A stretch of DNA of 64,000 nucleotides from Phycisphaerae bacterium (lineage in GTDB: Bacteria; Planctomycetota; Phycisphaerae; JAJVII01). Shown in pieces: positions 1 through 64,000 of this stretch (the stretch's first letter is position 1; each line of letters opens with the position of its first letter). Position numbers and translations under genes: made by a program. The DNA lies in assembly GCA_022072085.1 (NCBI GenBank), contig JAJVII010000020.1, positions 124,001 to 188,000 on the forward strand. The letters run 5' to 3'. The notes beneath the pieces were generated by a model. The model was given only the letters and a program-made list of their open reading frames with translations. It had not been told where the DNA came from and did no database searches.

Positions 1-1
1 C

Positions 2-2587
2 GAGGCGACCAACTACTGCCGCATCGGCTTCGGCCCGCGGGCCGACCCCGAGCTGATCCCCGCCGCCTTCCGCGACACGGGCAAGGATTTTCCTGCGGTC
101 ACCGTCGCGGTCGCCAAGCGCAAGGGGACCAACGCGGTCACCGTCGCCAACGCCCTGCTGGGCCGGCTGAAGGAGATCAAACAGGACATCCTGCCCGACA
201 GCGTCTACTACCACGTGACGCGGAACTACGGCCAAACCTCCAACGACAAGGTGAACGAACTGGTCGAGAGCCTCGGCGTCGCGATCGTCATCGTCATCGC
301 CCTGATCGCCGTCACGCTCGGCTGGCGCGAGGGGTTGGTCGTCGCGACGGCCGTCCCGATCACCTTCTCGCTGACGCTGCTGGTGAACTACTGGGCCGGC
401 TACACGATCAACCGCGTGACGCTGTTCGCGCTGATCCTGGCGCTGGGCCTGGTGGTGGACGACCCGATCGTCGATGTCGAGAACATCCACCGGCACTTCC
501 GGCTGCGGCCGAAGAACCCTTTCCAGGCCGTGCTGGACGCCGTCAACGAGGTCCGCCCGCCGATCATCCTGGCGACGCTGGCCGTCATCGTCAGCTTCCT
601 GCCGATGTTCTTCATCACCGGAATGATGGGCCCGTACATGAGGCCGATGGCCCTGAACGTCCCGCTGGCGATGCTCATGTCGCTGCTGGTCGCGTTCACC
701 GTCACGCCGTGGCTGAGCTACCACGTGCTCAAACGCGGCGACGCCCACGGCGCGCCCGAAGCCGAGTTCCGGATCGAGCGGACGCTGCTCTTCCGCGCCT
801 ACCACGCGACGCTTGCTCCGCTGCTGAAGCACCGCGGGCTGCGCTGGGCAGTGCTGGGCGCGACAACGCTGCTGTTCGCGGGGAGCTGCTGGCTGGCGGC
901 CGACCGGCTGGTGCCGCTCAAGATGCTGCCCTACGACAACAAGAACGAGTTCCAGGTCGTGCTGGACATGGACGAGGGGACGACGCTGGAGGATACCGAG
1001 GCGACCGCGGCGGAGATGGCCGCCTGGCTGCGCACGCAGGCCGAGGTGACCGACGTCACCAGCTACGCCGGCCTGGGCAGCCCGATGGACTTCAACGGCA
1101 TGGTGCGGCACTACTACATGCGCGCCGGGGCCAACGTCGCCGACCTGCGCGTCAACATTGTCCACAAGAAGGAGCGCGTCCAGCAGAGCCACGAGATCGC
1201 CCTGCGCATCCGCGACGAACTCCAGAAGATCGCCGACCGCCACCACGCGTCCATGAAGATTGTCGAGATTCCGCCGGGCCCGCCGGTGCTCTCGACCGTC
1301 GTGGCCGAGGTCTACGGCAAGCCCTACACCCCCTACGCCGAGATGATCGACGCCGCCGAAACAGTCAAGCGGCGGCTGGCCCAGGAGGAGGGCGTCGTCG
1401 ACGTCGACAGCACTGTCGAGGCCAGGCAGCGGCTGTGGCGGTTCGTGCCCGACCGCGAGAAGGCCCGCCTGTCGTTCGTCGGCGAAAACCAGATTGCTCA
1501 GGCGCTGTCGGCTGCCAACGGCGGCTGGCAGGTCGCGGTCCTGCACGACGAGCACGACGTGAACCCCACGATGATCGAGCTGCGCCTGCCGCGGACCGAC
1601 CGCACGACTGTCGATGAACTGTCGGCGGTCTCGGTGACCCCGACGAGCGGCCAATCGCCCGTGCGGCTGTCGGAACTGGGCCAGTGGAAGGATCTGACCC
1701 GCGAGCAGCCGGTCTATCACAAGAACCTCGCCCGCGTGGTCTACGTGACCGCTGAGATGGCCGGTCGCCCGCCGGCCGAGGCGATCCTCGACATCCAGGC
1801 CGACCGGACGAAGCTGGGGTCGGGGGACGGGGGGCAGGGGTCGGAAGAGAACGCGCGGGCATCGTCGGTCGCGGCATCGGGCGATTCCCGATCCCCGATC
1901 CCCGATCCCCGCCATCTCTCCGAGCGCAGCTTCATCGACAACGGCGCGGGCGTCGCCTGGAGCGTGCCCGACGACGTGACCGTCAAGTGGAACGGGGAAG
2001 GGGAGTGGAAGATCACGCTGGACGTCTTCCGCGACCTGGGCATCGCGTTCGCCGCCGCCTGCCTGGGCATCTACATCCTGCTGGTCTACGAGACCCGCAG
2101 CTACCTGATGCCGCTGATCCTGATGATCTCGATCCCGCTGACCATCATCGGGATCATGCCGGGCTTCTGGCTGCTCAACGCGCTGGGCGGCGTGCCGGTC
2201 GCCGGCTGGCCGAACCCGACCTTCTTCACCGCCACCGCGATGATCGGCATGATCGCGCTGTCGGGCATCGCGGTCCGCAACGCGATCCTGCTGATCGAGT
2301 TCGTCCACAAGGCCCTGGCCCAGGGCAAGAGCTGCACGCTGGCCCTGTGCGAGAGCGGCGCGGTCCGCTTCCGGCCGATCTTCCTGACCGCCGGCACCGC
2401 GATGCTGGCCGCGTGGCCGATCACGCTGGACCCGATCTTCTCCGGCCTGGCCTGGGCGCTCATCTTCGGCCTGTTCGTTTCCACCGCCTTCACGCTCATC
2501 ATCATCCCGGTGGTCTACTACATGGCCTACGGCAAACGCCACGCCGCCGAAGCGGCTGCCAGGCAGGCGGCGACTCCACAGAAGTGA
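2..2587 (+). CDS. RND efflux pump inner-membrane subunit, 5' end missing
   Basis: This is the C-terminal ~861 residues of an AcrB/HAE-type RND permease, which uses the proton gradient to export substrates through a periplasmic adaptor and an outer-membrane channel. The frame stays open to the window edge, so roughly the first quarter of a usual ~1,050-residue protein lies outside. TM4 carries the proton-relay pair in VVDDPIVDVEN. The TM10 segment reads VRNAILLIEF, with Arg where AcrB has Lys940. Hydrophobic clusters near 270-760 and 2030-2540 are the two membrane halves, and the periplasmic porter lies between them. Before TM7 there is a ~35-residue Gly/Ser/Pro-rich insertion encoded by G-tract and GATCCCC repeats (about 1812-1912). 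It looks like an in-frame repeat insertion. The substrate cannot be told; adaptor genes would be expected upstream. Confidence 0.93.
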   Translation, partial: EATNYCRIGFGPRADPELIPAAFRDTGKDFPAVTVAVAKRKGTNAVTVANALLGRLKEIKQDILPDSVYYHVTRNYGQTSNDKVNELVESLGVAIVIVIALIAVTLGWREGLVVATAVPITFSLTLLVNYWAGYTINRVTLFALILALGLVVDDPIVDVENIHRHFRLRPKNPFQAVLDAVNEVRPPIILATLAVIVSFLPMFFITGMMGPYMRPMALNVPLAMLMSLLVAFTVTPWLSYHVLKRGDAHGAPEAEFRIERTLLFRAYHATLAPLLKHRGLRWAVLGATTLLFAGSCWLAADRLVPLKMLPYDNKNEFQVVLDMDEGTTLEDTEATAAEMAAWLRTQAEVTDVTSYAGLGSPMDFNGMVRHYYMRAGANVADLRVNIVHKKERVQQSHEIALRIRDELQKIADRHHASMKIVEIPPGPPVLSTVVAEVYGKPYTPYAEMIDAAETVKRRLAQEEGVVDVDSTVEARQRLWRFVPDREKARLSFVGENQIAQALSAANGGWQVAVLHDEHDVNPTMIELRLPRTDRTTVDELSAVSVTPTSGQSPVRLSELGQWKDLTREQPVYHKNLARVVYVTAEMAGRPPAEAILDIQADRTKLGSGDGGQGSEENARASSVAASGDSRSPIPDPRHLSERSFIDNGAGVAWSVPDDVTVKWNGEGEWKITLDVFRDLGIAFAAACLGIYILLVYETRSYLMPLILMISIPLTIIGIMPGFWLLNALGGVPVAGWPNPTFFTATAMIGMIALSGIAVRNAILLIEFVHKALAQGKSCTLALCESGAVRFRPIFLTAGTAMLAAWPITLDPIFSGLAWALIFGLFVSTAFTLIIIPVVYYMAYGKRHAAEAAARQAATPQK
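1812..1912. repeat. G-tract/GATCCCC repeat inserted in the RND gene
   Basis: Four G-runs of 4-6 bases, separated by two bases each, lie at 1816-1840. About 40 bp later come three copies of GATCCCC on the same strand (1881-1911). The two halves are roughly complementary (GGGGTCGGGG against CCCCGATCCCC), so the block is an imperfect inverted repeat and each half could form a G-quadruplex on one strand. It is read in frame as a low-complexity loop. Confidence 0.7.
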
Positions 2588-2916
2588 TCCGGTGGAGGGC
2601 CCTCGCCAGGCTCGATGGTCCGGTGTCCGACGGGTTCCGGCGATTCTGCGGTCCCGTGCGGCCATGTTGCGATGGGTAAACACTTTGCCCAGTGCATGTT
2701 GCGAAAACGCAACATCCGGCCAGTCGCAGGACTTGGGCCAGACTCGCAATTCGTAGCATCAAAGTCCAGTATGGAAAGGAGTTACGGCGGTCCGCCGGGT
2801 GATCTCTTTGGGCGGGGCGTTGCTGGCATGCGGATTGCATACAATTGCGACGAGTCAGTGGGTCCGCGTTCTTCCCCTTGGCCCGGTGAGAGAGCCAGCC
2901 CGAGGAGGGAGTGAAG
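2588..2916. other. Intergenic region with ATGTTGCG repeats
   Basis: No gene was found in these 329 bases. They hold three copies of ATGTTGCG: 2664-2671 and 2696-2703 in direct orientation 32 bp apart, and 2708-2715 inverted, so that the last two form an 8-bp stem with an AAAA loop. The perfect palindrome GAGGGCCCTC lies just after the RND stop. The hairpin has no T-run and is more like a protein-binding site than an intrinsic terminator. It could regulate the downstream subtilase; that is inference. Confidence 0.5.
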
Positions 2917-4563
2917 ATGAATACTCGCCGTGGTTTCATTTTCGTCGTTGTCGCATGCGCCCTTCTGTCGGCGGCCTCCGCGTCGCGGGCCGACACGCTG
3001 TCCCAGGTGGCCGTAGATATCGGGGCCGACACCTTTTACAGCCACGGATATGACGGCAGCGGCGTGATCATCGGCAACGTCGAAGCCGGTTTGACCCGCA
3101 ACGACCACCAGGCTCTGCCCGCCACGACCGTGACCCAGCAGGTTCACTGGGACGGCGTCAACCCGACGACCTCGGTCAACCGCGTGCAGAGCCACGCGAC
3201 GCAGGTCGGCGGGACGATGGTCGCCCAGGACAACGCGACGACGGGCAAGGGCATCGCCTACGGGGCTCAGCTCTGGAGCGGCCAGATCGCCACCAGCTTC
3301 GGCTCGGGCGGCAGCTTCTCCATCAGCGGCAACTCGCTGCTCTATCCGCTGATGCTGTTCGGGCAGATCGGGATCAGCAGCCAGAAGGCCGACGTCATCA
3401 ACTCGAGCTGGGGCGCGACCGACGACACCGGCAACACCATCATCAACGTCATCTACGACTACCTGGCCAACAGCCAGGGGGTGACGATGGTCGTGTCGGC
3501 CGGCAACAACGGACAGGGCGCCGGGACCGTCGGCACGCCGGGCAACAGTTGGAACGTGATTACCGTCGGCGCGATCGGCTCGACGCAGACCGTGACGAGC
3601 TGGTCCAGCGGCGGGCCGACCGGCTCGTTCAACCTGGCGGGCACGCGGACCAAGCCCGACATCGTCGCGCCGGGTCTCTCGATCACCATGCCGACCACCG
3701 GCGGGTCGGCTGCCTACGCGACGGCCAGCGGCACGAGCTTCAGTTCGCCGATCACCGCGGCCGCCGCTGCCCTGGTCATCGACTACGGCAAGGACAGCGG
3801 GCGGAGCACCGACCCGAGGCTGATCAAGGCCGTGCTGATGAACTCGGCGACCAAGCTGACCGGCTGGAGCCAGCAGGTCGGCTACTACGGAACCACCCGC
3901 ATCAACTACACGCCGGTGGACGGCGCCCAGGGCGCCGGGGCGCTCAACCTGACGCAGGCCTGGACGCAGTATTCGGCCAGCACGGGGACCGGGTCCAAGC
4001 CCGGCGACGTCGGGCTGACCGGCTGGGACGTCAACGTCGTCGCCCAGAACGCGCCGCAGGACTACACGATCAACCAGTCGCTGCACGCCGGCCAGACGCT
4101 GACGGCCACGCTGATCTGGTTCATGGACCGCACCGTGGGCAACTACAACGCGGCCGCCTCCAACCCCTATCCCAGCACGACCTTCAGCAACGACAGCTTC
4201 GACGACTTGGACCTGCTGCTCTACAAGGCCGACGTCAACGGGGACCCGACCGGCGACCCCATCGTCGCCAGCATCAGCGGCTGGAGCCCGGGCAGTCCGA
4301 CCGACCCGACCACCGCGGTCTACGGGCTGGACAGCGTCGAGCACATCTACTTCGACATCACCGACCCGGGCGACTACGTCCTGCGGGTCCGTTGGGCCGG
4401 CGAGGTCTTCGACTTCGTCAGCGACGCCCAGAGCGAGAACTACGCTCTGGCCTGGTCGGTCACCCCCGAGCCGGGCACGATCCTGCTGCTGATCCTCGGC
4501 GGCGCGGCGATCCTCGCGCTGGCGGCCCGGCGGCGTCCGGTCCCGGCGCGCGTCGCTGCGTGA
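2917..4563 (+). CDS. Secreted subtilisin-like (S8) protease with PEP-CTERM tail
   Basis: A 548-residue serine protease exported by an N-terminal signal peptide ending near ASASRA. The start is ATG 2917, because GGAGG at 2904-2908 is eight bases upstream; GTG 2911 is too close. S8 motifs in order are: GNVEAG (residues 53-58) at the catalytic-Asp position, where Glu57 replaces Asp; SHATQVGGT with catalytic His93; SAGNNG with oxyanion Asn197; and SGTSFSSP with catalytic Ser274. A beta-rich region (about 350-510) follows. The tail is TPEPG, then a hydrophobic helix, then ARRR. This is the PEP-CTERM sorting signal that exosortase/EpsH-type enzymes process in exopolysaccharide-making bacteria. No exosortase gene is in the window. 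If the Asp-to-Glu change is not tolerated the protein could be inactive. Confidence 0.9.
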   Translation: MNTRRGFIFVVVACALLSAASASRADTLSQVAVDIGADTFYSHGYDGSGVIIGNVEAGLTRNDHQALPATTVTQQVHWDGVNPTTSVNRVQSHATQVGGTMVAQDNATTGKGIAYGAQLWSGQIATSFGSGGSFSISGNSLLYPLMLFGQIGISSQKADVINSSWGATDDTGNTIINVIYDYLANSQGVTMVVSAGNNGQGAGTVGTPGNSWNVITVGAIGSTQTVTSWSSGGPTGSFNLAGTRTKPDIVAPGLSITMPTTGGSAAYATASGTSFSSPITAAAAALVIDYGKDSGRSTDPRLIKAVLMNSATKLTGWSQQVGYYGTTRINYTPVDGAQGAGALNLTQAWTQYSASTGTGSKPGDVGLTGWDVNVVAQNAPQDYTINQSLHAGQTLTATLIWFMDRTVGNYNAAASNPYPSTTFSNDSFDDLDLLLYKADVNGDPTGDPIVASISGWSPGSPTDPTTAVYGLDSVEHIYFDITDPGDYVLRVRWAGEVFDFVSDAQSENYALAWSVTPEPGTILLLILGGAAILALAARRRPVPARVAA

Positions 4564-4635
4564 GTTTGCGACTGCCGCTCTGCACAAGAGCCGATCTTGC
4601 CGGCGCTGGCCGTGTCGCGGCGTGCGGGCAACCCC

Positions 4636-4641
4636 TATAAT
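4636..4641 (+). promoter_or_regulatory. TATAAT -10 box, apparently leaderless start of rarA
   Basis: A consensus TATAAT ends six bases before ATG 4648. Transcription would therefore begin at or next to the start codon, giving a leaderless mRNA. No Shine-Dalgarno sequence is present before this ATG, which fits. No good -35 box is seen. Confidence 0.5.
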
Positions 4642-4647
4642 GTCGCC

Positions 4648-6012
4648 ATGGACCTGTTCGAGAAAGAGCGGGCGGAACGCCGCCGCAAGGTCGAGCCGCT
4701 GCCGGTGCGGATGCGTCCCCGGACGCTCGACGAGTTCGTCGGGCAGGGCCACTTCCTCGGCGAAGGCAAGCTGCTGCGGCGGATGATCCAGGCCGATCGG
4801 CTGACCTCGCTGATCTTCTACGGCCCGCCCGGCTGCGGCAAGACGACGCTGGCCCGCATCATCGCCAACGAGACGGTCGCTGCGTTCCACCAGGTCAACG
4901 CCGCCGCCGTCGGCGTGAAGGAAATCCGCGAGATCCTCGACACCGCCCGCGGGAACCTCGAAACCGCCGGCCGCCGCACCGTCCTGTTCATCGACGAACT
5001 GCACCGCTTCAGCCGTGCCCAGCAGGACGTGCTGCTGGAGGACGTCGAGAGCGGCGTGGTGCTGCTGATCGGGGCGACGACGCAGAATCCCTTCTTCGCG
5101 ATCAACTCGCCGCTGCTGTCACGCAGCCAGATATTCCAGTTTCAGCCGCTGGTTGAGGACGACGTGAAGTCGCTGCTGGCGCGGGCGTTGACCGACGCCG
5201 AGCGTGGGCTGGGCAAGTACGAGGTTGAACTGGCGCCCGAGGCCCGCGACTTCCTGGCCACGATCTGCGACGGCGACGCCCGCCGGGCGCTGGCGGCCCT
5301 GGAGGTGGCGGTGCTATCGCAGGTCGGGCGGATCAGCCGGGGCGAGCGGATCGTCGTCGACCTGGCCGTCGCCGAGGAGTCGATCCAGCGCAAGGCGATG
5401 GACTACGACGCGACGGGCGACCAGCACTACGACGCGGCGTCGGCGTTCATCAAGAGCATGCGCGGCAGCGATCCGGACGCGGCCATCTACTGGATGGCCC
5501 GCATGCTGGAGAGCGGCGAGGACCCGCGGTTCGTCGCCCGCCGCGTGGTGATCTGTGCAGCCGAGGACGTGGGCAACGCCGACCCGTTCGCCCTGGTGTT
5601 GGCGAACGCGGCGGTGCAGGCGACGGAGTTCGTCGGCCTGCCGGAGTGCCAGCTCATCCTGGCCCAGGCGGTGACGTATATCGCGTGCAGCCCCAAGAGC
5701 AACGCGTCGGCGATGGCGATCTGGACGGCGGCCGAGGACGTGAAGAAGCAGCGGACGATCCCCGTGCCGATCCACCTGCGCGACGCGAACTACAAAGGCG
5801 CCGAGCAGTTCGGGCATCAGAAGGACTACAAGTACGCCCACGACTACGAGGGCGGCTACGTCGTGCAGGACTACCTGGGGGTGGACAAGGCCTACTACCA
5901 GCCGACCGACCGCGGCCGCGAGGCGAGGTTCAGGGAGTACCTCGCCAGGCTCCGCGCCTTCCGCGAGCAGGCGATGGACAAGGGGCAGGGGCCCGCGAAG
6001 TCGTCCGACTGA
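4648..6012 (+). CDS. rarA: RarA/MgsA-family AAA+ recombination factor
   Basis: A 454-residue AAA+ ATPase of the RarA/MgsA/WRNIP1 family, related to clamp-loader subunits, which acts at stalled replication forks and binds SSB and DNA ends. The N-terminus has the family phrase RPRTLDEFVGQ. Walker A is GPPGCGKTT (about residue 59), Walker B is VLFIDELHRF, and sensor 1 is GATTQNPFF. The C-terminal half has the family's tetramerisation region, including the typical HLRDANYKGA and YKYAHDY segments. Length matches the family (~440-460). ATG 4648 is chosen because homology begins there and a TATAAT box lies just upstream. The gene converges on the radical SAM gene with a 20-base gap. Confidence 0.95.
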   Translation: MDLFEKERAERRRKVEPLPVRMRPRTLDEFVGQGHFLGEGKLLRRMIQADRLTSLIFYGPPGCGKTTLARIIANETVAAFHQVNAAAVGVKEIREILDTARGNLETAGRRTVLFIDELHRFSRAQQDVLLEDVESGVVLLIGATTQNPFFAINSPLLSRSQIFQFQPLVEDDVKSLLARALTDAERGLGKYEVELAPEARDFLATICDGDARRALAALEVAVLSQVGRISRGERIVVDLAVAEESIQRKAMDYDATGDQHYDAASAFIKSMRGSDPDAAIYWMARMLESGEDPRFVARRVVICAAEDVGNADPFALVLANAAVQATEFVGLPECQLILAQAVTYIACSPKSNASAMAIWTAAEDVKKQRTIPVPIHLRDANYKGAEQFGHQKDYKYAHDYEGGYVVQDYLGVDKAYYQPTDRGREARFREYLARLRAFREQAMDKGQGPAKSSD

Positions 6013-6032
6013 TCCTCAATGCAGAACGACCA

Positions 6033-7919
6033 TCACTTCCCGCTGTCGGCGCCGGCGGCGGGGCGCAGGGCGGTCAGGTCGAGTTGGATGAGCTGCGGGT
6101 GCGGGGCGCCGGGCAGGGCGTGGGCGGCCAGGTCGCCCTGGACGCTCCGCATCGGGATCGTGCCGACCGGCGGCTTGCTCTTGCGGGTGATGTACCGCTG
6201 GCCTCGCATCAGCCGGGTCATCCATCCGAACGTCCGGCGGATCGTCTGGGAGACCCCCCACATGCCGATGATCTGCATGGTGAAGTCGGCCAGGTAGAGC
6301 TTGCTCTTGGGCCAGACCAGGGCCTGCATCGCCCGCAGTGGATTGTAGAAGTAGAGGTAGGCGGCCATGATGTTGGCCTGCTTGATCCACGGCCGCGGGT
6401 GCCGCGACGCGATGACGAAGTTGGCGTCCAGCATGTGCGGTTCGATCGTCTTGCCGGCGACGGTGTTATAGGCCAGCCCGGAGGTGAAGCACTCCTCGTA
6501 GAGCTTGCTGCCGGTGGCCGGACTGATCATCAGCACCTGGAGGCTGATCGCCCCGGCCTTGCGCAGCAGGCGAACCTGGTTGATCAGCCCGTAGGGCTTG
6601 TCGGCGAAGCTCACCAGCGGCTGGTCGTCGAAGTGCATCATCATCGGCATCGGCAGGATGCCGACGCGCTTGAGCATCCGGAACGCCTGGGCGGTCTTGT
6701 CTTCGCTCTGGCCTTTCTTGATGAGCGTCGCGGTCATATCCTCGACGCCCAGCCACAGCCCCCGTACGCCGGACTTGCGGGCCAGCTTCAGGTTCTCGTG
6801 GCCCATCTTCAGCGTGTCGTGGACCGTGACCTCGGTGCCCCAGCGGAACCGCTGGCGCGGCCGCCCGCGGCGGCGGTCGTAGACGCGCGTCCGCAGCAGC
6901 TCGGTGCAGATTTCGATCGCCCGCTCGTGGTTGTTGAAGAAGTTGTCGTCGGTGCCGAAGAAGAACCGAATGCCGTATTCGCTGTGCAGCCGCGTCATCT
7001 CGTCGGAGATGCGCTGCGGGCTCTTGAGCCGGTGCTGCCGCTGGTTGTAGGCGGGAATCGGGCAGTAGGGGCAGGCAAACTTGCACCCGAACGTCAGCAC
7101 CAGCGAGCCGATCGGCGAAAACTTGTTCACCCGCGAGGCGTCCAGCGCCCGGCTGGCCAGCGTCTCGCCGCGGCTGGGCGGCTCGAGCAGCCGATAGCCG
7201 TGCACCGGGTGCGGCGTCTCGTCCAGGTCGCCCACCAGCCGCTGGATGCCGGTGTCGACGAGTTCCTCGGCCACCCCGTCGGTCGAGCCCGGGGCGTAGA
7301 CCAGCCCGGGGATGCCGTCCAGCAGGCCGCTGTTGCGGGCCCGCAGGAAGGTCGTGCGGATCGGTTCGCCCGTGTGGCGGAGCTGGAGCAGCGCCTCCAT
7401 CAGGCCCAGCAGCACGAACTCCTCGCCGGTCACCGCGACGTCCGCGCCCCAGCGGTCGTTGGGGTCGGGGCTGAAGACGTCCCAGGGCTCGTAGATGGTC
7501 TTGGGGCCGCCGGCGATGATGAGCGGCCGGCGGGCCGGCTCGATCCGACAGGCGTCGCGGATGAGCTTCTTGCACTCGGCCCCGTGAATCTGCATGCTCG
7601 AGACCATGAACAGGTCCGGCACGCGGCCGTCCAGCTTCATCCGCGACGGGCGGAAGTTGCGGTTCCACTGCTGAAGCACGATGCGGGTCTTCTCGAAGCC
7701 GGCGTCGTACATCGCCGACCCGATCGCCCGAACGCCGGCCGGCGCCATCCGCAGGTCGGCATAGATGAACGGCAGCATCCGCGTGCGATGGTCGAACGCG
7801 CACGCGATGACCGATGTCAGGTCGTGCTGGGGGGCCATCTGGCGAAGCCGGCTGCGCAGCGCAGTCAGTTCGCCGGGCTTGAGCAGTTCGTCTCCCCGGG
7901 TCCTGCGGGGCAACTCCAT
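6033..7919 (-). CDS. B12-binding radical SAM protein
   Basis: A 628-residue cytosolic enzyme with an N-terminal cobalamin-binding-like Rossmann domain (about 30-230; IIAGGPKTIYEP and GADVAVTGEEF resemble the domain's later strands) and a radical SAM barrel. The [4Fe-4S]/SAM motif C-x3-C-x2-C is seen as CKFACPYC near residue 280. This class usually performs methyl transfers or ring chemistry on unreactive carbons. The C-terminal ~150 residues have a basic stretch and two weakly hydrophobic parts and could bind a lipid-like substrate or a membrane. AAGGA stands 7-8 bases before ATG 7919. The gene is single, so context gives no substrate. Hopanoid- or lipid-modifying relatives are possible but cannot be assigned. 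Confidence 0.88.
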   Translation of the reverse strand: MELPRRTRGDELLKPGELTALRSRLRQMAPQHDLTSVIACAFDHRTRMLPFIYADLRMAPAGVRAIGSAMYDAGFEKTRIVLQQWNRNFRPSRMKLDGRVPDLFMVSSMQIHGAECKKLIRDACRIEPARRPLIIAGGPKTIYEPWDVFSPDPNDRWGADVAVTGEEFVLLGLMEALLQLRHTGEPIRTTFLRARNSGLLDGIPGLVYAPGSTDGVAEELVDTGIQRLVGDLDETPHPVHGYRLLEPPSRGETLASRALDASRVNKFSPIGSLVLTFGCKFACPYCPIPAYNQRQHRLKSPQRISDEMTRLHSEYGIRFFFGTDDNFFNNHERAIEICTELLRTRVYDRRRGRPRQRFRWGTEVTVHDTLKMGHENLKLARKSGVRGLWLGVEDMTATLIKKGQSEDKTAQAFRMLKRVGILPMPMMMHFDDQPLVSFADKPYGLINQVRLLRKAGAISLQVLMISPATGSKLYEECFTSGLAYNTVAGKTIEPHMLDANFVIASRHPRPWIKQANIMAAYLYFYNPLRAMQALVWPKSKLYLADFTMQIIGMWGVSQTIRRTFGWMTRLMRGQRYITRKSKPPVGTIPMRSVQGDLAAHALPGAPHPQLIQLDLTALRPAAGADSGK

Positions 7920-8087
7920 ATCTCATCCTTCCCTGGAAGGTCGATCGGCAAACACCTGGGACGCACGCGATTGCGGCGCGTCCCGAACGTCATGCCCGGC
8001 GTCCGTCGTCGGCCGACTGGAGCGGTCTTCGCGATGTTCGATGGCAGGCTCCCACCGCTGCTTCGCCTCAACACCCGGGCTGGGACC

Positions 8088-8093
8088 ATTATA
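8088..8093 (-). promoter_or_regulatory. Candidate -10 box for the radical SAM gene
   Basis: TATAAT on the reverse strand, about 170 bases before ATG 7919. The -35 position (TTTTCC with a 17-base spacer) is poor, so the call rests on the -10 hexamer alone. Confidence 0.35.
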
Positions 8094-8199
8094 GTCCGCC
8101 AATCCTGACTGGAAAAGTGCTATATCGCAATTCCCATCGCGCCACGGGCACTGGCCCGTGCGCGACGCCCGCGCGGGCCGCGCCGATGGAACCGGCATC

Positions 8200-8227
8200 T
8201 TGCCACTGTCGGCAGCCAAGGTATAGT
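8200..8227 (+). promoter_or_regulatory. Sigma70-type promoter of the DUF5107-TPR gene
   Basis: TTGCCA at 8200-8205, a 16-base spacer, and TATAGT at 8222-8227. The predicted transcript would start near 8234 and carry GGAGG at 8243-8247 and ATG at 8258, a short leader of about 24 bases. With the reverse-strand candidate at 8088 this accounts for the 338-base divergent gap (7920-8257), in which I see nothing else. Confidence 0.6.
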
Positions 8228-8257
8228 GGCCGGGAATGTACAGGAGGCGTACCCCCC

Positions 8258-11200
8258 ATGGCCCTGGATCACTGCGCTGCGGTTGAAGGTCGGCTCGGCG
8301 AAGTCGAGATGCTCTCGCGGCCGGTTCGGCCTGCTTCGTTGCCCCTGCTCATGGCCCGCGAGCACGTCGGCGAGCGGATTTATCCTTACCGCGCCCAGAC
8401 GGATATCGACTTCGAGAACCCCCAGCCGCGGGTCTTCCGCACTGTCGAGCTGGAGAACGAGTTCCTCCGGCTGGTCGTCCTGCCCGAGTTGGGCGGCCGA
8501 CTGCACCGGGCGATCTTCAAGCCGACCGGTTACGACCTGTTCTATCACAACCCCGAGATCCGGGCCGAGCTGGTCGCCATCCGCGGGGCGTGGTACGCCG
8601 GCGGCGTGGAGTTCAACTTTCCCGTCAGCCACAACCTGACCACTCACAGCGGCGTCGACTACGACATCCAGCGATTTCCTGACGGGTCGGCGGCCATCTG
8701 CGTGTCCAACACCGATCGCGTCTCGCACATGCGCTGGCTGGTCCGCATTCGGCTTTACCCCGGGTGCAGTACGATCCACTTCGCGACGCGGCTGATCAAC
8801 CTGACCCCCTGGCCGAAGCGGTATTACTACTGGTTGAACGCCGCGGTCCCGCAGGGCCCGCAGATTCGCTATCACTTCAGCGCGTCTCGCGCAGTCGGCC
8901 ACGTGCAGGAAGCCGACATCGTCACGACCTCGCTGAACAGTTGGCCGGTGATGTCCGACGGGCAGGACGCCCGGCGTCCGCACGCGATGCGCGACACGGT
9001 CAGCGTCTTCATGGTGGACAACAGCACCGGTTTCTTCGGCTACTACGACGTGGACGCGAAGCTGGGGCTGGTCCGGTCGGCGGACCCGCGGAACGTCCCG
9101 GGCGACAAGATCTTCAGCTGGGGCGATAACGAATACGGCCGCCGGTTCAACGACCGGCTGGTTGGCAAGGGGCGGCAGTGGTACGGCGAAATGCAGTCCG
9201 GACGTCCCGAGACGCAGATCGACTGGGGCTACATCGAGCCGTTCGAGGTGATGGAGTCGGATGAGTACTGGTACCCCGTGCCGGGCCTGTGCGAACTGGC
9301 CGGCGGGTCGAACGACCTGGCTGTCGGCGTCGACGCGGCGGCCGGACGACTGCGCGTCGCCGGGCATCGCCCGATGACCGGCCTGACCTTGCGGCTGCAA
9401 TCGGCCGACACGGGCAAGCCGCTGGCCGAGCACAAGATCAGCCGCCTCTCGCCGGCCCAGCCGCTGGACCTGCCGCTGCCGTCGGGCAACGGGCAGGTGC
9501 GGGTGACCGCGACCGACGGCGGCGGGCGTCTGCTGCTGGACCACCGGCCCGGTCCGCCGCGGCGTCCGCTGGTCGTGGACCTCTACGAGAACAAGGCGAG
9601 CCTGCACCGCCGGCGTCAGCCGCTCAAGACCGCCCACGAGCTGACCGAGCGGGCCGTGACGCTCCTGCGGCAGCGGGCGATCACGCAGGGCGAGCAGATG
9701 CTTGCGACTGCACGGGAACTGGAGCCGGACTTCAGCCCGGCCCTTCGCTGGTCGGGCTGGCTGGCGGCGCAGCGCGGGCGGCTGGACGCCGCGCTGGATT
9801 TCTTCCGCAAGGCGTTCTTCGCCGACGGCATGGACTACGCTTCCTACTACTTCTACGCGCTGACGCTGTTGGAGTCCGGCCGAGCCGAAGAAGCTGCCGA
9901 CGAACTGGAACGCGTCGTCGGCTACGTGCAGGGGCAGTACCGCGAGTGGGCGTCGCTGCTTCTGGTGCGGGCGCTTCGGGCAAGCGGGCGGCTGCGCGAG
10001 GCCGAGCGTCTGCTCGACGAGCGTGTCGCGGCCGTCGCCTTCGGCGCGCTGGGCCGGCAGGCCTACCTCTACGACCGCACGCCCGATGAGCGGTCCGCGT
10101 TCTGGAGCGATCCGACCGACCTGGTGCTGCTGATCGTCTGCGCCGACGACGTCGGCGAAGTGCTCGACGAATGGTGGACCCGCAACATCCGGCCGCTGGA
10201 CGAGGCGGCTGACGCGATCATGGAAGTGGCCGACGAGTTCCGCGTCAACGGCGACGACGCCCGGGCCCGCGGCGTGCTGACGTGGCTGACGGCTCACCCG
10301 CGACTGGGCGGCGTCTGCCCGCTGGCGCACTACCGGCTGGGGCAGTTGAACGGCCGGTTGGCCGACGCCGTCGCCCAGGCGGCCAGACGCACCGACCGCA
10401 ACGCGATGGCCTGGCCGGCCCGCACCAGCGACGAGGCGCTGCTGTCGGCCGCCTGCCAGGCGGCGCCGGGCGATGCGCTGGCGCACTACCTGCTCGGACT
10501 GCTGCTGATGGGTCTGGAGCGGTTGACCGACGCGCTGGCGCCGATACAGCGGGCGACCGAACTGGACGCGAAGTGGCCGCTGGCGTGGCGAGGCCTGGGG
10601 CTGATCCGCTATGGCTGCGACCGGCCCTGGCAGGAGAGCTGGGAGGCGTATCAGAAGGCCCTGGCCCTGTGGCCGGACAGCCCCGCCCTGATCGCCGAAG
10701 CCGACCGCGCACTCGATGAGCTGAACGGACCGGCCGACCTGCGCCGCGGGCTGCTCTATGACAACCTGCCCGCCTCGCTGGTCAACAACGACAAGGTCGT
10801 TCTGCGGCGGGCCATACTGGCGACGGTCTGCGGCGACTACGAGCACGCCCTGGCCGAGATCGCCCGCACGCGCTTTTACCCTGGCGAGTTCGCCTTCGGT
10901 CCGCGCAACGTCTTCGCCCAGGCCAGCCGGCGCCTCGGCGAGCGCCGCGCCGCCGCCGGCGACTGGTCCGGGGCGGCTGACGCCTTCCGCCAGTCGCTGG
11001 ACTTCCCCGAGCACCTGGGAACCGGCCGAACGCTCAAGGTCCGCCTGGGCAAGGAACTCTACCTGGTCGGCATCGCCCTGGAACGCCTGGGCGACGCGGC
11101 CGGCGCCCGGGAGCATTTTGACCAGGTCGTCCGCACCTGCCGATTCGACTATCCTGACCAGTCCTACTTCGCGATTCTCTCGCTGCGCAAGCTCGGCCGC

Positions 11201-11416
11201 CAGGAAGAGGAGGCCAAGCTCATGCAGAGGATCGTCGACCGCGCCGCGTTCGGGGCGCCGGACCGGACCGAGCCCTCCGTGCGGGCCGACCTCTGCCGCC
11301 GGGCATTCCTGGCCCGCGCACGCGGCGACCGCGCCGAGTCCGACCGCCTGCTTGGCGAGTTGAATCTTCCCCCCGGCGACGACATGGCCGAGTTCCTGAC
11401 CACCAAGCTCTACTGA
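8258..11416 (+). CDS. DUF5107 domain protein with TPR repeats
   Basis: A 1,052-residue protein without a signal peptide. Residues ~20-330 form a beta-sandwich resembling galactose-mutarotase folds and match the DUF5107 pattern (LENEFLRLVVLPELGGRLHRAIFKPTGYDLFYHN; YYWLNAAVP). The rest is alpha-helical with TPR-like units, for example SPALRWSGWLAAQRGRLDAALDFFRKAF and DALAHYLLGLLLMGLERLTDALAPIQRATELD. Such proteins are common in Planctomycetes and plant-polymer degraders and are thought to bind or process carbohydrates; the reaction is not known to me. The start is ATG 8258, because GGAGG is ten bases upstream and homology starts soon after. It converges on the beta-helix gene with a 7-base overlap of the two stops. 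Confidence 0.85.
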   Translation: MALDHCAAVEGRLGEVEMLSRPVRPASLPLLMAREHVGERIYPYRAQTDIDFENPQPRVFRTVELENEFLRLVVLPELGGRLHRAIFKPTGYDLFYHNPEIRAELVAIRGAWYAGGVEFNFPVSHNLTTHSGVDYDIQRFPDGSAAICVSNTDRVSHMRWLVRIRLYPGCSTIHFATRLINLTPWPKRYYYWLNAAVPQGPQIRYHFSASRAVGHVQEADIVTTSLNSWPVMSDGQDARRPHAMRDTVSVFMVDNSTGFFGYYDVDAKLGLVRSADPRNVPGDKIFSWGDNEYGRRFNDRLVGKGRQWYGEMQSGRPETQIDWGYIEPFEVMESDEYWYPVPGLCELAGGSNDLAVGVDAAAGRLRVAGHRPMTGLTLRLQSADTGKPLAEHKISRLSPAQPLDLPLPSGNGQVRVTATDGGGRLLLDHRPGPPRRPLVVDLYENKASLHRRRQPLKTAHELTERAVTLLRQRAITQGEQMLATARELEPDFSPALRWSGWLAAQRGRLDAALDFFRKAFFADGMDYASYYFYALTLLESGRAEEAADELERVVGYVQGQYREWASLLLVRALRASGRLREAERLLDERVAAVAFGALGRQAYLYDRTPDERSAFWSDPTDLVLLIVCADDVGEVLDEWWTRNIRPLDEAADAIMEVADEFRVNGDDARARGVLTWLTAHPRLGGVCPLAHYRLGQLNGRLADAVAQAARRTDRNAMAWPARTSDEALLSAACQAAPGDALAHYLLGLLLMGLERLTDALAPIQRATELDAKWPLAWRGLGLIRYGCDRPWQESWEAYQKALALWPDSPALIAEADRALDELNGPADLRRGLLYDNLPASLVNNDKVVLRRAILATVCGDYEHALAEIARTRFYPGEFAFGPRNVFAQASRRLGERRAAAGDWSGAADAFRQSLDFPEHLGTGRTLKVRLGKELYLVGIALERLGDAAGAREHFDQVVRTCRFDYPDQSYFAILSLRKLGRQEEEAKLMQRIVDRAAFGAPDRTEPSVRADLCRRAFLARARGDRAESDRLLGELNLPPGDDMAEFLTTKLY

Positions 11417-13815
11417 TTGGCCGCTCGCGGGCCGGCGTGCTCCCGGGCGGTCCTGATCCAGTCGGGCGTGTCGGACTTCTGGTCGAAGCCCCAGTAGCGG
11501 ACCAGCGAATCGTCCTTCTCGACCTTCCCGGGTTGCTGGAAGCACGCTGCCAGTTCGTCGGCCGACAGCGCCCGCCGCCAGATTCGCGCCTCGTCGATTG
11601 TCCCGGCGAAGTGAACGAAGCCGTCAACCCGGGCCCCGATGCACAGCGGCCCGTTGCCGGGCTGCCGCGGCTTGTTGATCGCCCCGGACGCCACCTGCTC
11701 GCCGTCGCGGCAGACCCGAAGCACCTTGCCGTCATAGGTCATCGCCACGTGGTGCCACCGGCTCAGCTTCAGCGTGCCCGGCTGGCTGATGACGCCGTGA
11801 CAGTTGTCGCGTCCGCCGCCGATGTTCAGATAGGCGCCCACCTGCGAGCCCTGCACGATCAGTCCGTAGTGCCCCTGCGCCCATTCGTTGGCGTTCTTGT
11901 TGACCAGCCAGCGGCGGGTGTCGGCGCCGTCCGACCAGGCGTCCACTTTCACCCAGCATTCGACGGTCAGATCGGCCGGCTCCAGTTCCGCGGCGGGCGG
12001 AACCTCGACGTGCACGGTTGCTCCGTCGCAGGCCAGCCCGCTGCCGACGCGTCCCTCGGCCAGCGCAGGCACGGCTGCCGGCGTCAGTTCGCGGTTGCCC
12101 CGGATGGTCATGGTGTCGGCGCTGCAGGAGTTGTAGCGGAACGTCGGCACGCCCGGCGGCGAGACCAGCACGTTGTCGATCAGCGTGAGTTTCTCGGCCT
12201 TGTGCATGCGGATCGGCGAGCGGGCGACGCGGTAGATTGCGTTGCCGGTGACGGTGAACAGCGAACTGCCCTCGTCCAGGAACATGCCGTTGCTCTCGGC
12301 CCGTCCGGCGTTCGGCGGGATGTCGTGGATCAGGTTGCCCTCCAGTCGCGTGCCGGGCTGTCGGCCGAGCGTGTAGATGCCCCCGCCGTCCGACAGCGTC
12401 CGCATGACGTGGTGGATGTGGTTGTTCATGACCAGGTTGTTGGCTGCCGGCGTCACGTTCGTGTTCCACGACCAGCCGACCGAGATGCCCGTGTAGGGCA
12501 GGTCGCACACCTCGTTGTGCTCGATCACCGTCCCGTCGGTCATGGCCACCCAGACCCCGACCGCGCCGAAGTAGATCTGCCCGCAGCGGCTGATGCGGCT
12601 GTCGGAAAGCCGGTTGCCGGGGCAGGGCTCGCCGCCTTCGCCGATCATCACGCCGTTGCCGCCGCAGTCGGCGACCGTGCACCGCGAGACGACGTTGCGT
12701 TCGCATCCGCGGCCGAGCCGGATGCCCGACCCGCCGACCTGCTCGACGCGGCAGCCGACCATCGTGCAGCCGCGGGCCATCACGAAATCCACCGCAGCAG
12801 GCACGCGGTCCCGCATGACCGCGTTGGTGCGACCGTCACGCGCGTCGTGAAAGCAGGCCTGCCCGCCCGCGTAGCCGTGGGCAGGGCGGAGGAATGCGCA
12901 GTGCCGGAGCGTCAGGCCCTCGATGCGGACGTTCTCGATCACGCCGCCTTGGGCTGCGGCGTCGCCGACGATCCAGATCAGTTGCGTCAGCACGGGGGCG
13001 ACGAACTCGCACTGGTCGATCGTCTCGCCCTCCAGCGGCTTGTAGGTCAGCACGCCGGCTGAGCGGTCGAGGAACCATTCGCCGGGGGCATCCAGGAAAC
13101 GGAGCGAGTCCTCAACGAAATATCGCGGGTTCGGGCCGAAGCCGCTGATGGCAAAGAACGCGGCCTGGCCGCCGATCGGGTCGGCCAGCCTCATCCTCTT
13201 CGTGGCCCTGTCGGTCGAGGCGATGCGGATTCGCGAGATGGACCAGTCGTGCAGGAAGACCAGCTCGGCCTCGGCCAGGTCGCCCAGGGCGTCCAGATCC
13301 TGGTCGCTCCAGGTGAAGCTGGTGCGGTTGTCCGGCCCGGCCTTGTCGACGTGCAGGAAGCCCTCGTTGGGAAACCGGGCCCGCGTCGCCCGTCGGCCGC
13401 TGACGAACAGCTCGTTGAAGTCCCACTTCCCTGCGGCGGCCGCGGGTATCGTCGCCCGCCACAGGCCGTCGTCGCCGGCCTTGAACCCCGTGATCGGCTG
13501 GCCGCCGCTGAGCACCGCGCCCTCTTCGCCGATCCAGGCGACGTTCGAGTCCTGCGGGCCCAGCACCAGCGGAGCGGCCAGCCCGTAGACGCCGGCAGCC
13601 AGGCGCACGGTCGCTGCCCTGGACGTGTCGCCGCCGCGGGCCTTGCGGACGGCGTCGCGGGCGGCGGCCGGCGTGGCCAGCGGCTTGTCCTTCGTGCCGG
13701 CGCCGGCGTCGTCGCCGCCGGGCGCGACGTAGATCTCGACGACCGGCCCCGCCGCACGCGCGGTCAGCGTCACGCCCATCACCAGCACAATCGCGAGCAG
13801 GAGCAGTCGGAACAT
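11410..13815 (-). CDS. Secreted parallel beta-helix protein with C-terminal LamG domain
   Basis: About 801 residues with a signal peptide (FRLLLLAIVLVMGVTLTARA). Residues ~25-60 have the DUF1565-like opening IYVAPGGDDAGAGTKDKPLATPAAA typical of right-handed beta-helix proteins, followed by many parallel-helix turns to ~590 (CTVADCGGNGVMIGEGG; NSGMFLDEGSS-like turns). Residues ~600-790 are a LamG/concanavalin-like domain (LTVECWVKVDAW; WHHVAMTYDGKVLRVCRDGEQVASG; FAGTIDEARIWRRALS). The protein probably binds or cleaves polysaccharide outside the cytoplasm, but no catalytic residues can be named. The upstream sulfatase stop overlaps an ATG at 13821. I prefer the next ATG (13815), because GGAGGA is one base from the first and seven from the second. 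It is the last gene of an operon with SGNH hydrolase and sulfatase. Confidence 0.88.
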   Translation of the reverse strand: MFRLLLLAIVLVMGVTLTARAAGPVVEIYVAPGGDDAGAGTKDKPLATPAAARDAVRKARGGDTSRAATVRLAAGVYGLAAPLVLGPQDSNVAWIGEEGAVLSGGQPITGFKAGDDGLWRATIPAAAAGKWDFNELFVSGRRATRARFPNEGFLHVDKAGPDNRTSFTWSDQDLDALGDLAEAELVFLHDWSISRIRIASTDRATKRMRLADPIGGQAAFFAISGFGPNPRYFVEDSLRFLDAPGEWFLDRSAGVLTYKPLEGETIDQCEFVAPVLTQLIWIVGDAAAQGGVIENVRIEGLTLRHCAFLRPAHGYAGGQACFHDARDGRTNAVMRDRVPAAVDFVMARGCTMVGCRVEQVGGSGIRLGRGCERNVVSRCTVADCGGNGVMIGEGGEPCPGNRLSDSRISRCGQIYFGAVGVWVAMTDGTVIEHNEVCDLPYTGISVGWSWNTNVTPAANNLVMNNHIHHVMRTLSDGGGIYTLGRQPGTRLEGNLIHDIPPNAGRAESNGMFLDEGSSLFTVTGNAIYRVARSPIRMHKAEKLTLIDNVLVSPPGVPTFRYNSCSADTMTIRGNRELTPAAVPALAEGRVGSGLACDGATVHVEVPPAAELEPADLTVECWVKVDAWSDGADTRRWLVNKNANEWAQGHYGLIVQGSQVGAYLNIGGGRDNCHGVISQPGTLKLSRWHHVAMTYDGKVLRVCRDGEQVASGAINKPRQPGNGPLCIGARVDGFVHFAGTIDEARIWRRALSADELAACFQQPGKVEKDDSLVRYWGFDQKSDTPDWIRTAREHAGPRAANQ

Positions 13816-13817
13816 GG

Positions 13818-15257
13818 TCATTCCTCCGGCCAGCCGACGAAGCGATAGCCGGCGTGCCTGGGGTCCCAGGGTTCGTTGTGGTTGTATAGGCCGAGATCGT
13901 TGAGCACGTGCAGGCCGCTGCGATCGGGCTCGTCGATCTCGTTGAAGAAGGCGTTGATGCGGCGATCCAACTCGGCCACGACCGCCGCGTTGGACGCGTC
14001 GTCGATGACATTGCTGCGCTCGTCGGGGTCGGCTGTCAGGTCAAACAGCTCGTCCGGCCCGAAGCTGCCGTTGCGGCGGAGCAGCTTGTGCGTTGCCGTG
14101 CGGACGCCCCGCACGGGGCCATATTCGAAGAACTGCGCATCACGCCACGGCTGAGACCCGCCGGCGAGCATGGGGACGAAGGACTGCCCGGCGTGACGCC
14201 GCCGGATTCGCTCCGCCTCGTTCAGCGGCGCCCCGGCCAGTTCAAGCATCGTGTGGAAGAGGTCGCAGTGATCGACGAATTCCTGCCGCACCTGCCCGGC
14301 CTGGATGGCCCGCGGGTAACGCAGCAGCATCGGCACCCGCACCGATCGCTCGTAGAGGTTCAGCGGACGGGTCGCGTTGCCCTTCTCCCACACGCCAATT
14401 TGGCCGGCGTGCAGGCCGTGGTCGGACGCGTAGATGATCAGCGTGCTGTCCAGTTCGCCGCGGGCGTCCAGCAGGTCGATCAGTCGGCCGAGCTGCTCGT
14501 CGATGGCCGTCACCGAGGCAAAGTATTGAGCCTGAAGCTCGGGTGTGCGGCGGATGTTCTTGACGGCCCAGGTGGCGAAGAAATCCTCCGGCGGTTCGTG
14601 CGTGCCGATGACGTGATTGGCGGCGGCGCGATAGCCGCTGACCAGCCGCTCGGGCAGGCCGGCGTGCGGGTTATGCGTGTCGATCAGGCCGACATAGGTG
14701 AGCCAGGGGCGGCCGTCCCGCTCGTCGAGCCGCTCGCTCAGCCAGGCGGCGGCACGGTCGGTGATGACCCGGCTCTTGAATCCGTCCAGCGTGACGCGCT
14801 CGCCCTGGTCGGAGTAGTCCCACGGTCCGCGATGAGGGCCCTGGCCGTCCCAGAAGGCGAACCACCGCTGGACGCCCGGCTTGGGCACGCGGTCGGCGCC
14901 GCAGTGCCATTTGCCGAAGTGGCCGATGCGGTAGCCGACCTCGGCCAGCCGCCGGTAGAGCGTTGTCTCGCCGGCCAGCCAGTCGCGATCGCGGCCTTCG
15001 TGCTGTTCGCCGGTCAGGTCGCTGCCGAGCCAGTCGTGGATGCCGTGCTGGGAGGGGAAGCGTCCGGTGTAGAAGCAGGCCCGCGCGGGGCTACAGACGG
15101 GGCAGGGGGTGAAGGCGTTGGCCATCCGCGTCCCGGTCGCTGCCAGGAAGTCCATCGCCGGCGTGTGAATCGCCGGCATGCCGTAGCAGCCGGATGCCCA
15201 TTGGCCATGATCGTCGGTCAACAGGACCAGGATGTTCGGGCGCTCCGGGTCGGCCAT
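13818..15257 (-). CDS. Type I (formylglycine) sulfatase
   Basis: A 479-residue sulfatase of the alkaline-phosphatase superfamily, hydrolysing sulfate esters of carbohydrates. The metal site begins NILVLLTDDHGQW (Asp15, Asp16). The maturation motif CSPAR starts at Cys55, which a formylglycine-generating enzyme or anSME would oxidise. Later landmarks are SDHG near residue 275 and GKWH near 115. No signal peptide is visible, so it may be cytosolic or use another export route. GGAGGAGCG precedes ATG 15257. It sits between an SGNH hydrolase (21-base gap) and the beta-helix gene (3-base gap), so the three are probably co-transcribed and act on one sulfated, acylated glycan. Confidence 0.94.
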   Translation of the reverse strand: MADPERPNILVLLTDDHGQWASGCYGMPAIHTPAMDFLAATGTRMANAFTPCPVCSPARACFYTGRFPSQHGIHDWLGSDLTGEQHEGRDRDWLAGETTLYRRLAEVGYRIGHFGKWHCGADRVPKPGVQRWFAFWDGQGPHRGPWDYSDQGERVTLDGFKSRVITDRAAAWLSERLDERDGRPWLTYVGLIDTHNPHAGLPERLVSGYRAAANHVIGTHEPPEDFFATWAVKNIRRTPELQAQYFASVTAIDEQLGRLIDLLDARGELDSTLIIYASDHGLHAGQIGVWEKGNATRPLNLYERSVRVPMLLRYPRAIQAGQVRQEFVDHCDLFHTMLELAGAPLNEAERIRRRHAGQSFVPMLAGGSQPWRDAQFFEYGPVRGVRTATHKLLRRNGSFGPDELFDLTADPDERSNVIDDASNAAVVAELDRRINAFFNEIDEPDRSGLHVLNDLGLYNHNEPWDPRHAGYRFVGWPEE

Positions 15258-15278
15258 ACGCTCCTCCGATGTGCGGCG

Positions 15279-15920
15279 TCACCAGCCGAGGGCCTTGAGC
15301 CAGCCGTGGGCGATGACCATGTGCCCGGCGGCGTTGGGGTGGACCGGCTCGGGGCAGAAGCGGTCGGGCAGGTGGCGGCGCAGCTGCTCCTGGAACAGGC
15401 GATGCGTGCGGACGTGAAGGGCCTTGTAATTCCCGGCCATCCGGTCGACCGTCCGCTGGTAGAGCGGCAGGTGCTTCAGCACGTGGGCGCGGTGCGAGCC
15501 GGGGCTGCTGTCGGTCGAGATGTAGAACGGGTCGATCAGGACCAGGCGGGCCCGGGTCTCGGCCTTGGCCCGGGCGAGGATTTCGTCATACAGTTCGGCG
15601 AACTGCTCCGGCGTGACCAGCCCCTCGCCGTTGCGCAGCCAGCGGTGCAGGTCGTTGATGCCGATCTTGATGCTCAGCCAGTCGGGCCGGTGGCGGATGC
15701 AGTCGTCGGTCCAGCGGTCGCGCAGGTCGCGGACCGTGTTGCCGCCGATGCCGGTGTTGATGACGGTCAGCCCGTGGGACGGGTAGCGGGCGGCGATCAG
15801 GTCGTTCACCATCTTCACGTAGCCGTTGCCCAGCGGGGCGGACTCGTTGCGGCGCCCGCAGTCGGTGATCGAGTCGCCGATGAACAGCACTGTCTGGCCG
15901 GGCCGGATCGCGAATGCCAT
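15279..15920 (-). CDS. SGNH/GDSL-family hydrolase
   Basis: A 213-residue esterase-like protein. Block I is IGDSIT with nucleophile Ser17, block II contains NTGIGGNTV (Gly), block III is GIND (Asn), and block V is EPVHPN, where the usual D-x-x-H catalytic pair appears as Glu-Pro-Val-His. The family removes acetyl or other acyl groups from sugars or lipids. There is no signal peptide. AGGAG lies ten bases before ATG 15920. It is the first gene of the SGNH-sulfatase-beta-helix operon, which suggests carbohydrate deacylation. The Glu in place of Asp could weaken activity. Confidence 0.9.
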   Translation of the reverse strand: MAFAIRPGQTVLFIGDSITDCGRRNESAPLGNGYVKMVNDLIAARYPSHGLTVINTGIGGNTVRDLRDRWTDDCIRHRPDWLSIKIGINDLHRWLRNGEGLVTPEQFAELYDEILARAKAETRARLVLIDPFYISTDSSPGSHRAHVLKHLPLYQRTVDRMAGNYKALHVRTHRLFQEQLRRHLPDRFCPEPVHPNAAGHMVIAHGWLKALGW

Positions 15921-15991
15921 GCGGGGAGACTCCTGTGTCGGATCGAAGAAGTCCGAGAACGATCATGCGAGAGGACGGACAAGGTATCTTG

Positions 15992-16223
15992 CGGACGCGC
16001 TCCCTCACGGTCGCGGCTGAACGTTTATTGAGACCTGCAAGAGAAATCTTCATTCACCACAGAGGACACCGAGATCACAGAGGAGGTCAGAAGCGTCAAG
16101 AAATGCCTGAAATCAAGAATTTCTTGACACTCCCGACTCTGTGCTCTCTGTGTTCTCTGTGGTGAAGATTGCTTCTACAGGATTCAGCAAATGTTTAGCC
16201 GCGACCGTAAGGGAGCGCGTCCG
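15992..16223. repeat. 232-bp long inverted-repeat (hairpin) element
   Basis: The outer arms 15992-16021 and 16194-16223 match almost perfectly as inverted copies of CGGACGCGCTCCCT-ACGGT and onward. Inside them, 16054-16080 (TTCACCACAGAGGACACC...) pairs with 16141-16166 (...TTCTCTGTGGTGAA). At the centre, GTCAAGAAAT (16095-16104) pairs with ATTTCTTGAC (16119-16128). All three pairs share a centre near 16108-16111, so the element could fold as one nearly continuous hairpin. It fills most of the 333-base gap between SGNH hydrolase and the oxidoreductase gene. No coding sequence or transposase is present. Direct repeats of GCGTCCGGGAAA follow it (about 16217-16252). Confidence 0.8.
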
Positions 16224-16253
16224 GGAAAACTCTGTGCCCGCGTCCGGGAAACA

Positions 16254-18893
16254 TCAGGAACTCTTCGCCGACTGCACGCCGAAGCCCAGCCCGGCCTCGA
16301 AGGCGGCCAGGTTCGGCTCGATCAGCCTGGGCCGCTCGGCGAAGATCTCCGGGATGCTGTCGCGGATGGCCGCCGGGTCCAGCAGGTCGGTCGCGGCGAC
16401 CAGCACGCCGGCGGCGACGATGTTGGCCATTCGCTCGTTGCCCAGTTTCGCCGCCATCTTCGTGATCGGCGCCCCGATTCGCTCAGTGCCGTCGGGCATC
16501 GCGATCGCATCGGGGTCGGTCACCAAAGTGCTGTCGAACAGCAGCAGGCCGCCGTCGGCGACGGTCGGCCCGAAGGTGGCGTAGCTGGGCTGGTTCATCG
16601 CGACCACGATGTCCGGCGCCGAGACGTACGGCGAGGCGATGGTCGCGTCGCTGATGCGGACCTGGCAGTTGCAGGTCCCGCCGCGCATGGCCGATCCGTA
16701 GCTGGGCAGCAGGCTGACGCGTCGCCCGCTGCGGACCGCGGCGTGGACGACCAGGCCGCTGAGCAGCACGATGCCCTGCCCGCCGTGACCGGCCAGGCGC
16801 AGGCCCGGCTTGGCGAATCGGCCCGCCTGGCGCGGGGCGTAGCCGTCGGCCGGCTGGACCCAGTGAAGCGGGGCGCGGTCGAAGATGTCCTGCGCGTCGG
16901 CCGGCGCCGGATGGCGGCGGCGGGCGTGGGCTTGCGGGCCGGGCTCCTTGAACTTGCCCGGCGGGAACTGCTTGCTGATCACGTCGGTGATGTACTTCTG
17001 GGAGTCGACAGGCGACATCTTCCACCCGACGGGGCAGGGGCTGAGCACCTCGACAACCTTCAGCCCGCCGACGCCGTCGGCCTGGAACTTCAGCGCGTTC
17101 TTGATCGCCCGGGCGGTCCGGTTCAGGCCCGCGGGCCCGTTGATCGCGACACGCTCCAGCGACACCACGCCGTCGAGCTGGGCGAAGAGCTTGCACATGT
17201 CGATCGGCGCGCCGACGTCGGCGACGTCGCGCCCGGCGTCGCAGGTCGTGGTCGGCAGGCCCGGTATGGAGGTCGGGGCCATCTGCCCGCCGGTCATGCC
17301 GTAGATGCAGTTGTTGACGAAGATCAGCACGAAGTCCTCGCCGCGGCTGGCGGCGTGCATGGTCTCGGCCATTCCGATGCTGGCCAGGTCGCCGTCGCCC
17401 TGGTAGCTGATGACCACGCGGTTCTCGTGCGTTCGGCTGATCGCCGACGCCAGGGCCATGCCGCGGCCGTGGGCGGCCTGCACGGTGTCGAAGTTCCAGT
17501 AGGTGACCACCGAGCAGCCGACCGGCTCGACCATGATGGTCGTCTCGCGCAGCCCCAGTTCGTCGATCGCGTGGGCGATGATCTGGTGCAGATTGCCGTG
17601 GCCGCACCCCGGGCAGTAGTGCGTGGGCACGTCCTCGATCGCGTTGGAGCGGGCGACGACGACGTTCTGGCCGTCAGCCGGCGGGCGATAGCGGCGCTCC
17701 ATGGGCGCCGGTTCGCTGTAATGCGTCGGCCGCGGCAGGCGGCGGACGATGTGCTCTCGCTCCAGCAGCCGCGTGCGGGCCGAGAAATCGGCGGCGGCTG
17801 ACGCGCCGGCCGCGGTGCGGGAGACCTGCTCGATCTGTTCGAGAATCTCCTGCTCCACCGGCACGATGCCGCCCATGCGGCCGTAGAAGAATATCTCCCG
17901 GGCATCGCCCAGGGCCAGCCGCACGTCTTCGAGCATCTGCCCGGCCGACATCTCCAACACGAGGACGGCCTTGGCCCGCCAGGCGGCCTCTCGCAGCACG
18001 GCCGACGGGAAAGGCCAGAGCGTCTGCGGGCGGACGAGCCCGGCCTTGATGCCCTTGGCGCGGGCCTTGTGCACCGCCGCCAGGGCCAGACCGGCCATCG
18101 AGCCGTAGGCGACCACGAGCAGTTCGGCGTCGTCGATCAGGGCGGTCGCGGCCATACCGCCCAGCTCGCGGCCGATGCGGTCGTACTTCTCCTGGAGCAG
18201 GATGTTCAGGTTCTCCAACGCCTCCAGCGGCTCGAGGCGGAAGCTGCTGACAACGTTCTTGTTCCGCCCGACGGCGCCGGTGGCGGCCCAGGGCTTGTCG
18301 AAGCGGGCGACCAGCTCGGCCGCGTCGGGGCCGACCTGCACGCTCTCGGTGCTCTGGGCGATCGAGCCGTCGATCAGCACCATCACCGGCGTGCGGTAGC
18401 GGTCGGCGACGTTGAAGGCCTCCAGCGTCATGCTGAACGTCTCGCCGACGGTCGCCGGGGCGAAGACCGGCGTGTAGTAGTCGCCGTGGCCGCCGCCGCG
18501 CGTCGCCTGGAAATAGTCAGCCTGGGACGCGCCGATGTTGCCCAGGCCAGGCCCGCCGCGCATCGCGTTGACGAACACGCCCGGCAGCTCCGCGCCGCAC
18601 ATGTAGCTGATCGCCTCCTGCTTGAGGCTGACGCCCGGCGAACTGGAAACGCACAGCACCCGCTGGCCGACCGCCGAGGCGCCGTAGGCCATGTTCGCGG
18701 CGGCCAGTTCGCTCTCGGCCTGGAGGAACACGCGCCCGACCGCGGGGAAGAGCTTGCTGGCCAGTTCGACCACGCCGGTGACCGGTGTGATGGGATAGCC
18801 GTAGAGGTCGGCGCCGGCGACGGCGGCGGCCAGCACGATGGCTTCCTCGCCCTTGAGCAGGCAGCGCCGCGAGGCGGAGGTCTTGGCGCTCAT
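16254..18893 (-). CDS. 2-oxoacid:ferredoxin oxidoreductase, fused alpha-beta-gamma subunits
   Basis: A single 879-residue chain holding three subunits usually encoded apart. Residues ~1-400 are the alpha subunit (GYPITPVTGVVELAS; MRGGPGLGN). Residues ~410-670 are the thiamine-diphosphate beta subunit (CPGCGHG near 426; the TPP motif GDGDLASIG...VNN near 497-530). Residues ~690-879 are the gamma subunit (GHGGQGIVLL; SYGSAMRGGTCNC). The enzyme decarboxylates 2-oxoacids with CoA and reduces ferredoxin. Domain order and the VPTHYCPGCGH segment suggest a KorAB/VorAB-like substrate range (2-oxoglutarate or branched-chain oxoacids). AAGGAGG is seven bases before ATG 18893, and the start overlaps the ferredoxin gene's stop (ATGA), so the two are translationally coupled. 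I see no stop or frameshift between domains. Confidence 0.92.
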   Translation of the reverse strand: MSAKTSASRRCLLKGEEAIVLAAAVAGADLYGYPITPVTGVVELASKLFPAVGRVFLQAESELAAANMAYGASAVGQRVLCVSSSPGVSLKQEAISYMCGAELPGVFVNAMRGGPGLGNIGASQADYFQATRGGGHGDYYTPVFAPATVGETFSMTLEAFNVADRYRTPVMVLIDGSIAQSTESVQVGPDAAELVARFDKPWAATGAVGRNKNVVSSFRLEPLEALENLNILLQEKYDRIGRELGGMAATALIDDAELLVVAYGSMAGLALAAVHKARAKGIKAGLVRPQTLWPFPSAVLREAAWRAKAVLVLEMSAGQMLEDVRLALGDAREIFFYGRMGGIVPVEQEILEQIEQVSRTAAGASAAADFSARTRLLEREHIVRRLPRPTHYSEPAPMERRYRPPADGQNVVVARSNAIEDVPTHYCPGCGHGNLHQIIAHAIDELGLRETTIMVEPVGCSVVTYWNFDTVQAAHGRGMALASAISRTHENRVVISYQGDGDLASIGMAETMHAASRGEDFVLIFVNNCIYGMTGGQMAPTSIPGLPTTTCDAGRDVADVGAPIDMCKLFAQLDGVVSLERVAINGPAGLNRTARAIKNALKFQADGVGGLKVVEVLSPCPVGWKMSPVDSQKYITDVISKQFPPGKFKEPGPQAHARRRHPAPADAQDIFDRAPLHWVQPADGYAPRQAGRFAKPGLRLAGHGGQGIVLLSGLVVHAAVRSGRRVSLLPSYGSAMRGGTCNCQVRISDATIASPYVSAPDIVVAMNQPSYATFGPTVADGGLLLFDSTLVTDPDAIAMPDGTERIGAPITKMAAKLGNERMANIVAAGVLVAATDLLDPAAIRDSIPEIFAERPRLIEPNLAAFEAGLGFGVQSAKSS

Positions 18894-19225
18894 TTGCCGG
18901 CCTCCTTCGCAGCCGGCTGCCGCTGCGGGCCGGCGCCGGACTTGAAGGCCGCCCGGCGGTAGACCACCACCGCGCCTTCGGGGCAGGCGGTGGCGCAGAT
19001 GCCGCACCCGGAGCACTGCCCGTCGGGGTCGTGGATGAGGTAGACCACGTGGCCGGAGGGGTTGAGGGTCGGACCTTCGCGGTCGTCGGCGGGGATGTCG
19101 GTGGCCGCCTTCATCAGGTGCTCGGGGCAATACTCGGCGCACAGGCCGCAGGACTTGCAGAGCAGGGGTTCCACCTGCACCTGTCCGCGGGCTTTGTTGG
19201 CGGGATCGGAAGGACTGCTGCTCAT
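18890..19225 (-). CDS. 2x[4Fe-4S] ferredoxin, delta subunit of the oxidoreductase
   Basis: A 111-residue ferredoxin-like protein with two clusters: CKSCGLCAEYCP near residues 24-35 and CSGCGICATACP near 75-86. It would carry electrons from the fused 2-oxoacid oxidoreductase encoded immediately downstream with a 4-base overlap. The start ATG 19225 is preceded by GGAAAGGCG at a normal distance. Two upstream in-frame ATGs would add an unrelated basic extension. The C-terminus is a Lys/Ala-rich tail. Confidence 0.9.
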   Translation of the reverse strand: MSSSPSDPANKARGQVQVEPLLCKSCGLCAEYCPEHLMKAATDIPADDREGPTLNPSGHVVYLIHDPDGQCSGCGICATACPEGAVVVYRRAAFKSGAGPQRQPAAKEAGK

Positions 19226-19358
19226 CGAAGATCGCCTTTCCATGGCGGCCGGCAGAGGCAAAGCGGGCCGGCCGGGACTCAAACGAACCCTCCCTATTGT
19301 GCCACAAACAGGCAGGCGATGCCAGTGGCACCGCACAGATGGGCAGGCAAGCCGGGGG

Positions 19359-20759
19359 TCACTTCGCTGCGGCGGCGGGCGGCGGGACGGCCACCGGGCC
19401 GGTGGACGCGTCGAAGAAGTTCACGATCAGGCTGTAGAACCAGGATCGGCGGTAGGCGGCGAAGCCCACGTGTCCGCCGCCCGGCAGGACGATCGCGGCC
19501 ACGTTGGGATTTCGGCTGGTGGAAATCAGGTCGGCGACCTCCTGAGCCGGGCCGATCGGGTCGTCGGCAGCCTGGACGATCAGCATCGGCACGCGGACGC
19601 GGCCGAGCTTGTCGCCGGCCTTGGCGTCGCCCTCGTCCACCGTCCGCATGAACTGCATCGCGTCGGGGATGAGCCCGTCGTACCAGACCGGCGACCGCGT
19701 CAGTTCGTGGGCGATCAGCTCGTGCAGGCTGCCGCTGGGATTGGGGAAGTGCTTGTAGTCCATCCGCTGGCGGATCATTGCCTGGAGCCGGGCGTAGGCC
19801 GGCTCGCGCCAGATCCGCTGCGGGCGGTCCATGCGGTCGATGAACCGCTCGAACCGGACGACCGGCGAAAAGACCATGATGCCGGCCTGGAAGTGGCGGT
19901 GCTTGTCGAAACTTCGCAGGCGGCTGCGGAGCTGCGGGGCGACGTCGGGATCGTTCAGCCCGCCGCCGTCGTACCAGCCGGCCAGGATCGCGCTGTTGGC
20001 CCCCCACGAGAAGCCCATCAGCCCGGTGCGGCGCACGTCGGGCCTGGCGGTCAGCCACTCGGACACCGCCAGCAGGTCGCCCGTCTCGACCAGGCCGAAG
20101 GTGTAAGGAACCTCCGGCTGGGAGGCCTCGGTCTGTCCGTGCCCGCGCAGCTCGATCGCCAGGACGTGGAAGCCGTGGGACATCAGCAGGCCGGACAGAT
20201 CCTCGGTGCGGCGGATGTTGTTGCCGCCGTAGAAGCCCGGCTCGATGACGATGCAGTCGGCCCGCTGCACGACGCCGTCGCGACGATACAGGCCCAGCCT
20301 GGCCGACAGTTTCACGTCGCGGTCGACGGGGATCCAGACCTGCTCGAAGCCCGGCCAGTCGGGGACGACCTCGTCGGGGTTGCGGTTGACGCCGCTGCTC
20401 TGGGCCGTGTCGCGCAGGCCGCCCCAGTTGCCCCAGATCGTCGGCAGTCGCGACGGGGTAATGTCGAACCAGGCAAAGACGTCGGCTGCCCGACCGCTGG
20501 CCAGCGTCAGGTCATCGGTCAGCATCGGCGGGTCGTCGTCCAGCAGGTAATCCAGCCGCTTCTCGGACCGCTCCAGCCAGACGCGGGTGAGTTTCTGCGA
20601 CGCCGGGGCGTGGCGCTCGGCGGCGACGTAGACGACGTCCTCTCTGTGCATGGGGAAGCCGCGCTCGCTGAACCCGCAGCCGCCGGCCAGCAGGCAGACC
20701 GACAACAGCGCGACGAGGAGGCCGCCGGTGCGCGGATTGATCGCGTGCGTTCGCTTCAA
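19359..20759 (-). CDS. Alpha/beta-hydrolase lipoprotein
   Basis: A 466-residue hydrolase with a lipoprotein signal (LLVALLSVCLLAGGC; Cys at about residue 28), so it is probably anchored to a membrane facing the periplasm. The fold starts near residue 165 (CIVIEPGFYGGNN; VLAIELRGHGQTEAS). The nucleophile elbow is GFSWG near residue 248, an Asp candidate lies in IVQAADDPIG, and a His candidate in LPGGGHVGFA. The substrate is unknown; esterase or peptidase-type activity fits. The start codon appears to be TTG 20759, since no ATG precedes the signal peptide. It is divergent from the Nudix gene. Confidence 0.85.
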   Translation of the reverse strand: MKRTHAINPRTGGLLVALLSVCLLAGGCGFSERGFPMHREDVVYVAAERHAPASQKLTRVWLERSEKRLDYLLDDDPPMLTDDLTLASGRAADVFAWFDITPSRLPTIWGNWGGLRDTAQSSGVNRNPDEVVPDWPGFEQVWIPVDRDVKLSARLGLYRRDGVVQRADCIVIEPGFYGGNNIRRTEDLSGLLMSHGFHVLAIELRGHGQTEASQPEVPYTFGLVETGDLLAVSEWLTARPDVRRTGLMGFSWGANSAILAGWYDGGGLNDPDVAPQLRSRLRSFDKHRHFQAGIMVFSPVVRFERFIDRMDRPQRIWREPAYARLQAMIRQRMDYKHFPNPSGSLHELIAHELTRSPVWYDGLIPDAMQFMRTVDEGDAKAGDKLGRVRVPMLIVQAADDPIGPAQEVADLISTSRNPNVAAIVLPGGGHVGFAAYRRSWFYSLIVNFFDASTGPVAVPPPAAAAK

Positions 20760-20841
20760 GACGCCTGTCCCCGGGCGGAAAGTGAGAGTGAAAGTCCCGA
20801 CGTGGCGGGACGGCCAAGCCGACCCCTGCCGGCCGCGGGGA

Positions 20842-20849
20842 ATTATACT
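20842..20849. promoter_or_regulatory. Overlapping -10 boxes between divergent hydrolase and Nudix genes
   Basis: The reverse strand reads TATAAT (20842-20847) and the forward strand TATACT (20844-20849). Each points toward a gene starting about 80 bases away (20759 and 20931). Neither has a convincing -35 box, so this is a tentative shared promoter. Confidence 0.4.
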
Positions 20850-20930
20850 CGAAACAGCTTGCCGCGGACCGGAAATTCACTAACTTATGGCCCTGCGGAC
20901 GGGCGGCACACCCCTTGCAGGAGGTCGAAA

Positions 20931-21389
20931 ATGAAGCTTCGGCTTGCGGCGCGCGGCCTGGTGCGCGATGGCGACAGGGTGCTGGTCGTTGAGTATCGCG
21001 ACTCCCGCGGCGAGGCGTTCTACGCCGTTCCCGGGGGCGCTGTGACCCCGGGCGAGCCGCTGTCCGAGGTGGTCCGCCGGGAATGCCTGGAGGAAACCGG
21101 CGCCCAGGTGCAGGTCGGCGACGCGCTGTTCGTATGCGAGTTCACGGTCGGACCCGATCCGCTGTGGGATCCGAACGAGGCGATCCACCAGGTGGAGATC
21201 CACTTCGACTGCCGCGTGACTGGCGGCGGCCAGCCCGAGCCGGGCCGCCATCCCGATCAGGGTCAGACCGGGGTTCGCTGGATGTCGGTCGCGGAACTCC
21301 GCAAGGTCCGGTTCTACCCGGCCAAGGCGCTGGAGCTCATCGACTCCCCGGTCGGCGACCGACCGGTCTACCTGGGCGTGACTGATTGA
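20931..21389 (+). CDS. Nudix hydrolase
   Basis: A 152-residue protein with a full Nudix box at residues 36-58: G-x5-E-x7-R-E-x2-E-E-x-G, seen as GAVTPGE...RRECLEETGA. The family hydrolyses nucleoside diphosphates linked to another group, using Mg2+ bound by the box glutamates. AGGAGG lies seven bases before ATG 20931. The C-terminal part (GVRWMSVAEL) is the usual closing strand-helix. It is short, close to MutT-like members; the substrate cannot be told. It converges with the coiled-coil lipoprotein gene, leaving seven bases between stops. Confidence 0.93.
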   Translation: MKLRLAARGLVRDGDRVLVVEYRDSRGEAFYAVPGGAVTPGEPLSEVVRRECLEETGAQVQVGDALFVCEFTVGPDPLWDPNEAIHQVEIHFDCRVTGGGQPEPGRHPDQGQTGVRWMSVAELRKVRFYPAKALELIDSPVGDRPVYLGVTD

Positions 21390-21396
21390 GGGGGCG

Positions 21397-22065
21397 TCAA
21401 TTCTTTTCGATCCGCTCGACGCGGGAGATGAGATCGCTTATGGCGTCCAGCCGCGGCTGAAGCTCATCCGCAGCCGACTGGCCTTCCTGGCTGCGCTTTT
21501 CCAGGTCGGCCCGCATCAGCAGCAGCCGCTTGTGCAGTTCGTCGACACCGTCCAGGTAATCGTCCGGGTCGATGGAGGGGTCCAGCGACGCGGAGAACCG
21601 CAACTGCGGCTGGAGGTCCTCCTCGACCGGCCCGTGGGCCGAGACCTGGCCGTAGATGTTCCATCGCCCGTGGTAGGTCCAGAACTCCATCTGCTGCTGG
21701 TTGCGGTAGAGCTTCCAGTGCGTGGTCGTGCGCGTGAGGTGGTTGGCGACGCCGACGACGGCCCAGACATCGACGCGCCCGGGGGCGTCGGACGGGCTGG
21801 CCAGGGCGATCATCTGCCACGCCCGGATCGGCTCGCCGTTGGCGTCGGTGGTCATGCCGCGTCCGCTGAAGACGACCGACCGAACCGGGGCCCGCTCGCT
21901 CGGCCGACCGGGACTGGCCGACTCGACGTCCTGGAGGACGACCACATCCTGAGGCGCCATCGAGGGGCCTTCCAGACGCGTCCAGCCGGGTCCGCCGGCG
22001 CAGCCGCCCATGAGCATCGTTGCGCCACATACGAGGAGCGTCCGGCAATGGCGGAAAGCGGGCAT
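21397..22065 (-). CDS. Hypothetical lipoprotein with C-terminal coiled coil
   Basis: A 222-residue protein that I do not recognise. The N-terminus is a lipoprotein signal (TLLVCGATMLMGGC). The middle (about 60-150) is a beta-rich domain with many aromatic residues (WKLYRNQQQMEFWTYHGRWNIYG). The last 50 residues are charged and heptad-like (LHKRLLLMRADLEKRSQEG...RLDAISDLISRVERIEKN). It is probably exposed on a membrane surface. It lies 87 bases downstream of the VKOR-thioredoxin gene on the same strand and may be co-transcribed. Confidence 0.75.
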   Translation of the reverse strand: MPAFRHCRTLLVCGATMLMGGCAGGPGWTRLEGPSMAPQDVVVLQDVESASPGRPSERAPVRSVVFSGRGMTTDANGEPIRAWQMIALASPSDAPGRVDVWAVVGVANHLTRTTTHWKLYRNQQQMEFWTYHGRWNIYGQVSAHGPVEEDLQPQLRFSASLDPSIDPDDYLDGVDELHKRLLLMRADLEKRSQEGQSAADELQPRLDAISDLISRVERIEKN

Positions 22066-22152
22066 TCCAGGTCTCTCGGTAGTGTCGTCGCGTCGGCCCG
22101 GCTGGACATTATTCCTTTGTCCCGCGGCCGGGGCAAGGGGAGGGCGTCGCGC

Positions 22153-22908
22153 CTACTTGGCCGCCGCCTCGACCGCTCGGCGCAGCTCGAACTCCGGCGT
22201 CTCGCCGACGAAGAACTTGTTGCGACTGCCCAGCATGAAGATGATGGGCGTGGGCATGCGGCTGGGGGCGTCACGATAGACGACCTCCAAGCGGCCTTCC
22301 ATGCGGCGTTCGAGCGGCGGGAGAATCACCTCCCGCAGATACTTGCAGTGCGGGCAGCCCTCGCGGACATAGACGATGACGCGGGCATGGGCGGCCGGCA
22401 CGGGCGGTTCGGTCGCCAGCAGGTTGTCCATCATCCGCCGGGCCTGGGCGTCGTAGCTCCAGCCCACCATCTTCCAGGCCACAAGGATCCCCACGCACGC
22501 CAGTGTCAGGCCCGCCACCACGACCGCGCCGGCGTCCAGCCAGCGGAGCAGCCCGCCGACCAGGATCACGGTCAGCGCCGACCAGGCGCCCAGCGCCGTG
22601 ACCACGCAAGGCACGCAGCCCAGGGACTTGAACAGCAGCAGGGCGACCAACCCGACGTGCACGCCCGAGGCCAGCCCGACGCCCCAGCCGGCCAGGCGCG
22701 TCCATCGGCCCAGCACGAACATCGCCAGCAACAGGAGGTAGAGCCCGACGCCCGCCCAGGCCACCGCCTTGCCGCCAAGCAGTTCGGCGGCGCTTTCGCA
22801 GGCATCACACCCGACGGCCGATCCGGCCAGCGCCGCCCATGCGGCCCCGAACAGCGCGACCGCGACGCACACGGCGGCTGCCGCTCGCCATTTGAGTTGA
22901 CTGCTCAT
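22153..22908 (-). CDS. VKOR-like membrane protein fused to a thioredoxin-like domain
   Basis: A 251-residue protein with about five hydrophobic helices in residues 8-147. It has cysteine pairs in the positions typical of vitamin K epoxide reductase: C34/C37 (GCDACES) in the loop after the first helix, and C98/C101 (GCVPC) at a later helix. A soluble C-terminal domain follows, with the thioredoxin-like motif CPHC (C185/C188) and a cis-Pro candidate in MPTPIIF. VKOR homologues replace DsbB in many bacteria and pass electrons from a DsbA-like partner to quinone, so this fusion likely makes disulfide bonds in exported proteins. GGAGG is eight bases before ATG 22908. The loop pair is CxxC rather than the wider spacing of classical VKOR, so the family call is tentative. 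Confidence 0.7.
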   Translation of the reverse strand: MSSQLKWRAAAAVCVAVALFGAAWAALAGSAVGCDACESAAELLGGKAVAWAGVGLYLLLLAMFVLGRWTRLAGWGVGLASGVHVGLVALLLFKSLGCVPCVVTALGAWSALTVILVGGLLRWLDAGAVVVAGLTLACVGILVAWKMVGWSYDAQARRMMDNLLATEPPVPAAHARVIVYVREGCPHCKYLREVILPPLERRMEGRLEVVYRDAPSRMPTPIIFMLGSRNKFFVGETPEFELRRAVEAAAK

Positions 22909-23083
22909 GCCGTCGGCCTCCCGTGACAGGCCGCCTCCGCCTGGGGCCCTGATCTTACCATCGGTCCGCCAACGCGAATGCCTGAAACTTCGCCGGGCGA
23001 TCCTTCGCCCGTTGCATCCTCCGCCCGCGGGCGTTATCGTACGTCCGGAGTCATGTCCGTTATTTCCGGAGCGCCCCTGGCCC

Positions 23084-24007
23084 GTGGAACCCGCCGACGA
23101 AATCCCGGCTCCGCCGCGACCGGCTGACTGGTGGTTCGACCGCATCTCGACCGTGGCGGCCGACCGCCTGGTCGTCAACGGGCGATGCCTCCAGACTCTC
23201 CGCGCCCGGGGCCTGGACAGCCTGGAGGCGGTCATGGCCTCGCAGGCCGGGCGATCGCTGACCAAGCCGACGCTGCCCGGCCATCGCGAGCGGCTGCGGC
23301 TGTCGTTCGACCGGTCGGCCGGGGCGCCGCCGCTGACGTTCTACCTCAAGCGATACCGCCCCAGGCCGATGCGCCGGCTGCGGCGCTGGCTGGCGCCCGG
23401 CCACCTGCCCAGCGAGGCGGCCGACGAGTGGTCGGCCCTGTGGCAACTGGCGTCGGCCGGCGTGCCCGTGCCCGAGCCGGTGCTGATGGGCAACTCCAGC
23501 CGGGGGTCGGCGGCGAGCAGTTGCATCGGCCTGGTCGAACTGGACGGGGCCCAGTCGCTGGAGAAATGGCTGCCGGCGGAAGGCCCGCACCTGCCGATGA
23601 CCCGTCGGCGGGCGCTGGCCCGGGCGCTGGGCCGATTCGTGGGCTACTTCCACAGCCTGGGCCTGGTGCACCGCGACCTTTACCTGGCGCACCTCTTCAT
23701 GAGCCCGGGCGATGCCTCCTCGCCCCAGCCACTCTCCGCGGAGGGGCGAGGGGAAGAGGCCGCGGTGTTTCACCTGATCGACCTGGCGCGGGTATTCCGG
23801 CCGCGATGGCGCACGCGGCGCTGGCGGGTGAAGGATCTGGGCCAACTGCTTTACTCGACCGGCCGATACGCCCCGTTCGTCACGCGGACCGACGCGCTGC
23901 GGTTCTTCCGCTGCTACCTGAGGGCCGGGCGGCTGGACGGGTCGGCCCGTCGCCTGGCGCGATCGGTCGTCGCCAAGTCCGCGCGGATCGCGCGTCACGC
24001 CCGATGA
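23084..24007 (+). CDS. LPS-kinase family protein (WaaP/KdkA/InaA-like)
   Basis: About 307 residues of a eukaryotic-like kinase fold used on sugars of lipopolysaccharide core. The ATP-binding strand carries YLKRY (Lys89). The catalytic loop is HRDLYLAHLF (His196-Arg-Asp198), close to the family's HRD-x-Y-x-x-H-F, and the metal-binding Asp is in HLIDLARV (Asp233). Between the two, residues ~209-226 are a Ser/Pro/Gly/Glu insertion encoded by an inverted-repeat word. GTG 23084 is chosen because the sequence becomes kinase-like soon after; an upstream open frame to 22907 would add a Pro/Arg-rich stretch running into the divergent gene. It probably phosphorylates heptose or Kdo. The neighbours give no operon support. 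Confidence 0.82.
   Translation: MEPADEIPAPPRPADWWFDRISTVAADRLVVNGRCLQTLRARGLDSLEAVMASQAGRSLTKPTLPGHRERLRLSFDRSAGAPPLTFYLKRYRPRPMRRLRRWLAPGHLPSEAADEWSALWQLASAGVPVPEPVLMGNSSRGSAASSCIGLVELDGAQSLEKWLPAEGPHLPMTRRRALARALGRFVGYFHSLGLVHRDLYLAHLFMSPGDASSPQPLSAEGRGEEAAVFHLIDLARVFRPRWRTRRWRVKDLGQLLYSTGRYAPFVTRTDALRFFRCYLRAGRLDGSARRLARSVVAKSARIARHAR
23716..23762. repeat. In-frame inverted-repeat word in the sugar kinase gene
   Basis: CCTCGCCCC (23718-23726) pairs with GGGGCGAGG (23743-23751), and the loop holds the palindrome CTCCGCGGAG (23734-23743). It is translated as the low-complexity stretch SSPQPLSAEGRGEEA. This kind of word normally occurs between genes in such genomes. Confidence 0.65.
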
Positions 24008-24023
24008 CCGTCAGCGAGCCCGC

Positions 24024-24623
24024 TCACCAGTTGATGACCAGGTCCTTCTGGCTGGTGCTCACTTCGACAAAGCCGGTGATTTCCTTCAGACTGTCGCGGA
24101 CGGGCGTGAGCACGGTCAATATGCCGCTCTTGCCCGGGGGCACTTGGACGGGCTTGCCGGACTTGAGCACCCGGCGCTGCTGCGGGGTAAGGCCCATGTG
24201 CAGCGTGCCGAAGTCCTGCCAGCGGGCGATGCCGCCGTTCTGGATCACACAGGTGACCCGGTCCTTGAGCGTCGGCACCGGCTGCCAGAGCGAGCAGCGG
24301 ACGACCATGCCGGCCGGGGCGAGGTTCTGCAACCGCAGCAGCGTCTTCTTGGCGGCGATGAACGGCCCGTGCTCCACGTCGTAGTTGTCGTGGGCCGACC
24401 AGACGTCGGCGGGGTCGAAGTCGCGCATCCACTTCCACGACCGCTCGGTCACGATCTGGCGGCAGAGTTCGCCGTCGAACATGACCGTGCAGGCGCGGGC
24501 GACCTCGTGCAGGGCGGCCAGGGCCTTCTTCACGTCGGCAGCCGACGCCTTGCGGGCCGGGGCGGCCTTGGGCTTGCGGGGGGCTTTGCGGGCGACCTTC
24601 GCCTTGCTCCTGTTCTTAGCCAC
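24024..24623 (-). CDS. Unknown protein with Lys/Ala-rich N-terminal tail
   Basis: A 199-residue protein that I do not recognise. Residues 1-28 are rich in Lys, Arg, Ala and Pro, like the tails of histone-like proteins. The remainder is a globular domain with Trp/Phe-rich segments (RSWKWMRDFDPADVWSAHDN; IARWQDFGTLHMG) and a beta-rich C-terminus. The start is GTG 24623, with AGGAGG six bases upstream. Its first eight bases overlap the end of the glycosidase-like gene, so translation is probably coupled. A role with that neighbour is inferred from position only. Confidence 0.7.
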   Translation of the reverse strand: MAKNRSKAKVARKAPRKPKAAPARKASAADVKKALAALHEVARACTVMFDGELCRQIVTERSWKWMRDFDPADVWSAHDNYDVEHGPFIAAKKTLLRLQNLAPAGMVVRCSLWQPVPTLKDRVTCVIQNGGIARWQDFGTLHMGLTPQQRRVLKSGKPVQVPPGKSGILTVLTPVRDSLKEITGFVEVSTSQKDLVINW

Positions 24624-26376
24624 GGGTCACCTCCTGGGCGCGGGCCTGGGCGGATTGGCGGATGGCCGACCACCACAACGGGCCGGTCGCGGACCAGCGG
24701 GCCTGGTCCGGCTCGCTGGGGACTTTCATGTTGCTGGCGGTCCATTCCATCGGGGGCAGCGTGGCCATTCCCTCCGACGGCGGACGCCACAGTTTCATCG
24801 GCGCTTTCGCGGATATTTCGGCGACGATGGCCTGCTTGTCCGTGCCGGCCTGGACGGCCTGCTGGAGCAGGTTCACGTCCTGCACGGCGTTGCGGAGCAC
24901 CTTCATGCGGATGCTCGGGATCGGCCCGGGGACGCCGAAGCGGACGCCGGGGTAGATCAGCCCGGTCGCGCAGCCGTTGTTGTCGAACCAGGGGTCGGGC
25001 CCGGTGCTGGTGGTCAGCCAGATGCAGTTGCCCGTGAAGTCGCGGAACCAGGTCTTGTAGACGAGCTGGTTGATGTCCGCGGCGCACTGGTCGATCGTCG
25101 GCGTGCCGTTGTACCACCAGACGATGTCGCCGCGGGCCATCGGGCCGGCGTGAACCTCCTTGGGCCAGGCGCTGACGAACCCGCCGCAGACCCAGAAGTC
25201 GACCACGCCGAGCAGGTCGCGGAAGTGCTCCTTCATCATCCAACTGGCGTCCTGGCGGAACCGCCACCTCACCGGGCTGCCCTGGGCGACCTCGTCGAGG
25301 AACCCGCGATAGAGCCGGAACGTCGCGTCGTCGCGGGCGTAGCGCGGCTCGTCGCCGTCCCACTCGAAGAAGCGGTAGCGCTTCTTGTGGTTGAAGAAGA
25401 ACTCCAGCACCGTCCTGGTCCAGCCCTTGGCCCGGAAGTGGGCGTCGAAGTCCTTGAGCACGTTGACCAGCTCGACGCGGTAGCCCGGCTGGCCGTAGCC
25501 GAGATAGTCCGCCGGCCAGCCGACGTTGAACGGGGTGTAGATCGAGTAGACAGGGGCGGACTTACGGCGGCAGCCGTCGAACGCCGACCCGTCGCACAGC
25601 GGGCCGTAGTGGTAGTCGTAGAGCGACCAGTCCTTGACGTGGCGGTTTCGCCCGTCGCCGGACAGCGTCGGGGCGAACAGGCGGTGGGTCACCCCCGAGT
25701 GGCCGACGCCCAACTGGTGATAGAGCCCGCGATGCTCGTAGACCAGGGCGTGGTACTGGTGGCAGAGGTCGAGGACGGCCTTGTCCCGCCGGGCGCCGGA
25801 TGCCGGCAGTTGGCTGCCGTACAGGTTCTCCAGGAATGTCGAGCCGTAACTGTTGTAGTCCATCTGGATGCAGTCGGCGTCGGGATAGGACGCCGCGAGC
25901 ACCTCGACGGCCAGGTCGATCGACTGCGTCTGCCCGCCGCCCGAGAGCGTGAGCGTGCCGGCGTGCGTGCCCGGCGTTGCGTCGCGGGGGATCCAGAGGT
26001 CCACCCAGACCAGGGCGACCTTCTGGCCGGGCACGGCGTTGTCCGCGTCGGGCACTTCCAGCGTCGCCGGGTTGGGCAGTGGAACCAGGGCGTCGGCGTG
26101 CCAGGCGCCGTCCTTCTTGAGCCGGTGGAAGAACGCCCGGTGCATGTCCACGGCGACCCCGTCGCCGACGTCGGCCGACACGCGGCAGGTCCCGAATCCC
26201 TCGACGATCAGCCTCAACGACGCCCAGCCGTTGCGCGGCGTGGCGATGCGGACGGTCCCGCCGGCAGCCGCCTGCCAGTGGGCGTCGCTGCGGTCCACCT
26301 CGCGCACCGCGCCGTCGGGGCCGACGCCGCAGAATTCGCTGCACGCCCGAAGTTTCCAGTCACCTTTGGCGGCCAT
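24616..26376 (-). CDS. Glycoside-hydrolase-like protein (DUF4091-type)
   Basis: A 586-residue protein without a signal peptide. The N-terminal ~170 residues are beta-rich and contain VWVDLWIPRDATPGTHAGTL, a phrase typical of beta-sandwich domains before DUF4091-type barrels. Residues ~180-540 look like a TIM barrel (MDYNSYGSTFL; VLEFFFNHKKRYRFFEWDGDEP; GDIVWWYNGTPTIDQC; WFRDFTGNCIWLTTS). Acidic residues in EWDGDEP are candidate catalysts, but I cannot assign the reaction. GAGGTG precedes ATG 26376. The stop overlaps the start of the Lys-rich unknown gene by eight bases. Confidence 0.7.
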   Translation of the reverse strand: MAAKGDWKLRACSEFCGVGPDGAVREVDRSDAHWQAAAGGTVRIATPRNGWASLRLIVEGFGTCRVSADVGDGVAVDMHRAFFHRLKKDGAWHADALVPLPNPATLEVPDADNAVPGQKVALVWVDLWIPRDATPGTHAGTLTLSGGGQTQSIDLAVEVLAASYPDADCIQMDYNSYGSTFLENLYGSQLPASGARRDKAVLDLCHQYHALVYEHRGLYHQLGVGHSGVTHRLFAPTLSGDGRNRHVKDWSLYDYHYGPLCDGSAFDGCRRKSAPVYSIYTPFNVGWPADYLGYGQPGYRVELVNVLKDFDAHFRAKGWTRTVLEFFFNHKKRYRFFEWDGDEPRYARDDATFRLYRGFLDEVAQGSPVRWRFRQDASWMMKEHFRDLLGVVDFWVCGGFVSAWPKEVHAGPMARGDIVWWYNGTPTIDQCAADINQLVYKTWFRDFTGNCIWLTTSTGPDPWFDNNGCATGLIYPGVRFGVPGPIPSIRMKVLRNAVQDVNLLQQAVQAGTDKQAIVAEISAKAPMKLWRPPSEGMATLPPMEWTASNMKVPSEPDQARWSATGPLWWSAIRQSAQARAQEVTRG

Positions 26377-26473
26377 CTTGCACCTCGTGCCGGAGTCAGC
26401 AGGCTGGAGCCGCGATCGGCCCCGTAACAGGCGTGCAGTCTAGCACCCGCGTTGGAAGCTGCAAGAGACTGGT

Positions 26474-26521
26474 GGGGCAGAGGGGCTTAGGGGCGGAGGG
26501 GCGGAGGGGTTGAGGGGCGGA
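26474..26521. repeat. Six-copy 8-bp tandem repeat GGGGNNNA
   Basis: GGGG recurs exactly every 8 bp at 26474, 26482, 26490, 26498, 26506 and 26514, with units such as GGGGCAGA, GGGGCTTA and GGGGCGGA. The forward strand could form a G-quadruplex. It lies in the 477-base gap (26377-26853) before the hybrid cluster protein gene. Confidence 0.85.
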
Positions 26522-26537
26522 GGATCTTCTATGATTG

Positions 26538-26663
26538 GCCGCTGAGACGCTGAGTCGCAGAGGAACAATGGTTCATGGAAGGCATTGCGCTCGAGTCTTT
26601 CGATCACTTCCGATGCCCGTTCTTGTCCAAGCCCATTCCCTCAGCGTCTCTGTGCCTCAGCGG
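26538..26663. repeat. Inverted repeat built on a CCGCTGAG-ACGCTGAG word
   Basis: The left arm, from 26538 (CCGCTGAGACGCTGAG followed by CGCAGAGG), is partly complementary to 26637-26663 (CCCTCAGCGTCTCTGTG then CCTCAGCGG). The arms differ by the order of internal units, so the hairpin is imperfect. The rest of the gap up to the start at 26854 shows no gene. Confidence 0.6.
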
Positions 26664-26853
26664 CGAACTGAGTTATGAAGAATGCTCTCACTCATCCGCT
26701 CTACGTTCGATCCGGGCGGGGGGGCGGAAATCTCCGCGGGTTTGATCCAGATCACATTCAGCCGGGCGCGGGAGCCCTATCATGTTGCCAAGTCGGCTGG
26801 ACGGACCGGCCGGCAGAAACATGGACCTCACCGCGACCGAAAGGAACGCCCCG

Positions 26854-28227
26854 ATGGCAACGACCGCCACACCGTCGGCCGCCGCGACCGGCGCCGCCCC
26901 GATGCCGATGTTCTGCAACCAGTGCGAACAGGCCCGCCTGCCCGGCGGGGCCTGCACGGAACTGGGCGTCTGCGGCAAGAACCCCGACGTCGAATCGCTC
27001 CAGCAAACGCTGCTGCTGGGCGTCAAGGGGATGGCCGCCTACTCCCACCACGCCCGCCGCCTGGGCAAGAGCGACCCGGCCGTCGCGGCCTTCATCGAAG
27101 AGGCCCTGTTCGCGACGATGACCAACGTCAATTTCGACGTGCCCACGCTGCTGGAGATGCTGATGACCTGCGGGCAGATGAACCTGCGGGTGATGCAGTT
27201 GCTCAACGACGGCCACGTCGAGCGGTTCGGCAAGCCCGAGGTCGCTGACGTCTACCACGGCACCAGGTCCGGCCCGGGCATCCTGGTCACCGGGCACGAC
27301 CTGTTGGACCTGTGGAACCTGCTGGAGCAATGCCGCAGGACCGCTCCGCAGGTGAAGGTCTATACCCACGGCGAGATGCTGCCGGCGCACATGTATCCCA
27401 GGCTACGCCAGCACCCCAACCTGGCCGGCCACGTCGGCGGCGCCTGGCAGAAGCAGCGCAAGGAGTTCGCCGCCTTCGCCGGTCCGGTCGTCGGGACCAC
27501 CAATTGCGTGCTGATCCCCAACGGCTACGCCGGGCGGATGTTTACCACGCGGGCGACGGCCGTCCCCGGCGCGACCCGGCTGACCGGCGACGAGGTCGAC
27601 TTCTCGCCGGTGATCGCCAAGGCCGTCGCGTGCCCGGCGCTGCCCGAGCAGGCAGAGCCCGGCGGCCAGTCCACGATCGGTTTCCACCACAGTGTGATCC
27701 TGGGCCTGGCGCCGACGATCGTGCAGGCGGTCAAGGACGGGAAGATTTCGCGGTTCTTCGTCATCGGCGGATGCGACGGCGCCGAGCCGGGGCGGAACTA
27801 CTTCAGCGAATACGCCCGCAACACGCCGGCCGACAGCTTCATCCTGACCCTCGGCTGCGGCAAGTTCCGCATCAACGACCGGGACCACGGCCAGTTGCTC
27901 GGACTGCCGCGGCTGCTGGACATGGGCCAGTGCAACGACGCTTTCGGCGCGATCCAGGTCGCGGTCGCGCTGGCTGGGGCGTTCGGCTGCGGCGTGAACG
28001 ACCTGCCGCTGACGATCGTGCTGAGCTGGTTCGAGCAGAAGGCCGTCGCTGTGCTGCTGACGCTGCTGAGCCTGGGCGTCAAGGGCATCCGCGTCGGCCC
28101 GCGCCCGCCGAGCTTCGTGACGCCCAACGTCTTCAAGGTGCTCCAGGAGAAGTTCGACCTCAAGCTGACCGGGGCGTGGGAGGACGACCTGGCCGAGGCA
28201 GTCGGTCCCAAGGCCGCGAACAACTGA
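26854..28227 (+). CDS. hcp: Hybrid cluster protein (hydroxylamine reductase), short form
   Basis: A 457-residue cytosolic Fe-S protein linked to removal of hydroxylamine or nitric oxide. The N-terminal cluster ligands are CNQC...C.....C (residues ~20-38; CGK ends the motif). The ligands of the hybrid cluster are all visible: His and Glu in THGEMLPAH, Cys in GTTNCVLIP, Cys in IGGCDGA, Cys in LTLGCGKFR, Cys in MGQCND, and Glu/Lys in WFEQKA. At 457 residues it is about 90 shorter than the usual ~550, which fits the class lacking part of the N-terminal helical bundle. ATG 26854 is used because AAGGAA is seven bases upstream; in-frame ATGs at 26782 and 26821 lack a good site. Confidence 0.95.
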   Translation: MATTATPSAAATGAAPMPMFCNQCEQARLPGGACTELGVCGKNPDVESLQQTLLLGVKGMAAYSHHARRLGKSDPAVAAFIEEALFATMTNVNFDVPTLLEMLMTCGQMNLRVMQLLNDGHVERFGKPEVADVYHGTRSGPGILVTGHDLLDLWNLLEQCRRTAPQVKVYTHGEMLPAHMYPRLRQHPNLAGHVGGAWQKQRKEFAAFAGPVVGTTNCVLIPNGYAGRMFTTRATAVPGATRLTGDEVDFSPVIAKAVACPALPEQAEPGGQSTIGFHHSVILGLAPTIVQAVKDGKISRFFVIGGCDGAEPGRNYFSEYARNTPADSFILTLGCGKFRINDRDHGQLLGLPRLLDMGQCNDAFGAIQVAVALAGAFGCGVNDLPLTIVLSWFEQKAVAVLLTLLSLGVKGIRVGPRPPSFVTPNVFKVLQEKFDLKLTGAWEDDLAEAVGPKAANN

Positions 28228-28264
28228 AACCGGCTGATTCGCCCGGTCGTTCCATGATTGGCCA

Positions 28265-28296
28265 ACCGGCCCGCCTGAGTATTTCGGCGGGCCGGT
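28265..28296. terminator. Hairpin downstream of hcp
   Basis: ACCGGCCCGCC (28265-28275) and GGCGGGCCGGT (28286-28296) form a perfect 11-bp stem with a 10-base loop, 37 bases after the hcp stop. There is no T-run, so termination is likely but not certain. Confidence 0.6.
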
Positions 28297-28420
28297 GGGC
28301 TGTACGGGGCCTCTAATGCGGGTTCTCGTGAACACCGCCGAGGCTGGGCGTTGACCAACTCCTGCCTGGCGGTTAGGGACCGGCCGGGGCGCCTGCGGCG
28401 TCGAACGCACTGACGGACTA

Positions 28421-28470
28421 AGGGGCTCTAACAGACCTACGCGGACCCGCGTAGGTCTGTTAGAGCCCCT
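28421..28470. repeat. Perfect 50-bp palindrome, copy 1
   Basis: Two 24-base arms are exact inverted copies around the dinucleotide AC. The left arm begins AGGGGCTCTAACAGACC and ends CGCGG. It lies upstream of the PEP-CTERM gene at 28686. A second diverged copy is at 29991-30052. No T-run follows. Confidence 0.95.
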
Positions 28471-28513
28471 AAAGGCTGCCGGCAGCCGGACGGCGAACTG
28501 GGGCAAATCCGCC

Positions 28514-28542
28514 TTGACTCATCACTACCAAAGGGCTATTAA
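28514..28542 (+). promoter_or_regulatory. Promoter of the first PEP-CTERM gene
   Basis: TTGACT (28514-28519), a 17-base spacer and TATTAA (28537-28542) in a locally AT-rich stretch. The start codon at 28686 would follow a ~135-base leader. An overlapping -10 alternative is TAATAC at 28540. With the palindrome and the hcp hairpin, this accounts for the 458-base gap 28228-28685. Confidence 0.6.
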
Positions 28543-28685
28543 TACTAACGCGCTGATGTGCCAGATCTTGCAGGCCAGTTGATACTAAGTCGTAATTGAG
28601 ACGGTCGGAGCTACTGCTGCCAGGGGGCAATGCGGGGGGGGTGGTGCTGTCGGCTCATTCTCTTGGGGGGAACTGGAGGAGAGAG

Positions 28686-29915
28686 ATGGGAAGGTTCCTG
28701 CTCGCCCTCTCGGCCTTGCTGACTCTGCTGGTCACCTCAAGTCTATTGGCCGCACCGGCTTACCAGATGCGGCTTGACGGAAGCGGGGTGCCGCTGGTCT
28801 TCTGGGACAGTCGCGGATTCAGCGGGGGCTTCGACGACGCGAACAAGATCGGCGTCATTGCCAAGGATGACAACCCCGGCGAGCACGTCGTCGTGGTGAT
28901 GGACAAGGACGGGTCGGCCAGCGGCTTCGACCAGTATGTGTTCGATCCGGCGCTGGCCTCGCCCAACAACGCGGTCACCAACGGCGCCCTGACGGTCTTC
29001 CAGACCTACGCCAACCAGGAACTCTATGCCGGGTCGGTGGTTGGCGGCGTGAAGGCCGCCAACGGGCTGGTGGTCGCAGGCCACGCCCGCGGCAATTCGA
29101 TCAACACGTTCTTCGGGCTGTCAGGCAACGGGGGCACGTTCGGTCTGGCGGAGTACCAGCTTCGCGACACGTCCGACAACTTTAACGTCGACGGCGGGGT
29201 GGCGGCGCTGCTGGCGGCGCAGAACGTCGGCATCGATACCGGCAACTTCAAGAAAGCCCTGGCCCTGGTCAGCGACGATGGCAGCACGTTCCACATGCTG
29301 TTGGCCAGTTCCGGCGGGGCCAGTGTCACGCTCATCCGCAAGATGGACATCGGCGGATACTCCGTCGCCCCGACAGCGACGACCGCCGGCACACGGTCCG
29401 TAACGGCCGGCGGCACGTTGCGTGACAGCGGGGACACGACCAACAACTTCATGGCCGACCTGGTGCCGGTCATCAACGACAGCATCCAGGACATTGCAAT
29501 CAACCCTGGAGACGGGAACCTCTACTTCCTCAGCGACGACCGCACCAACGGACGGGTGTTTCTGTCGGCCGTCAGCTTCAGCTTCGGCAATCTGGGCGAT
29601 AACTCGATCACGTCAATCGTGGACCTGGACCCGGATTCGGCCAACACTTACCTGGAACTGACCTACACGGCCGCGTCCAACGCCAACGACCTGACCGGCG
29701 AGAACCTGGTGGCCGCCCGCGGGCTGGCCTTCAGCCCCGACGGCTCGGTGCTTTACGTGACCAACGGCGACAGCGACAACAACTCCAAGCGGGTGTTCAT
29801 CTTCGACGCCCCGGTTGCAGTCCCCGAACCGGCGACGCTTGGCCTCTTGGCGACCGGCGGGATATTGCTCCTTGTTGCGGGGCGGCGGCGAGTCTGCCGA
29901 CGACGATCCCGCTGA
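28686..29915 (+). CDS. PEP-CTERM exported protein, propeller-like, paralog 1
   Basis: A 409-residue secreted protein of unknown function. It has a signal peptide (FLLALSALLTLLVTSSLLAAP), a beta-rich body, and the sorting tail VPEPATLGLLATGG-hydrophobic-GRRR. Body phrases such as DIAINPGDGNLYFLSDD and ARGLAFSPDGSVLYVTNGDSD resemble blades of beta-propellers. The next gene shares these phrases in the same order, so the two are likely paralogs. GGAGGAGAGAG precedes ATG 28686. The gene is bracketed by two copies of a strong palindrome. PEP-CTERM proteins are usually handled by exosortase and associated with extracellular matrix; the system itself is not in this window. Confidence 0.85.
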   Translation: MGRFLLALSALLTLLVTSSLLAAPAYQMRLDGSGVPLVFWDSRGFSGGFDDANKIGVIAKDDNPGEHVVVVMDKDGSASGFDQYVFDPALASPNNAVTNGALTVFQTYANQELYAGSVVGGVKAANGLVVAGHARGNSINTFFGLSGNGGTFGLAEYQLRDTSDNFNVDGGVAALLAAQNVGIDTGNFKKALALVSDDGSTFHMLLASSGGASVTLIRKMDIGGYSVAPTATTAGTRSVTAGGTLRDSGDTTNNFMADLVPVINDSIQDIAINPGDGNLYFLSDDRTNGRVFLSAVSFSFGNLGDNSITSIVDLDPDSANTYLELTYTAASNANDLTGENLVAARGLAFSPDGSVLYVTNGDSDNNSKRVFIFDAPVAVPEPATLGLLATGGILLLVAGRRRVCRRRSR

Positions 29916-29990
29916 GAATTCATCTCGATTGCCACGCGGGATCGCGTTTGGCGGGCCCGTCCGAGAAACTGCCCACCGGAATCTGCCGCT

Positions 29991-30052
29991 CCTCTAAGGG
30001 GCTCTAACAGAACCTGCGCGATCCCGCGTAGGTTCTGTTAGAGCCCCAGAGG
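29991..30052. repeat. Diverged palindrome, copy 2
   Basis: GGGGCTCTAACAGAACCT (29998-30015) pairs perfectly with 30030-30047. The central region pairs with one G-T mismatch (CGCG/CGCG), and an outer CCTCT/AGAGG adds five pairs. It shares most of its arm with the perfect palindrome at 28421-28470. The changes keep complementarity within each copy (GACCT against GAACCT on both arms). Confidence 0.9.
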
Positions 30053-30449
30053 TGCCGAACTGAATGGAGGTTGCCTCTGGGCAACATTCCCCACCCGAAT
30101 GTTGACTTTCTGCAACAAGAAGGCCACCAACGACTTCCTTTCTTCGGCTTTATAAATTTTACAATTCATGGCGCCATTTACAATTACGGTACTTCCCTGG
30201 AATTTGTATCGAATCTGGTACGAATCTTGCTTCACCTCAATCATGCGGCTTACTTCAACTTCAAGTCTCGCCGCAGCGACGGTTATCGCAGCCGCGTTGG
30301 GTTTGGCACTTCGACGGTAGGCCAGGTTGAGAGCAGTTTGAGACGCTGTCTTGGAACGCAAGGGAACGGTTCCTGCCGGGTGCCCGTTTCCGACGTTCCT
30401 CTCGATTCTGTCGTCCAGTGAGAGTCATTTCATAAGTGAAGGAGACGCC
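30053..30449. other. AT-richer intergenic island
   Basis: The gap between the two PEP-CTERM genes (29916-30449, 534 bases) is clearly richer in A/T than its surroundings, mainly 30080-30330. It contains the 10-bp palindrome ATGGCGCCAT (about 30166-30175) flanked by ACAATT-like sequence, and a TTGACT at about 30102 without a matching -10. Short open frames on both strands show no recognisable protein, so I call no gene. Confidence 0.5.
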
Positions 30450-31811
30450 ATGAACAAGGTTGCGGCCATTCTGATGCTGGGTTGTGCCGGACTGCTGCTG
30501 ACGGTCGGGCCGGTGTGGGCCGACGTCGCGGGGCCGGCGTTGCAGGTCCGAGTCGGCGGCACAGTCTCCGGGCCGATGCTGCTGGACAGCACCATTGGCT
30601 ACGGCAGCGGGTACAACCCCACCGCCGGCGTTGGCGACCTGGCGGTGAACACCGATACGGGTGTCGTCTACGGTCTGGACGGCTCCAGCTACGGATACGA
30701 GATCGCGCGGTTCGACCCCATCGCGGAGTATGAGAAGGGCCTGCCAGCGGTTAACGCCGGGATCGGCACCACGCGGGTCTACACGACGCCCTACGTGTAC
30801 ACCGGGTCGGTGGCTGGCAACAACAGCGTCACCAATTCGGTCTCGATGGGTGTGAGCTACGACCCCTATATGGTGACCAATGGTCATGCCGGTGTGATCA
30901 CCGGCGCCAACAGTGGCGGAGCGCCCCACTGGCAGGAATATGTCGCCCAGTCGGCCTCGGAGGCGATCGGCCAACTCAATGAGGGGACGACCGGCACGCC
31001 GGTGAACACTTCGGCCTACGTCACATTGACCACCCTTCAGGACAGCGTGGGCAGCCTGGGCGACGGAGGCCACTGGAACGGCCTGACAGTGGACACCTTC
31101 AAGAGCCAGTTCGCCCCGACCAACGACGCGGCCAGCGCCTCGCTGAACGATGCGGGTGGGCTGGTCAGCCGTTACTTCCTGGGCGTCAGCACCTCCGGCG
31201 GTTCGGGCAACTGGTTCCAGAGCATCTACGCCGTGCACGTCGATGCCACGCGTGCGACCGAGCCGAACGCCACCACCTTCGGCACGCGCAACGCCTACTT
31301 CCGTGACCGCTCCGCGGCCCAGGCCCTGGTCATCGGCGGGACGGACTTCGACAACCTCGTTCCCTCCGTGGCCGACCTCGGCAAGGACATGGCCGTCGAC
31401 CCCGTCACCGGCGACATCTACATCCTGACCACGACCGGGCTGAACGGGACGGCCTACCTGAGCGCCCTGCGGCCGACCATCTCCAACGACAGCGACGTGG
31501 CCATCAGCTACGAACTGGTCGACCTCGACCTGTCCGACAACGGCGGCCTGCCCGGCGGCAACGCCTACCTGCAACTGGACACGCTGCTCAACGGTGCGGA
31601 CCTTATCGCGGGCATGGGCCTGGCCTTCAGCGGCGACGGCTCGCGGCTGTACATTTCCGTTGTTGCGACCACCGCGGTCACCGGCGAGGTGCAGGCCGTC
31701 TACGCCCTGGATATCGGGCGCGCCTCGGTCCCCGAGCCGGCCACACTGGGCCTGCTGATGCTGGGCGGCCTGTCGCTGGCCGGGGCGAGGATTCGTCGCC
31801 GCATCCGCTGA
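30450..31811 (+). CDS. PEP-CTERM exported protein, propeller-like, paralog 2
   Basis: A 453-residue secreted protein of unknown function, with a signal peptide (VAAILMLGCAGLLLTVGPVWA) and the tail VPEPATLGLLMLGGLSLAGARIRRR. Near the C-terminus, KDMAVDPVTGDIYILTTTGLNGTAYLSALRP, then VDLD, then GLAFSGDGSRLYI run parallel to the same segments in the preceding PEP-CTERM gene, which supports duplication. GAAGGAGA precedes ATG 30450 at a normal distance. A strong intrinsic terminator follows at 31842. Confidence 0.85.
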   Translation: MNKVAAILMLGCAGLLLTVGPVWADVAGPALQVRVGGTVSGPMLLDSTIGYGSGYNPTAGVGDLAVNTDTGVVYGLDGSSYGYEIARFDPIAEYEKGLPAVNAGIGTTRVYTTPYVYTGSVAGNNSVTNSVSMGVSYDPYMVTNGHAGVITGANSGGAPHWQEYVAQSASEAIGQLNEGTTGTPVNTSAYVTLTTLQDSVGSLGDGGHWNGLTVDTFKSQFAPTNDAASASLNDAGGLVSRYFLGVSTSGGSGNWFQSIYAVHVDATRATEPNATTFGTRNAYFRDRSAAQALVIGGTDFDNLVPSVADLGKDMAVDPVTGDIYILTTTGLNGTAYLSALRPTISNDSDVAISYELVDLDLSDNGGLPGGNAYLQLDTLLNGADLIAGMGLAFSGDGSRLYISVVATTAVTGEVQAVYALDIGRASVPEPATLGLLMLGGLSLAGARIRRRIR

Positions 31812-31841
31812 CGGCGCGGTATGACCGAAGAGCTTCTCCCC

Positions 31842-31873
31842 AGCCCGGCCTGCCGAGGGCGGCCGGGCTTTTC
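31842..31873 (+). terminator. Rho-independent terminator of PEP-CTERM paralog 2
   Basis: AGCCCGGCC (31842-31850) and GGCCGGGCT (31861-31869) form a perfect 9-bp stem with a 10-base loop, followed by a TTTT run. Confidence 0.85.
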
Positions 31874-31897
31874 AATTGCGCCCCCGCTACCTATACT
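31869..31897 (+). promoter_or_regulatory. Candidate promoter of the transglutaminase-like gene
   Basis: TATACT (31892-31897), with TTTTCA 17 bases upstream overlapping the T-run of the preceding terminator. It lies 51 bases before ATG 31948. The -35 match is weak. Confidence 0.4.
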
Positions 31898-31947
31898 TCG
31901 TTTCCCGGTTTCACCTGACGGAGACTACCCCGTACCTGGAGTGTTCG

Positions 31948-33666
31948 ATGCTGAACCATTCGTTGATTCTCGTCGCGGCTGCGATGCTGCCGGCCTTCCT
32001 CGCTGTCCCTGCCGCCCGGGCCGACGACAATGCCCTTATCCGCATGGACGCCGGACAACTCTACGCGGGCCTGGAGGCCGGCCGCGTCCTGCCCGTGCCT
32101 GACGCAGACAAGCCGACCGGCCTGACGCTCGACACGCGCAACTGGGGCAGGGGCCTCAAACAGGGCCAGGTGGCCACCGACGTGATTGACCTGCGCGGCG
32201 ATTCGGCGCTGGCGATGCCCGCGAAAGTGACCGGTCTGACCGTCGAGGCCTCCGGCGACGAGCCTGCCGGAAGTTCGCTGAAGGTCTTCGTCCGTCACGG
32301 GCCGACCTTCTTCCAGGCCTCCGGCTGGAGCGACTGGCGGCAGGTGCAGGGACCGGCTGCCAAGCCCGACGCGTCTCCCATCGACATGGGCGCCGATCCG
32401 TACCTCCAGGTCCGCATCGAACTGCACAGCGACGGCAAGGCCAAGCCGACGCTCAAGTCCCTGGCGATCGGGTTCAAGCTGTCGCCCGAGGCCGCCCCGG
32501 CTGACGAGATGAAGGTCACACAGGCCGACGTGCAGAAGATCGCGCGCTCGACCATCGACTTCGCCTGCGAGCGGATGGACCAGCCGGACCTGGCCTGGTT
32601 CCGCAAGGCCGCGAAGCTGGACGACGTGGTGGCCGGCACGAAGAGCGAGTTCGACAAGCTGGTCGCCCTCTGCCAGTGGGTGGGCGCGCGGCACAACGTC
32701 CGCGACGACGCCTCCAAGAAGCGGCTGGGTTGGGGACGGTACTACCCCTGGAACATCCGCCAGGTGTTCGACCCGGCGCTGGAGAACGGCTCGATCTGCG
32801 GCCACTGCGGCAGCTACGCCGAGGTGCTGATCACCGCGGCGACCGCGATGGGCTGGCAGGCTCGGCACATCGCCATCCAGGGCTACCGCGCCAACAGCCA
32901 CGAGGTCGTCGAGATATGGGTCAACGAGCTGGGCCGATGGATATACTTCGACCCGTCGCTGGCCACCTACTATATCGACCCGGCCACGAAGCAGCCGCTG
33001 GACATCGTGCAGATGCACGACCGCTATGTGAACTTCTTCTGCGAGCCGGGCAAGACCATCGCCGACTACCCGCGGGCCGGCGACACTGCGACCGACCTGG
33101 GCTACCAGCGTCGGCTGAAGCTGAACTACGACGACCTGCACGCCACGCCCGTCACGACCGATTACACCTACGGTGAGCACAAGCCTTTCCCCTGGCAGAG
33201 CGCCCAGGGCATCATGACCTGCGGCTGGATGCAGTTGACGCCGCGGAACAACTTCCACAGCCAGCCGCAGCCGGCCTTCACGTCGTTTGGCGGTTCGGTC
33301 AACGGTGGCAACGGCTTCCCCGTCTGGACCGACGCCAAGGCCCCGCTGTCCAGCCGGGCGGTGCGCTGGTTCTCCCGCCGACGCGACTGGTACTGGACGC
33401 TGAACCAGGCGTCGCTTCGGCTGACCCGCGCGGCCCCGCGCTCGATCGACGTCGAGCTGGGCAACAGCCAGCCGCACTTCGACCATTACGAGTTGAAGAT
33501 CAACGGCCCGCTCGGCTCGCCGACGCCTCCGGGCGTGCCCGTCGTCGTCCGCGGCGCGAGCTACGCCTGGAGCCTCCTGCCCGGCGTCAACACGCTGGAG
33601 GTCACCTGCGTCGACGCCTTCGGCCAGAAGGGCCTGACGTCCAAGGTGACCGTCGAGGCCAAGTGA
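31948..33666 (+). CDS. Secreted transglutaminase-like protein
   Basis: A 572-residue protein with a signal peptide ending near PAARA. Residues ~30-190 are a beta-sandwich that may bind carbohydrate (VFVRHGPTFFQASGWSDWRQVQGP). Residues ~240-350 are a transglutaminase/papain-like core with the triad Cys287 (CGHCGSYAEV), His318 (NSHEVVEIWV) and Asp335 (YFDPS). Many bacterial members act as proteases or amidases rather than cross-linkers. The last ~100 residues form another beta domain. GGAG is at a normal distance before ATG 31948. Function outside the cytoplasm, perhaps on peptides or glycans, is inferred. Confidence 0.87.
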   Translation: MLNHSLILVAAAMLPAFLAVPAARADDNALIRMDAGQLYAGLEAGRVLPVPDADKPTGLTLDTRNWGRGLKQGQVATDVIDLRGDSALAMPAKVTGLTVEASGDEPAGSSLKVFVRHGPTFFQASGWSDWRQVQGPAAKPDASPIDMGADPYLQVRIELHSDGKAKPTLKSLAIGFKLSPEAAPADEMKVTQADVQKIARSTIDFACERMDQPDLAWFRKAAKLDDVVAGTKSEFDKLVALCQWVGARHNVRDDASKKRLGWGRYYPWNIRQVFDPALENGSICGHCGSYAEVLITAATAMGWQARHIAIQGYRANSHEVVEIWVNELGRWIYFDPSLATYYIDPATKQPLDIVQMHDRYVNFFCEPGKTIADYPRAGDTATDLGYQRRLKLNYDDLHATPVTTDYTYGEHKPFPWQSAQGIMTCGWMQLTPRNNFHSQPQPAFTSFGGSVNGGNGFPVWTDAKAPLSSRAVRWFSRRRDWYWTLNQASLRLTRAAPRSIDVELGNSQPHFDHYELKINGPLGSPTPPGVPVVVRGASYAWSLLPGVNTLEVTCVDAFGQKGLTSKVTVEAK

Positions 33667-33669
33667 GCC

Positions 33670-33747
33670 GAATGCGGAATGCGGAATGTGGAATCGCGGC
33701 CGGCGCCTTCTCTTGATTCCGCATTCCGCACTCCTCATTCCGCACTC
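33670..33747. repeat. Inverted repeat built on the GAATGCGGAATG word
   Basis: The left arm (33670-33695) repeats GAATGCG/GAATGTG units. The right arm (33715-33747) is the same word inverted (GATTCCGCATTCCGCACTC). It fills the gap between the transglutaminase-like and GNAT genes. Confidence 0.8.
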
Positions 33748-33781
33748 TCCCACCCGGTTGCTTCCACCGCCCGTCCTACGG

Positions 33782-33787
33782 TACATT
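33782..33787 (+). promoter_or_regulatory. TACATT -10 box, possible leaderless start of the GNAT gene
   Basis: TACATT ends seven bases before GTG 33795 and no Shine-Dalgarno sequence is present. The geometry matches that of rarA at 4636. Confidence 0.35.
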
Positions 33788-33794
33788 GGCGGGT

Positions 33795-34952
33795 GTGAGC
33801 CGGATTCCATCGCAATACGATCCGCCCCGGGCGGCGTCGGCTGACGACCTGGAGGACCTGCTGGAACTGGTCGAGCGGGTCTTCCGCACCTCGCTGGACC
33901 TGGGCCCGACGATGGAGCTGGAGTTCCCGCTGCTGTTCTCGCCGGCCAACGCCGCCAACCTGTTCATCGTCCGCGACGGCGGACGCGTCGTTGCCCACGC
34001 CGGCCTGCTGATCCGTTCGATCGTCGCCGACCCGGCCTGCCGACCCCTGTCGGCCGGTTGCATTGGCGCGGTCTGCGTCGATTCGGACCACCGCGGCCGC
34101 GGCCTGGGCGAGGCGGTCACGCGGGCCTGCATCGCCCGCGCCCGCGACGCCGGCTGCCACCTCGCCCTCATCAGCGGGGTCGGCGGCATTTACGCCCGCT
34201 GCGGCGCGGGCCCGGTCGTGCCCGTGCGGCGATTCCTGGTCGACCGCTACAAGCTCGACCCGCCCGAGGCCTTCGCCGGTACGATCCGGCTGGCCGCCCA
34301 CAGCGACATCGAGCCGCTCTGCCGCCTGCACCAGATGGACGCCCCGCGCTACGAGTGGGCGCCACAGCCGCTGGGCAGGCTGATCGAGGCGGCCGCCCAC
34401 GTCGGCCTGCGAACGTGGGTCGCCCAGCGCGGCGGCGAACTGGCCGCCGGCCTGATGATCCGCCCCGCGCCGGCGGTGCTCCAGAGCCGCTGGCAGACGG
34501 CCGTGTTGACGCAGTTCGTCGGGCGAGTGGAACTGTTCGCCCCGCTGGCGGCGCGGGCGCTGGACGCGATGCGGCCGAAGGTGCTCATGGTCCGCCGCCT
34601 GCCCGGCCAGGCCCGGCTGGAACCGCAGCTCACGCGGTTCGATCACCCCGTGCCGGCGGGGGCGCAGATGTCGGCGCTGGTGCTGGACGGGCCAGGCCTG
34701 CTGGAGGCGATGGCCCCGCGTCTGGCGCGCGAGCCGGAGGCGGCGGTCCAATGGCAGGGCGGGGGCCTGTGCCTTCGCGTCCAGGGCGATTCGATCCGGC
34801 TGGCTGATGCGCCCGACGTGGCGGCGGCGCTGTTCAACGGGCCGTCGCACTGGCCCCGGGCGATGCGGCAGCGTCCGCGGCGGGCGGCGATGGCGGCGCT
34901 GGCCCGAATCCTGCCTGTGCCGATCCCCGATTATGGGCTAGACTATATCTGA
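33795..34952 (+). CDS. GNAT-family N-acetyltransferase
   Basis: About 385 residues. The acetyl-CoA motif is clear in GAVCVDSDHRGRGLGEAVTRAC (R-G-R-G-L-G), around residues 88-109. The C-terminal 230 residues are divergent and could be a second GNAT-like fold (IRLAAHSDIEPLCRLHQMD; WVAQRGGELAAGLMI) followed by a small beta domain. The family transfers acetyl groups to amines; the acceptor is unknown. The start GTG 33795 (or TTG 33786) is uncertain. The stop TGA shares one base with the ATG of the esterase gene (TGATG), so the two genes are coupled. Confidence 0.85.
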   Translation: MSRIPSQYDPPRAASADDLEDLLELVERVFRTSLDLGPTMELEFPLLFSPANAANLFIVRDGGRVVAHAGLLIRSIVADPACRPLSAGCIGAVCVDSDHRGRGLGEAVTRACIARARDAGCHLALISGVGGIYARCGAGPVVPVRRFLVDRYKLDPPEAFAGTIRLAAHSDIEPLCRLHQMDAPRYEWAPQPLGRLIEAAAHVGLRTWVAQRGGELAAGLMIRPAPAVLQSRWQTAVLTQFVGRVELFAPLAARALDAMRPKVLMVRRLPGQARLEPQLTRFDHPVPAGAQMSALVLDGPGLLEAMAPRLAREPEAAVQWQGGGLCLRVQGDSIRLADAPDVAAALFNGPSHWPRAMRQRPRRAAMAALARILPVPIPDYGLDYI

Positions 34953-36016
34953 TGAAATCTCGCTGGATCATCCTGCTCGTGCTGGTCGCTGCGCTGGCGC
35001 CGTCGGTACGCGGCGACGACCGCGGGCCGGCCACCGTGCGCGACGCGATGGACGAAATGAAGCGGATCGCGCGGCTGGCCGGCGAATTGAAGATCGAACC
35101 GCCCGCGCCCGTGGACCTGCCCAAGCCGACCACGCCGAAGTTCAACGTGCGCCGCGACGTCATCTACGTCGCCGGCAAACCGGGCGACGCCGAGCGGCAG
35201 GCGATGGACATCTATCAGCCGGCGGGCGTCAAGGATGCCCCCGTGCTGCTGTTCGTGCACGGCGGGGCGTGGCGGCAGGGCGACCGGGGCAAGCTCTACT
35301 GCCGCGAGGTCTGCAAAGCGTTCGCCGAGCGCGGCATCCTGACCGCGGCGGTGGGCTACCGGCTCAGCCCGGCTGTCAAGCACCCGGCCCACGTGCAGGA
35401 TGTCGCGGCGGCCGTCGCGTGGATGCACGAGCACGCCAGGGACTACGGCGGGCGGGCCGACCGCATGTTCCTTTCGGGCCACTCGGCCGGCGGACACCTG
35501 GTCGCGCTGGTAATGACCGACCCGAAGTACCTGGCCGCCCACAAGATGACCCCCGACCAGATCGCGGGCGTCTTCCCTCTCTCCGGCGTCTACACGCTCC
35601 AGATCGACCTGGAGGCCGTGCCGCAGTTCAGGTGGCTGGCCCAGATATTCGGCGACAAGCCGGCCGACCTGGCCGACGCCTCGCCGCTGGCCCACGTGCA
35701 CAAGGACGAGCTGACGAAGAGACTGCCGCCGTTCCGCATCGTCGTCGGGCAGGATGAGCCGTCGGTGATGCGGCTCCAGGCGGCCGCCTTCTGCGTCGCC
35801 CTGCACGACGCCGGCGTGGATGCCCGGTGGATGGAGCGGCCGAAGGTCGGGCACATGAGCCTCATCATGGCGGCCGGCCATGACGGCGACCCGACGACGC
35901 TGCTGATGTTGGACACGATCGCCAAGCGGACCGCCGACCTGGACGCCGCCGACCGCAAGCGCCAGGAAGAGGAGAAACGACAGGCCGCCACTTCCCAGCC
36001 GGACCAGGGGGATTAA
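34952..36016 (+). CDS. Secreted alpha/beta-hydrolase (esterase)
   Basis: A 354-residue hydrolase with a signal peptide (WIILLVLVAALAPSVRG). The oxyanion HGG (FVHGGAWRQGD, ~95) and nucleophile elbow GHSAGG (~177) are typical of the hormone-sensitive-lipase/carboxylesterase group (BD-FAE-like). The Asp candidate is in VGQDEP and the His in VGHMSL. The C-terminal 30 residues are Lys/Glu/Arg-rich. It overlaps the GNAT gene stop by one base. A carbohydrate or lipid ester substrate is likely but not shown. Confidence 0.9.
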   Translation: MKSRWIILLVLVAALAPSVRGDDRGPATVRDAMDEMKRIARLAGELKIEPPAPVDLPKPTTPKFNVRRDVIYVAGKPGDAERQAMDIYQPAGVKDAPVLLFVHGGAWRQGDRGKLYCREVCKAFAERGILTAAVGYRLSPAVKHPAHVQDVAAAVAWMHEHARDYGGRADRMFLSGHSAGGHLVALVMTDPKYLAAHKMTPDQIAGVFPLSGVYTLQIDLEAVPQFRWLAQIFGDKPADLADASPLAHVHKDELTKRLPPFRIVVGQDEPSVMRLQAAAFCVALHDAGVDARWMERPKVGHMSLIMAAGHDGDPTTLLMLDTIAKRTADLDAADRKRQEEEKRQAATSQPDQGD

Positions 36017-36022
36017 GACACT

Positions 36023-36205
36023 CGCAGATTACGCCGATTCAGCAGATTTCAGAAAGAAAGACGAGAACCGCGAATGGACACGAATACACGCGAATAGAGA
36101 GAAGGATATCCCGGAGCCCCTTTTCCCATTAGCGTCCATTCGCGTTCATTCGTGGTTCTTCCTTCTTCTCCTCCGTTTGAATCTGTGTAATCCGCGTAAT
36201 CTGCG
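36023..36205. repeat. 183-bp nested inverted repeat
   Basis: The outer arms CGCAGATTACGCCGATTC (36023-36040) and its inverted relative ending CGCGTAATCTGCG (to 36205) enclose a second pair made of GAACCGCGAATGGACACG words (about 36064-36095 against 36125-36159). Both pairs share a centre near 36112. The element fills the gap between convergent esterase and GH172 genes. Confidence 0.8.
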
Positions 36206-36211
36206 GATGAG

Positions 36212-37492
36212 TTACTTCTCTTCCTTCGCCCGGCGGTTGTCGCGGCGGTCTTCCCGGACCCAATCCTGCTCTCTGCGGGCGCGGGCGGCGCACTGTTGGA
36301 GGTAGTCGTTCAGGCGGCGGCGGAAGTCCGCCTTGGCCTGACGGCGGTTGCCGGTCATCTCCTCGGTCGCCGGCCCGTCGGGAATGCTGTCGGGCCTGAT
36401 CGACTCGCTGCCCAGCGGGCTGCGCAGCGGCAGGCGGTGCTTGAGCTTGCCCAGCGTGACGCGACGGTGCGGTTCGAGCTGATACCAGTAGGCCGTCGAC
36501 GCCCAGTCGTTGGCCAGGTGGTTGGCGTGCCCGTGCTCCATCGTCACGCGCACCGACTCGCGGAACCGGACGGGGTTGGTCAGATGGAAGACGTACTGCG
36601 TGGAGTAGGGCGGCCGGACCGACTCGTGCAGCGAGCAGCCGTTGAACAGGAACGCGTTGTCCTGCATCCCCCAGGCCTGGTTGAAGCAGTCCTCCGAGCC
36701 GGTGCCGTGCAGCGTCGGCGGCCACTTTCGGCCGTCGATGAAGATCATGTCGTCGCCCTCGCCCCACCACCCGCCGGCCAGGTTCACCACCGACAGGTTC
36801 ATGCCGATGTAGTGCCCCTGTCCGCGGGCGTCGAGAATGACATAGTTGCCTTCGCCGGTCGTGTTGGCGGCGTCGGCCAACTTCGAGTTGATGCGGACGT
36901 CGTGGCCCCACCCGTCGGTCGGGCTCTCGCGCCGCCAGGCGGCGTGCAGGTAGGCCGAGTCCGGCGGCAGCGGCTGGTCGAGCGTCTCGTAGTCGATGTA
37001 GAAGTAGAGCGTCAGCGGCCAGTCGCCCTCGTTGGTCACTTCGATCCGGGCGCTTCGGCCGAAGGGCATCGGCAGGTAGCAGTTGAGTGCGCAGCCGGCG
37101 CCGAACTGCCCGGGGCGTTGCGTGCTGGAGGAAAAAGGCAGCGAGCAGAAGTTGGCCGACAGTGAATGGCCGAGGCAGAAGAAATCGCCCAGCGGCGCCA
37201 GCACGCTGGGGTAGGGCTCGTCGTCCCAGTACATCGCCAGCACGGCCTTGCGGTAGAAGTCGGGGTCGCGGTCCTCGTAGTCGTGCCAGCGGAGCCGCCG
37301 CATGTTCAGCGTCATCCAGACGTGCCGGACGCAGCCGGGCCCATCGACGTCCAGCAGCGGGCGCGTCTCGCCGGGCAGGATCGTCCATGCGTCATGGTTG
37401 CCGCCGGTGCGGTCGTAGCTGGAACTCCGCCGCGTGCGGGCGGACTGAATCCGCGTCAGGTCGCCGAGCAGGCCGAAAGGAGACCCGTTCAT
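36212..37492 (-). CDS. GH172-family glycosidase (DUF2961)
   Basis: A 426-residue protein beginning with the family's SARTRRSSSYDRTGGNHDAW segment, which includes the catalytic-region residues of the double jelly-roll fold. Later landmarks are GSEDCFNQAWG and FRESVRVTMEHGHAN, both typical of DUF2961. Characterised GH172 enzymes act on fructofuranosyl or arabinofuranosyl linkages as hexamers; the specificity here is unknown. There is no signal peptide. ATG 37492 is chosen because GGGGAATC stands before it; GTG 37507 would add five residues. It lies downstream of the HTH protein gene on the same strand. Confidence 0.9.
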   Translation of the reverse strand: MNGSPFGLLGDLTRIQSARTRRSSSYDRTGGNHDAWTILPGETRPLLDVDGPGCVRHVWMTLNMRRLRWHDYEDRDPDFYRKAVLAMYWDDEPYPSVLAPLGDFFCLGHSLSANFCSLPFSSSTQRPGQFGAGCALNCYLPMPFGRSARIEVTNEGDWPLTLYFYIDYETLDQPLPPDSAYLHAAWRRESPTDGWGHDVRINSKLADAANTTGEGNYVILDARGQGHYIGMNLSVVNLAGGWWGEGDDMIFIDGRKWPPTLHGTGSEDCFNQAWGMQDNAFLFNGCSLHESVRPPYSTQYVFHLTNPVRFRESVRVTMEHGHANHLANDWASTAYWYQLEPHRRVTLGKLKHRLPLRSPLGSESIRPDSIPDGPATEEMTGNRRQAKADFRRRLNDYLQQCAARARREQDWVREDRRDNRRAKEEK

Positions 37493-37508
37493 GTGATTCC
37501 CCACCACG

Positions 37509-37529
37509 CCCTTCCCCGGCGGGGAAGGG
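37509..37529. terminator. Short hairpin between HTH protein and GH172 genes
   Basis: CCCTTCCCC and GGGGAAGGG form a 9-bp stem with a 3-base loop. No T-run follows on the reverse strand, so it may be a terminator, an mRNA stabiliser or another dispersed word. Confidence 0.45.
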
Positions 37530-37567
37530 AAAGAAGAGAGACGCCCTTTGCTTCCGGCATCCGGGGA

Positions 37568-38107
37568 TTACGCGGTCCGGTAGACGCCGCGGCGGACCTT
37601 GCGGAATCGCTTGTCGCGCGACAGCGTCTGGCTGACCTGGCTGCGCAGGTACTTGCTCTTGGTCGGATAGTCCGACTTCCGGACCGCCTCCAGGACGTCC
37701 AGCAACCTCATCGGCTTACCGGCGGCGGACAGGATTTCGTGCAGCTTGTTGCCCAGCGTGTTACCGGCTCGCGGCCCGCGAGCGGCCCGCCGGCCGCCCT
37801 TGACGGCCTTGGCCTTGGCCTTGGGCGCCGGGCCTGGCTTGCGTCCGGGCTTGCCGGTGCGGACGCCGGCCAGGCGGGCGATCTCGCGATCGATCGCGGC
37901 CAACCGACCGACGACCTGAGTGCGTTCGGCGCGGAGGGCGGACAACTGGCGATTCTTGGCAGCCAGCGCTGCTTCGAGGTCAGCGATGGGCAGCAGACTC
38001 AGTGCCGAAGGCCGACCGCCGCGGTTGACGCCCCTGCGTCCTTTCTTCGTGGCCCCCTTCTTCACCGATTTCGCATTTTTCCGCTTTGCCAACGCTACCT
38101 TCTCCAT
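37568..38107 (-). CDS. Lys-rich coiled-coil protein with C-terminal winged-helix (HARE-HTH-like)
   Basis: A 179-residue basic protein. The N-terminal 25 residues are Lys/Arg-rich. Residues ~40-80 form a coiled coil (IADLEAALAAKNRQLSALRAERTQVVGRL). A Pro/Lys/Arg linker with AT-hook-like KPGRKPGP follows. The C-terminal ~60 residues (LHEILSAAGKPMRLLDVLEAVRKS...RFRKVRRGVYRT) resemble the HARE-HTH/ASXL winged helix. The composition suggests a dimeric, nucleoid-associated DNA-binding protein; this is inference. ATG 38107 fits the strong promoter ending at 38154, which gives a ~40-base leader. A TTG 38131 start would add eight residues. Confidence 0.75.
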   Translation of the reverse strand: MEKVALAKRKNAKSVKKGATKKGRRGVNRGGRPSALSLLPIADLEAALAAKNRQLSALRAERTQVVGRLAAIDREIARLAGVRTGKPGRKPGPAPKAKAKAVKGGRRAARGPRAGNTLGNKLHEILSAAGKPMRLLDVLEAVRKSDYPTKSKYLRSQVSQTLSRDKRFRKVRRGVYRTA

Positions 38108-38153
38108 TTCTCCACACAGGAAATGTGACAACAGAACACCGTGCGCACCTCCA

Positions 38154-38181
38154 ACTATAACTTTGCGTCGACGCCCGTCAA
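38154..38181 (-). promoter_or_regulatory. Promoter of the HTH protein gene
   Basis: On the reverse strand TTGACG (38176-38181), a 16-base spacer and TATAGT (38154-38159), about 47 bases before ATG 38107. This is one of the best sigma70-type matches in the window. Confidence 0.7.
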
Positions 38182-38212
38182 CAAGAACCCGTTCATATTG
38201 CGCGGCACCAGT

Positions 38213-38241
38213 TGATTCCGAACACCGAGCGGGTTAGCATC
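38213..38241 (+). promoter_or_regulatory. Promoter of the M48 protease gene
   Basis: TTGATT (38213-38218), a 17-base spacer and TAGCAT (38236-38241), 64 bases before ATG 38306. It is divergent from the HTH gene promoter 32 bases away. Confidence 0.55.
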
Positions 38242-38305
38242 AATCGTTCATCGGGACGTGAAACATGACGGCGCTGTTCGCACGCTTACACCACAGGAGC
38301 ACAAG

Positions 38306-39136
38306 ATGAAACGTTCGGCGATGTTGGCGATGGCAATGATGTTGGCGGCCGTGGCAGTCCTGTCGTCCGGCTGCGGCGTCAATCCCGTCACCGGGGAACA
38401 GGAACTCCAGCTTATCAGCTACTCGCAGGCCGGCGACGCCGTCAAGAGCGCCGTGCCCCAGGTCGAGCAGCAGTTTGGCGGGGCGATCAACAATCCGACG
38501 CTGGTCAGCTATGTCAATTCGGTCGGCATGAAACTGGTCGCCCAGCTTCCGCAGACCCTGTCCAAGGACATGGGCGGCTACTCGCCGCAATGGAGTTTCA
38601 CGCCGGTCAACAGCGACGACATCAACGCCTTCGCGCTGGCCGATGGCCACATCTATGTCACCAAGGGCATTCTGAAGATGATGACCAACGAGCGCGAGCT
38701 GGCGGCCGTGCTCGGCCACGAGATCACGCACGTCGCCGCCGGGCATACGCGACGGCAGATGCAGGAGAACACGGCGTTGCAGGTGCTGGCTGAGGCGGCT
38801 GGAGCGGGCGGCGGCAGCGCCGCCGGGGCGGTGGCCAAGCTGGCCGGGCAACTGGCGTCTCTCAGCTTCAGCCGCAGCGACGAATCGGAGGCCGACAAGT
38901 ATGGCATGAAATGGATGACCGCCGCCGGCTACAACCCCTGGGGCATGGTCGATCTCCAGCAGAAGCTGCTGGACGCCGGCGGGGGCGGCACGCCGGAAAT
39001 CCTTTCCACCCACCCCTCAGGCCCGACGCGCATCTCTGACGCCAAGGATGTTCTGAAGTCCACCTATTCCGCCTGGCAGTCCGGCAGCGGCGACACGGGC
39101 GAGGCGGCCTACCGGCGAGCGACCACGGGGCTGTAG
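38306..39136 (+). CDS. M48-family zinc metalloprotease lipoprotein
   Basis: A 276-residue protein with a lipoprotein signal (AVAVLSSGC), placing it on the periplasmic face of a membrane. The zinc motif HEITH begins at His138, and the third ligand Glu is in SRSDESEADKYG. Size and layout match the short BepA/LoiP/YcaL-like M48C proteins involved in outer-membrane protein quality control. AGGAG lies seven bases before ATG 38306. The NPVTGEQELQLIS segment after the lipid Cys is a common family N-terminus. It converges on the GH4 gene across a shared terminator. Confidence 0.92.
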   Translation: MKRSAMLAMAMMLAAVAVLSSGCGVNPVTGEQELQLISYSQAGDAVKSAVPQVEQQFGGAINNPTLVSYVNSVGMKLVAQLPQTLSKDMGGYSPQWSFTPVNSDDINAFALADGHIYVTKGILKMMTNERELAAVLGHEITHVAAGHTRRQMQENTALQVLAEAAGAGGGSAAGAVAKLAGQLASLSFSRSDESEADKYGMKWMTAAGYNPWGMVDLQQKLLDAGGGGTPEILSTHPSGPTRISDAKDVLKSTYSAWQSGSGDTGEAAYRRATTGL

Positions 39137-39164
39137 GCCATTCGGCTCAATGATGAACCGTCAC

Positions 39165-39196
39165 GAAAAGAGCCGCGAGCATTCGCCCGCGGCTCT
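39165..39196. terminator. Bidirectional terminator between M48 and GH4 genes
   Basis: AGAGCCGCG (39169-39177) and CGCGGCTCT (39188-39196) form a 9-bp stem. On the reverse strand the stem runs into TTTT (39165-39168), so it is a good intrinsic terminator for the GH4 gene and a weaker one for the M48 gene. Confidence 0.75.
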
Positions 39197-39229
39197 GTCA
39201 TTCCCTTCCGATGTGGCGCGTCCGCCGCT

Positions 39230-40549
39230 CTAGCCGCGATACTTGAACCCGGGCAGCCACTTCTTCTCGGCTGAGACCATCTCGCGGAACATCCTGCGGA
39301 CCTCCGCCGGAGAGCAGACGGCCGCCGTCAGCGGGTCGAGCATCAGGGCGTACTCGGCCTTGCGCAGGTCCTTCTCGATGCAGGCCTGGGCGGCCAGTTC
39401 GTAGACGTTCATGTTCGTGCGGCACAGAGCGGCCAACTGGTCGGGTAGCCGGCCGAACCGCGTCGGGTGATAGCCGGTGCGGTCCACGACCGTCTCGACC
39501 TCGACGATGCCGTCAGCAGGCAGGTTCTCGATCAGCCCGCCGGCATTGGAGACGTTGGCGTGGATGGTGGCCGGCACGCCGGTCACCGCCGCCCCGATGA
39601 TCGTGCAGGCATACTCGTGGCTCTTGGCCAGGTCGATCTTCTCCTTGCCGGCCAGTTGCCGGCGGACCTTTGCGTCCAGATCCTTCCGCCAGGTCGGCCA
39701 GTTGTCGGCGTAAAAGCTCGTGCCGCCGCGGTAGCCTTCGCGGCAATACTTCGCGAGCAAGTCGTCGCGCTTGCGGTAGTAGGGGAGGTATTCGCTGAAG
39801 TGCCCGCTGCTCTCGGTGACGAACGCCCCGAAGTGCTCCATCATGTCGAACCGCACGGGGTCCTTCTCGTAGACCTCGGGGTTCTTCATCGCCTTGCGCA
39901 ACACGGGGTAGAGGTCGCGGCCGTTGTGCGACAACTCGGTGAACCATGCGAAGTGGTTGACGCCGGCGCACTGCCACTTCATCTCCTCGTAGGGCACGCC
40001 CGCGCAACGGGCCAGCAGCTTGCCGGTGCCTTGCACGCTGTGGCAGAGCCCCACCGACTGCACGCGGCGGCTGCGCACGGTCGCCAGCATCATGATCGAC
40101 ATCGGGTTGGTGTAGTTCATCACCAGCGCGTCGGGGCAGAGCCGCTCAACGTCGGCCAGGATGTCCAGCCAGGCCGGTACGGTCCGCATGGCTTTGAAGA
40201 TCCCGCCTGGTCCGATCGTGTCGCCGATGCATTGCTTGATGCCGTACTTCAACGGAATGTCGTTGTCGAAGCGGACGGTGTGCGTGCCGGCGACCTCGAT
40301 GCAACTGATGACGAAGTCCGCGTCCTTGAGCACCTCGCGGCGTTTCGTCGTTGCGGTGACCTTCCATCGTTTGTCCTTGCGAAGCTTGGCCAGCACCTTC
40401 CTCGATAGTTGGGCCATCGGCTTGAGCCGCCGCGCGTCGATATCGACCAGGCAGTATTCCCCGCCCCCGACGCCCTCGGTCTGCACGATGTCCTTGAACA
40501 GCCTTGGCGCGAACGCACTGCCCGCGCCCATGAACACGATCTTGGCCAC
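39230..40549 (-). CDS. GH4-family glycosidase (alpha-galactosidase/alpha-glucosidase type)
   Basis: A 439-residue NAD- and metal-dependent glycosidase. The N-terminal Rossmann motif is FMGAGSAF. The substrate phrase NYTNPM (145-150), Cys169-His170 (GLCHS) and His199 (GVNHF) are the GH4 metal and active-site landmarks. The family cleaves through oxidation at C3 and elimination, not by paired carboxylates. GTG 40549 is used because AAGGAG lies six bases upstream and the Rossmann strand starts at residue 3. It follows an amidohydrolase gene by 84 bases on the same strand and may be in one operon. Confidence 0.94.
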   Translation of the reverse strand: MAKIVFMGAGSAFAPRLFKDIVQTEGVGGGEYCLVDIDARRLKPMAQLSRKVLAKLRKDKRWKVTATTKRREVLKDADFVISCIEVAGTHTVRFDNDIPLKYGIKQCIGDTIGPGGIFKAMRTVPAWLDILADVERLCPDALVMNYTNPMSIMMLATVRSRRVQSVGLCHSVQGTGKLLARCAGVPYEEMKWQCAGVNHFAWFTELSHNGRDLYPVLRKAMKNPEVYEKDPVRFDMMEHFGAFVTESSGHFSEYLPYYRKRDDLLAKYCREGYRGGTSFYADNWPTWRKDLDAKVRRQLAGKEKIDLAKSHEYACTIIGAAVTGVPATIHANVSNAGGLIENLPADGIVEVETVVDRTGYHPTRFGRLPDQLAALCRTNMNVYELAAQACIEKDLRKAEYALMLDPLTAAVCSPAEVRRMFREMVSAEKKWLPGFKYRG

Positions 40550-40633
40550 TTGCCGCTCCTTGCGATGGGATCCGCTTAACCGATTCTTGAAACGCCCGGA
40601 CAAACCTACACGAACGACCGACGGAATCAAGGG

Positions 40634-41662
40634 TCACCCGAAGAGCCCCGCCTCCAGCCCGCCGATCAGACGCTGATAGTTCGCGAAGTAGATTTCGCGC
40701 AGGACGTCGTCGCCCAGCTTCACGCCGCGCAGCCGCACCCGCCCGTCGGCCGTTCCCGCGTCGGGATCCTCGATCGGCGAATCGCCGCGGAACGCAGACT
40801 CCCACAGCATCTGCTGGACCCAGTATCGGCTGGCGTAGTGCGTGAAGTCGTACTTCGGGTCGATCACCAGATCGCTGCCGAACAGGATCCGCCCGCGGTG
40901 TCGGCTGAAGAACTGCCGCGCCCGCTCCGGCCGGTGTCGGCTGATCTCGCGTGCGATCCACTTGGTCGCCGACGTGTCCAGCATCAGGTTGCGGTGACCG
41001 TTCAGCAGCATGTCCAGATGGTCGAGGTTCTCGCTGTGCCCGATGAAGTGCGCCCCGATCACCGGCCGCGGCGAGACGTAGTCGGCGAACCAGTGGAGCT
41101 GATCGTAGTTGCGTTCCTTGGTGCCGTAGATGTCGGCGTTGGCGTAGCGCGTCGCGAACCAGGCATCCGGGTCGGCGACGTGGACCATGAACCCCATCCC
41201 CGCGTCCACCGCCGCGTCGATCACGGGCCGAAGCCACGGCAGGTCGATCGTGAAGTCCCATTGTTCGCGGGCCCGGGGGGCGGCCCACAGTTTGCAGATC
41301 CTTGCCCCGCGGCGGGCGAACTCGATCACGTCATGACGCCACCGGTTCAGAAATCTTCTGGTCCGCTTGAACTGTCGGTAGTCCGGGATCGCGATGAAGT
41401 CCACACGGCCGGGCCATGTACGGCGAATCTCGTCGATCTGCTCCAGGAACGTCATCGAGCAGAAGCGGTTGATCCCGTAGAGGTCGGCCACGCGGAAGAA
41501 CCGCCGCAGCGCCTCCAGCCCGCCGCGCAGGTGGATGTGTGCGTCGGTGATGGGCAGGCTGGGCAGCCGCCGCTCCGGTGGGTGGCGGTAGTCCACACCG
41601 GTCCGGTTGGCTGGGTGGTGTCGCTTGGCGGCGGCTTTGCTTGGTCGATTGCGGTTGGGCAC
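40634..41662 (-). CDS. Amidohydrolase-2 family metal-dependent hydrolase
   Basis: A 342-residue TIM-barrel hydrolase. The first metal motif is DAHIHL (~40-45), then MVHVADPD, then AHFIGHSENL with a His ligand, and FGSDL with the catalytic Asp. The family includes decarboxylases and lactone or amide hydrolases. The N-terminal 30 residues are basic and probably disordered. The start GTG 41662 has only a weak ribosome site. Its position before GH4 suggests a role with a sugar acid or glycoside product, which is inference only. Confidence 0.87.
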   Translation of the reverse strand: MPNRNRPSKAAAKRHHPANRTGVDYRHPPERRLPSLPITDAHIHLRGGLEALRRFFRVADLYGINRFCSMTFLEQIDEIRRTWPGRVDFIAIPDYRQFKRTRRFLNRWRHDVIEFARRGARICKLWAAPRAREQWDFTIDLPWLRPVIDAAVDAGMGFMVHVADPDAWFATRYANADIYGTKERNYDQLHWFADYVSPRPVIGAHFIGHSENLDHLDMLLNGHRNLMLDTSATKWIAREISRHRPERARQFFSRHRGRILFGSDLVIDPKYDFTHYASRYWVQQMLWESAFRGDSPIEDPDAGTADGRVRLRGVKLGDDVLREIYFANYQRLIGGLEAGLFG

Positions 41663-41715
41663 GGCAGGCTCTGGGCAGGGGACGTTGGGTTCGTTCCTCG
41701 CGATCCGTCGGGGGG

Positions 41716-41721
41716 ATTATA
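41716..41721 (-). promoter_or_regulatory. TATAAT -10 box of the amidohydrolase gene
   Basis: Reverse-strand TATAAT about 54 bases before GTG 41662, with no clear -35 box. Confidence 0.4.
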
Positions 41722-41798
41722 GGGCGGGCAGCCGGGTCAGGCGAGTGAGAAGGATGCTGCAATGCGCCGATTCCTGTGGCGTTATGCCTGATTAAGGC

Positions 41799-41804
41799 TA
41801 TAGT
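41799..41804 (+). promoter_or_regulatory. Candidate -10 box of the PDZ lipoprotein gene
   Basis: TATAGT 44 bases before GTG 41848, with AAGGAGG at 41835-41841 in between. The -35 position is not conserved. Confidence 0.4.
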
Positions 41805-41847
41805 ACATGACGCGAAGCAGATCACATACACCCTAAGGAGGCCCACT

Positions 41848-43713
41848 GTGATACGGACCGCAGCGATGACAGCGTGCACGCTGGTTCTGGTGCTGATGAT
41901 CGGATGCGCCCAGGTTCAGAGCCCGGCCGCCTCGCCGACCGCGGCCAGCGTCGCCGCGCCCAAGGCCAAGGCCCCCGCGCCGGCCGCCAAGCCGGTTCGC
42001 GGCGAGGCCCGCACGCTTCAGTTCCGCGTCGACGGGCGTGACGGGCACGCGTTCGTGATTCGCGAAGGGGCCCCGGCTGCCGTTCAGGGCAAGGGCGGGT
42101 TCCTGGGCGTCGCCGTCGAGCCGGTCCCGCCGCTGCTGGTCAACCAGTTCGACCTGGGCGACGGGCGAGGCCTGCTCGTGGGCCAGGTGCTCAAGGACTC
42201 CGCCGCTGCCAAGGCCGGCGTCGAGGCCGGCGACGTGCTGACCCACGTCGGCGACCAGATCATCTACTCTGATGAGCAGCTCCGCAAGCTCGTCGCCGCC
42301 AACAAGCCCGGCGACAAGATCAAGGTGACCGTGATCCACAAAGCCAAGTCCGTCACCCGCAGCGTCGAGTTGGGCAAGGCCCCGGCGGCCCAGCCGATGG
42401 CCGTGCATTTCTCGCCCGGTCCCAACGCCAAGCCCCAGGCCGCCAAGCCCGGCGTCCCGGGCGGCCCGCAGATGCATCGGCAGGCCCGCCGCGATGATGA
42501 TGACGGCGACGATGATGACGACCACGATCGGCGCGACGGACGCGGCGATCGCGGCCAGCAAGATGGGCACGGCCGCGACAGCCGCGACGGGCGCGACGGC
42601 CACGACTGGCGGAGCGCTTGGCAGCGCTTCGCCCAGCAGCATCACGCCGTGATGCCGGGGAGCCGCCCGGGCCAGCCCAAGCAGCAGTCGCAGCCCGGCC
42701 GTCCGCACGTCGGCCAGCCCCAGGCCCGCGGCTTCACCCCGCCCGGTCACATGCAGCAGCAGCGCGGTCTCACGCCGCCGGCGCCGATGCAGCAGCATCG
42801 CGGCTTCACGCCGCCCGGCCCGATGTTCAATCGCCCCGGCCAGCCGCAGCAGCGCGGCTTCGGCCCGCAGACCCGCACGTTCAACCCCGGGCAGCAGCAG
42901 CGCGGCTTCGGACCCCCGGCTGCTATGCCGCAGCAGCGCGGTTTCATGCCCGGCCAGGGCGGTCAGATACCCGGCCGCGGCTTCCAGCAGGTTCCGCCGG
43001 CCCGCCCGATGATGCCCCAGCCGCAGCAGCAACAGCAGCAGCGCGGTTTTGCTCCGGCGCGCCCAGGGGCCTCGACCCCCGGCCCCGTCGGGCAGCCGGC
43101 CGGAGCGGTCCTGCCGCAGCGGCTGATGGCCGTCGTGGAGGAAATGCGCGGCGAATTGCCGCCGGCTGCCTTTGCCAAGCTGAACCTGATCCTGGAGCGG
43201 GCGATCCAGGCTCAGGGCGGCCAGGTGCACCCCGATCGGCAGCCTCAGCAGGCCCGTCCGGAAATGAGGCCGGAGCGTCAGCCGGAAGGTCGCCCCGAGC
43301 CGCGTCCCGAGCCGCTCCGCCGTATGCCCGGCGCGCCGGAACGCCCCGGCGCGATGGCCCCGACGATGCCCCAGGGCGGGCCGCCGGTGAAGGTCATGAT
43401 GTTCATGAACGAGCGATTCCGCCTGACCGCCACGGTGCGAGGGGACGATCAGCCGCGGCTGACGCTGACCAATCGCGAGGGCCGGGCGGTCTTCGAGAAC
43501 CTCTCGCCCGACCAGCTGCGCGAGCGGCTGCCGAAGATGGAAGGCGACGTGCAGGACTTTGTCCGCGGCGCCCTGGAGAACATGCGCCGCTCGGCGCCCG
43601 GCGGGGAAGGCGATCGTCCGATGGCCCGCCCGGTCGGTCCGCGCCCGCAGGTCGCCCCCGACCGGCGCGACCGTCGGCGCGACGACGATGAGGACGAAGA
43701 CGACGACGATTGA
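41848..43713 (+). CDS. PDZ-domain lipoprotein with RGF-repeat low-complexity region
   Basis: A 621-residue protein. The N-terminus is a signal with a lipobox-like MIGC (Cys20), then an Ala/Pro/Lys linker. Residues ~84-177 are a PDZ domain of the HtrA/RseP type (GFLGVAVEPV; DSAAAKAGVEAGDVLTHVGDQIIYS). Next come an acidic patch (DDDDGDDDDDHD), an Asp/Arg/Gly stretch, and eight R-G-F/L repeats spaced by Gln/Pro/Met-rich linkers (residues ~294-401). A helical segment (~420-460), a second beta domain (~540-600) and a poly-Asp C-terminus follow. No protease domain is present. GTG 41848 has AAGGAGG six bases upstream. It could be a scaffold at the cell envelope; the low-complexity part resembles RGG/prion-like regions that can condense, which is inference. 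Confidence 0.85.
   Translation: MIRTAAMTACTLVLVLMIGCAQVQSPAASPTAASVAAPKAKAPAPAAKPVRGEARTLQFRVDGRDGHAFVIREGAPAAVQGKGGFLGVAVEPVPPLLVNQFDLGDGRGLLVGQVLKDSAAAKAGVEAGDVLTHVGDQIIYSDEQLRKLVAANKPGDKIKVTVIHKAKSVTRSVELGKAPAAQPMAVHFSPGPNAKPQAAKPGVPGGPQMHRQARRDDDDGDDDDDHDRRDGRGDRGQQDGHGRDSRDGRDGHDWRSAWQRFAQQHHAVMPGSRPGQPKQQSQPGRPHVGQPQARGFTPPGHMQQQRGLTPPAPMQQHRGFTPPGPMFNRPGQPQQRGFGPQTRTFNPGQQQRGFGPPAAMPQQRGFMPGQGGQIPGRGFQQVPPARPMMPQPQQQQQQRGFAPARPGASTPGPVGQPAGAVLPQRLMAVVEEMRGELPPAAFAKLNLILERAIQAQGGQVHPDRQPQQARPEMRPERQPEGRPEPRPEPLRRMPGAPERPGAMAPTMPQGGPPVKVMMFMNERFRLTATVRGDDQPRLTLTNREGRAVFENLSPDQLRERLPKMEGDVQDFVRGALENMRRSAPGGEGDRPMARPVGPRPQVAPDRRDRRRDDDEDEDDDD
42727..43050 (+). repeat. RGF-coding tandem repeats
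   Basis: Eight CGCGG-T/C-(T/C)T(T/C)-type codon triplets (RGF or RGL) recur every 11-21 codons, most preceded by CAGCAG (QQ). The protein-level period is irregular, which suggests old duplication with drift. Confidence 0.75.
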
Positions 43714-43750
43714 TCGGCCGACGCGGTCGCACTGACCCGACAAATGCAAC

Positions 43751-43782
43751 AGCCCCCCGTCCATCAAGGGCGGGGGGCTTTT
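43751..43782 (+). terminator. Rho-independent terminator of the PDZ lipoprotein gene
   Basis: AGCCCCCCG (43751-43759) pairs with CGGGGGGCT (43771-43779). With a T-G wobble and two further pairs the stem reaches 12 bp. A TTTT run follows. Confidence 0.9.
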
Positions 43783-43798
43783 CATTCTGCTCTCGGTC

Positions 43799-43829
43799 GT
43801 GTCTTCTCTGTGCCTCTGTGGTGAGTATT
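43799..43829. repeat. Single arm of the CTCTGTGG-TGA word
   Basis: CTTCTCTGTGCCTCTGTGGTGA resembles the right inner arm of the hairpin at 16141-16166, but no matching left arm is found nearby. Confidence 0.5.
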
Positions 43830-43842
43830 TCTTAGACGGGTC

Positions 43843-44085
43843 TTACTCTTCGCTGATGCCGCGGAGGTTCAGCACGCCGAAGCCGGCCAGGCTGACGAAG
43901 AAGAGCCCCAGGCCCGCCCAGGTCCACCCGCCGCCGTCACCGAAATACATGACGGCGCACCCCGCCAGGGCCGACAGGCCGCAGGCCACCAGCAGCCAGC
44001 GCGGCACGCGCGATCGCAGTTGCTTCTCGCCCCACTGCTCCTTGGGCAGCAGGACGCCCGCATGTTTGAGGTGCTCCAGCGACAT
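43843..44085 (-). CDS. Small membrane protein coupled to the APC transporter
   Basis: An 80-residue protein that I do not recognise. A charged N-terminus (LEHLKHAGVLLPKEQWGEKQLRSR) is followed by two transmembrane helices (about 30-50 and 56-73). ATG 44085 lies one base after the transporter stop, with GGAGG six bases upstream; an ATG at 44100 overlaps the transporter end. Tight coupling suggests an accessory subunit or regulator of the transporter. Confidence 0.75.
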   Translation of the reverse strand: MSLEHLKHAGVLLPKEQWGEKQLRSRVPRWLLVACGLSALAGCAVMYFGDGGGWTWAGLGLFFVSLAGFGVLNLRGISEE

Positions 44086-44086
44086 C

Positions 44087-46522
44087 TCAGGCCTCCTCAT
44101 GCGTGCCGTCGTCGGCGTCGGTCTGCTTGTGGCGCTCGGCCGCCTCGATCTCCGCAGGGCTCATCTGCGCCTCCACGTCTTCCTGCATGTCCTGGAAGAA
44201 CTGGAGGAAGCTTTGTACGTTGAACTTCAGCGCCCCCGACCGCCGGGCCACCAGCACGAACGGCGTGGGCGTGTGTCGGGCAATCTGCTCGGCCCGGGTC
44301 CGCCGCAGCCGCCGGTTCAGCCACGCCTGCTCGACCGACTCGATCACCAGCAGGTCGCACTCGCCGGCGCGGCGCATGATCTCGCGAGTGACGTTGTCGC
44401 TCTCGGCGACCTCGACCTTCAGCGGCGGCTTGTCGCCGTAGCGATCCTTCATCTCGTTGACCATTGCCCGCAACGTGACCAGCGTCTGGGCCTGCTCGCC
44501 GCGCGAGCCGGGCTCCAGCACGTGCAGCAGGTTGATCTGCCCGCGGCGCGGGTCGGCCAGCATCCGCGCGATGTTGATCATCAGCTCGCCCTGCTGAGGC
44601 TGGGCGATGGGGACCAGGATGTTGCGGAAGCGGCTCTTGCGGGCGACCTCGTGCAGGACCGCCACGTCGCAGTTGGACCGCTTGATGACCTGGTGCTGCT
44701 CGGCGCCCAGGTCGGCGTGGCGGTCGCCCATCCAGCCCATGACCAGGAAGTCGATCTTGTATTCGTCCACCGTGTCGGCGATGGCCTTCCATACCCGCGT
44801 GTGCGTCACCCGCACCAGGGCCGACGCCTCCACCCCCATGCCGCGGACCGGGCGCAGGGCGTGCTCGATGACCTCGCGCGACCGCGGCACCAGCCGCCGC
44901 CCGGCGCTGGTCGGCAACTGCCCGGGCAGCACCACTGAGTGCAGCACGATGACCTCGCCGTCGTTGAGCTTGGCGATGTGCCCGGCGAACCGGCCGAGCG
45001 CCTCAGCCGACTTTGGGTTGGCCACCGGCAGCAGCACTCGGAACCGTTCCTTGCGCTTCTGGGCCTGGGTCAGGCCCTCGGAGAAGAGCACCTGCGTCGC
45101 CTCCTCGGCCTTCTCGCGCGGACGGGCGTAGAACCGCCACAGGACCACGCCTCCGGCCAGCCAGCCGGCCGTCAGCGCCCAGGCCAGCGGCGAGAAGGCG
45201 AACATGTAGAGCGCCAGCGCCAGGTTGCCCACGATGCCGATGATCGGGATCGCCGGGAAGAACGGCGTCAGGTAGCCGTAGCGCAGCTTGTCGCCGTACT
45301 TCCGGCGGATGGTGATGGCCGCCACGTTCACCTGGAGGAACAGCAGCATGAACATCACGTCGGTCGCGGCGGCGACGCTCTGGAGCGGAACCGCGACGGC
45401 CATGCCGATGATGATGCCCCCGCTCGCGAGCAGCGCCAGCCACGGCGTGCGGTTCTTGGGGTGGATGCTCGCGAAGGCGTCGGGCAGATTGTGGTCGCGG
45501 CCCATCGCAAAGCTGACGCGCGTCGAGGAGAAGGTCGTCGCGTTCAGCGCGCTCATCGTCGAGAGCAGCCCGCCGATCAGCAGCAGCGCCGTGCCGAAGG
45601 GCATGAACTGCCGGGCCGCCTCGACCAGGCCGACCTCCGCGTGCGTTCCCAGCCACTGCCAGGTCGGCGCCCCCGTGCCCGGCTGCGACGCCCCCAGCGC
45701 GACGAAAGCCACCAGGATGTAGAGCGGCAGCACGATGACCATCGACCAGATGACGGCCCGCGGCACGTTGCGGCGGGGGTCTTTGACCTCCTCGCCGGCC
45801 TGCACGATGATCTCGTAGTCCTCGAACGCGATGAACGTCAGGCCCATCGCCCCGAATACCCCGCCCAGCCCCTCGGGCGCGAACGGCGTGAACTTGTTCA
45901 TGAAGTGCGGGTGGCGGATGATCGCCCACAGCCCGCTGACGATGAAGATCAGCAGGATGACGACCTTGGCGACGGTGACGATGTTGCCGGCCTTGCCGGT
46001 CTCGCCGGCGCCGCGGTAGTTGATGTAGATGAACAGCAGGGCGATCGCGACGGCCAGCGCCTTCTGGGCTGCCGCCCCTTCCAGCCCGGGGATCGACCAG
46101 CCGAACTGCTCGAGCATGAGCTGGAGGTAGGCGGCAAAGCCCAGCGCGTAGAGGCTGCCCGCGACGGCGTGGGCAAACCAGCTCATCCAACCGGCCAGGA
46201 AGGCGTTGCCGCCGGGCAGCCCTTCCTTGACCCAGAGGTAGCCGCCGCCGGCTTCGGGGATCGACGAGCCCAACTCCGCGTAGACCATTGCGGTGAAGAC
46301 GGTGATGACGCCGTTGAGCGCAAACGCCAGGATCAACGCCGGGCCCGCGACGCCCGCGGCGATGCCGGTCAGCACGAAGATGCCCGCGCCGATCATCGCC
46401 CCCACGCCGATCATTGTGATGTCGAAGCAGCCCAGGTCGCGGCTGAGCTCGGTGCGCGGCTCGCCGGCGCCGGCTGACTGTCCGCCGTTGCCCGTCTTGC
46501 TGTCGGTCTGCGAATCGGTCAT
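44087..46522 (-). CDS. APC-superfamily amino acid permease with two C-terminal USP domains
   Basis: An 811-residue protein. Residues ~30-465 hold about 12 transmembrane helices with the APC signature (GVGAMIGAGIFVLTG; PEAGGGYLWVKEGLPG; FSSTRVSFAMGRD). Residues ~490-625 and ~630-770 are two universal-stress-protein-like domains (RVLLPVANPKSAEALGRFAGH; RNILVPIAQPQQGELMINIAR), which may bind nucleotide and gate transport. The start ATG 46522 has a weak ribosome site. It is 29 bases from the beta-helix gene upstream and one base from the small membrane gene downstream, making a likely three-gene operon. The substrate is not evident; cationic or small neutral amino acids are usual. Confidence 0.92.
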   Translation of the reverse strand: MTDSQTDSKTGNGGQSAGAGEPRTELSRDLGCFDITMIGVGAMIGAGIFVLTGIAAGVAGPALILAFALNGVITVFTAMVYAELGSSIPEAGGGYLWVKEGLPGGNAFLAGWMSWFAHAVAGSLYALGFAAYLQLMLEQFGWSIPGLEGAAAQKALAVAIALLFIYINYRGAGETGKAGNIVTVAKVVILLIFIVSGLWAIIRHPHFMNKFTPFAPEGLGGVFGAMGLTFIAFEDYEIIVQAGEEVKDPRRNVPRAVIWSMVIVLPLYILVAFVALGASQPGTGAPTWQWLGTHAEVGLVEAARQFMPFGTALLLIGGLLSTMSALNATTFSSTRVSFAMGRDHNLPDAFASIHPKNRTPWLALLASGGIIIGMAVAVPLQSVAAATDVMFMLLFLQVNVAAITIRRKYGDKLRYGYLTPFFPAIPIIGIVGNLALALYMFAFSPLAWALTAGWLAGGVVLWRFYARPREKAEEATQVLFSEGLTQAQKRKERFRVLLPVANPKSAEALGRFAGHIAKLNDGEVIVLHSVVLPGQLPTSAGRRLVPRSREVIEHALRPVRGMGVEASALVRVTHTRVWKAIADTVDEYKIDFLVMGWMGDRHADLGAEQHQVIKRSNCDVAVLHEVARKSRFRNILVPIAQPQQGELMINIARMLADPRRGQINLLHVLEPGSRGEQAQTLVTLRAMVNEMKDRYGDKPPLKVEVAESDNVTREIMRRAGECDLLVIESVEQAWLNRRLRRTRAEQIARHTPTPFVLVARRSGALKFNVQSFLQFFQDMQEDVEAQMSPAEIEAAERHKQTDADDGTHEEA

Positions 46523-46551
46523 GGCACACTCGCCCTGCGCGTCACTGGCAA

Positions 46552-49032
46552 CTATAGGCTGCCCGATTCCCGCCAGAAGGCCCCGCCGCCGCGTTCTTCC
46601 CAGACACCGCGGCCGGAGGTGAACCGCAACTCGCCGGTTGAGGCGTCGAAGGCCATCTCCCATGCCCCGCTGTCGATCGCCCGGCGATAGGCGTCGCGCC
46701 CGTCGGCCAGTTGCTGGTCGGTGTAGCGGGCGAGGCTGGCGAACTCGGCCGGCCGGGCGGCGTTTCGGCCGTTGCGGCGGGCGATCTCGGCTTCGACGGC
46801 GGCCAGTCCCCGCCGCACGGCTGACAGGACCATGCCGGCCACCGCCGGGGCCAGGTCCGGCCCGGTCGCCTGGAACGTCCAGCCGACGAAGTGCGTAATG
46901 ATCGTGCTGGCCAGCGATTCAAGCACGCCGCCGACGCGGTGCCGCTCCAGCCCGCCGCCGGGCGGGGTGAAGGTGAACGGTGGCAGGCCCGCGCCGGCTT
47001 GAAGTTCGCCCAGCAGGAAGCAGCCGAACCCGATGTGGCATCCGGCTCGCACAATGGCGTTGGAGCCGACGAAGCAGGCCTCCATCCGCACCGGGGCGTT
47101 GGCGGCCCCAAGCACCTGCGAGCCGCCGCCCAGCATGGGGACAGCCGGGACCAGCACGACCCGCCCGCCGACGGCCACGGGCGTCGGCAGCGAGCGCAGG
47201 TGCTCGCAGCAGCCGGCCAGGTGCATCGACATGAGGTAGCCGCCCACCTCCGCGCCCTCGAACCGTCCGCCGACGATCGTCGCGCAGGCGGCCTGCACGT
47301 TACGGACCTCGGCCAGGGCGCTCAGCGTCGAGCGTGCCGCCAGCCAGGCGTTGCCCGCGACAGCGGCGTCGACCCGCGAGCCGGCGCCGACGGTCGAGCG
47401 GTGGAGTCGGCTGGCCCGCACGACGCCGCCAGCTTCGACGAGCGAATCGCCGACGACGCTGCGCAGCACGCGGGCGCCGGCGCGGACGGTCGCGTGGTCC
47501 AGGTCGCTGTCCCAGACGACCGCGCCGGCGGCGATGATGCAGCGCGGGCCGATGCGGCTGCCCGGCCCAATCACCGCGCCGGGGTCCACCTGGGCGGTCG
47601 GGTCGATGACCGGCGCTGCCGGCGCGGGGGCGTCATCGCCGGCGGCCATCGCGACGCGCAGCGGGCGGATCGGGTGCGGGTCGGGCGCGGCGAAGATGTC
47701 GGCTTCGCTCACCTGGCATTCGTAGGCGTCGGGGGCGACGTTGAGCAGTCGGCCGATGCTCGGATGGCGGTAGCGGAAGCCCGGCACGTTGCCCTGGCCG
47801 CCTTCTATGAACCAGCCGATCGGCTGGCCGTCCTCGAATCGCCATAGGTCCGTGTCGCGATGGACCCGCAGCAGGGCCCAGGTGTCGGCGATCCAGCGAG
47901 GCCAGCCGTGGCGCTGCTTCGCGGGCGCGACGCCGAGGTCCACCCCGTGCCGCCGGGCCAGGGCGGCCGTCATCGCCAGCGCCGTGTCCAGCGCCGCCTC
48001 GACGATCGTGTCGGCGACCTGCCGCCGCTCGCGGGGCAGGGCGGTCCACAGCCGCTGGACCATGCGGATGACCAGGTCCGGCGCGTAGGTGAATACCCAC
48101 GCCCCGCGGCGCTGCTTGGTCCCCAGCCCGACCGACAGTTCGCCCGGCATGACCGTCCCGCGGGTCAGCTCGCCGCCGTGGCCCGACAGCGAGAAGGGCA
48201 TCAGCACCGTCGCCAGGTCGTCGTTGACCAGCGAGTCGGCGTCGGCGTGCGGCGTCGCGGATTGGCCGATCACCTTCGTCCACGGCGCGACCCAGCAGCA
48301 AGGGCCCAGCTCGATCGGCTCGTGGCTGAGCAGCGGATCGCGCCACAGGCCGACGTGCCGCCCGACGCCGGCCAGGCGGCCGTCCGGCTGCGGCAGCAGC
48401 TTGCCCGAGTTGGTCGAGTGGATCGCGTTGAGGCCGTAGAGACTCACGTGCGGCAGGTCGATCACCTCGGCCACGCGGAGGCGGCCGGTGGCCTCGTCCA
48501 ATTCGAGTCGGCGGAAGGCGTTGCTGAAGACCCCCTCGAAGTAGCCGCGGCGGTCCAGCCGCGTGCTCTCGCCCAGCAGGGCCTCGCTGACTTCCGTGGG
48601 CCCCTCGACCGCGACGCGGTCCCGCGTCGTCGTCAGCACCAGCTTGGCCGACCGGATGCGGTTGTCCGCGCCGAAGGTGACGTTCTCGGCCCAGGTGTCG
48701 GTGATGTGCGTGCGCTCGCCGACGGCGCAGTTGATGAGCGTCGCCCCGGCCAGCCGGGCGCCGGCGGCGACGGACGGCGCGGCCCCGCCGACGACGGTTC
48801 GGCCGGCCGGGTCGCAGCGGTGCTGGTGGGGGCTGCCCTCGGCAACGACGATCGAGTCGAGCACGCGGGCGCCGGCGTCGACTTCGGCGTCGTGCAGGTG
48901 GCTGTTGCGGACGACGGCACCGGTCCCGACGCGCGTGGCCGGACCGGTCAGCCAGCTCGATCCGTCGACGGTGGCGTCCGGCGAGAGGTTGGCGGCGTTC
49001 ACGCCCGGCCCGATGCAGCGGGGATCGATCAC
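46552..49032 (-). CDS. Large protein with two left-handed beta-helix (hexapeptide) blocks
   Basis: An 826-residue cytosolic protein of unknown function. Residues ~5-140 and ~460-610 have the hexapeptide spacing of left-handed beta-helices seen in GlmU-like and LpxA-like proteins (VVRNSHLHDAEVDAGARVLDSIVV; GAVIGPGSRIGPRCIIAAGAVVW; ATVRAGARVLRSVVGDSLVEAGG). The middle part (~230-440) is alpha-helical, with conserved-looking PWTKVIGQ and LVNDDLATVLMPFSLSGHGGELTRG. The C-terminal ~150 residues are helical. No nucleotidyltransferase domain is present. It may relate to the DUF4954-type beta-helix proteins, but I am not sure. GCAGGAG is six bases before GTG 49032. It is first in the operon with the APC-USP transporter. 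Confidence 0.8.
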   Translation of the reverse strand: MIDPRCIGPGVNAANLSPDATVDGSSWLTGPATRVGTGAVVRNSHLHDAEVDAGARVLDSIVVAEGSPHQHRCDPAGRTVVGGAAPSVAAGARLAGATLINCAVGERTHITDTWAENVTFGADNRIRSAKLVLTTTRDRVAVEGPTEVSEALLGESTRLDRRGYFEGVFSNAFRRLELDEATGRLRVAEVIDLPHVSLYGLNAIHSTNSGKLLPQPDGRLAGVGRHVGLWRDPLLSHEPIELGPCCWVAPWTKVIGQSATPHADADSLVNDDLATVLMPFSLSGHGGELTRGTVMPGELSVGLGTKQRRGAWVFTYAPDLVIRMVQRLWTALPRERRQVADTIVEAALDTALAMTAALARRHGVDLGVAPAKQRHGWPRWIADTWALLRVHRDTDLWRFEDGQPIGWFIEGGQGNVPGFRYRHPSIGRLLNVAPDAYECQVSEADIFAAPDPHPIRPLRVAMAAGDDAPAPAAPVIDPTAQVDPGAVIGPGSRIGPRCIIAAGAVVWDSDLDHATVRAGARVLRSVVGDSLVEAGGVVRASRLHRSTVGAGSRVDAAVAGNAWLAARSTLSALAEVRNVQAACATIVGGRFEGAEVGGYLMSMHLAGCCEHLRSLPTPVAVGGRVVLVPAVPMLGGGSQVLGAANAPVRMEACFVGSNAIVRAGCHIGFGCFLLGELQAGAGLPPFTFTPPGGGLERHRVGGVLESLASTIITHFVGWTFQATGPDLAPAVAGMVLSAVRRGLAAVEAEIARRNGRNAARPAEFASLARYTDQQLADGRDAYRRAIDSGAWEMAFDASTGELRFTSGRGVWEERGGGAFWRESGSL

Positions 49033-49112
49033 GGCATGCTCCTGCGGCGGTCCGCGTCTGAGGGGCAATGTAATATCGCCACGGCGGGGAAGTAAAGAGC
49101 AAGAGGCAGATT

Positions 49113-49167
49113 CGCCACGGAGACACGGGTGTCACTTCTTCTCCGTGCCCTCCGTGCCCCTGTGGCG
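49113..49167. repeat. Inverted repeat built on the CGCCACGGAGACACGG word
   Basis: CGCCACGGAGACACGG (49113-49128) is inverted, with changes, in CCGTGCCCCTGTGGCG (to 49167). It lies in the divergent gap 49033-49268. Confidence 0.7.
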
Positions 49168-49193
49168 AGCGTTTTCGATCCGGCCGCAGGGAC

Positions 49194-49221
49194 TTCCAAT
49201 CCGCAATGGGGTTGTCATAAT
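49194..49221 (+). promoter_or_regulatory. Candidate promoter of the fused oxidoreductase gene
   Basis: TTCCAA (49194-49199), a 16-base spacer and CATAAT (49216-49221), 47 bases before ATG 49269. Both boxes are imperfect. Confidence 0.35.
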
Positions 49222-49268
49222 GTCCGGTCCCGGAAGGGCCGGGGCCGACATCGCAACAGGAGATCATC

Positions 49269-51290
49269 ATGGCCGACAAGCTGGCGTGGGGGATTCTGGG
49301 ACCGGGACGGATCGCGGGGAACTTCGCGCGCGGCGTTGCCCACTCGCGGACCGGCACGCTGCTGGCCGTCGGCAGCCGGGCCAAGGAACGCGCCGACAAG
49401 TTCGCCGACGAGCACAAGATTCCCCGCCGCTACGGCAGCTACGAAGCGCTGCTGGCTGACCCCGACGTGCAGGCGGTCTACATCGCCACGCCGCACCCGC
49501 AGCATCCCGAGTGGGCCATCCGCGCCGCCGAGGCCGGCAAGCACATCCTCTGCGAGAAGCCGATGGCCATCAACCACTCGCTGGCGATGGCGGTGCTGGA
49601 GGCGGCCCACGAGAACGACGTGTTCTTCATGGAAGGCTACATGAACCTCTGCCACCCGCAGACCGCCCGGCTGCTGGAGTTGGTCCGCAGCAAGGCGATC
49701 GGCGAGGTCCGCATGATCCGGGCGACGTTCAGCTTCCACGCCGGCTTCAACCCCGAGGGGCGGCTGTTCAGCAACGCCATGGGCGGCGGCGGCATCCTGG
49801 ACGTGGGCGGATACACGACGTCGATCGCCGGGCTGATCGCCGGCGCCGCGACCGGCGTGGACTTCGCCGAGCCGACGCTGGTGGCCGCGACCGGCCACCT
49901 GGGCGCCACCGGCGTGGACGAGTGGACCGTCGCGTCGCTGAAGTTTCCCGGCGAGATTCTCGCCCAGGTCGCCACCGGCGTGAGCCTGACGCTGGAGAAC
50001 TCCGTCGAGGTCTACGGCAGCGAGGGCGTCATCCGCGTGCCGTCGCCCTACGTTGTCAGCCGCGAGAGCGGGACGAGCAAGATCATCATCAAGCTGCACA
50101 AGGAAGCCGAGCCGCGTGAGGAACTGGTCGAGACCGACCAGTGGCTCTACGGGCTGGAAGCCGACACGGTGGCGGCCAACATCGAACGCCGCCAGGCGCC
50201 GGCCCCGGCGATGAGTTGGGCCGCGAGCCTGGGCAACCTGCGGGTGCAGGACGCGTGGCGGGCGGCCATCGGCTTGGCCTACGACGCTGAGAAGCCCGGG
50301 AACGTCCAGCCGGCGGCCCGGCGTCCGCTGGCCAGCCGGGCGAGCAAGGCCGGCCTGCCGGCGATGAAGTACAGCCGCATTCCCGGCGTGAAGCTGGAGG
50401 TGTCGCGGCTGGTAATGGGCGTAGACAACCAGCAGACAATGCCGCATGCGGCGGCAATGTTCGACGACTTCATCGAGCGCGGAGGCAACGCGTTCGACAC
50501 GGCCTACATCTACCGCGGCGGGGTCTGCGAGACGCTGCTGGGCGGGTGGATCGCCAGCCGGGGCATCCGCGACAAGGTGGTGGTGATCGACAAGGGGGCC
50601 CACACGCCGTTCTGCGATCCGGAGTCGCTGGTCAGGCAGTTCACCGAAAGCCTTGAACGAATGAAACTGGATTGCGTAGATGTCTACATGATGCACCGCG
50701 ACAACCCCGCGGTGCCGGTGGGCGAGTTCGTCGACGCGATGGTGACGCTGGCCGGCGCCGGGAAGATGAAGGTGTTCGGGGGAAGCAACTGGACGATGGC
50801 CCGGCTGGACGAAGCCAACGCCTGGGCCAAGGCCCACGGCCGTCCGGGGATGGGCGTGCTGAGCAACAACTTCTCGCTGGCGCGGGCCAACGACGTGCCG
50901 TGGAAGGGCTGCCTGAGCAGCGCCCCCGCGGACGGCTGGCAGGCATGGCGGGACTGGCTGAGGGCCCGGCAGATGCCGCTGCTGTCATGGTCGAGCCAGG
51001 CGCGGGGCTTCTTCACCGGTCGGGCCAGCCCGTCCGACCGCTCCGACGCCGAACTGGTCCGCTGCTGGTACAACGACGGCAACTTCCAGCGTCTGTCGCG
51101 GGCGAACGAACTGGCAGGGCGGCGCGGCGTCAAGGCGATCTCGATCGCGCTGGCCTGGGTGCTGGCGCAGAAGTTCCCGACGTTCGCGTTGATCGGTCCG
51201 CGGCTGATCAGCGAGACGCGGTCGTCGTGCGAGGGGCTGACGGTGGAATTGAGCGAGGCGGAGACGGCCTGGCTGAACCTGGAGCAGTAG
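49269..51290 (+). CDS. Fusion of a Gfo/Idh/MocA oxidoreductase and an aldo/keto reductase
   Basis: A 673-residue protein joining two NAD(P)-dependent enzyme families. Residues ~5-350 are Gfo/Idh/MocA: Rossmann GILGPGRIAGNF, the family EKP in ILCEKPMAI (~96), and the C-terminal sheet with GGGGILDVGGYT. Residues ~360-670 are an aldo/keto reductase barrel: FDTAYIYRGG (Asp and Tyr), VVIDKG (Lys), MMHRDNP (His) and a late IGPR segment. Both sets of catalytic residues appear intact. AGGAG is seven bases before ATG 49269. A two-step sugar oxidation-reduction or epimerisation on one chain is plausible but unproven. No stop codon or frameshift separates the halves. Confidence 0.93.
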   Translation: MADKLAWGILGPGRIAGNFARGVAHSRTGTLLAVGSRAKERADKFADEHKIPRRYGSYEALLADPDVQAVYIATPHPQHPEWAIRAAEAGKHILCEKPMAINHSLAMAVLEAAHENDVFFMEGYMNLCHPQTARLLELVRSKAIGEVRMIRATFSFHAGFNPEGRLFSNAMGGGGILDVGGYTTSIAGLIAGAATGVDFAEPTLVAATGHLGATGVDEWTVASLKFPGEILAQVATGVSLTLENSVEVYGSEGVIRVPSPYVVSRESGTSKIIIKLHKEAEPREELVETDQWLYGLEADTVAANIERRQAPAPAMSWAASLGNLRVQDAWRAAIGLAYDAEKPGNVQPAARRPLASRASKAGLPAMKYSRIPGVKLEVSRLVMGVDNQQTMPHAAAMFDDFIERGGNAFDTAYIYRGGVCETLLGGWIASRGIRDKVVVIDKGAHTPFCDPESLVRQFTESLERMKLDCVDVYMMHRDNPAVPVGEFVDAMVTLAGAGKMKVFGGSNWTMARLDEANAWAKAHGRPGMGVLSNNFSLARANDVPWKGCLSSAPADGWQAWRDWLRARQMPLLSWSSQARGFFTGRASPSDRSDAELVRCWYNDGNFQRLSRANELAGRRGVKAISIALAWVLAQKFPTFALIGPRLISETRSSCEGLTVELSEAETAWLNLEQ

Positions 51291-51314
51291 GCGAGGGGAC
51301 AGGCCGCACGCCTG

Positions 51315-51344
51315 TTGCCGGCAGACCGGCGGGTTGACTATGAT
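51315..51344 (+). promoter_or_regulatory. Promoter of the Gld-like ABC operon
   Basis: TTGCCG (51315-51320), an 18-base spacer and TATGAT (51339-51344). The leader of about 115 bases contains a small CCCCG/CGGGG stem at 51354-51369 before ATG 51467. Confidence 0.5.
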
Positions 51345-51466
51345 TCACGATTCCCCGGAACTTCGGGGATGGTGGCGTTGTTATCCGACATTGGGAGTTT
51401 GAGCCGGACCGCCGGTTGGGCTTCAGCAGTACACACGATGTCGGGCATTCCATCTGCGAGGCGCTC

Positions 51467-52432
51467 ATGAAACCGATGATCGAGGTGGAGAACCTCACCA
51501 AGCGCTACGGCCCGGTGCTGGCCGTGGACAACGTTTCCTTCGCCGTGGACGAGGGCAAGGTGATCGGGTTCCTGGGACCCAACGGCGCCGGAAAGAGCAC
51601 AACGCTCAAGATCCTCACCTGCTACCTCGCGGCGACCAGCGGGACGGCCCGGGTGGCCGGCTTCAGCGTCTTCCGCGACTCGATGGAAGTCCGCCGCCGC
51701 ATCGGCTACCTGCCGGAGAACGTGCCGCTTTACCCCGAGATGCGCGTGCGCGAGTACCTGCGGTTCCGCGCCCGGCTGCGCGGCGTGCCTGCCAACCGCC
51801 GCAAGGTGGTGGTCGCCCAGGCGGCCGAGCGGTGCTGGCTGACCCAGCCGATGGACGTGATGCGCCGACGCATCGACCAGCTTTCCAAGGGCTACCGGCA
51901 GCGCGTCGGACTGGCCGACGCAATCCTGCACTCGCCGCAGGTGCTGGTGCTGGACGAGCCGACGATCGGGCTGGACCCGACGCAGATCCGCGAGACTCGC
52001 CACCTGATCCACGATCTCGGCCGGGAGCACACGGTCATCTTCTCCAGCCACATCCTGGGCGAAGTCGAACAGGTCAGCCAGGAGGTCATCATCATTGCCG
52101 GCGGCAAGCTGGTGGCCCAGGGACGACCGGCCGACTTGCGGCAGCAGGTCAGCGGCGGGCTGCGGCTGAGCGTGGAGATGCGTGGCGGGGACCGCAGCGC
52201 GATGGCGTCGGAACTGAAGAAGGCGCCGGGCGTGCGCGACGTGGAGGTCCTGGGCGACGGGGAGTGGGTGCAGATGCGCGTGACCCCGGCGACGGGCCAT
52301 GACCCGCGGCCGGAAATATTCAAGACCGTCGCCGCCCGGGGCTGGCAGTTGCGGGAAATCCGCCGCGAGATGGCCAGCCTGGAGGACTTCTTCATCCAGA
52401 AGACGGCCGCGACGGCCAAGAGCAAGGACTAA
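51467..52432 (+). CDS. ABC exporter ATP-binding subunit (GldA-like)
   Basis: A 321-residue ATPase. Walker A is GPNGAGKST (~38), the Q-loop region is YLPEN, the signature is LSKGYRQRVGLA, and Walker B is VLVLDEPTIGLD with the switch His in SSHIL. The C-terminal ~100 residues are the extra domain common to ABC-2-type ATPases. It is followed by a permease, a GldG-like protein and a DUF4340 protein, an arrangement known from the gliding-associated ABC complex of Bacteroidetes and widespread in other phyla, where gliding is not implied. GAGG lies five bases before ATG 51467. Confidence 0.92.
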   Translation: MKPMIEVENLTKRYGPVLAVDNVSFAVDEGKVIGFLGPNGAGKSTTLKILTCYLAATSGTARVAGFSVFRDSMEVRRRIGYLPENVPLYPEMRVREYLRFRARLRGVPANRRKVVVAQAAERCWLTQPMDVMRRRIDQLSKGYRQRVGLADAILHSPQVLVLDEPTIGLDPTQIRETRHLIHDLGREHTVIFSSHILGEVEQVSQEVIIIAGGKLVAQGRPADLRQQVSGGLRLSVEMRGGDRSAMASELKKAPGVRDVEVLGDGEWVQMRVTPATGHDPRPEIFKTVAARGWQLREIRREMASLEDFFIQKTAATAKSKD

Positions 52433-52525
52433 CACGAAGGGCCACGAAGCGATTGGCGGGCGGGAAGAGTAGGAACAAGAAGTCCTCTTCGTGGTCCGTG
52501 TCGGTCCTACGTGAGTCTTCGTGTT
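52431..52525. repeat. Inverted repeat built on the AACACGAAG word, inside the ABC operon
   Basis: AACACGAAG (52431-52439), followed by CCACGAAG, is inverted in CTTCGTGG (52486 region) and CTTCGTGTT (52517-52525). It occupies almost the whole gap between the ATPase and permease genes and overlaps the ATPase stop codon. Confidence 0.75.
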
Positions 52526-52541
52526 GAAACGGGAGCGAGCT

Positions 52542-53336
52542 ATGTCACACGAGGTCGTGCAGGTGTCCCTCCGGGCGGGCGTCACGGCGGCGGTGGTCGC
52601 GGTGATCGTGCTGCCGATGCTGCTGGGCAAGACCGGGGTGATCGCCCGCCGCGAGCTGCTCAGCGTGTTCATCCGCCCGCTGGGCTACGTGTTCGGGGCG
52701 ATCTTCCTGCTGATCGTCGCCTGGATGTTCATGCAGGGCTTCACTCCCGGCGCCGAGGCCTCGATGGTCGGGCTGTTCCGCGAGATCGTCAAGGCGCTGA
52801 TCGTCGTGGTCCCGATCCTGAGCATGCCGCTGCTGAGCGAGGAATACGCCCGCGGGACGATCGAACCGATGATGACCGCCCCGGTGACCGAGCGGCAGCT
52901 CGTGCTGGGCAAGTTCTTCGCGGTGTTCACGTTCTACGTCGCCCTGCTGGCCGCGACGCTGGTGCACATGGGGCTGCTGATGGCCTACGGCCAGCCCGAA
53001 CTGGGCCAGGCGTGGATGGGCTACATGGGCCTGCTGCTGGTCGGGGCGGCATTCCTGAGCGTGGGGCTGTTCTTCAGCAGCCTGACCCGCGACCAGTTGC
53101 TTGCGGCTCTGCTCAGCGCCGCCGTGCTGGCGGCGGTGGGCATCCTGCCTGACGTGCTGCTGCCGGATGCGACGGGCCTCTGGCACCGGGTGCTGACGAC
53201 GGTGAACGTGGCCGGGTGGTTCGCCGACCTGTCCAAGGGAATCCTCGACCTCCGCTCGGTCGTCTTCTTTCTCAGCGTGACGCTCTTCTTCCTGTTCGTC
53301 TCGGTCAAGGTACTGGAGTCCCGACGATGGCGATAG
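52542..53336 (+). CDS. ABC-2-type permease subunit (GldF-like)
   Basis: A 264-residue membrane protein with about six or seven helices. It has the family segment IARRELLSVFIRPLGYVFGAIFLL near residue 30, and LSEEYARGTIEPMMTAPVTERQLVLGKF in the first cytosolic loop, typical of ABC-2 exporters. It would form the channel with the upstream ATPase. GGAG precedes ATG 52542. The next gene starts ten bases before its stop, so the two are coupled. Confidence 0.9.
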   Translation: MSHEVVQVSLRAGVTAAVVAVIVLPMLLGKTGVIARRELLSVFIRPLGYVFGAIFLLIVAWMFMQGFTPGAEASMVGLFREIVKALIVVVPILSMPLLSEEYARGTIEPMMTAPVTERQLVLGKFFAVFTFYVALLAATLVHMGLLMAYGQPELGQAWMGYMGLLLVGAAFLSVGLFFSSLTRDQLLAALLSAAVLAAVGILPDVLLPDATGLWHRVLTTVNVAGWFADLSKGILDLRSVVFFLSVTLFFLFVSVKVLESRRWR

Positions 53337-56143
53337 ACAAGCCCAACGAAGACCGGCCCGCCCAGGCGACCCCCGGCGACGGCGCGAAGAAGGACTTCTC
53401 GCTCGGACAGCGCTTCGGCGTGGGGCTCAACGTCGCGGTCATGATCGTGGCGGCGGCGGCCCTGGTCGTGCTGGCCAACTGGATCGCCTCGCTCCCGCGG
53501 CTGCGCGTGCGCGAGGATCTCAGTTCCCTGCAACGCTACTCGCTCAGCCAGCGGACGCGGCAGGTTCTGGGCGACGTGAAGGACCCGGTCACTCTGACGA
53601 TCCTTTACGACAGTCAGAAGGAGGGCTACCTCCGCAAGGACTATCAGCCGCGACTGCTGGACCTGGCCGACGAGATGAAGCTGGCCGGTCATGGCGTGAC
53701 GGTGAATGACGTGGAGGGCCCGGCCGGCAGAGCCGAGCTGATCCGGCGGATCGAGGAGAGGGAAGGGGGCACGCCGGCCAAGCTCAGGGCCTTCGTGCTG
53801 CGATACCAGGAGGTGCAGAAGACCGTTGCGCAGGAGTTGAAGAACGAGCGAACGAGCCTGCGGGACCTGGCCAGCGACAGGAAGTCCTCCTGGGCGGCGC
53901 CGTTCCGGCAGCTCGGCACGATCAGCCGCGACTTGGCCAAGGCTATCGAGACGCTCAACGAGGCGACCGGCGAGGTGGACCGGCTGGCCAGCGAGGATCA
54001 GTCCCTGCCCTACGGCCAGCAGGTGGAAGCGATCGGCAAGGGGCTGGCTGACACGCTGGAGAATCTCAGGGCGGCCCAGCCGCCGGTAGGTGATCTGGCG
54101 GCCCTGGCAGCCAAGATGAAGGACGACAAGGTGGTCGTCCCGCAAACCAAGGCCCACGCGGCGGCGGTCGACAAGCTGTTCGGAGAGGTCAAGGACCTCG
54201 TCTCCAAGGCCGGCAACCAGCCGGCCGACGACGCCCTGATCGCACTGGCCCGGCAGATCGCCGACCGCTACGCGAAGGTGGCTGCGGAGCTTCGGGCCGA
54301 GGCGATGTTGCTCAGAACGTTCATGGAAGACCAGCCGGCCCTTGAATGGCGGAGCGGGTGGTGCGACTCGCCGGAACTGGCGGCCGCCGGCATGCGGGTG
54401 CCGTTCATCTACGACCACATTGGCGACGAGGCCCAGGGCCTGGCCGAGATGGCCCAGCAGATCGAGGGGATCATTCAGAACGCCAAGATCGAGGTTCTGC
54501 GGCAGTTTCTCTATCAGAACATCGTCCCCGAATCGGTTCGGGGACGCCAGCGCTACGCGACTCTGTTCGACGGGCTGGCCGACGAGGTGGGCTCGATGGC
54601 CAAGGTGGACGAACAGAGCAAGCGGCTGCTCGATCAGGCCAAGGATTATCCCACGGCACCGACTGAAGCGCTCAAGGCCCTAAAGGACGCCTGCGACAAG
54701 CTGCCCAAGCTCAAGTATCCCGAGCTGCTGGGCAAGCTCAAGGAACAGAACCTCGTGCTGCTGGAGGTCGGCGATCAGGCCCCGCGCCTGCTGACGTTCG
54801 ACGAGGTCTGGCCGCCGATCTCGATGGGCGGGCCCGACGCCGACGCCAAGGAGGTCCGCCGCAGTTTCAACGGCGACTCGGTCATCGGCTCGTCGCTGCT
54901 GTCGCTGGTGCACGCCCCGTTCGCCGAGGTCGTCATCGTCCACTTCCGCATGCCCATGTCGCAGCCCGGGATGCCGCCGCAGCAGGCGGCCGAGGCGGAC
55001 ATGCGAATGAATGAGGAGATCAAAGGACTGGACGGCGACCTGGCATTGAGCTGGCTGCTCGACCTCCAGACGCTCCGCAAACGCCTGGAGTCTGCCAACC
55101 TGAAGGTCACCGACTGGAACCTTGCTACCGAGGACGCTCCGCCGCCGCCGGCGTCGGCCGACGACAAGGAGGGCGCCCAGCCGACCACCGACACGGCCGA
55201 GGACGCCCTGCCGCGAATCTATCTCGTGCCGCCGCTGCCACCGTCGGAGGTATTCGGCCCGTTCGGCCAGGCGCCGCCCGAGAAGATCGAGGCTCTCACG
55301 CATGTCCTGGACGAAGCCGCCGGCGTGATCTTCCCGGCGACGTTCTACTACCCGCGCTACGGGCCGAGCACGCCCTATCCCATGTCGCCGACCTATGGCT
55401 GGAACGAATACCTGAAGAAGACATGGGGCCTGGAGGCCCGCACCGCCTACCGCATCGTGCAGGGCGTACCGCTGAAGGAGGAGGGCCGCTTCGGCGTCAG
55501 TTGGATGCTCTGGCGGTGGATGCGGATGAGCCACTTCACCGATCACCCCATCGGCAAGCCGCTTCAGTCCCGCCGCGTACTGCTCACCGACGTCTGCCCC
55601 GTGCGGACGACCGACGAGCCCCCCGCCGGCGTCAGCTACCAGACGGTGCTGGACGTGCCCGTGTCGGCCCGCGGGTATTGGGCTACCTCCGACCCGCGCA
55701 ACATCATGATGCAGTTTCAGTCCAACGCGGGCGGCAGCGTCAAGCTCGGCTCCGACGACCTCAAGCCGCCCCTGGCCGCGATGATCGCCGCTACGCGCGA
55801 AGCCGACCAGGCGAAGGGAACCAAGGCGGCCAAGGTCGTGCTCTTCGGCGGCGGGGCGAGCCTGACCGACGGCTTCCTCGGCCAGCGGACGCTGGAACGC
55901 GGCGAAGAGGGCCAGGACACGACCGGCCCGGCGCCCGAGGTCGACGCCGAGATCATCGTCAACTCGGTCTACTGGCTCGCTGGCCAGTCCAGCCAGATCG
56001 CCACCGGCCCGGTCTCCGTTCCGGTCATCGAGGAGATGCCGGCCCGGACCCGCGGGCTCGTCGGCTGGGTGGTCTGGATCGTCTGCCCGGCGGTCGTGCT
56101 GGTGCTGGGCATGGGCGTGGTGCTCATGCGGCGGTCGGCTTGA
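53327..56143 (+). CDS. GldG-like ABC-associated protein
   Basis: A 938-residue protein with an N-terminal membrane helix (~33-53), a long extracytoplasmic part and a C-terminal membrane helix (RGLVGWVVWIVCPAVVLVLGMGVVLM). It matches the ABC-transporter auxiliary/GldG layout: LRVREDLSSLQRYSLSQRTRQVLGDVKDPVTLTILY at the start of the exported domain. Residues ~120-420 are unusually long, charged and probably coiled coil (KTVAQELKNERTSLRDLASDR; VDRLASEDQ), which makes it longer than most family members. Near the end, PEVDAEIIVNSVYWLAGQ is a family landmark. It overlaps the permease gene by ten bases. Confidence 0.88.
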   Translation: MAIDKPNEDRPAQATPGDGAKKDFSLGQRFGVGLNVAVMIVAAAALVVLANWIASLPRLRVREDLSSLQRYSLSQRTRQVLGDVKDPVTLTILYDSQKEGYLRKDYQPRLLDLADEMKLAGHGVTVNDVEGPAGRAELIRRIEEREGGTPAKLRAFVLRYQEVQKTVAQELKNERTSLRDLASDRKSSWAAPFRQLGTISRDLAKAIETLNEATGEVDRLASEDQSLPYGQQVEAIGKGLADTLENLRAAQPPVGDLAALAAKMKDDKVVVPQTKAHAAAVDKLFGEVKDLVSKAGNQPADDALIALARQIADRYAKVAAELRAEAMLLRTFMEDQPALEWRSGWCDSPELAAAGMRVPFIYDHIGDEAQGLAEMAQQIEGIIQNAKIEVLRQFLYQNIVPESVRGRQRYATLFDGLADEVGSMAKVDEQSKRLLDQAKDYPTAPTEALKALKDACDKLPKLKYPELLGKLKEQNLVLLEVGDQAPRLLTFDEVWPPISMGGPDADAKEVRRSFNGDSVIGSSLLSLVHAPFAEVVIVHFRMPMSQPGMPPQQAAEADMRMNEEIKGLDGDLALSWLLDLQTLRKRLESANLKVTDWNLATEDAPPPPASADDKEGAQPTTDTAEDALPRIYLVPPLPPSEVFGPFGQAPPEKIEALTHVLDEAAGVIFPATFYYPRYGPSTPYPMSPTYGWNEYLKKTWGLEARTAYRIVQGVPLKEEGRFGVSWMLWRWMRMSHFTDHPIGKPLQSRRVLLTDVCPVRTTDEPPAGVSYQTVLDVPVSARGYWATSDPRNIMMQFQSNAGGSVKLGSDDLKPPLAAMIAATREADQAKGTKAAKVVLFGGGASLTDGFLGQRTLERGEEGQDTTGPAPEVDAEIIVNSVYWLAGQSSQIATGPVSVPVIEEMPARTRGLVGWVVWIVCPAVVLVLGMGVVLMRRSA

Positions 56144-56189
56144 GTCGGCCGATCGCGTCTTTCCGCAACGGACTGTTGAGAGTGCAAAG

Positions 56190-58634
56190 ATGAACCAGAA
56201 GACGACGATCATCCTGCTGGTGCTGGTCCTGGCGGCTGCCGGTTTCGTGCTTTGCTACCAGCAGGGCTGGCTGGGGCTGGGCGACAAGGTCGAGGCCCCG
56301 TCGCGCGTCGGGCAGAAGCTGATCGCCTCCCCGCCGTCCAGCCTGGATGTCGAGCGGATCGAACTGATCCGCCCGGACCAGCCCAGGCTCGTGCTCGCCC
56401 AGAGCGACGCCAGATGGAAGATCGCCGAGCCCATCCAGGCCGATGCCCGCGGCAGCAAGGTCGACACGCTGATCGACCTGCTGCGCGACATGGACATCGC
56501 CGCCGTCTATCCGATCGGCGACAAGCAGACGCCCGAGCCGTCGCTCACCGGACTGGACAAGCCGCTGGCTGAACTGGTCGTCAAGGCCGAGGTCTCCACT
56601 TCGCTGCCGTGGGCCCTGACCCCGGCAGCCGGCCTGATGGGGCGGGGCGGGTCTGACGGCCATGCGCCTACGATCAAGGTCCCGGCCACGTTCCACGTCC
56701 GGTTCGGCAAGACCGTCCCGGCGTCGGATTCCCGCTTCGTCGCGCTCGGCAGCGACGACAAGAACGTCTACGCCGTCACCGGGCTTGCGATGGACGGCCT
56801 GCGCCTGGCCGCCGCCGATCTGCGGTCCACGGATGTCTGGAACCTCGATCGGTCGCGGATCGAGAAGGTCTCCATCGTCCGCCGGGCCGAGTCCAGCCTG
56901 GTCGACGCCCCTAGGCCCCTGGTCCTGACCCGCGGCGCGGCCGCCCACTGGGCGATCGCCGAGCCCGTGCAGTGGGCTGCCGACTCGACCAAGGTCGACG
57001 CCTTGCTGGACGCCCTGTCGGGGCTCAAGGCGGCGAGCTGGGACGACAGTGGCCGCACGGTCGATCCGCAGAACGCGTCGGTGACCCTCACCGTCGTGCA
57101 GTCGGGCAAGCCGGAGAACTCGGCGGCCACGACCCAGCCGGCCGTCGGTCCGAGCGAGACGCTGACCCTCTGCCTGGGCGGCCCGGGCGCCGACGGCACG
57201 CTGGCGGCCGTCCAGGGCGCCGGGCAGGTGTTCACGATTCCCGACGCCAAGGTGAAGGACCTGGCCCTGGAACTGAAGGACGTGCGCGAGACGAAGCTGA
57301 CCGCGCTGGGCAAGAACGACGTGGAGCAGGTCTCGGCCGTCTCGCCCGGTCCGGGCGCGGACGCCAGGCCCGTCCGGACCGACCTGGTCCGGCTCAAGAG
57401 CGACCGTTGGCAGATGACCGAGCCGATCAAGTCCGACGCCGACAAGGACAAGGTCGAGGAGTGGCTGGGCAAGCTGCTGGGCGTGCAGGCCGACTCGTTC
57501 CGCGACCAGCCTGACGCGGTGGCCCTGGCGGCGATGAACGATCCGCAACTGACCGTCACGCTCACCGGCGCGGACAAGGCGGCCTTGAAGATCGCATTCA
57601 GCAAGCCCGTCGGCGCGACCGGCTCGACCTGCTACGTCCGCGTCGGCGACTCGCCCGCGCTGGCGGTGGTCGAATCATCCAAGATCAAGGACGCCCTGAT
57701 CGACCCGATGACGCTGGCCGATCGGACCGTCTGGACGCTGGATGAGGATCGCGTGATGCGGTTCGCCCGCCCGGATCGCACGGTCGAGCGGATGGCCGAC
57801 GACTGGCAGCGTTGGCAGCTCGTCGGGCCGGTGAAGATGGCAGCCGAGGACTCGGCCGTTCGCGGCCTGCTGGACAAGCTGGTCACGCTGACCGCGGCGC
57901 AGCGGACGCTGCTGACGCCGGCCCAGGTTGGCTTGGACAAGCCCCTGACGCGGATCACCGTGGTCGAGCGGATTCCGCCCGAGCCGGCGACCCAGCCGGC
58001 CACGACCGCCCCGGACGCCCCGCCGGCCCAGCCCGAAGGCAAGCCGACCTTCGTCGAACGGACCCTGGAACTGGCCCGGCAGGACGGCAAAATCTACGCC
58101 TGGCAGGTCGGTCAGCCGGTCGTCTGGGAGCTCGATCCCGCGATCCTGGACGACGTGAACGCCGAGTGGGCCCGCCGCACGCTGACCGACAGCGCCCCGG
58201 CCGCCGACGCCCAGAAGGTCGAGCTGGCTTCGCCCGCCGGCAAGGTCGAGCTGGCCAAGGTCGGCCAGGAGTGGAAGCTGGCCGGCGACCCGAACGTGAA
58301 GATCGACGCCAGGAAGGTCGAGGAGATCGTCGAGAACATCGCCCGGCTTCAGGTCCAGAGCTACGCGGCCTTCGGCCTGCCGGCATCGGCGGACCTGGGC
58401 AAGTATGCCGGCCTGGACAATCCGGCCACGCGCCTGCGGATCACCTACGCCGGCGACAAGCCGAAGACCCTCGAGTTGATCGCCTCGGACAAGGGGGTGG
58501 ACGGCAACGTCTATGTGCTGCTCCGCCGCACGCCGGCCGACGCGTCCGAGTCCGCCAACGTCGCCCTGATCGCGCCCGGCGAACTGAAGGACAAGATCCA
58601 GCAGGACTGGAAGTTCTTCCAGAAGTCGGAGTGA
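56190..58634 (+). CDS. DUF4340 protein of the Gld-like ABC cluster
   Basis: An 814-residue protein with one N-terminal membrane helix (TTIILLVLVLAAAGFVLCY), otherwise extracytoplasmic. DUF4340-type units recur: VERIELIRPDQPRLVLAQSDARWKIAEPIQADARGSKVDTLIDLL, then ...HWAIAEPVQWAADSTKVDALLDALS, then ...RWQMTEPIKSDADKDKVEEWLGKLL. Each is a W-x-(I/M)-x-E-P followed by a helix, giving at least three tandem copies and a weaker fourth and fifth. Such proteins regularly follow GldG-like genes and probably act with the exporter. The gap to the upstream gene is 46 bases. The gene converges on the lipoprotein gene with five bases between stops. Confidence 0.88.
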   Translation: MNQKTTIILLVLVLAAAGFVLCYQQGWLGLGDKVEAPSRVGQKLIASPPSSLDVERIELIRPDQPRLVLAQSDARWKIAEPIQADARGSKVDTLIDLLRDMDIAAVYPIGDKQTPEPSLTGLDKPLAELVVKAEVSTSLPWALTPAAGLMGRGGSDGHAPTIKVPATFHVRFGKTVPASDSRFVALGSDDKNVYAVTGLAMDGLRLAAADLRSTDVWNLDRSRIEKVSIVRRAESSLVDAPRPLVLTRGAAAHWAIAEPVQWAADSTKVDALLDALSGLKAASWDDSGRTVDPQNASVTLTVVQSGKPENSAATTQPAVGPSETLTLCLGGPGADGTLAAVQGAGQVFTIPDAKVKDLALELKDVRETKLTALGKNDVEQVSAVSPGPGADARPVRTDLVRLKSDRWQMTEPIKSDADKDKVEEWLGKLLGVQADSFRDQPDAVALAAMNDPQLTVTLTGADKAALKIAFSKPVGATGSTCYVRVGDSPALAVVESSKIKDALIDPMTLADRTVWTLDEDRVMRFARPDRTVERMADDWQRWQLVGPVKMAAEDSAVRGLLDKLVTLTAAQRTLLTPAQVGLDKPLTRITVVERIPPEPATQPATTAPDAPPAQPEGKPTFVERTLELARQDGKIYAWQVGQPVVWELDPAILDDVNAEWARRTLTDSAPAADAQKVELASPAGKVELAKVGQEWKLAGDPNVKIDARKVEEIVENIARLQVQSYAAFGLPASADLGKYAGLDNPATRLRITYAGDKPKTLELIASDKGVDGNVYVLLRRTPADASESANVALIAPGELKDKIQQDWKFFQKSE

Positions 58635-58638
58635 CCTG

Positions 58639-59172
58639 TCAGTCGCCGTCCGGCTGCGTGGTCGGTTCGACGCGCCGCAGCACGCCCACGTGGCTGATCG
58701 CCTCACTGGTGCGCGGATCCCCCACAGTCATCGCATAGCCGAAGAAGCGATAGTCCAGCCGCCCGTCGGCGGTCAGGCGCGCCGACTGCGTCTGCCCGCC
58801 GCGGACCGGCCCGCTGCGTCCGTCCACCTCGCCGGTGAAGGTCAGCGTGACCGTGCTGGCGGTGGGGGAGTAGTCGGCCTGCTCGACGCGGACGCGCAGG
58901 CCGGACTGGCCCATGTCGCGCAGCACCTGCCCGGCCCGCCGGGCCTGGCCGGTCGGCAGCAGCCCGACGGTGGCGATCCGCCCGTCGGGCAGGATAGTCA
59001 GGCTGAAGTCCTCGACGCGGAGGGACTTGTCCTCCGCCGGCCTTGTGCTGGTGCTGACGATGGCGCCGCGCCACTGGCCGGCGAGCTGCGACCGGACCGT
59101 GGGCTGCGAGCAGCCGGCCGACGCCGCAGCCAGCGCGGCTGTGAGCAGGGCAAGGGGTCGAATGGAAGACAT
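58639..59172 (-). CDS. Hypothetical lipoprotein
   Basis: A 177-residue protein with a lipoprotein signal (LLTAALAAASAGC), so it is probably membrane-anchored outside the cytoplasm. The body is beta-rich (LRVEDFSLTILPDGRIATVGLLP; ASTVTLTFTGEVDG; GRLDYRFFGYAMTVGDP) and may be a lipocalin-like or small barrel domain. I cannot assign a function. GGGAGG stands before ATG 59172. It is divergent from the MFS gene. Confidence 0.75.
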   Translation of the reverse strand: MSSIRPLALLTAALAAASAGCSQPTVRSQLAGQWRGAIVSTSTRPAEDKSLRVEDFSLTILPDGRIATVGLLPTGQARRAGQVLRDMGQSGLRVRVEQADYSPTASTVTLTFTGEVDGRSGPVRGGQTQSARLTADGRLDYRFFGYAMTVGDPRTSEAISHVGVLRRVEPTTQPDGD

Positions 59173-59331
59173 GTGGGCCTCCCGGAGAAAGTGGCCGAGG
59201 CATCCTATCGCCTCCGCGCCCCCCGGACAAGCGAGCGCCTCGCCCGGCGATCGCCCGCGCACTTGTCGCGCCGAAGGAACGTGATAGACTGCCCCGCTGC
59301 GTCGGCCTCGGGACGCCGGGAGCGACAGGCT

Positions 59332-60534
59332 GTGCAGCGACTGAGACGGCTGCTTGCGATCACCTTCATCGAGAGCTTCGCCACGATCGTGGTCGAACGC
59401 GGCATCTACTTCTTCACCGAAAACCGGCTGGGGTTCACGGCGTCGGCCAATCTATGGCTGGCCCTGGCGTTCGGCGTGACCTATGTCGTCGGGGCCGTCT
59501 TCAGCCATCGCGTCTCGCGCCGGCTGGGCGAGCGGCGTCTGCTGGGGCTGATGCTGCTGGGCCAGACGCTGGCCCACGCCGGTCTGGCCGTCAATGCCGG
59601 ACCCGTGGCCGTGTTCCTGCTCAGCGGCGCCATCGGCGGGCTGAACGGCATGAAGTGGCCGCTGATCGAGAGCTACGTCAGCGCCGGCCGCGGGCCGAAA
59701 CAGGCCGCCGCCGCCGTCGGCCAGTTCTCCATCGCCTGGGCGGCGTCGGTGCCGCTGGCACTGGTCGCGACCGGCCCGCTGATCCGCTGGCTGCCCGCGG
59801 GTATGTTCGTCCTCTGCGCCGTCGTCAACATCGCCAGCCTGATCCTGGTCCTGCCGCTGCCGGCCCGGCCGGTCCACCTGCCGGACGGCCACCCCGAGCG
59901 GCCGACGCCCGAGACCCTGGTCACGATCGGCGGTTTGCTGCGGACCAGCCGATGGACGCTGTTCGCCGGCTACTCAAGCATGTGGGTGCTGGCGGCGCTG
60001 ATGCCGGGGATATTCAGCCGCCTGGGCTATGACGTCACCGTTGCGACGGCGCTGTCGGGTCTGCTGGACCTGATGCGGCTGGTCGCGTTTGTGGTCTGCA
60101 TCGCGTGGCAGGGCTGGCACTGGCGGGCGTGGCCGCTGGCTGGGGCAATTGCGGCCCTGCCTGCCGGTTTCGTGGGGGTTCTGTTCGGCGGGCAGGTGGG
60201 CGTCGTGCTGGCCGGCGAGGCGGTGTTCGGACTGGCGATCGGGCTGGTCTACTACGCTGCGCTCTACTATGGCATGGTGGCCCACAACGCGTCGGTCGAG
60301 TCGTCGGGCACGCACGAGGCGCTGATCGGGATGGGCTTCGCCGCCGGGCCGGCTGCGGGCCTGCTGGGGATCGCGCTGGCCGTCGCGGGAGCCGTCAAGG
60401 GCAACATCATGGGCGCGACGGTGGGCGTCGTGCCGATCTTCGGCTGCTGCGCCGCGGCGTCGGTGCGATCGCTGTGGCGGGCGGCCGGCGGCGTCAGGCC
60501 CGGCGCGCGGGCATCGGACCCGCCGGGATCCTGA
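59332..60534 (+). CDS. Major facilitator superfamily transporter
   Basis: About 400 residues with 11-12 hydrophobic helices. An MFS-like A motif is seen in SHRVSRRLGERRLLG after helix 2, and a glycine-rich helix 4 region in GAIGGLNGMKWPLIES. The C-terminus is a short Arg/Pro tail. The start is GTG 59332 with a weak GGAG upstream; an in-frame extension to 58690 is antisense to the lipoprotein gene and is not protein-like. A TAGACT at 59284-59289 may be its -10 box. The substrate is unknown. Confidence 0.85.
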   Translation: MQRLRRLLAITFIESFATIVVERGIYFFTENRLGFTASANLWLALAFGVTYVVGAVFSHRVSRRLGERRLLGLMLLGQTLAHAGLAVNAGPVAVFLLSGAIGGLNGMKWPLIESYVSAGRGPKQAAAAVGQFSIAWAASVPLALVATGPLIRWLPAGMFVLCAVVNIASLILVLPLPARPVHLPDGHPERPTPETLVTIGGLLRTSRWTLFAGYSSMWVLAALMPGIFSRLGYDVTVATALSGLLDLMRLVAFVVCIAWQGWHWRAWPLAGAIAALPAGFVGVLFGGQVGVVLAGEAVFGLAIGLVYYAALYYGMVAHNASVESSGTHEALIGMGFAAGPAAGLLGIALAVAGAVKGNIMGATVGVVPIFGCCAAASVRSLWRAAGGVRPGARASDPPGS

Positions 60535-60572
60535 TTGTGCCCTGCCGCGCGGGCGCCGGGCGGACGCATCCC

Positions 60573-60601
60573 TTGACGTTCGGGCGGGGACGGTATAGAT
60601 T
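60573..60601 (+). promoter_or_regulatory. Promoter of the sdh operon
   Basis: TTGACG (60573-60578), a 17-base spacer and TAGATT (60596-60601), or TATAGA with a 15-base spacer. The leader to GTG 60706 is about 100 bases. Confidence 0.6.
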
Positions 60602-60705
60602 CTCACATTCCTGCGTTGTCCTATGGTGTCTGCCTCGGCTCGGGACCGGGAGGCCCGAATCCAACGGGCGGACGAGCGAAGAGCCTTGCACATACAGAGG
60701 TCACC

Positions 60706-61380
60706 GTGAATCAGAGCACCGAGGTTTCGGGCCGGGGCCTGGAGCGTTACCATTTCGCCCTGCGGCGGCTGCACTCCCTGACCGGCGTCATCCCCATCGG
60801 CGCGTTCCTCATCGAGCACATGCTGACCAACTTCGGCGTCGTGGTCGGCGGGCCGACGAAGTACAACGAGGACGTCAGCCTCATCCACCGCATCCCCTGG
60901 CTGGCGGTCGTCGAGTGGGTGTTCATATTCCTGCCGATCGCCTTCCACGCCGGCTACGGGATGTTCATCACCTTCACCGGCAAGAGCAACGTGCGGATCT
61001 ACCCCTACGGCGGGAACATCCGCTACACGCTCCAGCGCATCGCGGGCGTCTTCCTGCTGGTCTTCATCATCGTCCACATGGCCAGCTACCGCTTCAACTA
61101 CCTGCTGCCTGGCGGGGAGGTGTTCTCGGCTGAGCACGCGGCGCGGATCACCGCCGAGCACCTGACCAACCCCTGGATCGTCGGCTTCTACGTGCTGGGC
61201 GTGCTGTCGGCCGTCTTCCACTTTTCCAACGGGCTCTGGACGTTCCTGATCACCTGGGGCGTGACGCTGGGCCCGGCGGCCCAGCGCAAGAGCGGCTTCG
61301 TCTGCGCCGCCATCGGCGCGGCGCTGGGGGTCATGGGCATCAGTTCGCTGTTCTGGTTCCATTTCCACACGCTGACCTGA
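60706..61380 (+). CDS. sdhC: Succinate dehydrogenase/fumarate reductase cytochrome b subunit
   Basis: A 224-residue membrane anchor with five helices, of the Bacillus/Wolinella single-anchor (type B) kind that holds two hemes. His residues suited to heme binding are in RRLHSLTG, IEHMLTNF, AFHAGYG, IVHMASYRFNY and VFHFSNGLWTF. It passes electrons between quinone and the flavoprotein. GAGG lies five bases before GTG 60706. It is followed by sdhA and sdhB in the usual order C-A-B. No separate SdhD is seen, as expected for this type. Confidence 0.93.
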   Translation: MNQSTEVSGRGLERYHFALRRLHSLTGVIPIGAFLIEHMLTNFGVVVGGPTKYNEDVSLIHRIPWLAVVEWVFIFLPIAFHAGYGMFITFTGKSNVRIYPYGGNIRYTLQRIAGVFLLVFIIVHMASYRFNYLLPGGEVFSAEHAARITAEHLTNPWIVGFYVLGVLSAVFHFSNGLWTFLITWGVTLGPAAQRKSGFVCAAIGAALGVMGISSLFWFHFHTLT

Positions 61381-61451
61381 GACCGGGCGTGCGGAGCGGC
61401 GGCGGCTGATCGAAAGTCAAACCGAAACATACAACCAGGGACGATCCTCAG

Positions 61452-63434
<1,983 letters not shown>

Positions 63435-63465
63435 TTCTGACATCCATCGCGGAGCCGAATAGACC

Positions 63466-64000
63466 ATGGCCGATTCACATGCCAGTCACGCAACGGGCAA
63501 GAGCGTCCGCTTCAAGGTGCTGCGGCAGGACGGACCCGAGGGCTCGCCCTACTGGGAGGAGTTCGAGGTCGCCTACAAGCCCAACATGAACGTGATCTCG
63601 ATGCTCATGGAGATCGAGGCCAACCCCTGCACCTGCGACGGCCACGCCACCACGCCGATCGCCTACGACGCCGCCTGCCTGGAGGAGGTCTGCGGCTCGT
63701 GCACGATGCGGATCAACGGCCGCGTGCGGCAGGCCTGCTCGGCTCTCATCGATGACCTCGAACAGCCGATCACGCTCGAGCCGATGAGCAAGTTCCCCAC
63801 CCGGCGCGATCTGGCAGTCGACCGCAGCGAGATGTTCGAGACCCTCCAGCGCGTCCGCGCCTGGGTTCCCATCGACGGCACGCACGACCTGGGCCCGGGC
63901 CCCAAGATCAGCGAGAAGGTCCGCGAGCGAGCCTACCACTTCAGCCGCTGCATGACCTGCGGCTGCTGCCTGGAGGCCTGTCCGCAGTTCAGCGACCGGT
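63466..64000 (+). CDS. sdhB: Succinate dehydrogenase/fumarate reductase iron-sulfur subunit, 3' end missing
   Basis: The first 178 residues of SdhB, running off the window. The N-terminal ferredoxin-like domain has the [2Fe-2S] ligands in CLEEVCGSCTM and a fourth Cys in VRQAC. The C-terminal domain starts with CMTCGCCLEACP, the first four cysteines of the [4Fe-4S] and [3Fe-4S] clusters. The start is ATG 63466, 31 bases after sdhA. The frame stays open to the last base. Electrons pass through it from the flavoprotein to the cytochrome b anchor. Confidence 0.95.
   Translation, partial: MADSHASHATGKSVRFKVLRQDGPEGSPYWEEFEVAYKPNMNVISMLMEIEANPCTCDGHATTPIAYDAACLEEVCGSCTMRINGRVRQACSALIDDLEQPITLEPMSKFPTRRDLAVDRSEMFETLQRVRAWVPIDGTHDLGPGPKISEKVRERAYHFSRCMTCGCCLEACPQFSDR

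Follow-up and report, generated by a model that had tools for sequence, protein, structure and literature searches.

Palindromes on either side of a PEP-CTERM gene in a Phycisphaerae bacterium are very likely relics of non-coding MITEs whose ends are of the IS5 type

Two palindromes that bracket a PEP-CTERM protein gene in the window (the whole 64-kb stretch of DNA analyzed here, G000:C2:124001-188000) are very likely relics of a family of non-coding, IS5-type MITEs whose members are probably mobilized in trans, are reduced to solo palindromes by loss of their internal hairpins, and in this instance have come to lie beside the gene by coincidence. The family adds a mobile element to those of the Phycisphaerae, no description of it having been found in the literature searched, and it accounts for perfect palindromes near genes that might otherwise be read as terminators, binding sites, or RNAs with a structural role. 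Signs by which such relics may be distinguished are the existence of a long form, duplication of a TWA target, and uncoupled changes in the two arms.

The upstream palindrome (copy 1, or C2a) consists of 24-nt arms at 28421-28444 and 28447-28470, which are 100% complementary around a 2-nt centre, and 216 bp separate its end from the start codon of the gene (ATG at 28686), as an initial sequence-only reading had described. While the pairing is real over the 50 bp given in that reading, the outermost A/T pair belongs to a duplication of the target TAA (28419-28421 on the left, matching 28470-28472 on the right), and the element proper is a 48-bp palindrome at 28422-28469 in which both terminal inverted repeats are joined, with CGCGGACCCGCG as the centre. 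By chance, about 7e-9 perfect palindromes with 24-bp arms are expected in 64 kb. The downstream palindrome (copy 2, or C2b), a solo of 50 bp at 29998-30047 as read from the sequence and from its fit to a 278-bp form, has 23-nt arms (29998-30020 and 30025-30047) that are 96% complementary; its 4-nt centre, CGCGATCCCGCG, is the remainder of the right inner arm of this long form. Copy 2 lies 82 bp beyond the gene's stop at 29915, or the 76 bp previously reported if the flanking pairs CTCT/AGAG are counted. In the sequence and the flank table TAA stands to its left (29995-29997) and AGA to its right, without duplication, such that the duplication has presumably decayed or lost its TA.

A search of the full genome with the arm GGGGCTCTAACAGAACCT(ACGCG), the check that the sequence-only reading had put forward, found further copies: the arm occurs at 10 places, all of them intergenic as judged by a simple ORF/GC3 picker rather than a gene caller. 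Eight of the 10 are complete elements, namely six solos of approximately 50 bp (at C1, C11, C14, C18, and twice at C2, as C2a and C2b) and, at C12 and C16, two long forms of 278 bp that share these ends and enclose large hairpins, and which are one element in opposite orientations apart from point changes; the other two, at C42 and C44, are one-ended remnants. The terminal inverted repeats of the family are GGGGCTCTAACAGAACCTACGCGGG, and its elements, 48-278 bp in size with inverted repeats of approximately 26 bp, are far too short for a transposase gene. They are bounded by TWA duplications and terminate symmetrically in GGGG/CCCC, and the interior of the long form (274-278 bp) comprises two large hairpins and a small one. 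Several copies lie less than 100 bp downstream of a stop codon, and at C11 (L106) and C42 (L111) the element directly abuts the TAA stop codon of a gene; insertion at TTA/TAA puts the element at the stop codon, where the duplication would restore a TAA stop.

Evidence for insertion comes from the flanks. Of the 15 two-ended elements in three genomes, 8 have identical 3-bp flanks, all TAA or TTA, and those of the remainder mostly differ by one base or have one end decayed. With a per-site probability of 1/64, 8 identical pairs in 15 would arise by chance at 2e-11; raising that probability to 0.1 still gives only 3e-5. Since both members of each matched pair read alike (TTA/TTA or TAA/TAA), the flanks represent a direct duplication and not an extension of the palindrome.

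When 100 relatives were scanned with the 18-mer arm, matches were confined to the genome under study, and G001, the one genome of the same family among them, had none. Outside this set, the Phycisphaerales MAG fen_1344 (G101/G176) contains 31 matches to TWA plus arm, nearly all of them immediately after TTA/TAA, and carries approximately 30 ends of the family, mostly in long forms. Many fen_1344 contigs terminate within the element, as is expected because the repeat disrupts assembly. Two partial copies that overlap were joined to give the fen_1344 long form of about 274 bp, which can be aligned with the 278-bp form over its full length, its ends conserved and its interior diverged; the interiors fold more strongly than shuffled sequences (z of -4 to -8). 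A scan of the class (397 genomes) identified a variant arm, GGGGCTCTAACAAA, in G136, G192, G385, G322, G123, and G263, where genomes were counted only if their matches read out as TWA plus terminus, single one-mismatch matches being about as frequent as in a reversed-pattern control. G136 has three copies of a 165-bp element, each with an exact TWA duplication, in which hairpin A is kept and hairpin B and the small hairpin are absent. A wider scan of contigs gave arm matches in fen_1344, bin71, and an unrelated Glaciecola sequence without a palindrome; viral sequences searched with the arm gave only unrelated matches, and plasmid and phage searches gave one weak Variovorax match lacking terminal inverted repeats and another, also weak, that falls within a gene of Halobaculum.

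The connection to IS5 rests on the ends. In G192, the variant arm forms the end of a transposase gene (L120), which reads TTA|GGGGCTCTAACAAAACCT and agrees with the arm in the window at 17 of 18 bases. The gene matches PF01609 and, at 124 bits against a cut-off of 110, NF033580, 'IS5 family transposase'; the opposite end of this copy has been lost, and a search of the class with its protein found relatives in 32 genomes. Complete ISs of approximately 900 bp encoding IS5-family transposases are present in other Phycisphaerae (L154, L155, L159, L160, L161), with terminal inverted repeats GGCACTCTAACAAAACC, GAGCGCCTAACAAAACC, GAGCCTCTAACAGAACC and similar, flanked by TTA/TTA or TAA/TAA duplications. 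These autonomous ISs agree with the MITE family both in the type of end and in duplicating TWA. In the genome under study, two IS5-family IS ends, TAA|GAGCGCCTAACAGAATGAG, in which 11 of 15 bases match the terminal inverted repeat of the MITE, stand at contig ends. The contigs concerned (G000:C16:115472 and G000:C51:41372; L150 and L152) stop inside the same IS, of which the genome probably has at least two assembly-breaking copies. An autonomous IS with exactly the MITE's terminal inverted repeat was found neither in this genome nor in fen_1344, and the PF01609 and PF13358 transposases of these genomes and of bin71 yielded no matching terminal inverted repeat. A published element of the IS1031 subgroup of IS5, and the rule given for that subgroup of a TNA target with an exclusive 3-bp duplication (PMC12016507), are in agreement with this: the MITE family shows the same 3-bp TNA/TWA duplication, the subgroup being compared by this rule. 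An assignment of the element to the IS5-family ISs proper was considered and rejected: it is non-coding, and only its candidate partners encode a DDE transposase. The family is therefore classed as a MITE with IS5-type ends and not as an IS. The earlier suggestion that the palindromes are protein-binding sites is compatible with this classification in the sense that their ends would be recognized by a transposase.

The solos were compared, ungapped and in both orientations, with the prefix plus suffix of the long form. Mismatches numbered 0 for C1 and for C169 of fen_1344, 1 for C2b and C14, 2 for C11, and 3 for C18, and the perfect fit of C1 includes its two asymmetric arm positions; the centres being short, the comparison is informative mainly for C1, C2b, and C11. 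Microhomology at the join is 0-5 bp (5 bp in both C2b and C11), and in most solos part of one of the long form's inner arms survives, whichever way round. Copy 1 does not fit this ungapped deletion model (12 mismatches) because both of its arms lack one A, and its derivation from the long form is suggested by analogy with the other solos. The centres of the six solos in this genome all differ, which favours separate deletions over the spread of a single solo.

Long palindromes are unstable in bacteria. The proposed course of events is that an IS5-family transposase supplied in trans, for which the ISs above are candidate partners, moved the elements, which would have inserted at TWA with a 3-bp duplication; that the inserted long form, because it is a large imperfect palindrome, would be unstable in replication and may have lost its interior through slippage at short CG-rich repeats; and that the product would be a stable palindrome of 48-51 bp, two of which happened to flank one PEP-CTERM gene. 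A different order of events, in which the 50-bp solo is itself the unit upon which the transposase acts and the long forms are solos that later acquired hairpins by insertion, is clearly unlikely. Both ends required by a DDE transposase are present in the solo, and exact TWA duplications flank C1, C2a, and C11; yet the six solos of this genome have six different centres, most of them retain with short microhomology the leftover of one inner arm, fen_1344 has mostly long forms, and a paired-end complex would probably lack room on two ends joined at 2-4 bp.

Less probable still is a role for the palindromes as hairpins that regulate or terminate transcription, or as a family of structured RNAs, maintained by selection for pairing. 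Strong intergenic hairpins, several of them closely following stop codons, would be in keeping with such a role, as would the one coupled indel in copy 1, and the sequence-only reading had stated that each arm change was matched on the opposite arm and that pairing was being kept. The A-deletion (GACCT against GAACCT) is indeed present on both arms, but copy 2 also has an A-to-G substitution (CCTGCG against CCTACG) without a counterpart on the opposite arm, and across the genome the arms of other solos have mostly changed independently of each other (C2b, C11, C14, C18), leaving the claim of preserved pairing unsupported. Furthermore, a coupled change within a single perfect palindrome is a known product of template-switch correction (PMC8794818, PMC7202029), and that of copy 1 need not mean selection. 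The copies have no consistent position with respect to genes, two of them abutting a stop codon. Rfam gave no match, such that the structured-RNA proposal is without support. An intrinsic terminator, a GC-rich stem followed by a T-run, was considered for both copies and found at neither, in agreement with the earlier observation that T-runs are absent. Uncoupled changes in copies elsewhere had been named in advance as pointing to a chance palindrome or a simple terminator; while the covariation argument does fall with them, neither reading follows, because the arm recurs in the genome and neither palindrome is overlapped by a terminator-like site.

The gene between the solos (28686-29915, + strand; Pfam PF07589) has seven further matches in its own genome, one of which is the downstream neighbour gene, a paralogue of 27% identity, while the other six are away from every copy of the palindrome. 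The bracketed gene is thus an ordinary resident paralogue and not cargo. A single 1.6-kb unit bounded by the two palindromes, with the gene as cargo, is extremely unlikely. That a single gene is bracketed, and that two of ten copies would fall within 1.6 kb by chance with a probability of only about 2.6%, is unusual, but not enough to sustain such a unit: TAA and AGA on its outer sides are unmatched, copy 1 has its own inner duplication, and the presumed cargo has its matches away from the copies and a paralogue next door. A composite unit would have its duplication outside both copies and none inside; TAA/AGA is found outside, and TAA/TAA at copy 1. The earlier suggestion of a small mobile unit was correct as to the mobile kind, but each palindrome is a whole collapsed element rather than one end of a unit around the gene, which they surround coincidentally, neither carrying nor controlling it. 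A repeat of the REP/RAYT type, an extragenic palindrome moved by a tyrosine transposase, has next to no likelihood here: the palindromes are short and intergenic and REPs have been reported in Planctomycetes (PMC3733652), but the unpaired GTAG or CGTC tag is absent at the foot, and the 3-bp target duplications and symmetric terminal inverted repeats are those common to DDE-type IS5 elements.

The MITE family with IS5-type ends shares characteristics with several known systems. Firstly, like the MITEs with IS5-family ends of Porphyromonas gingivalis (BrickBuilt, MITE293/700) and Neisseria (ATR), it is non-coding and multi-copy, is almost identical at its ends to an IS5-family IS, and contains no transposase remnant; it differs in its strict TWA duplication, its interior of two large hairpins, its repeated collapse to approximately 50 bp, and its Phycisphaerae host (PMC4596501). 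Secondly, it resembles IS1031-type IS5 ISs in the class of its end sequences and in its 3-bp TNA/TWA duplication (PMC12016507), although it has no transposase gene and no IS with an exactly matching terminal inverted repeat was found in the host genomes. REPs and GTAG- and CGTC-tagged palindromes are likewise short, intergenic, and present in several copies (PMC3733652), but the family described here lacks a tag at one foot, has target duplications, and bears the ends of a DDE-type IS. Similarly, the enterobacterial RU-1, RU-2, and RU-3 (103-168 bp; PMC2759123) are small, mobile, intergenic, MITE-like elements; judged by their description, they differ in host, and from the TWA duplication, two internal hairpin modules, and solos seen here.

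In the graded series of elements with two large hairpins, one, or none, nature has recorded how long palindromes may break down in the chromosomes of bacteria. The architecture of stem, hairpin B, small hairpin, and hairpin A persists in two Phycisphaerae families despite diverged sequence. It is conceivable, albeit unlikely, that the internal hairpins are not passive filler and might aid transposition or copying, for example as a folded single strand, in which case hairpin loss would amount to retirement of the copy.

Short elements with the same type of end and TWA flanks but a different interior, containing GAGGAATCGCTTCGCG- or GATTCCTCGG-like stretches, are present in G367/bin71 (L122), G385 (L121), and G322 (L133), and are other MITE families with IS5-type ends. 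Within the window, an imperfect palindrome at 16086-16137 has 25-nt arms that are 80% complementary around a 2-nt centre, and a hairpin at 33662-33748 is composed of GAATGCG heptamer repeats. The 18-mer GAATGCGGAATGCGGAAT, allowing up to two mismatches, has 62 matches at many places in the genome, some of them in facing pairs, and the GAATGCG-repeat hairpins form a second repeat-hairpin family unrelated to the MITE palindromes.
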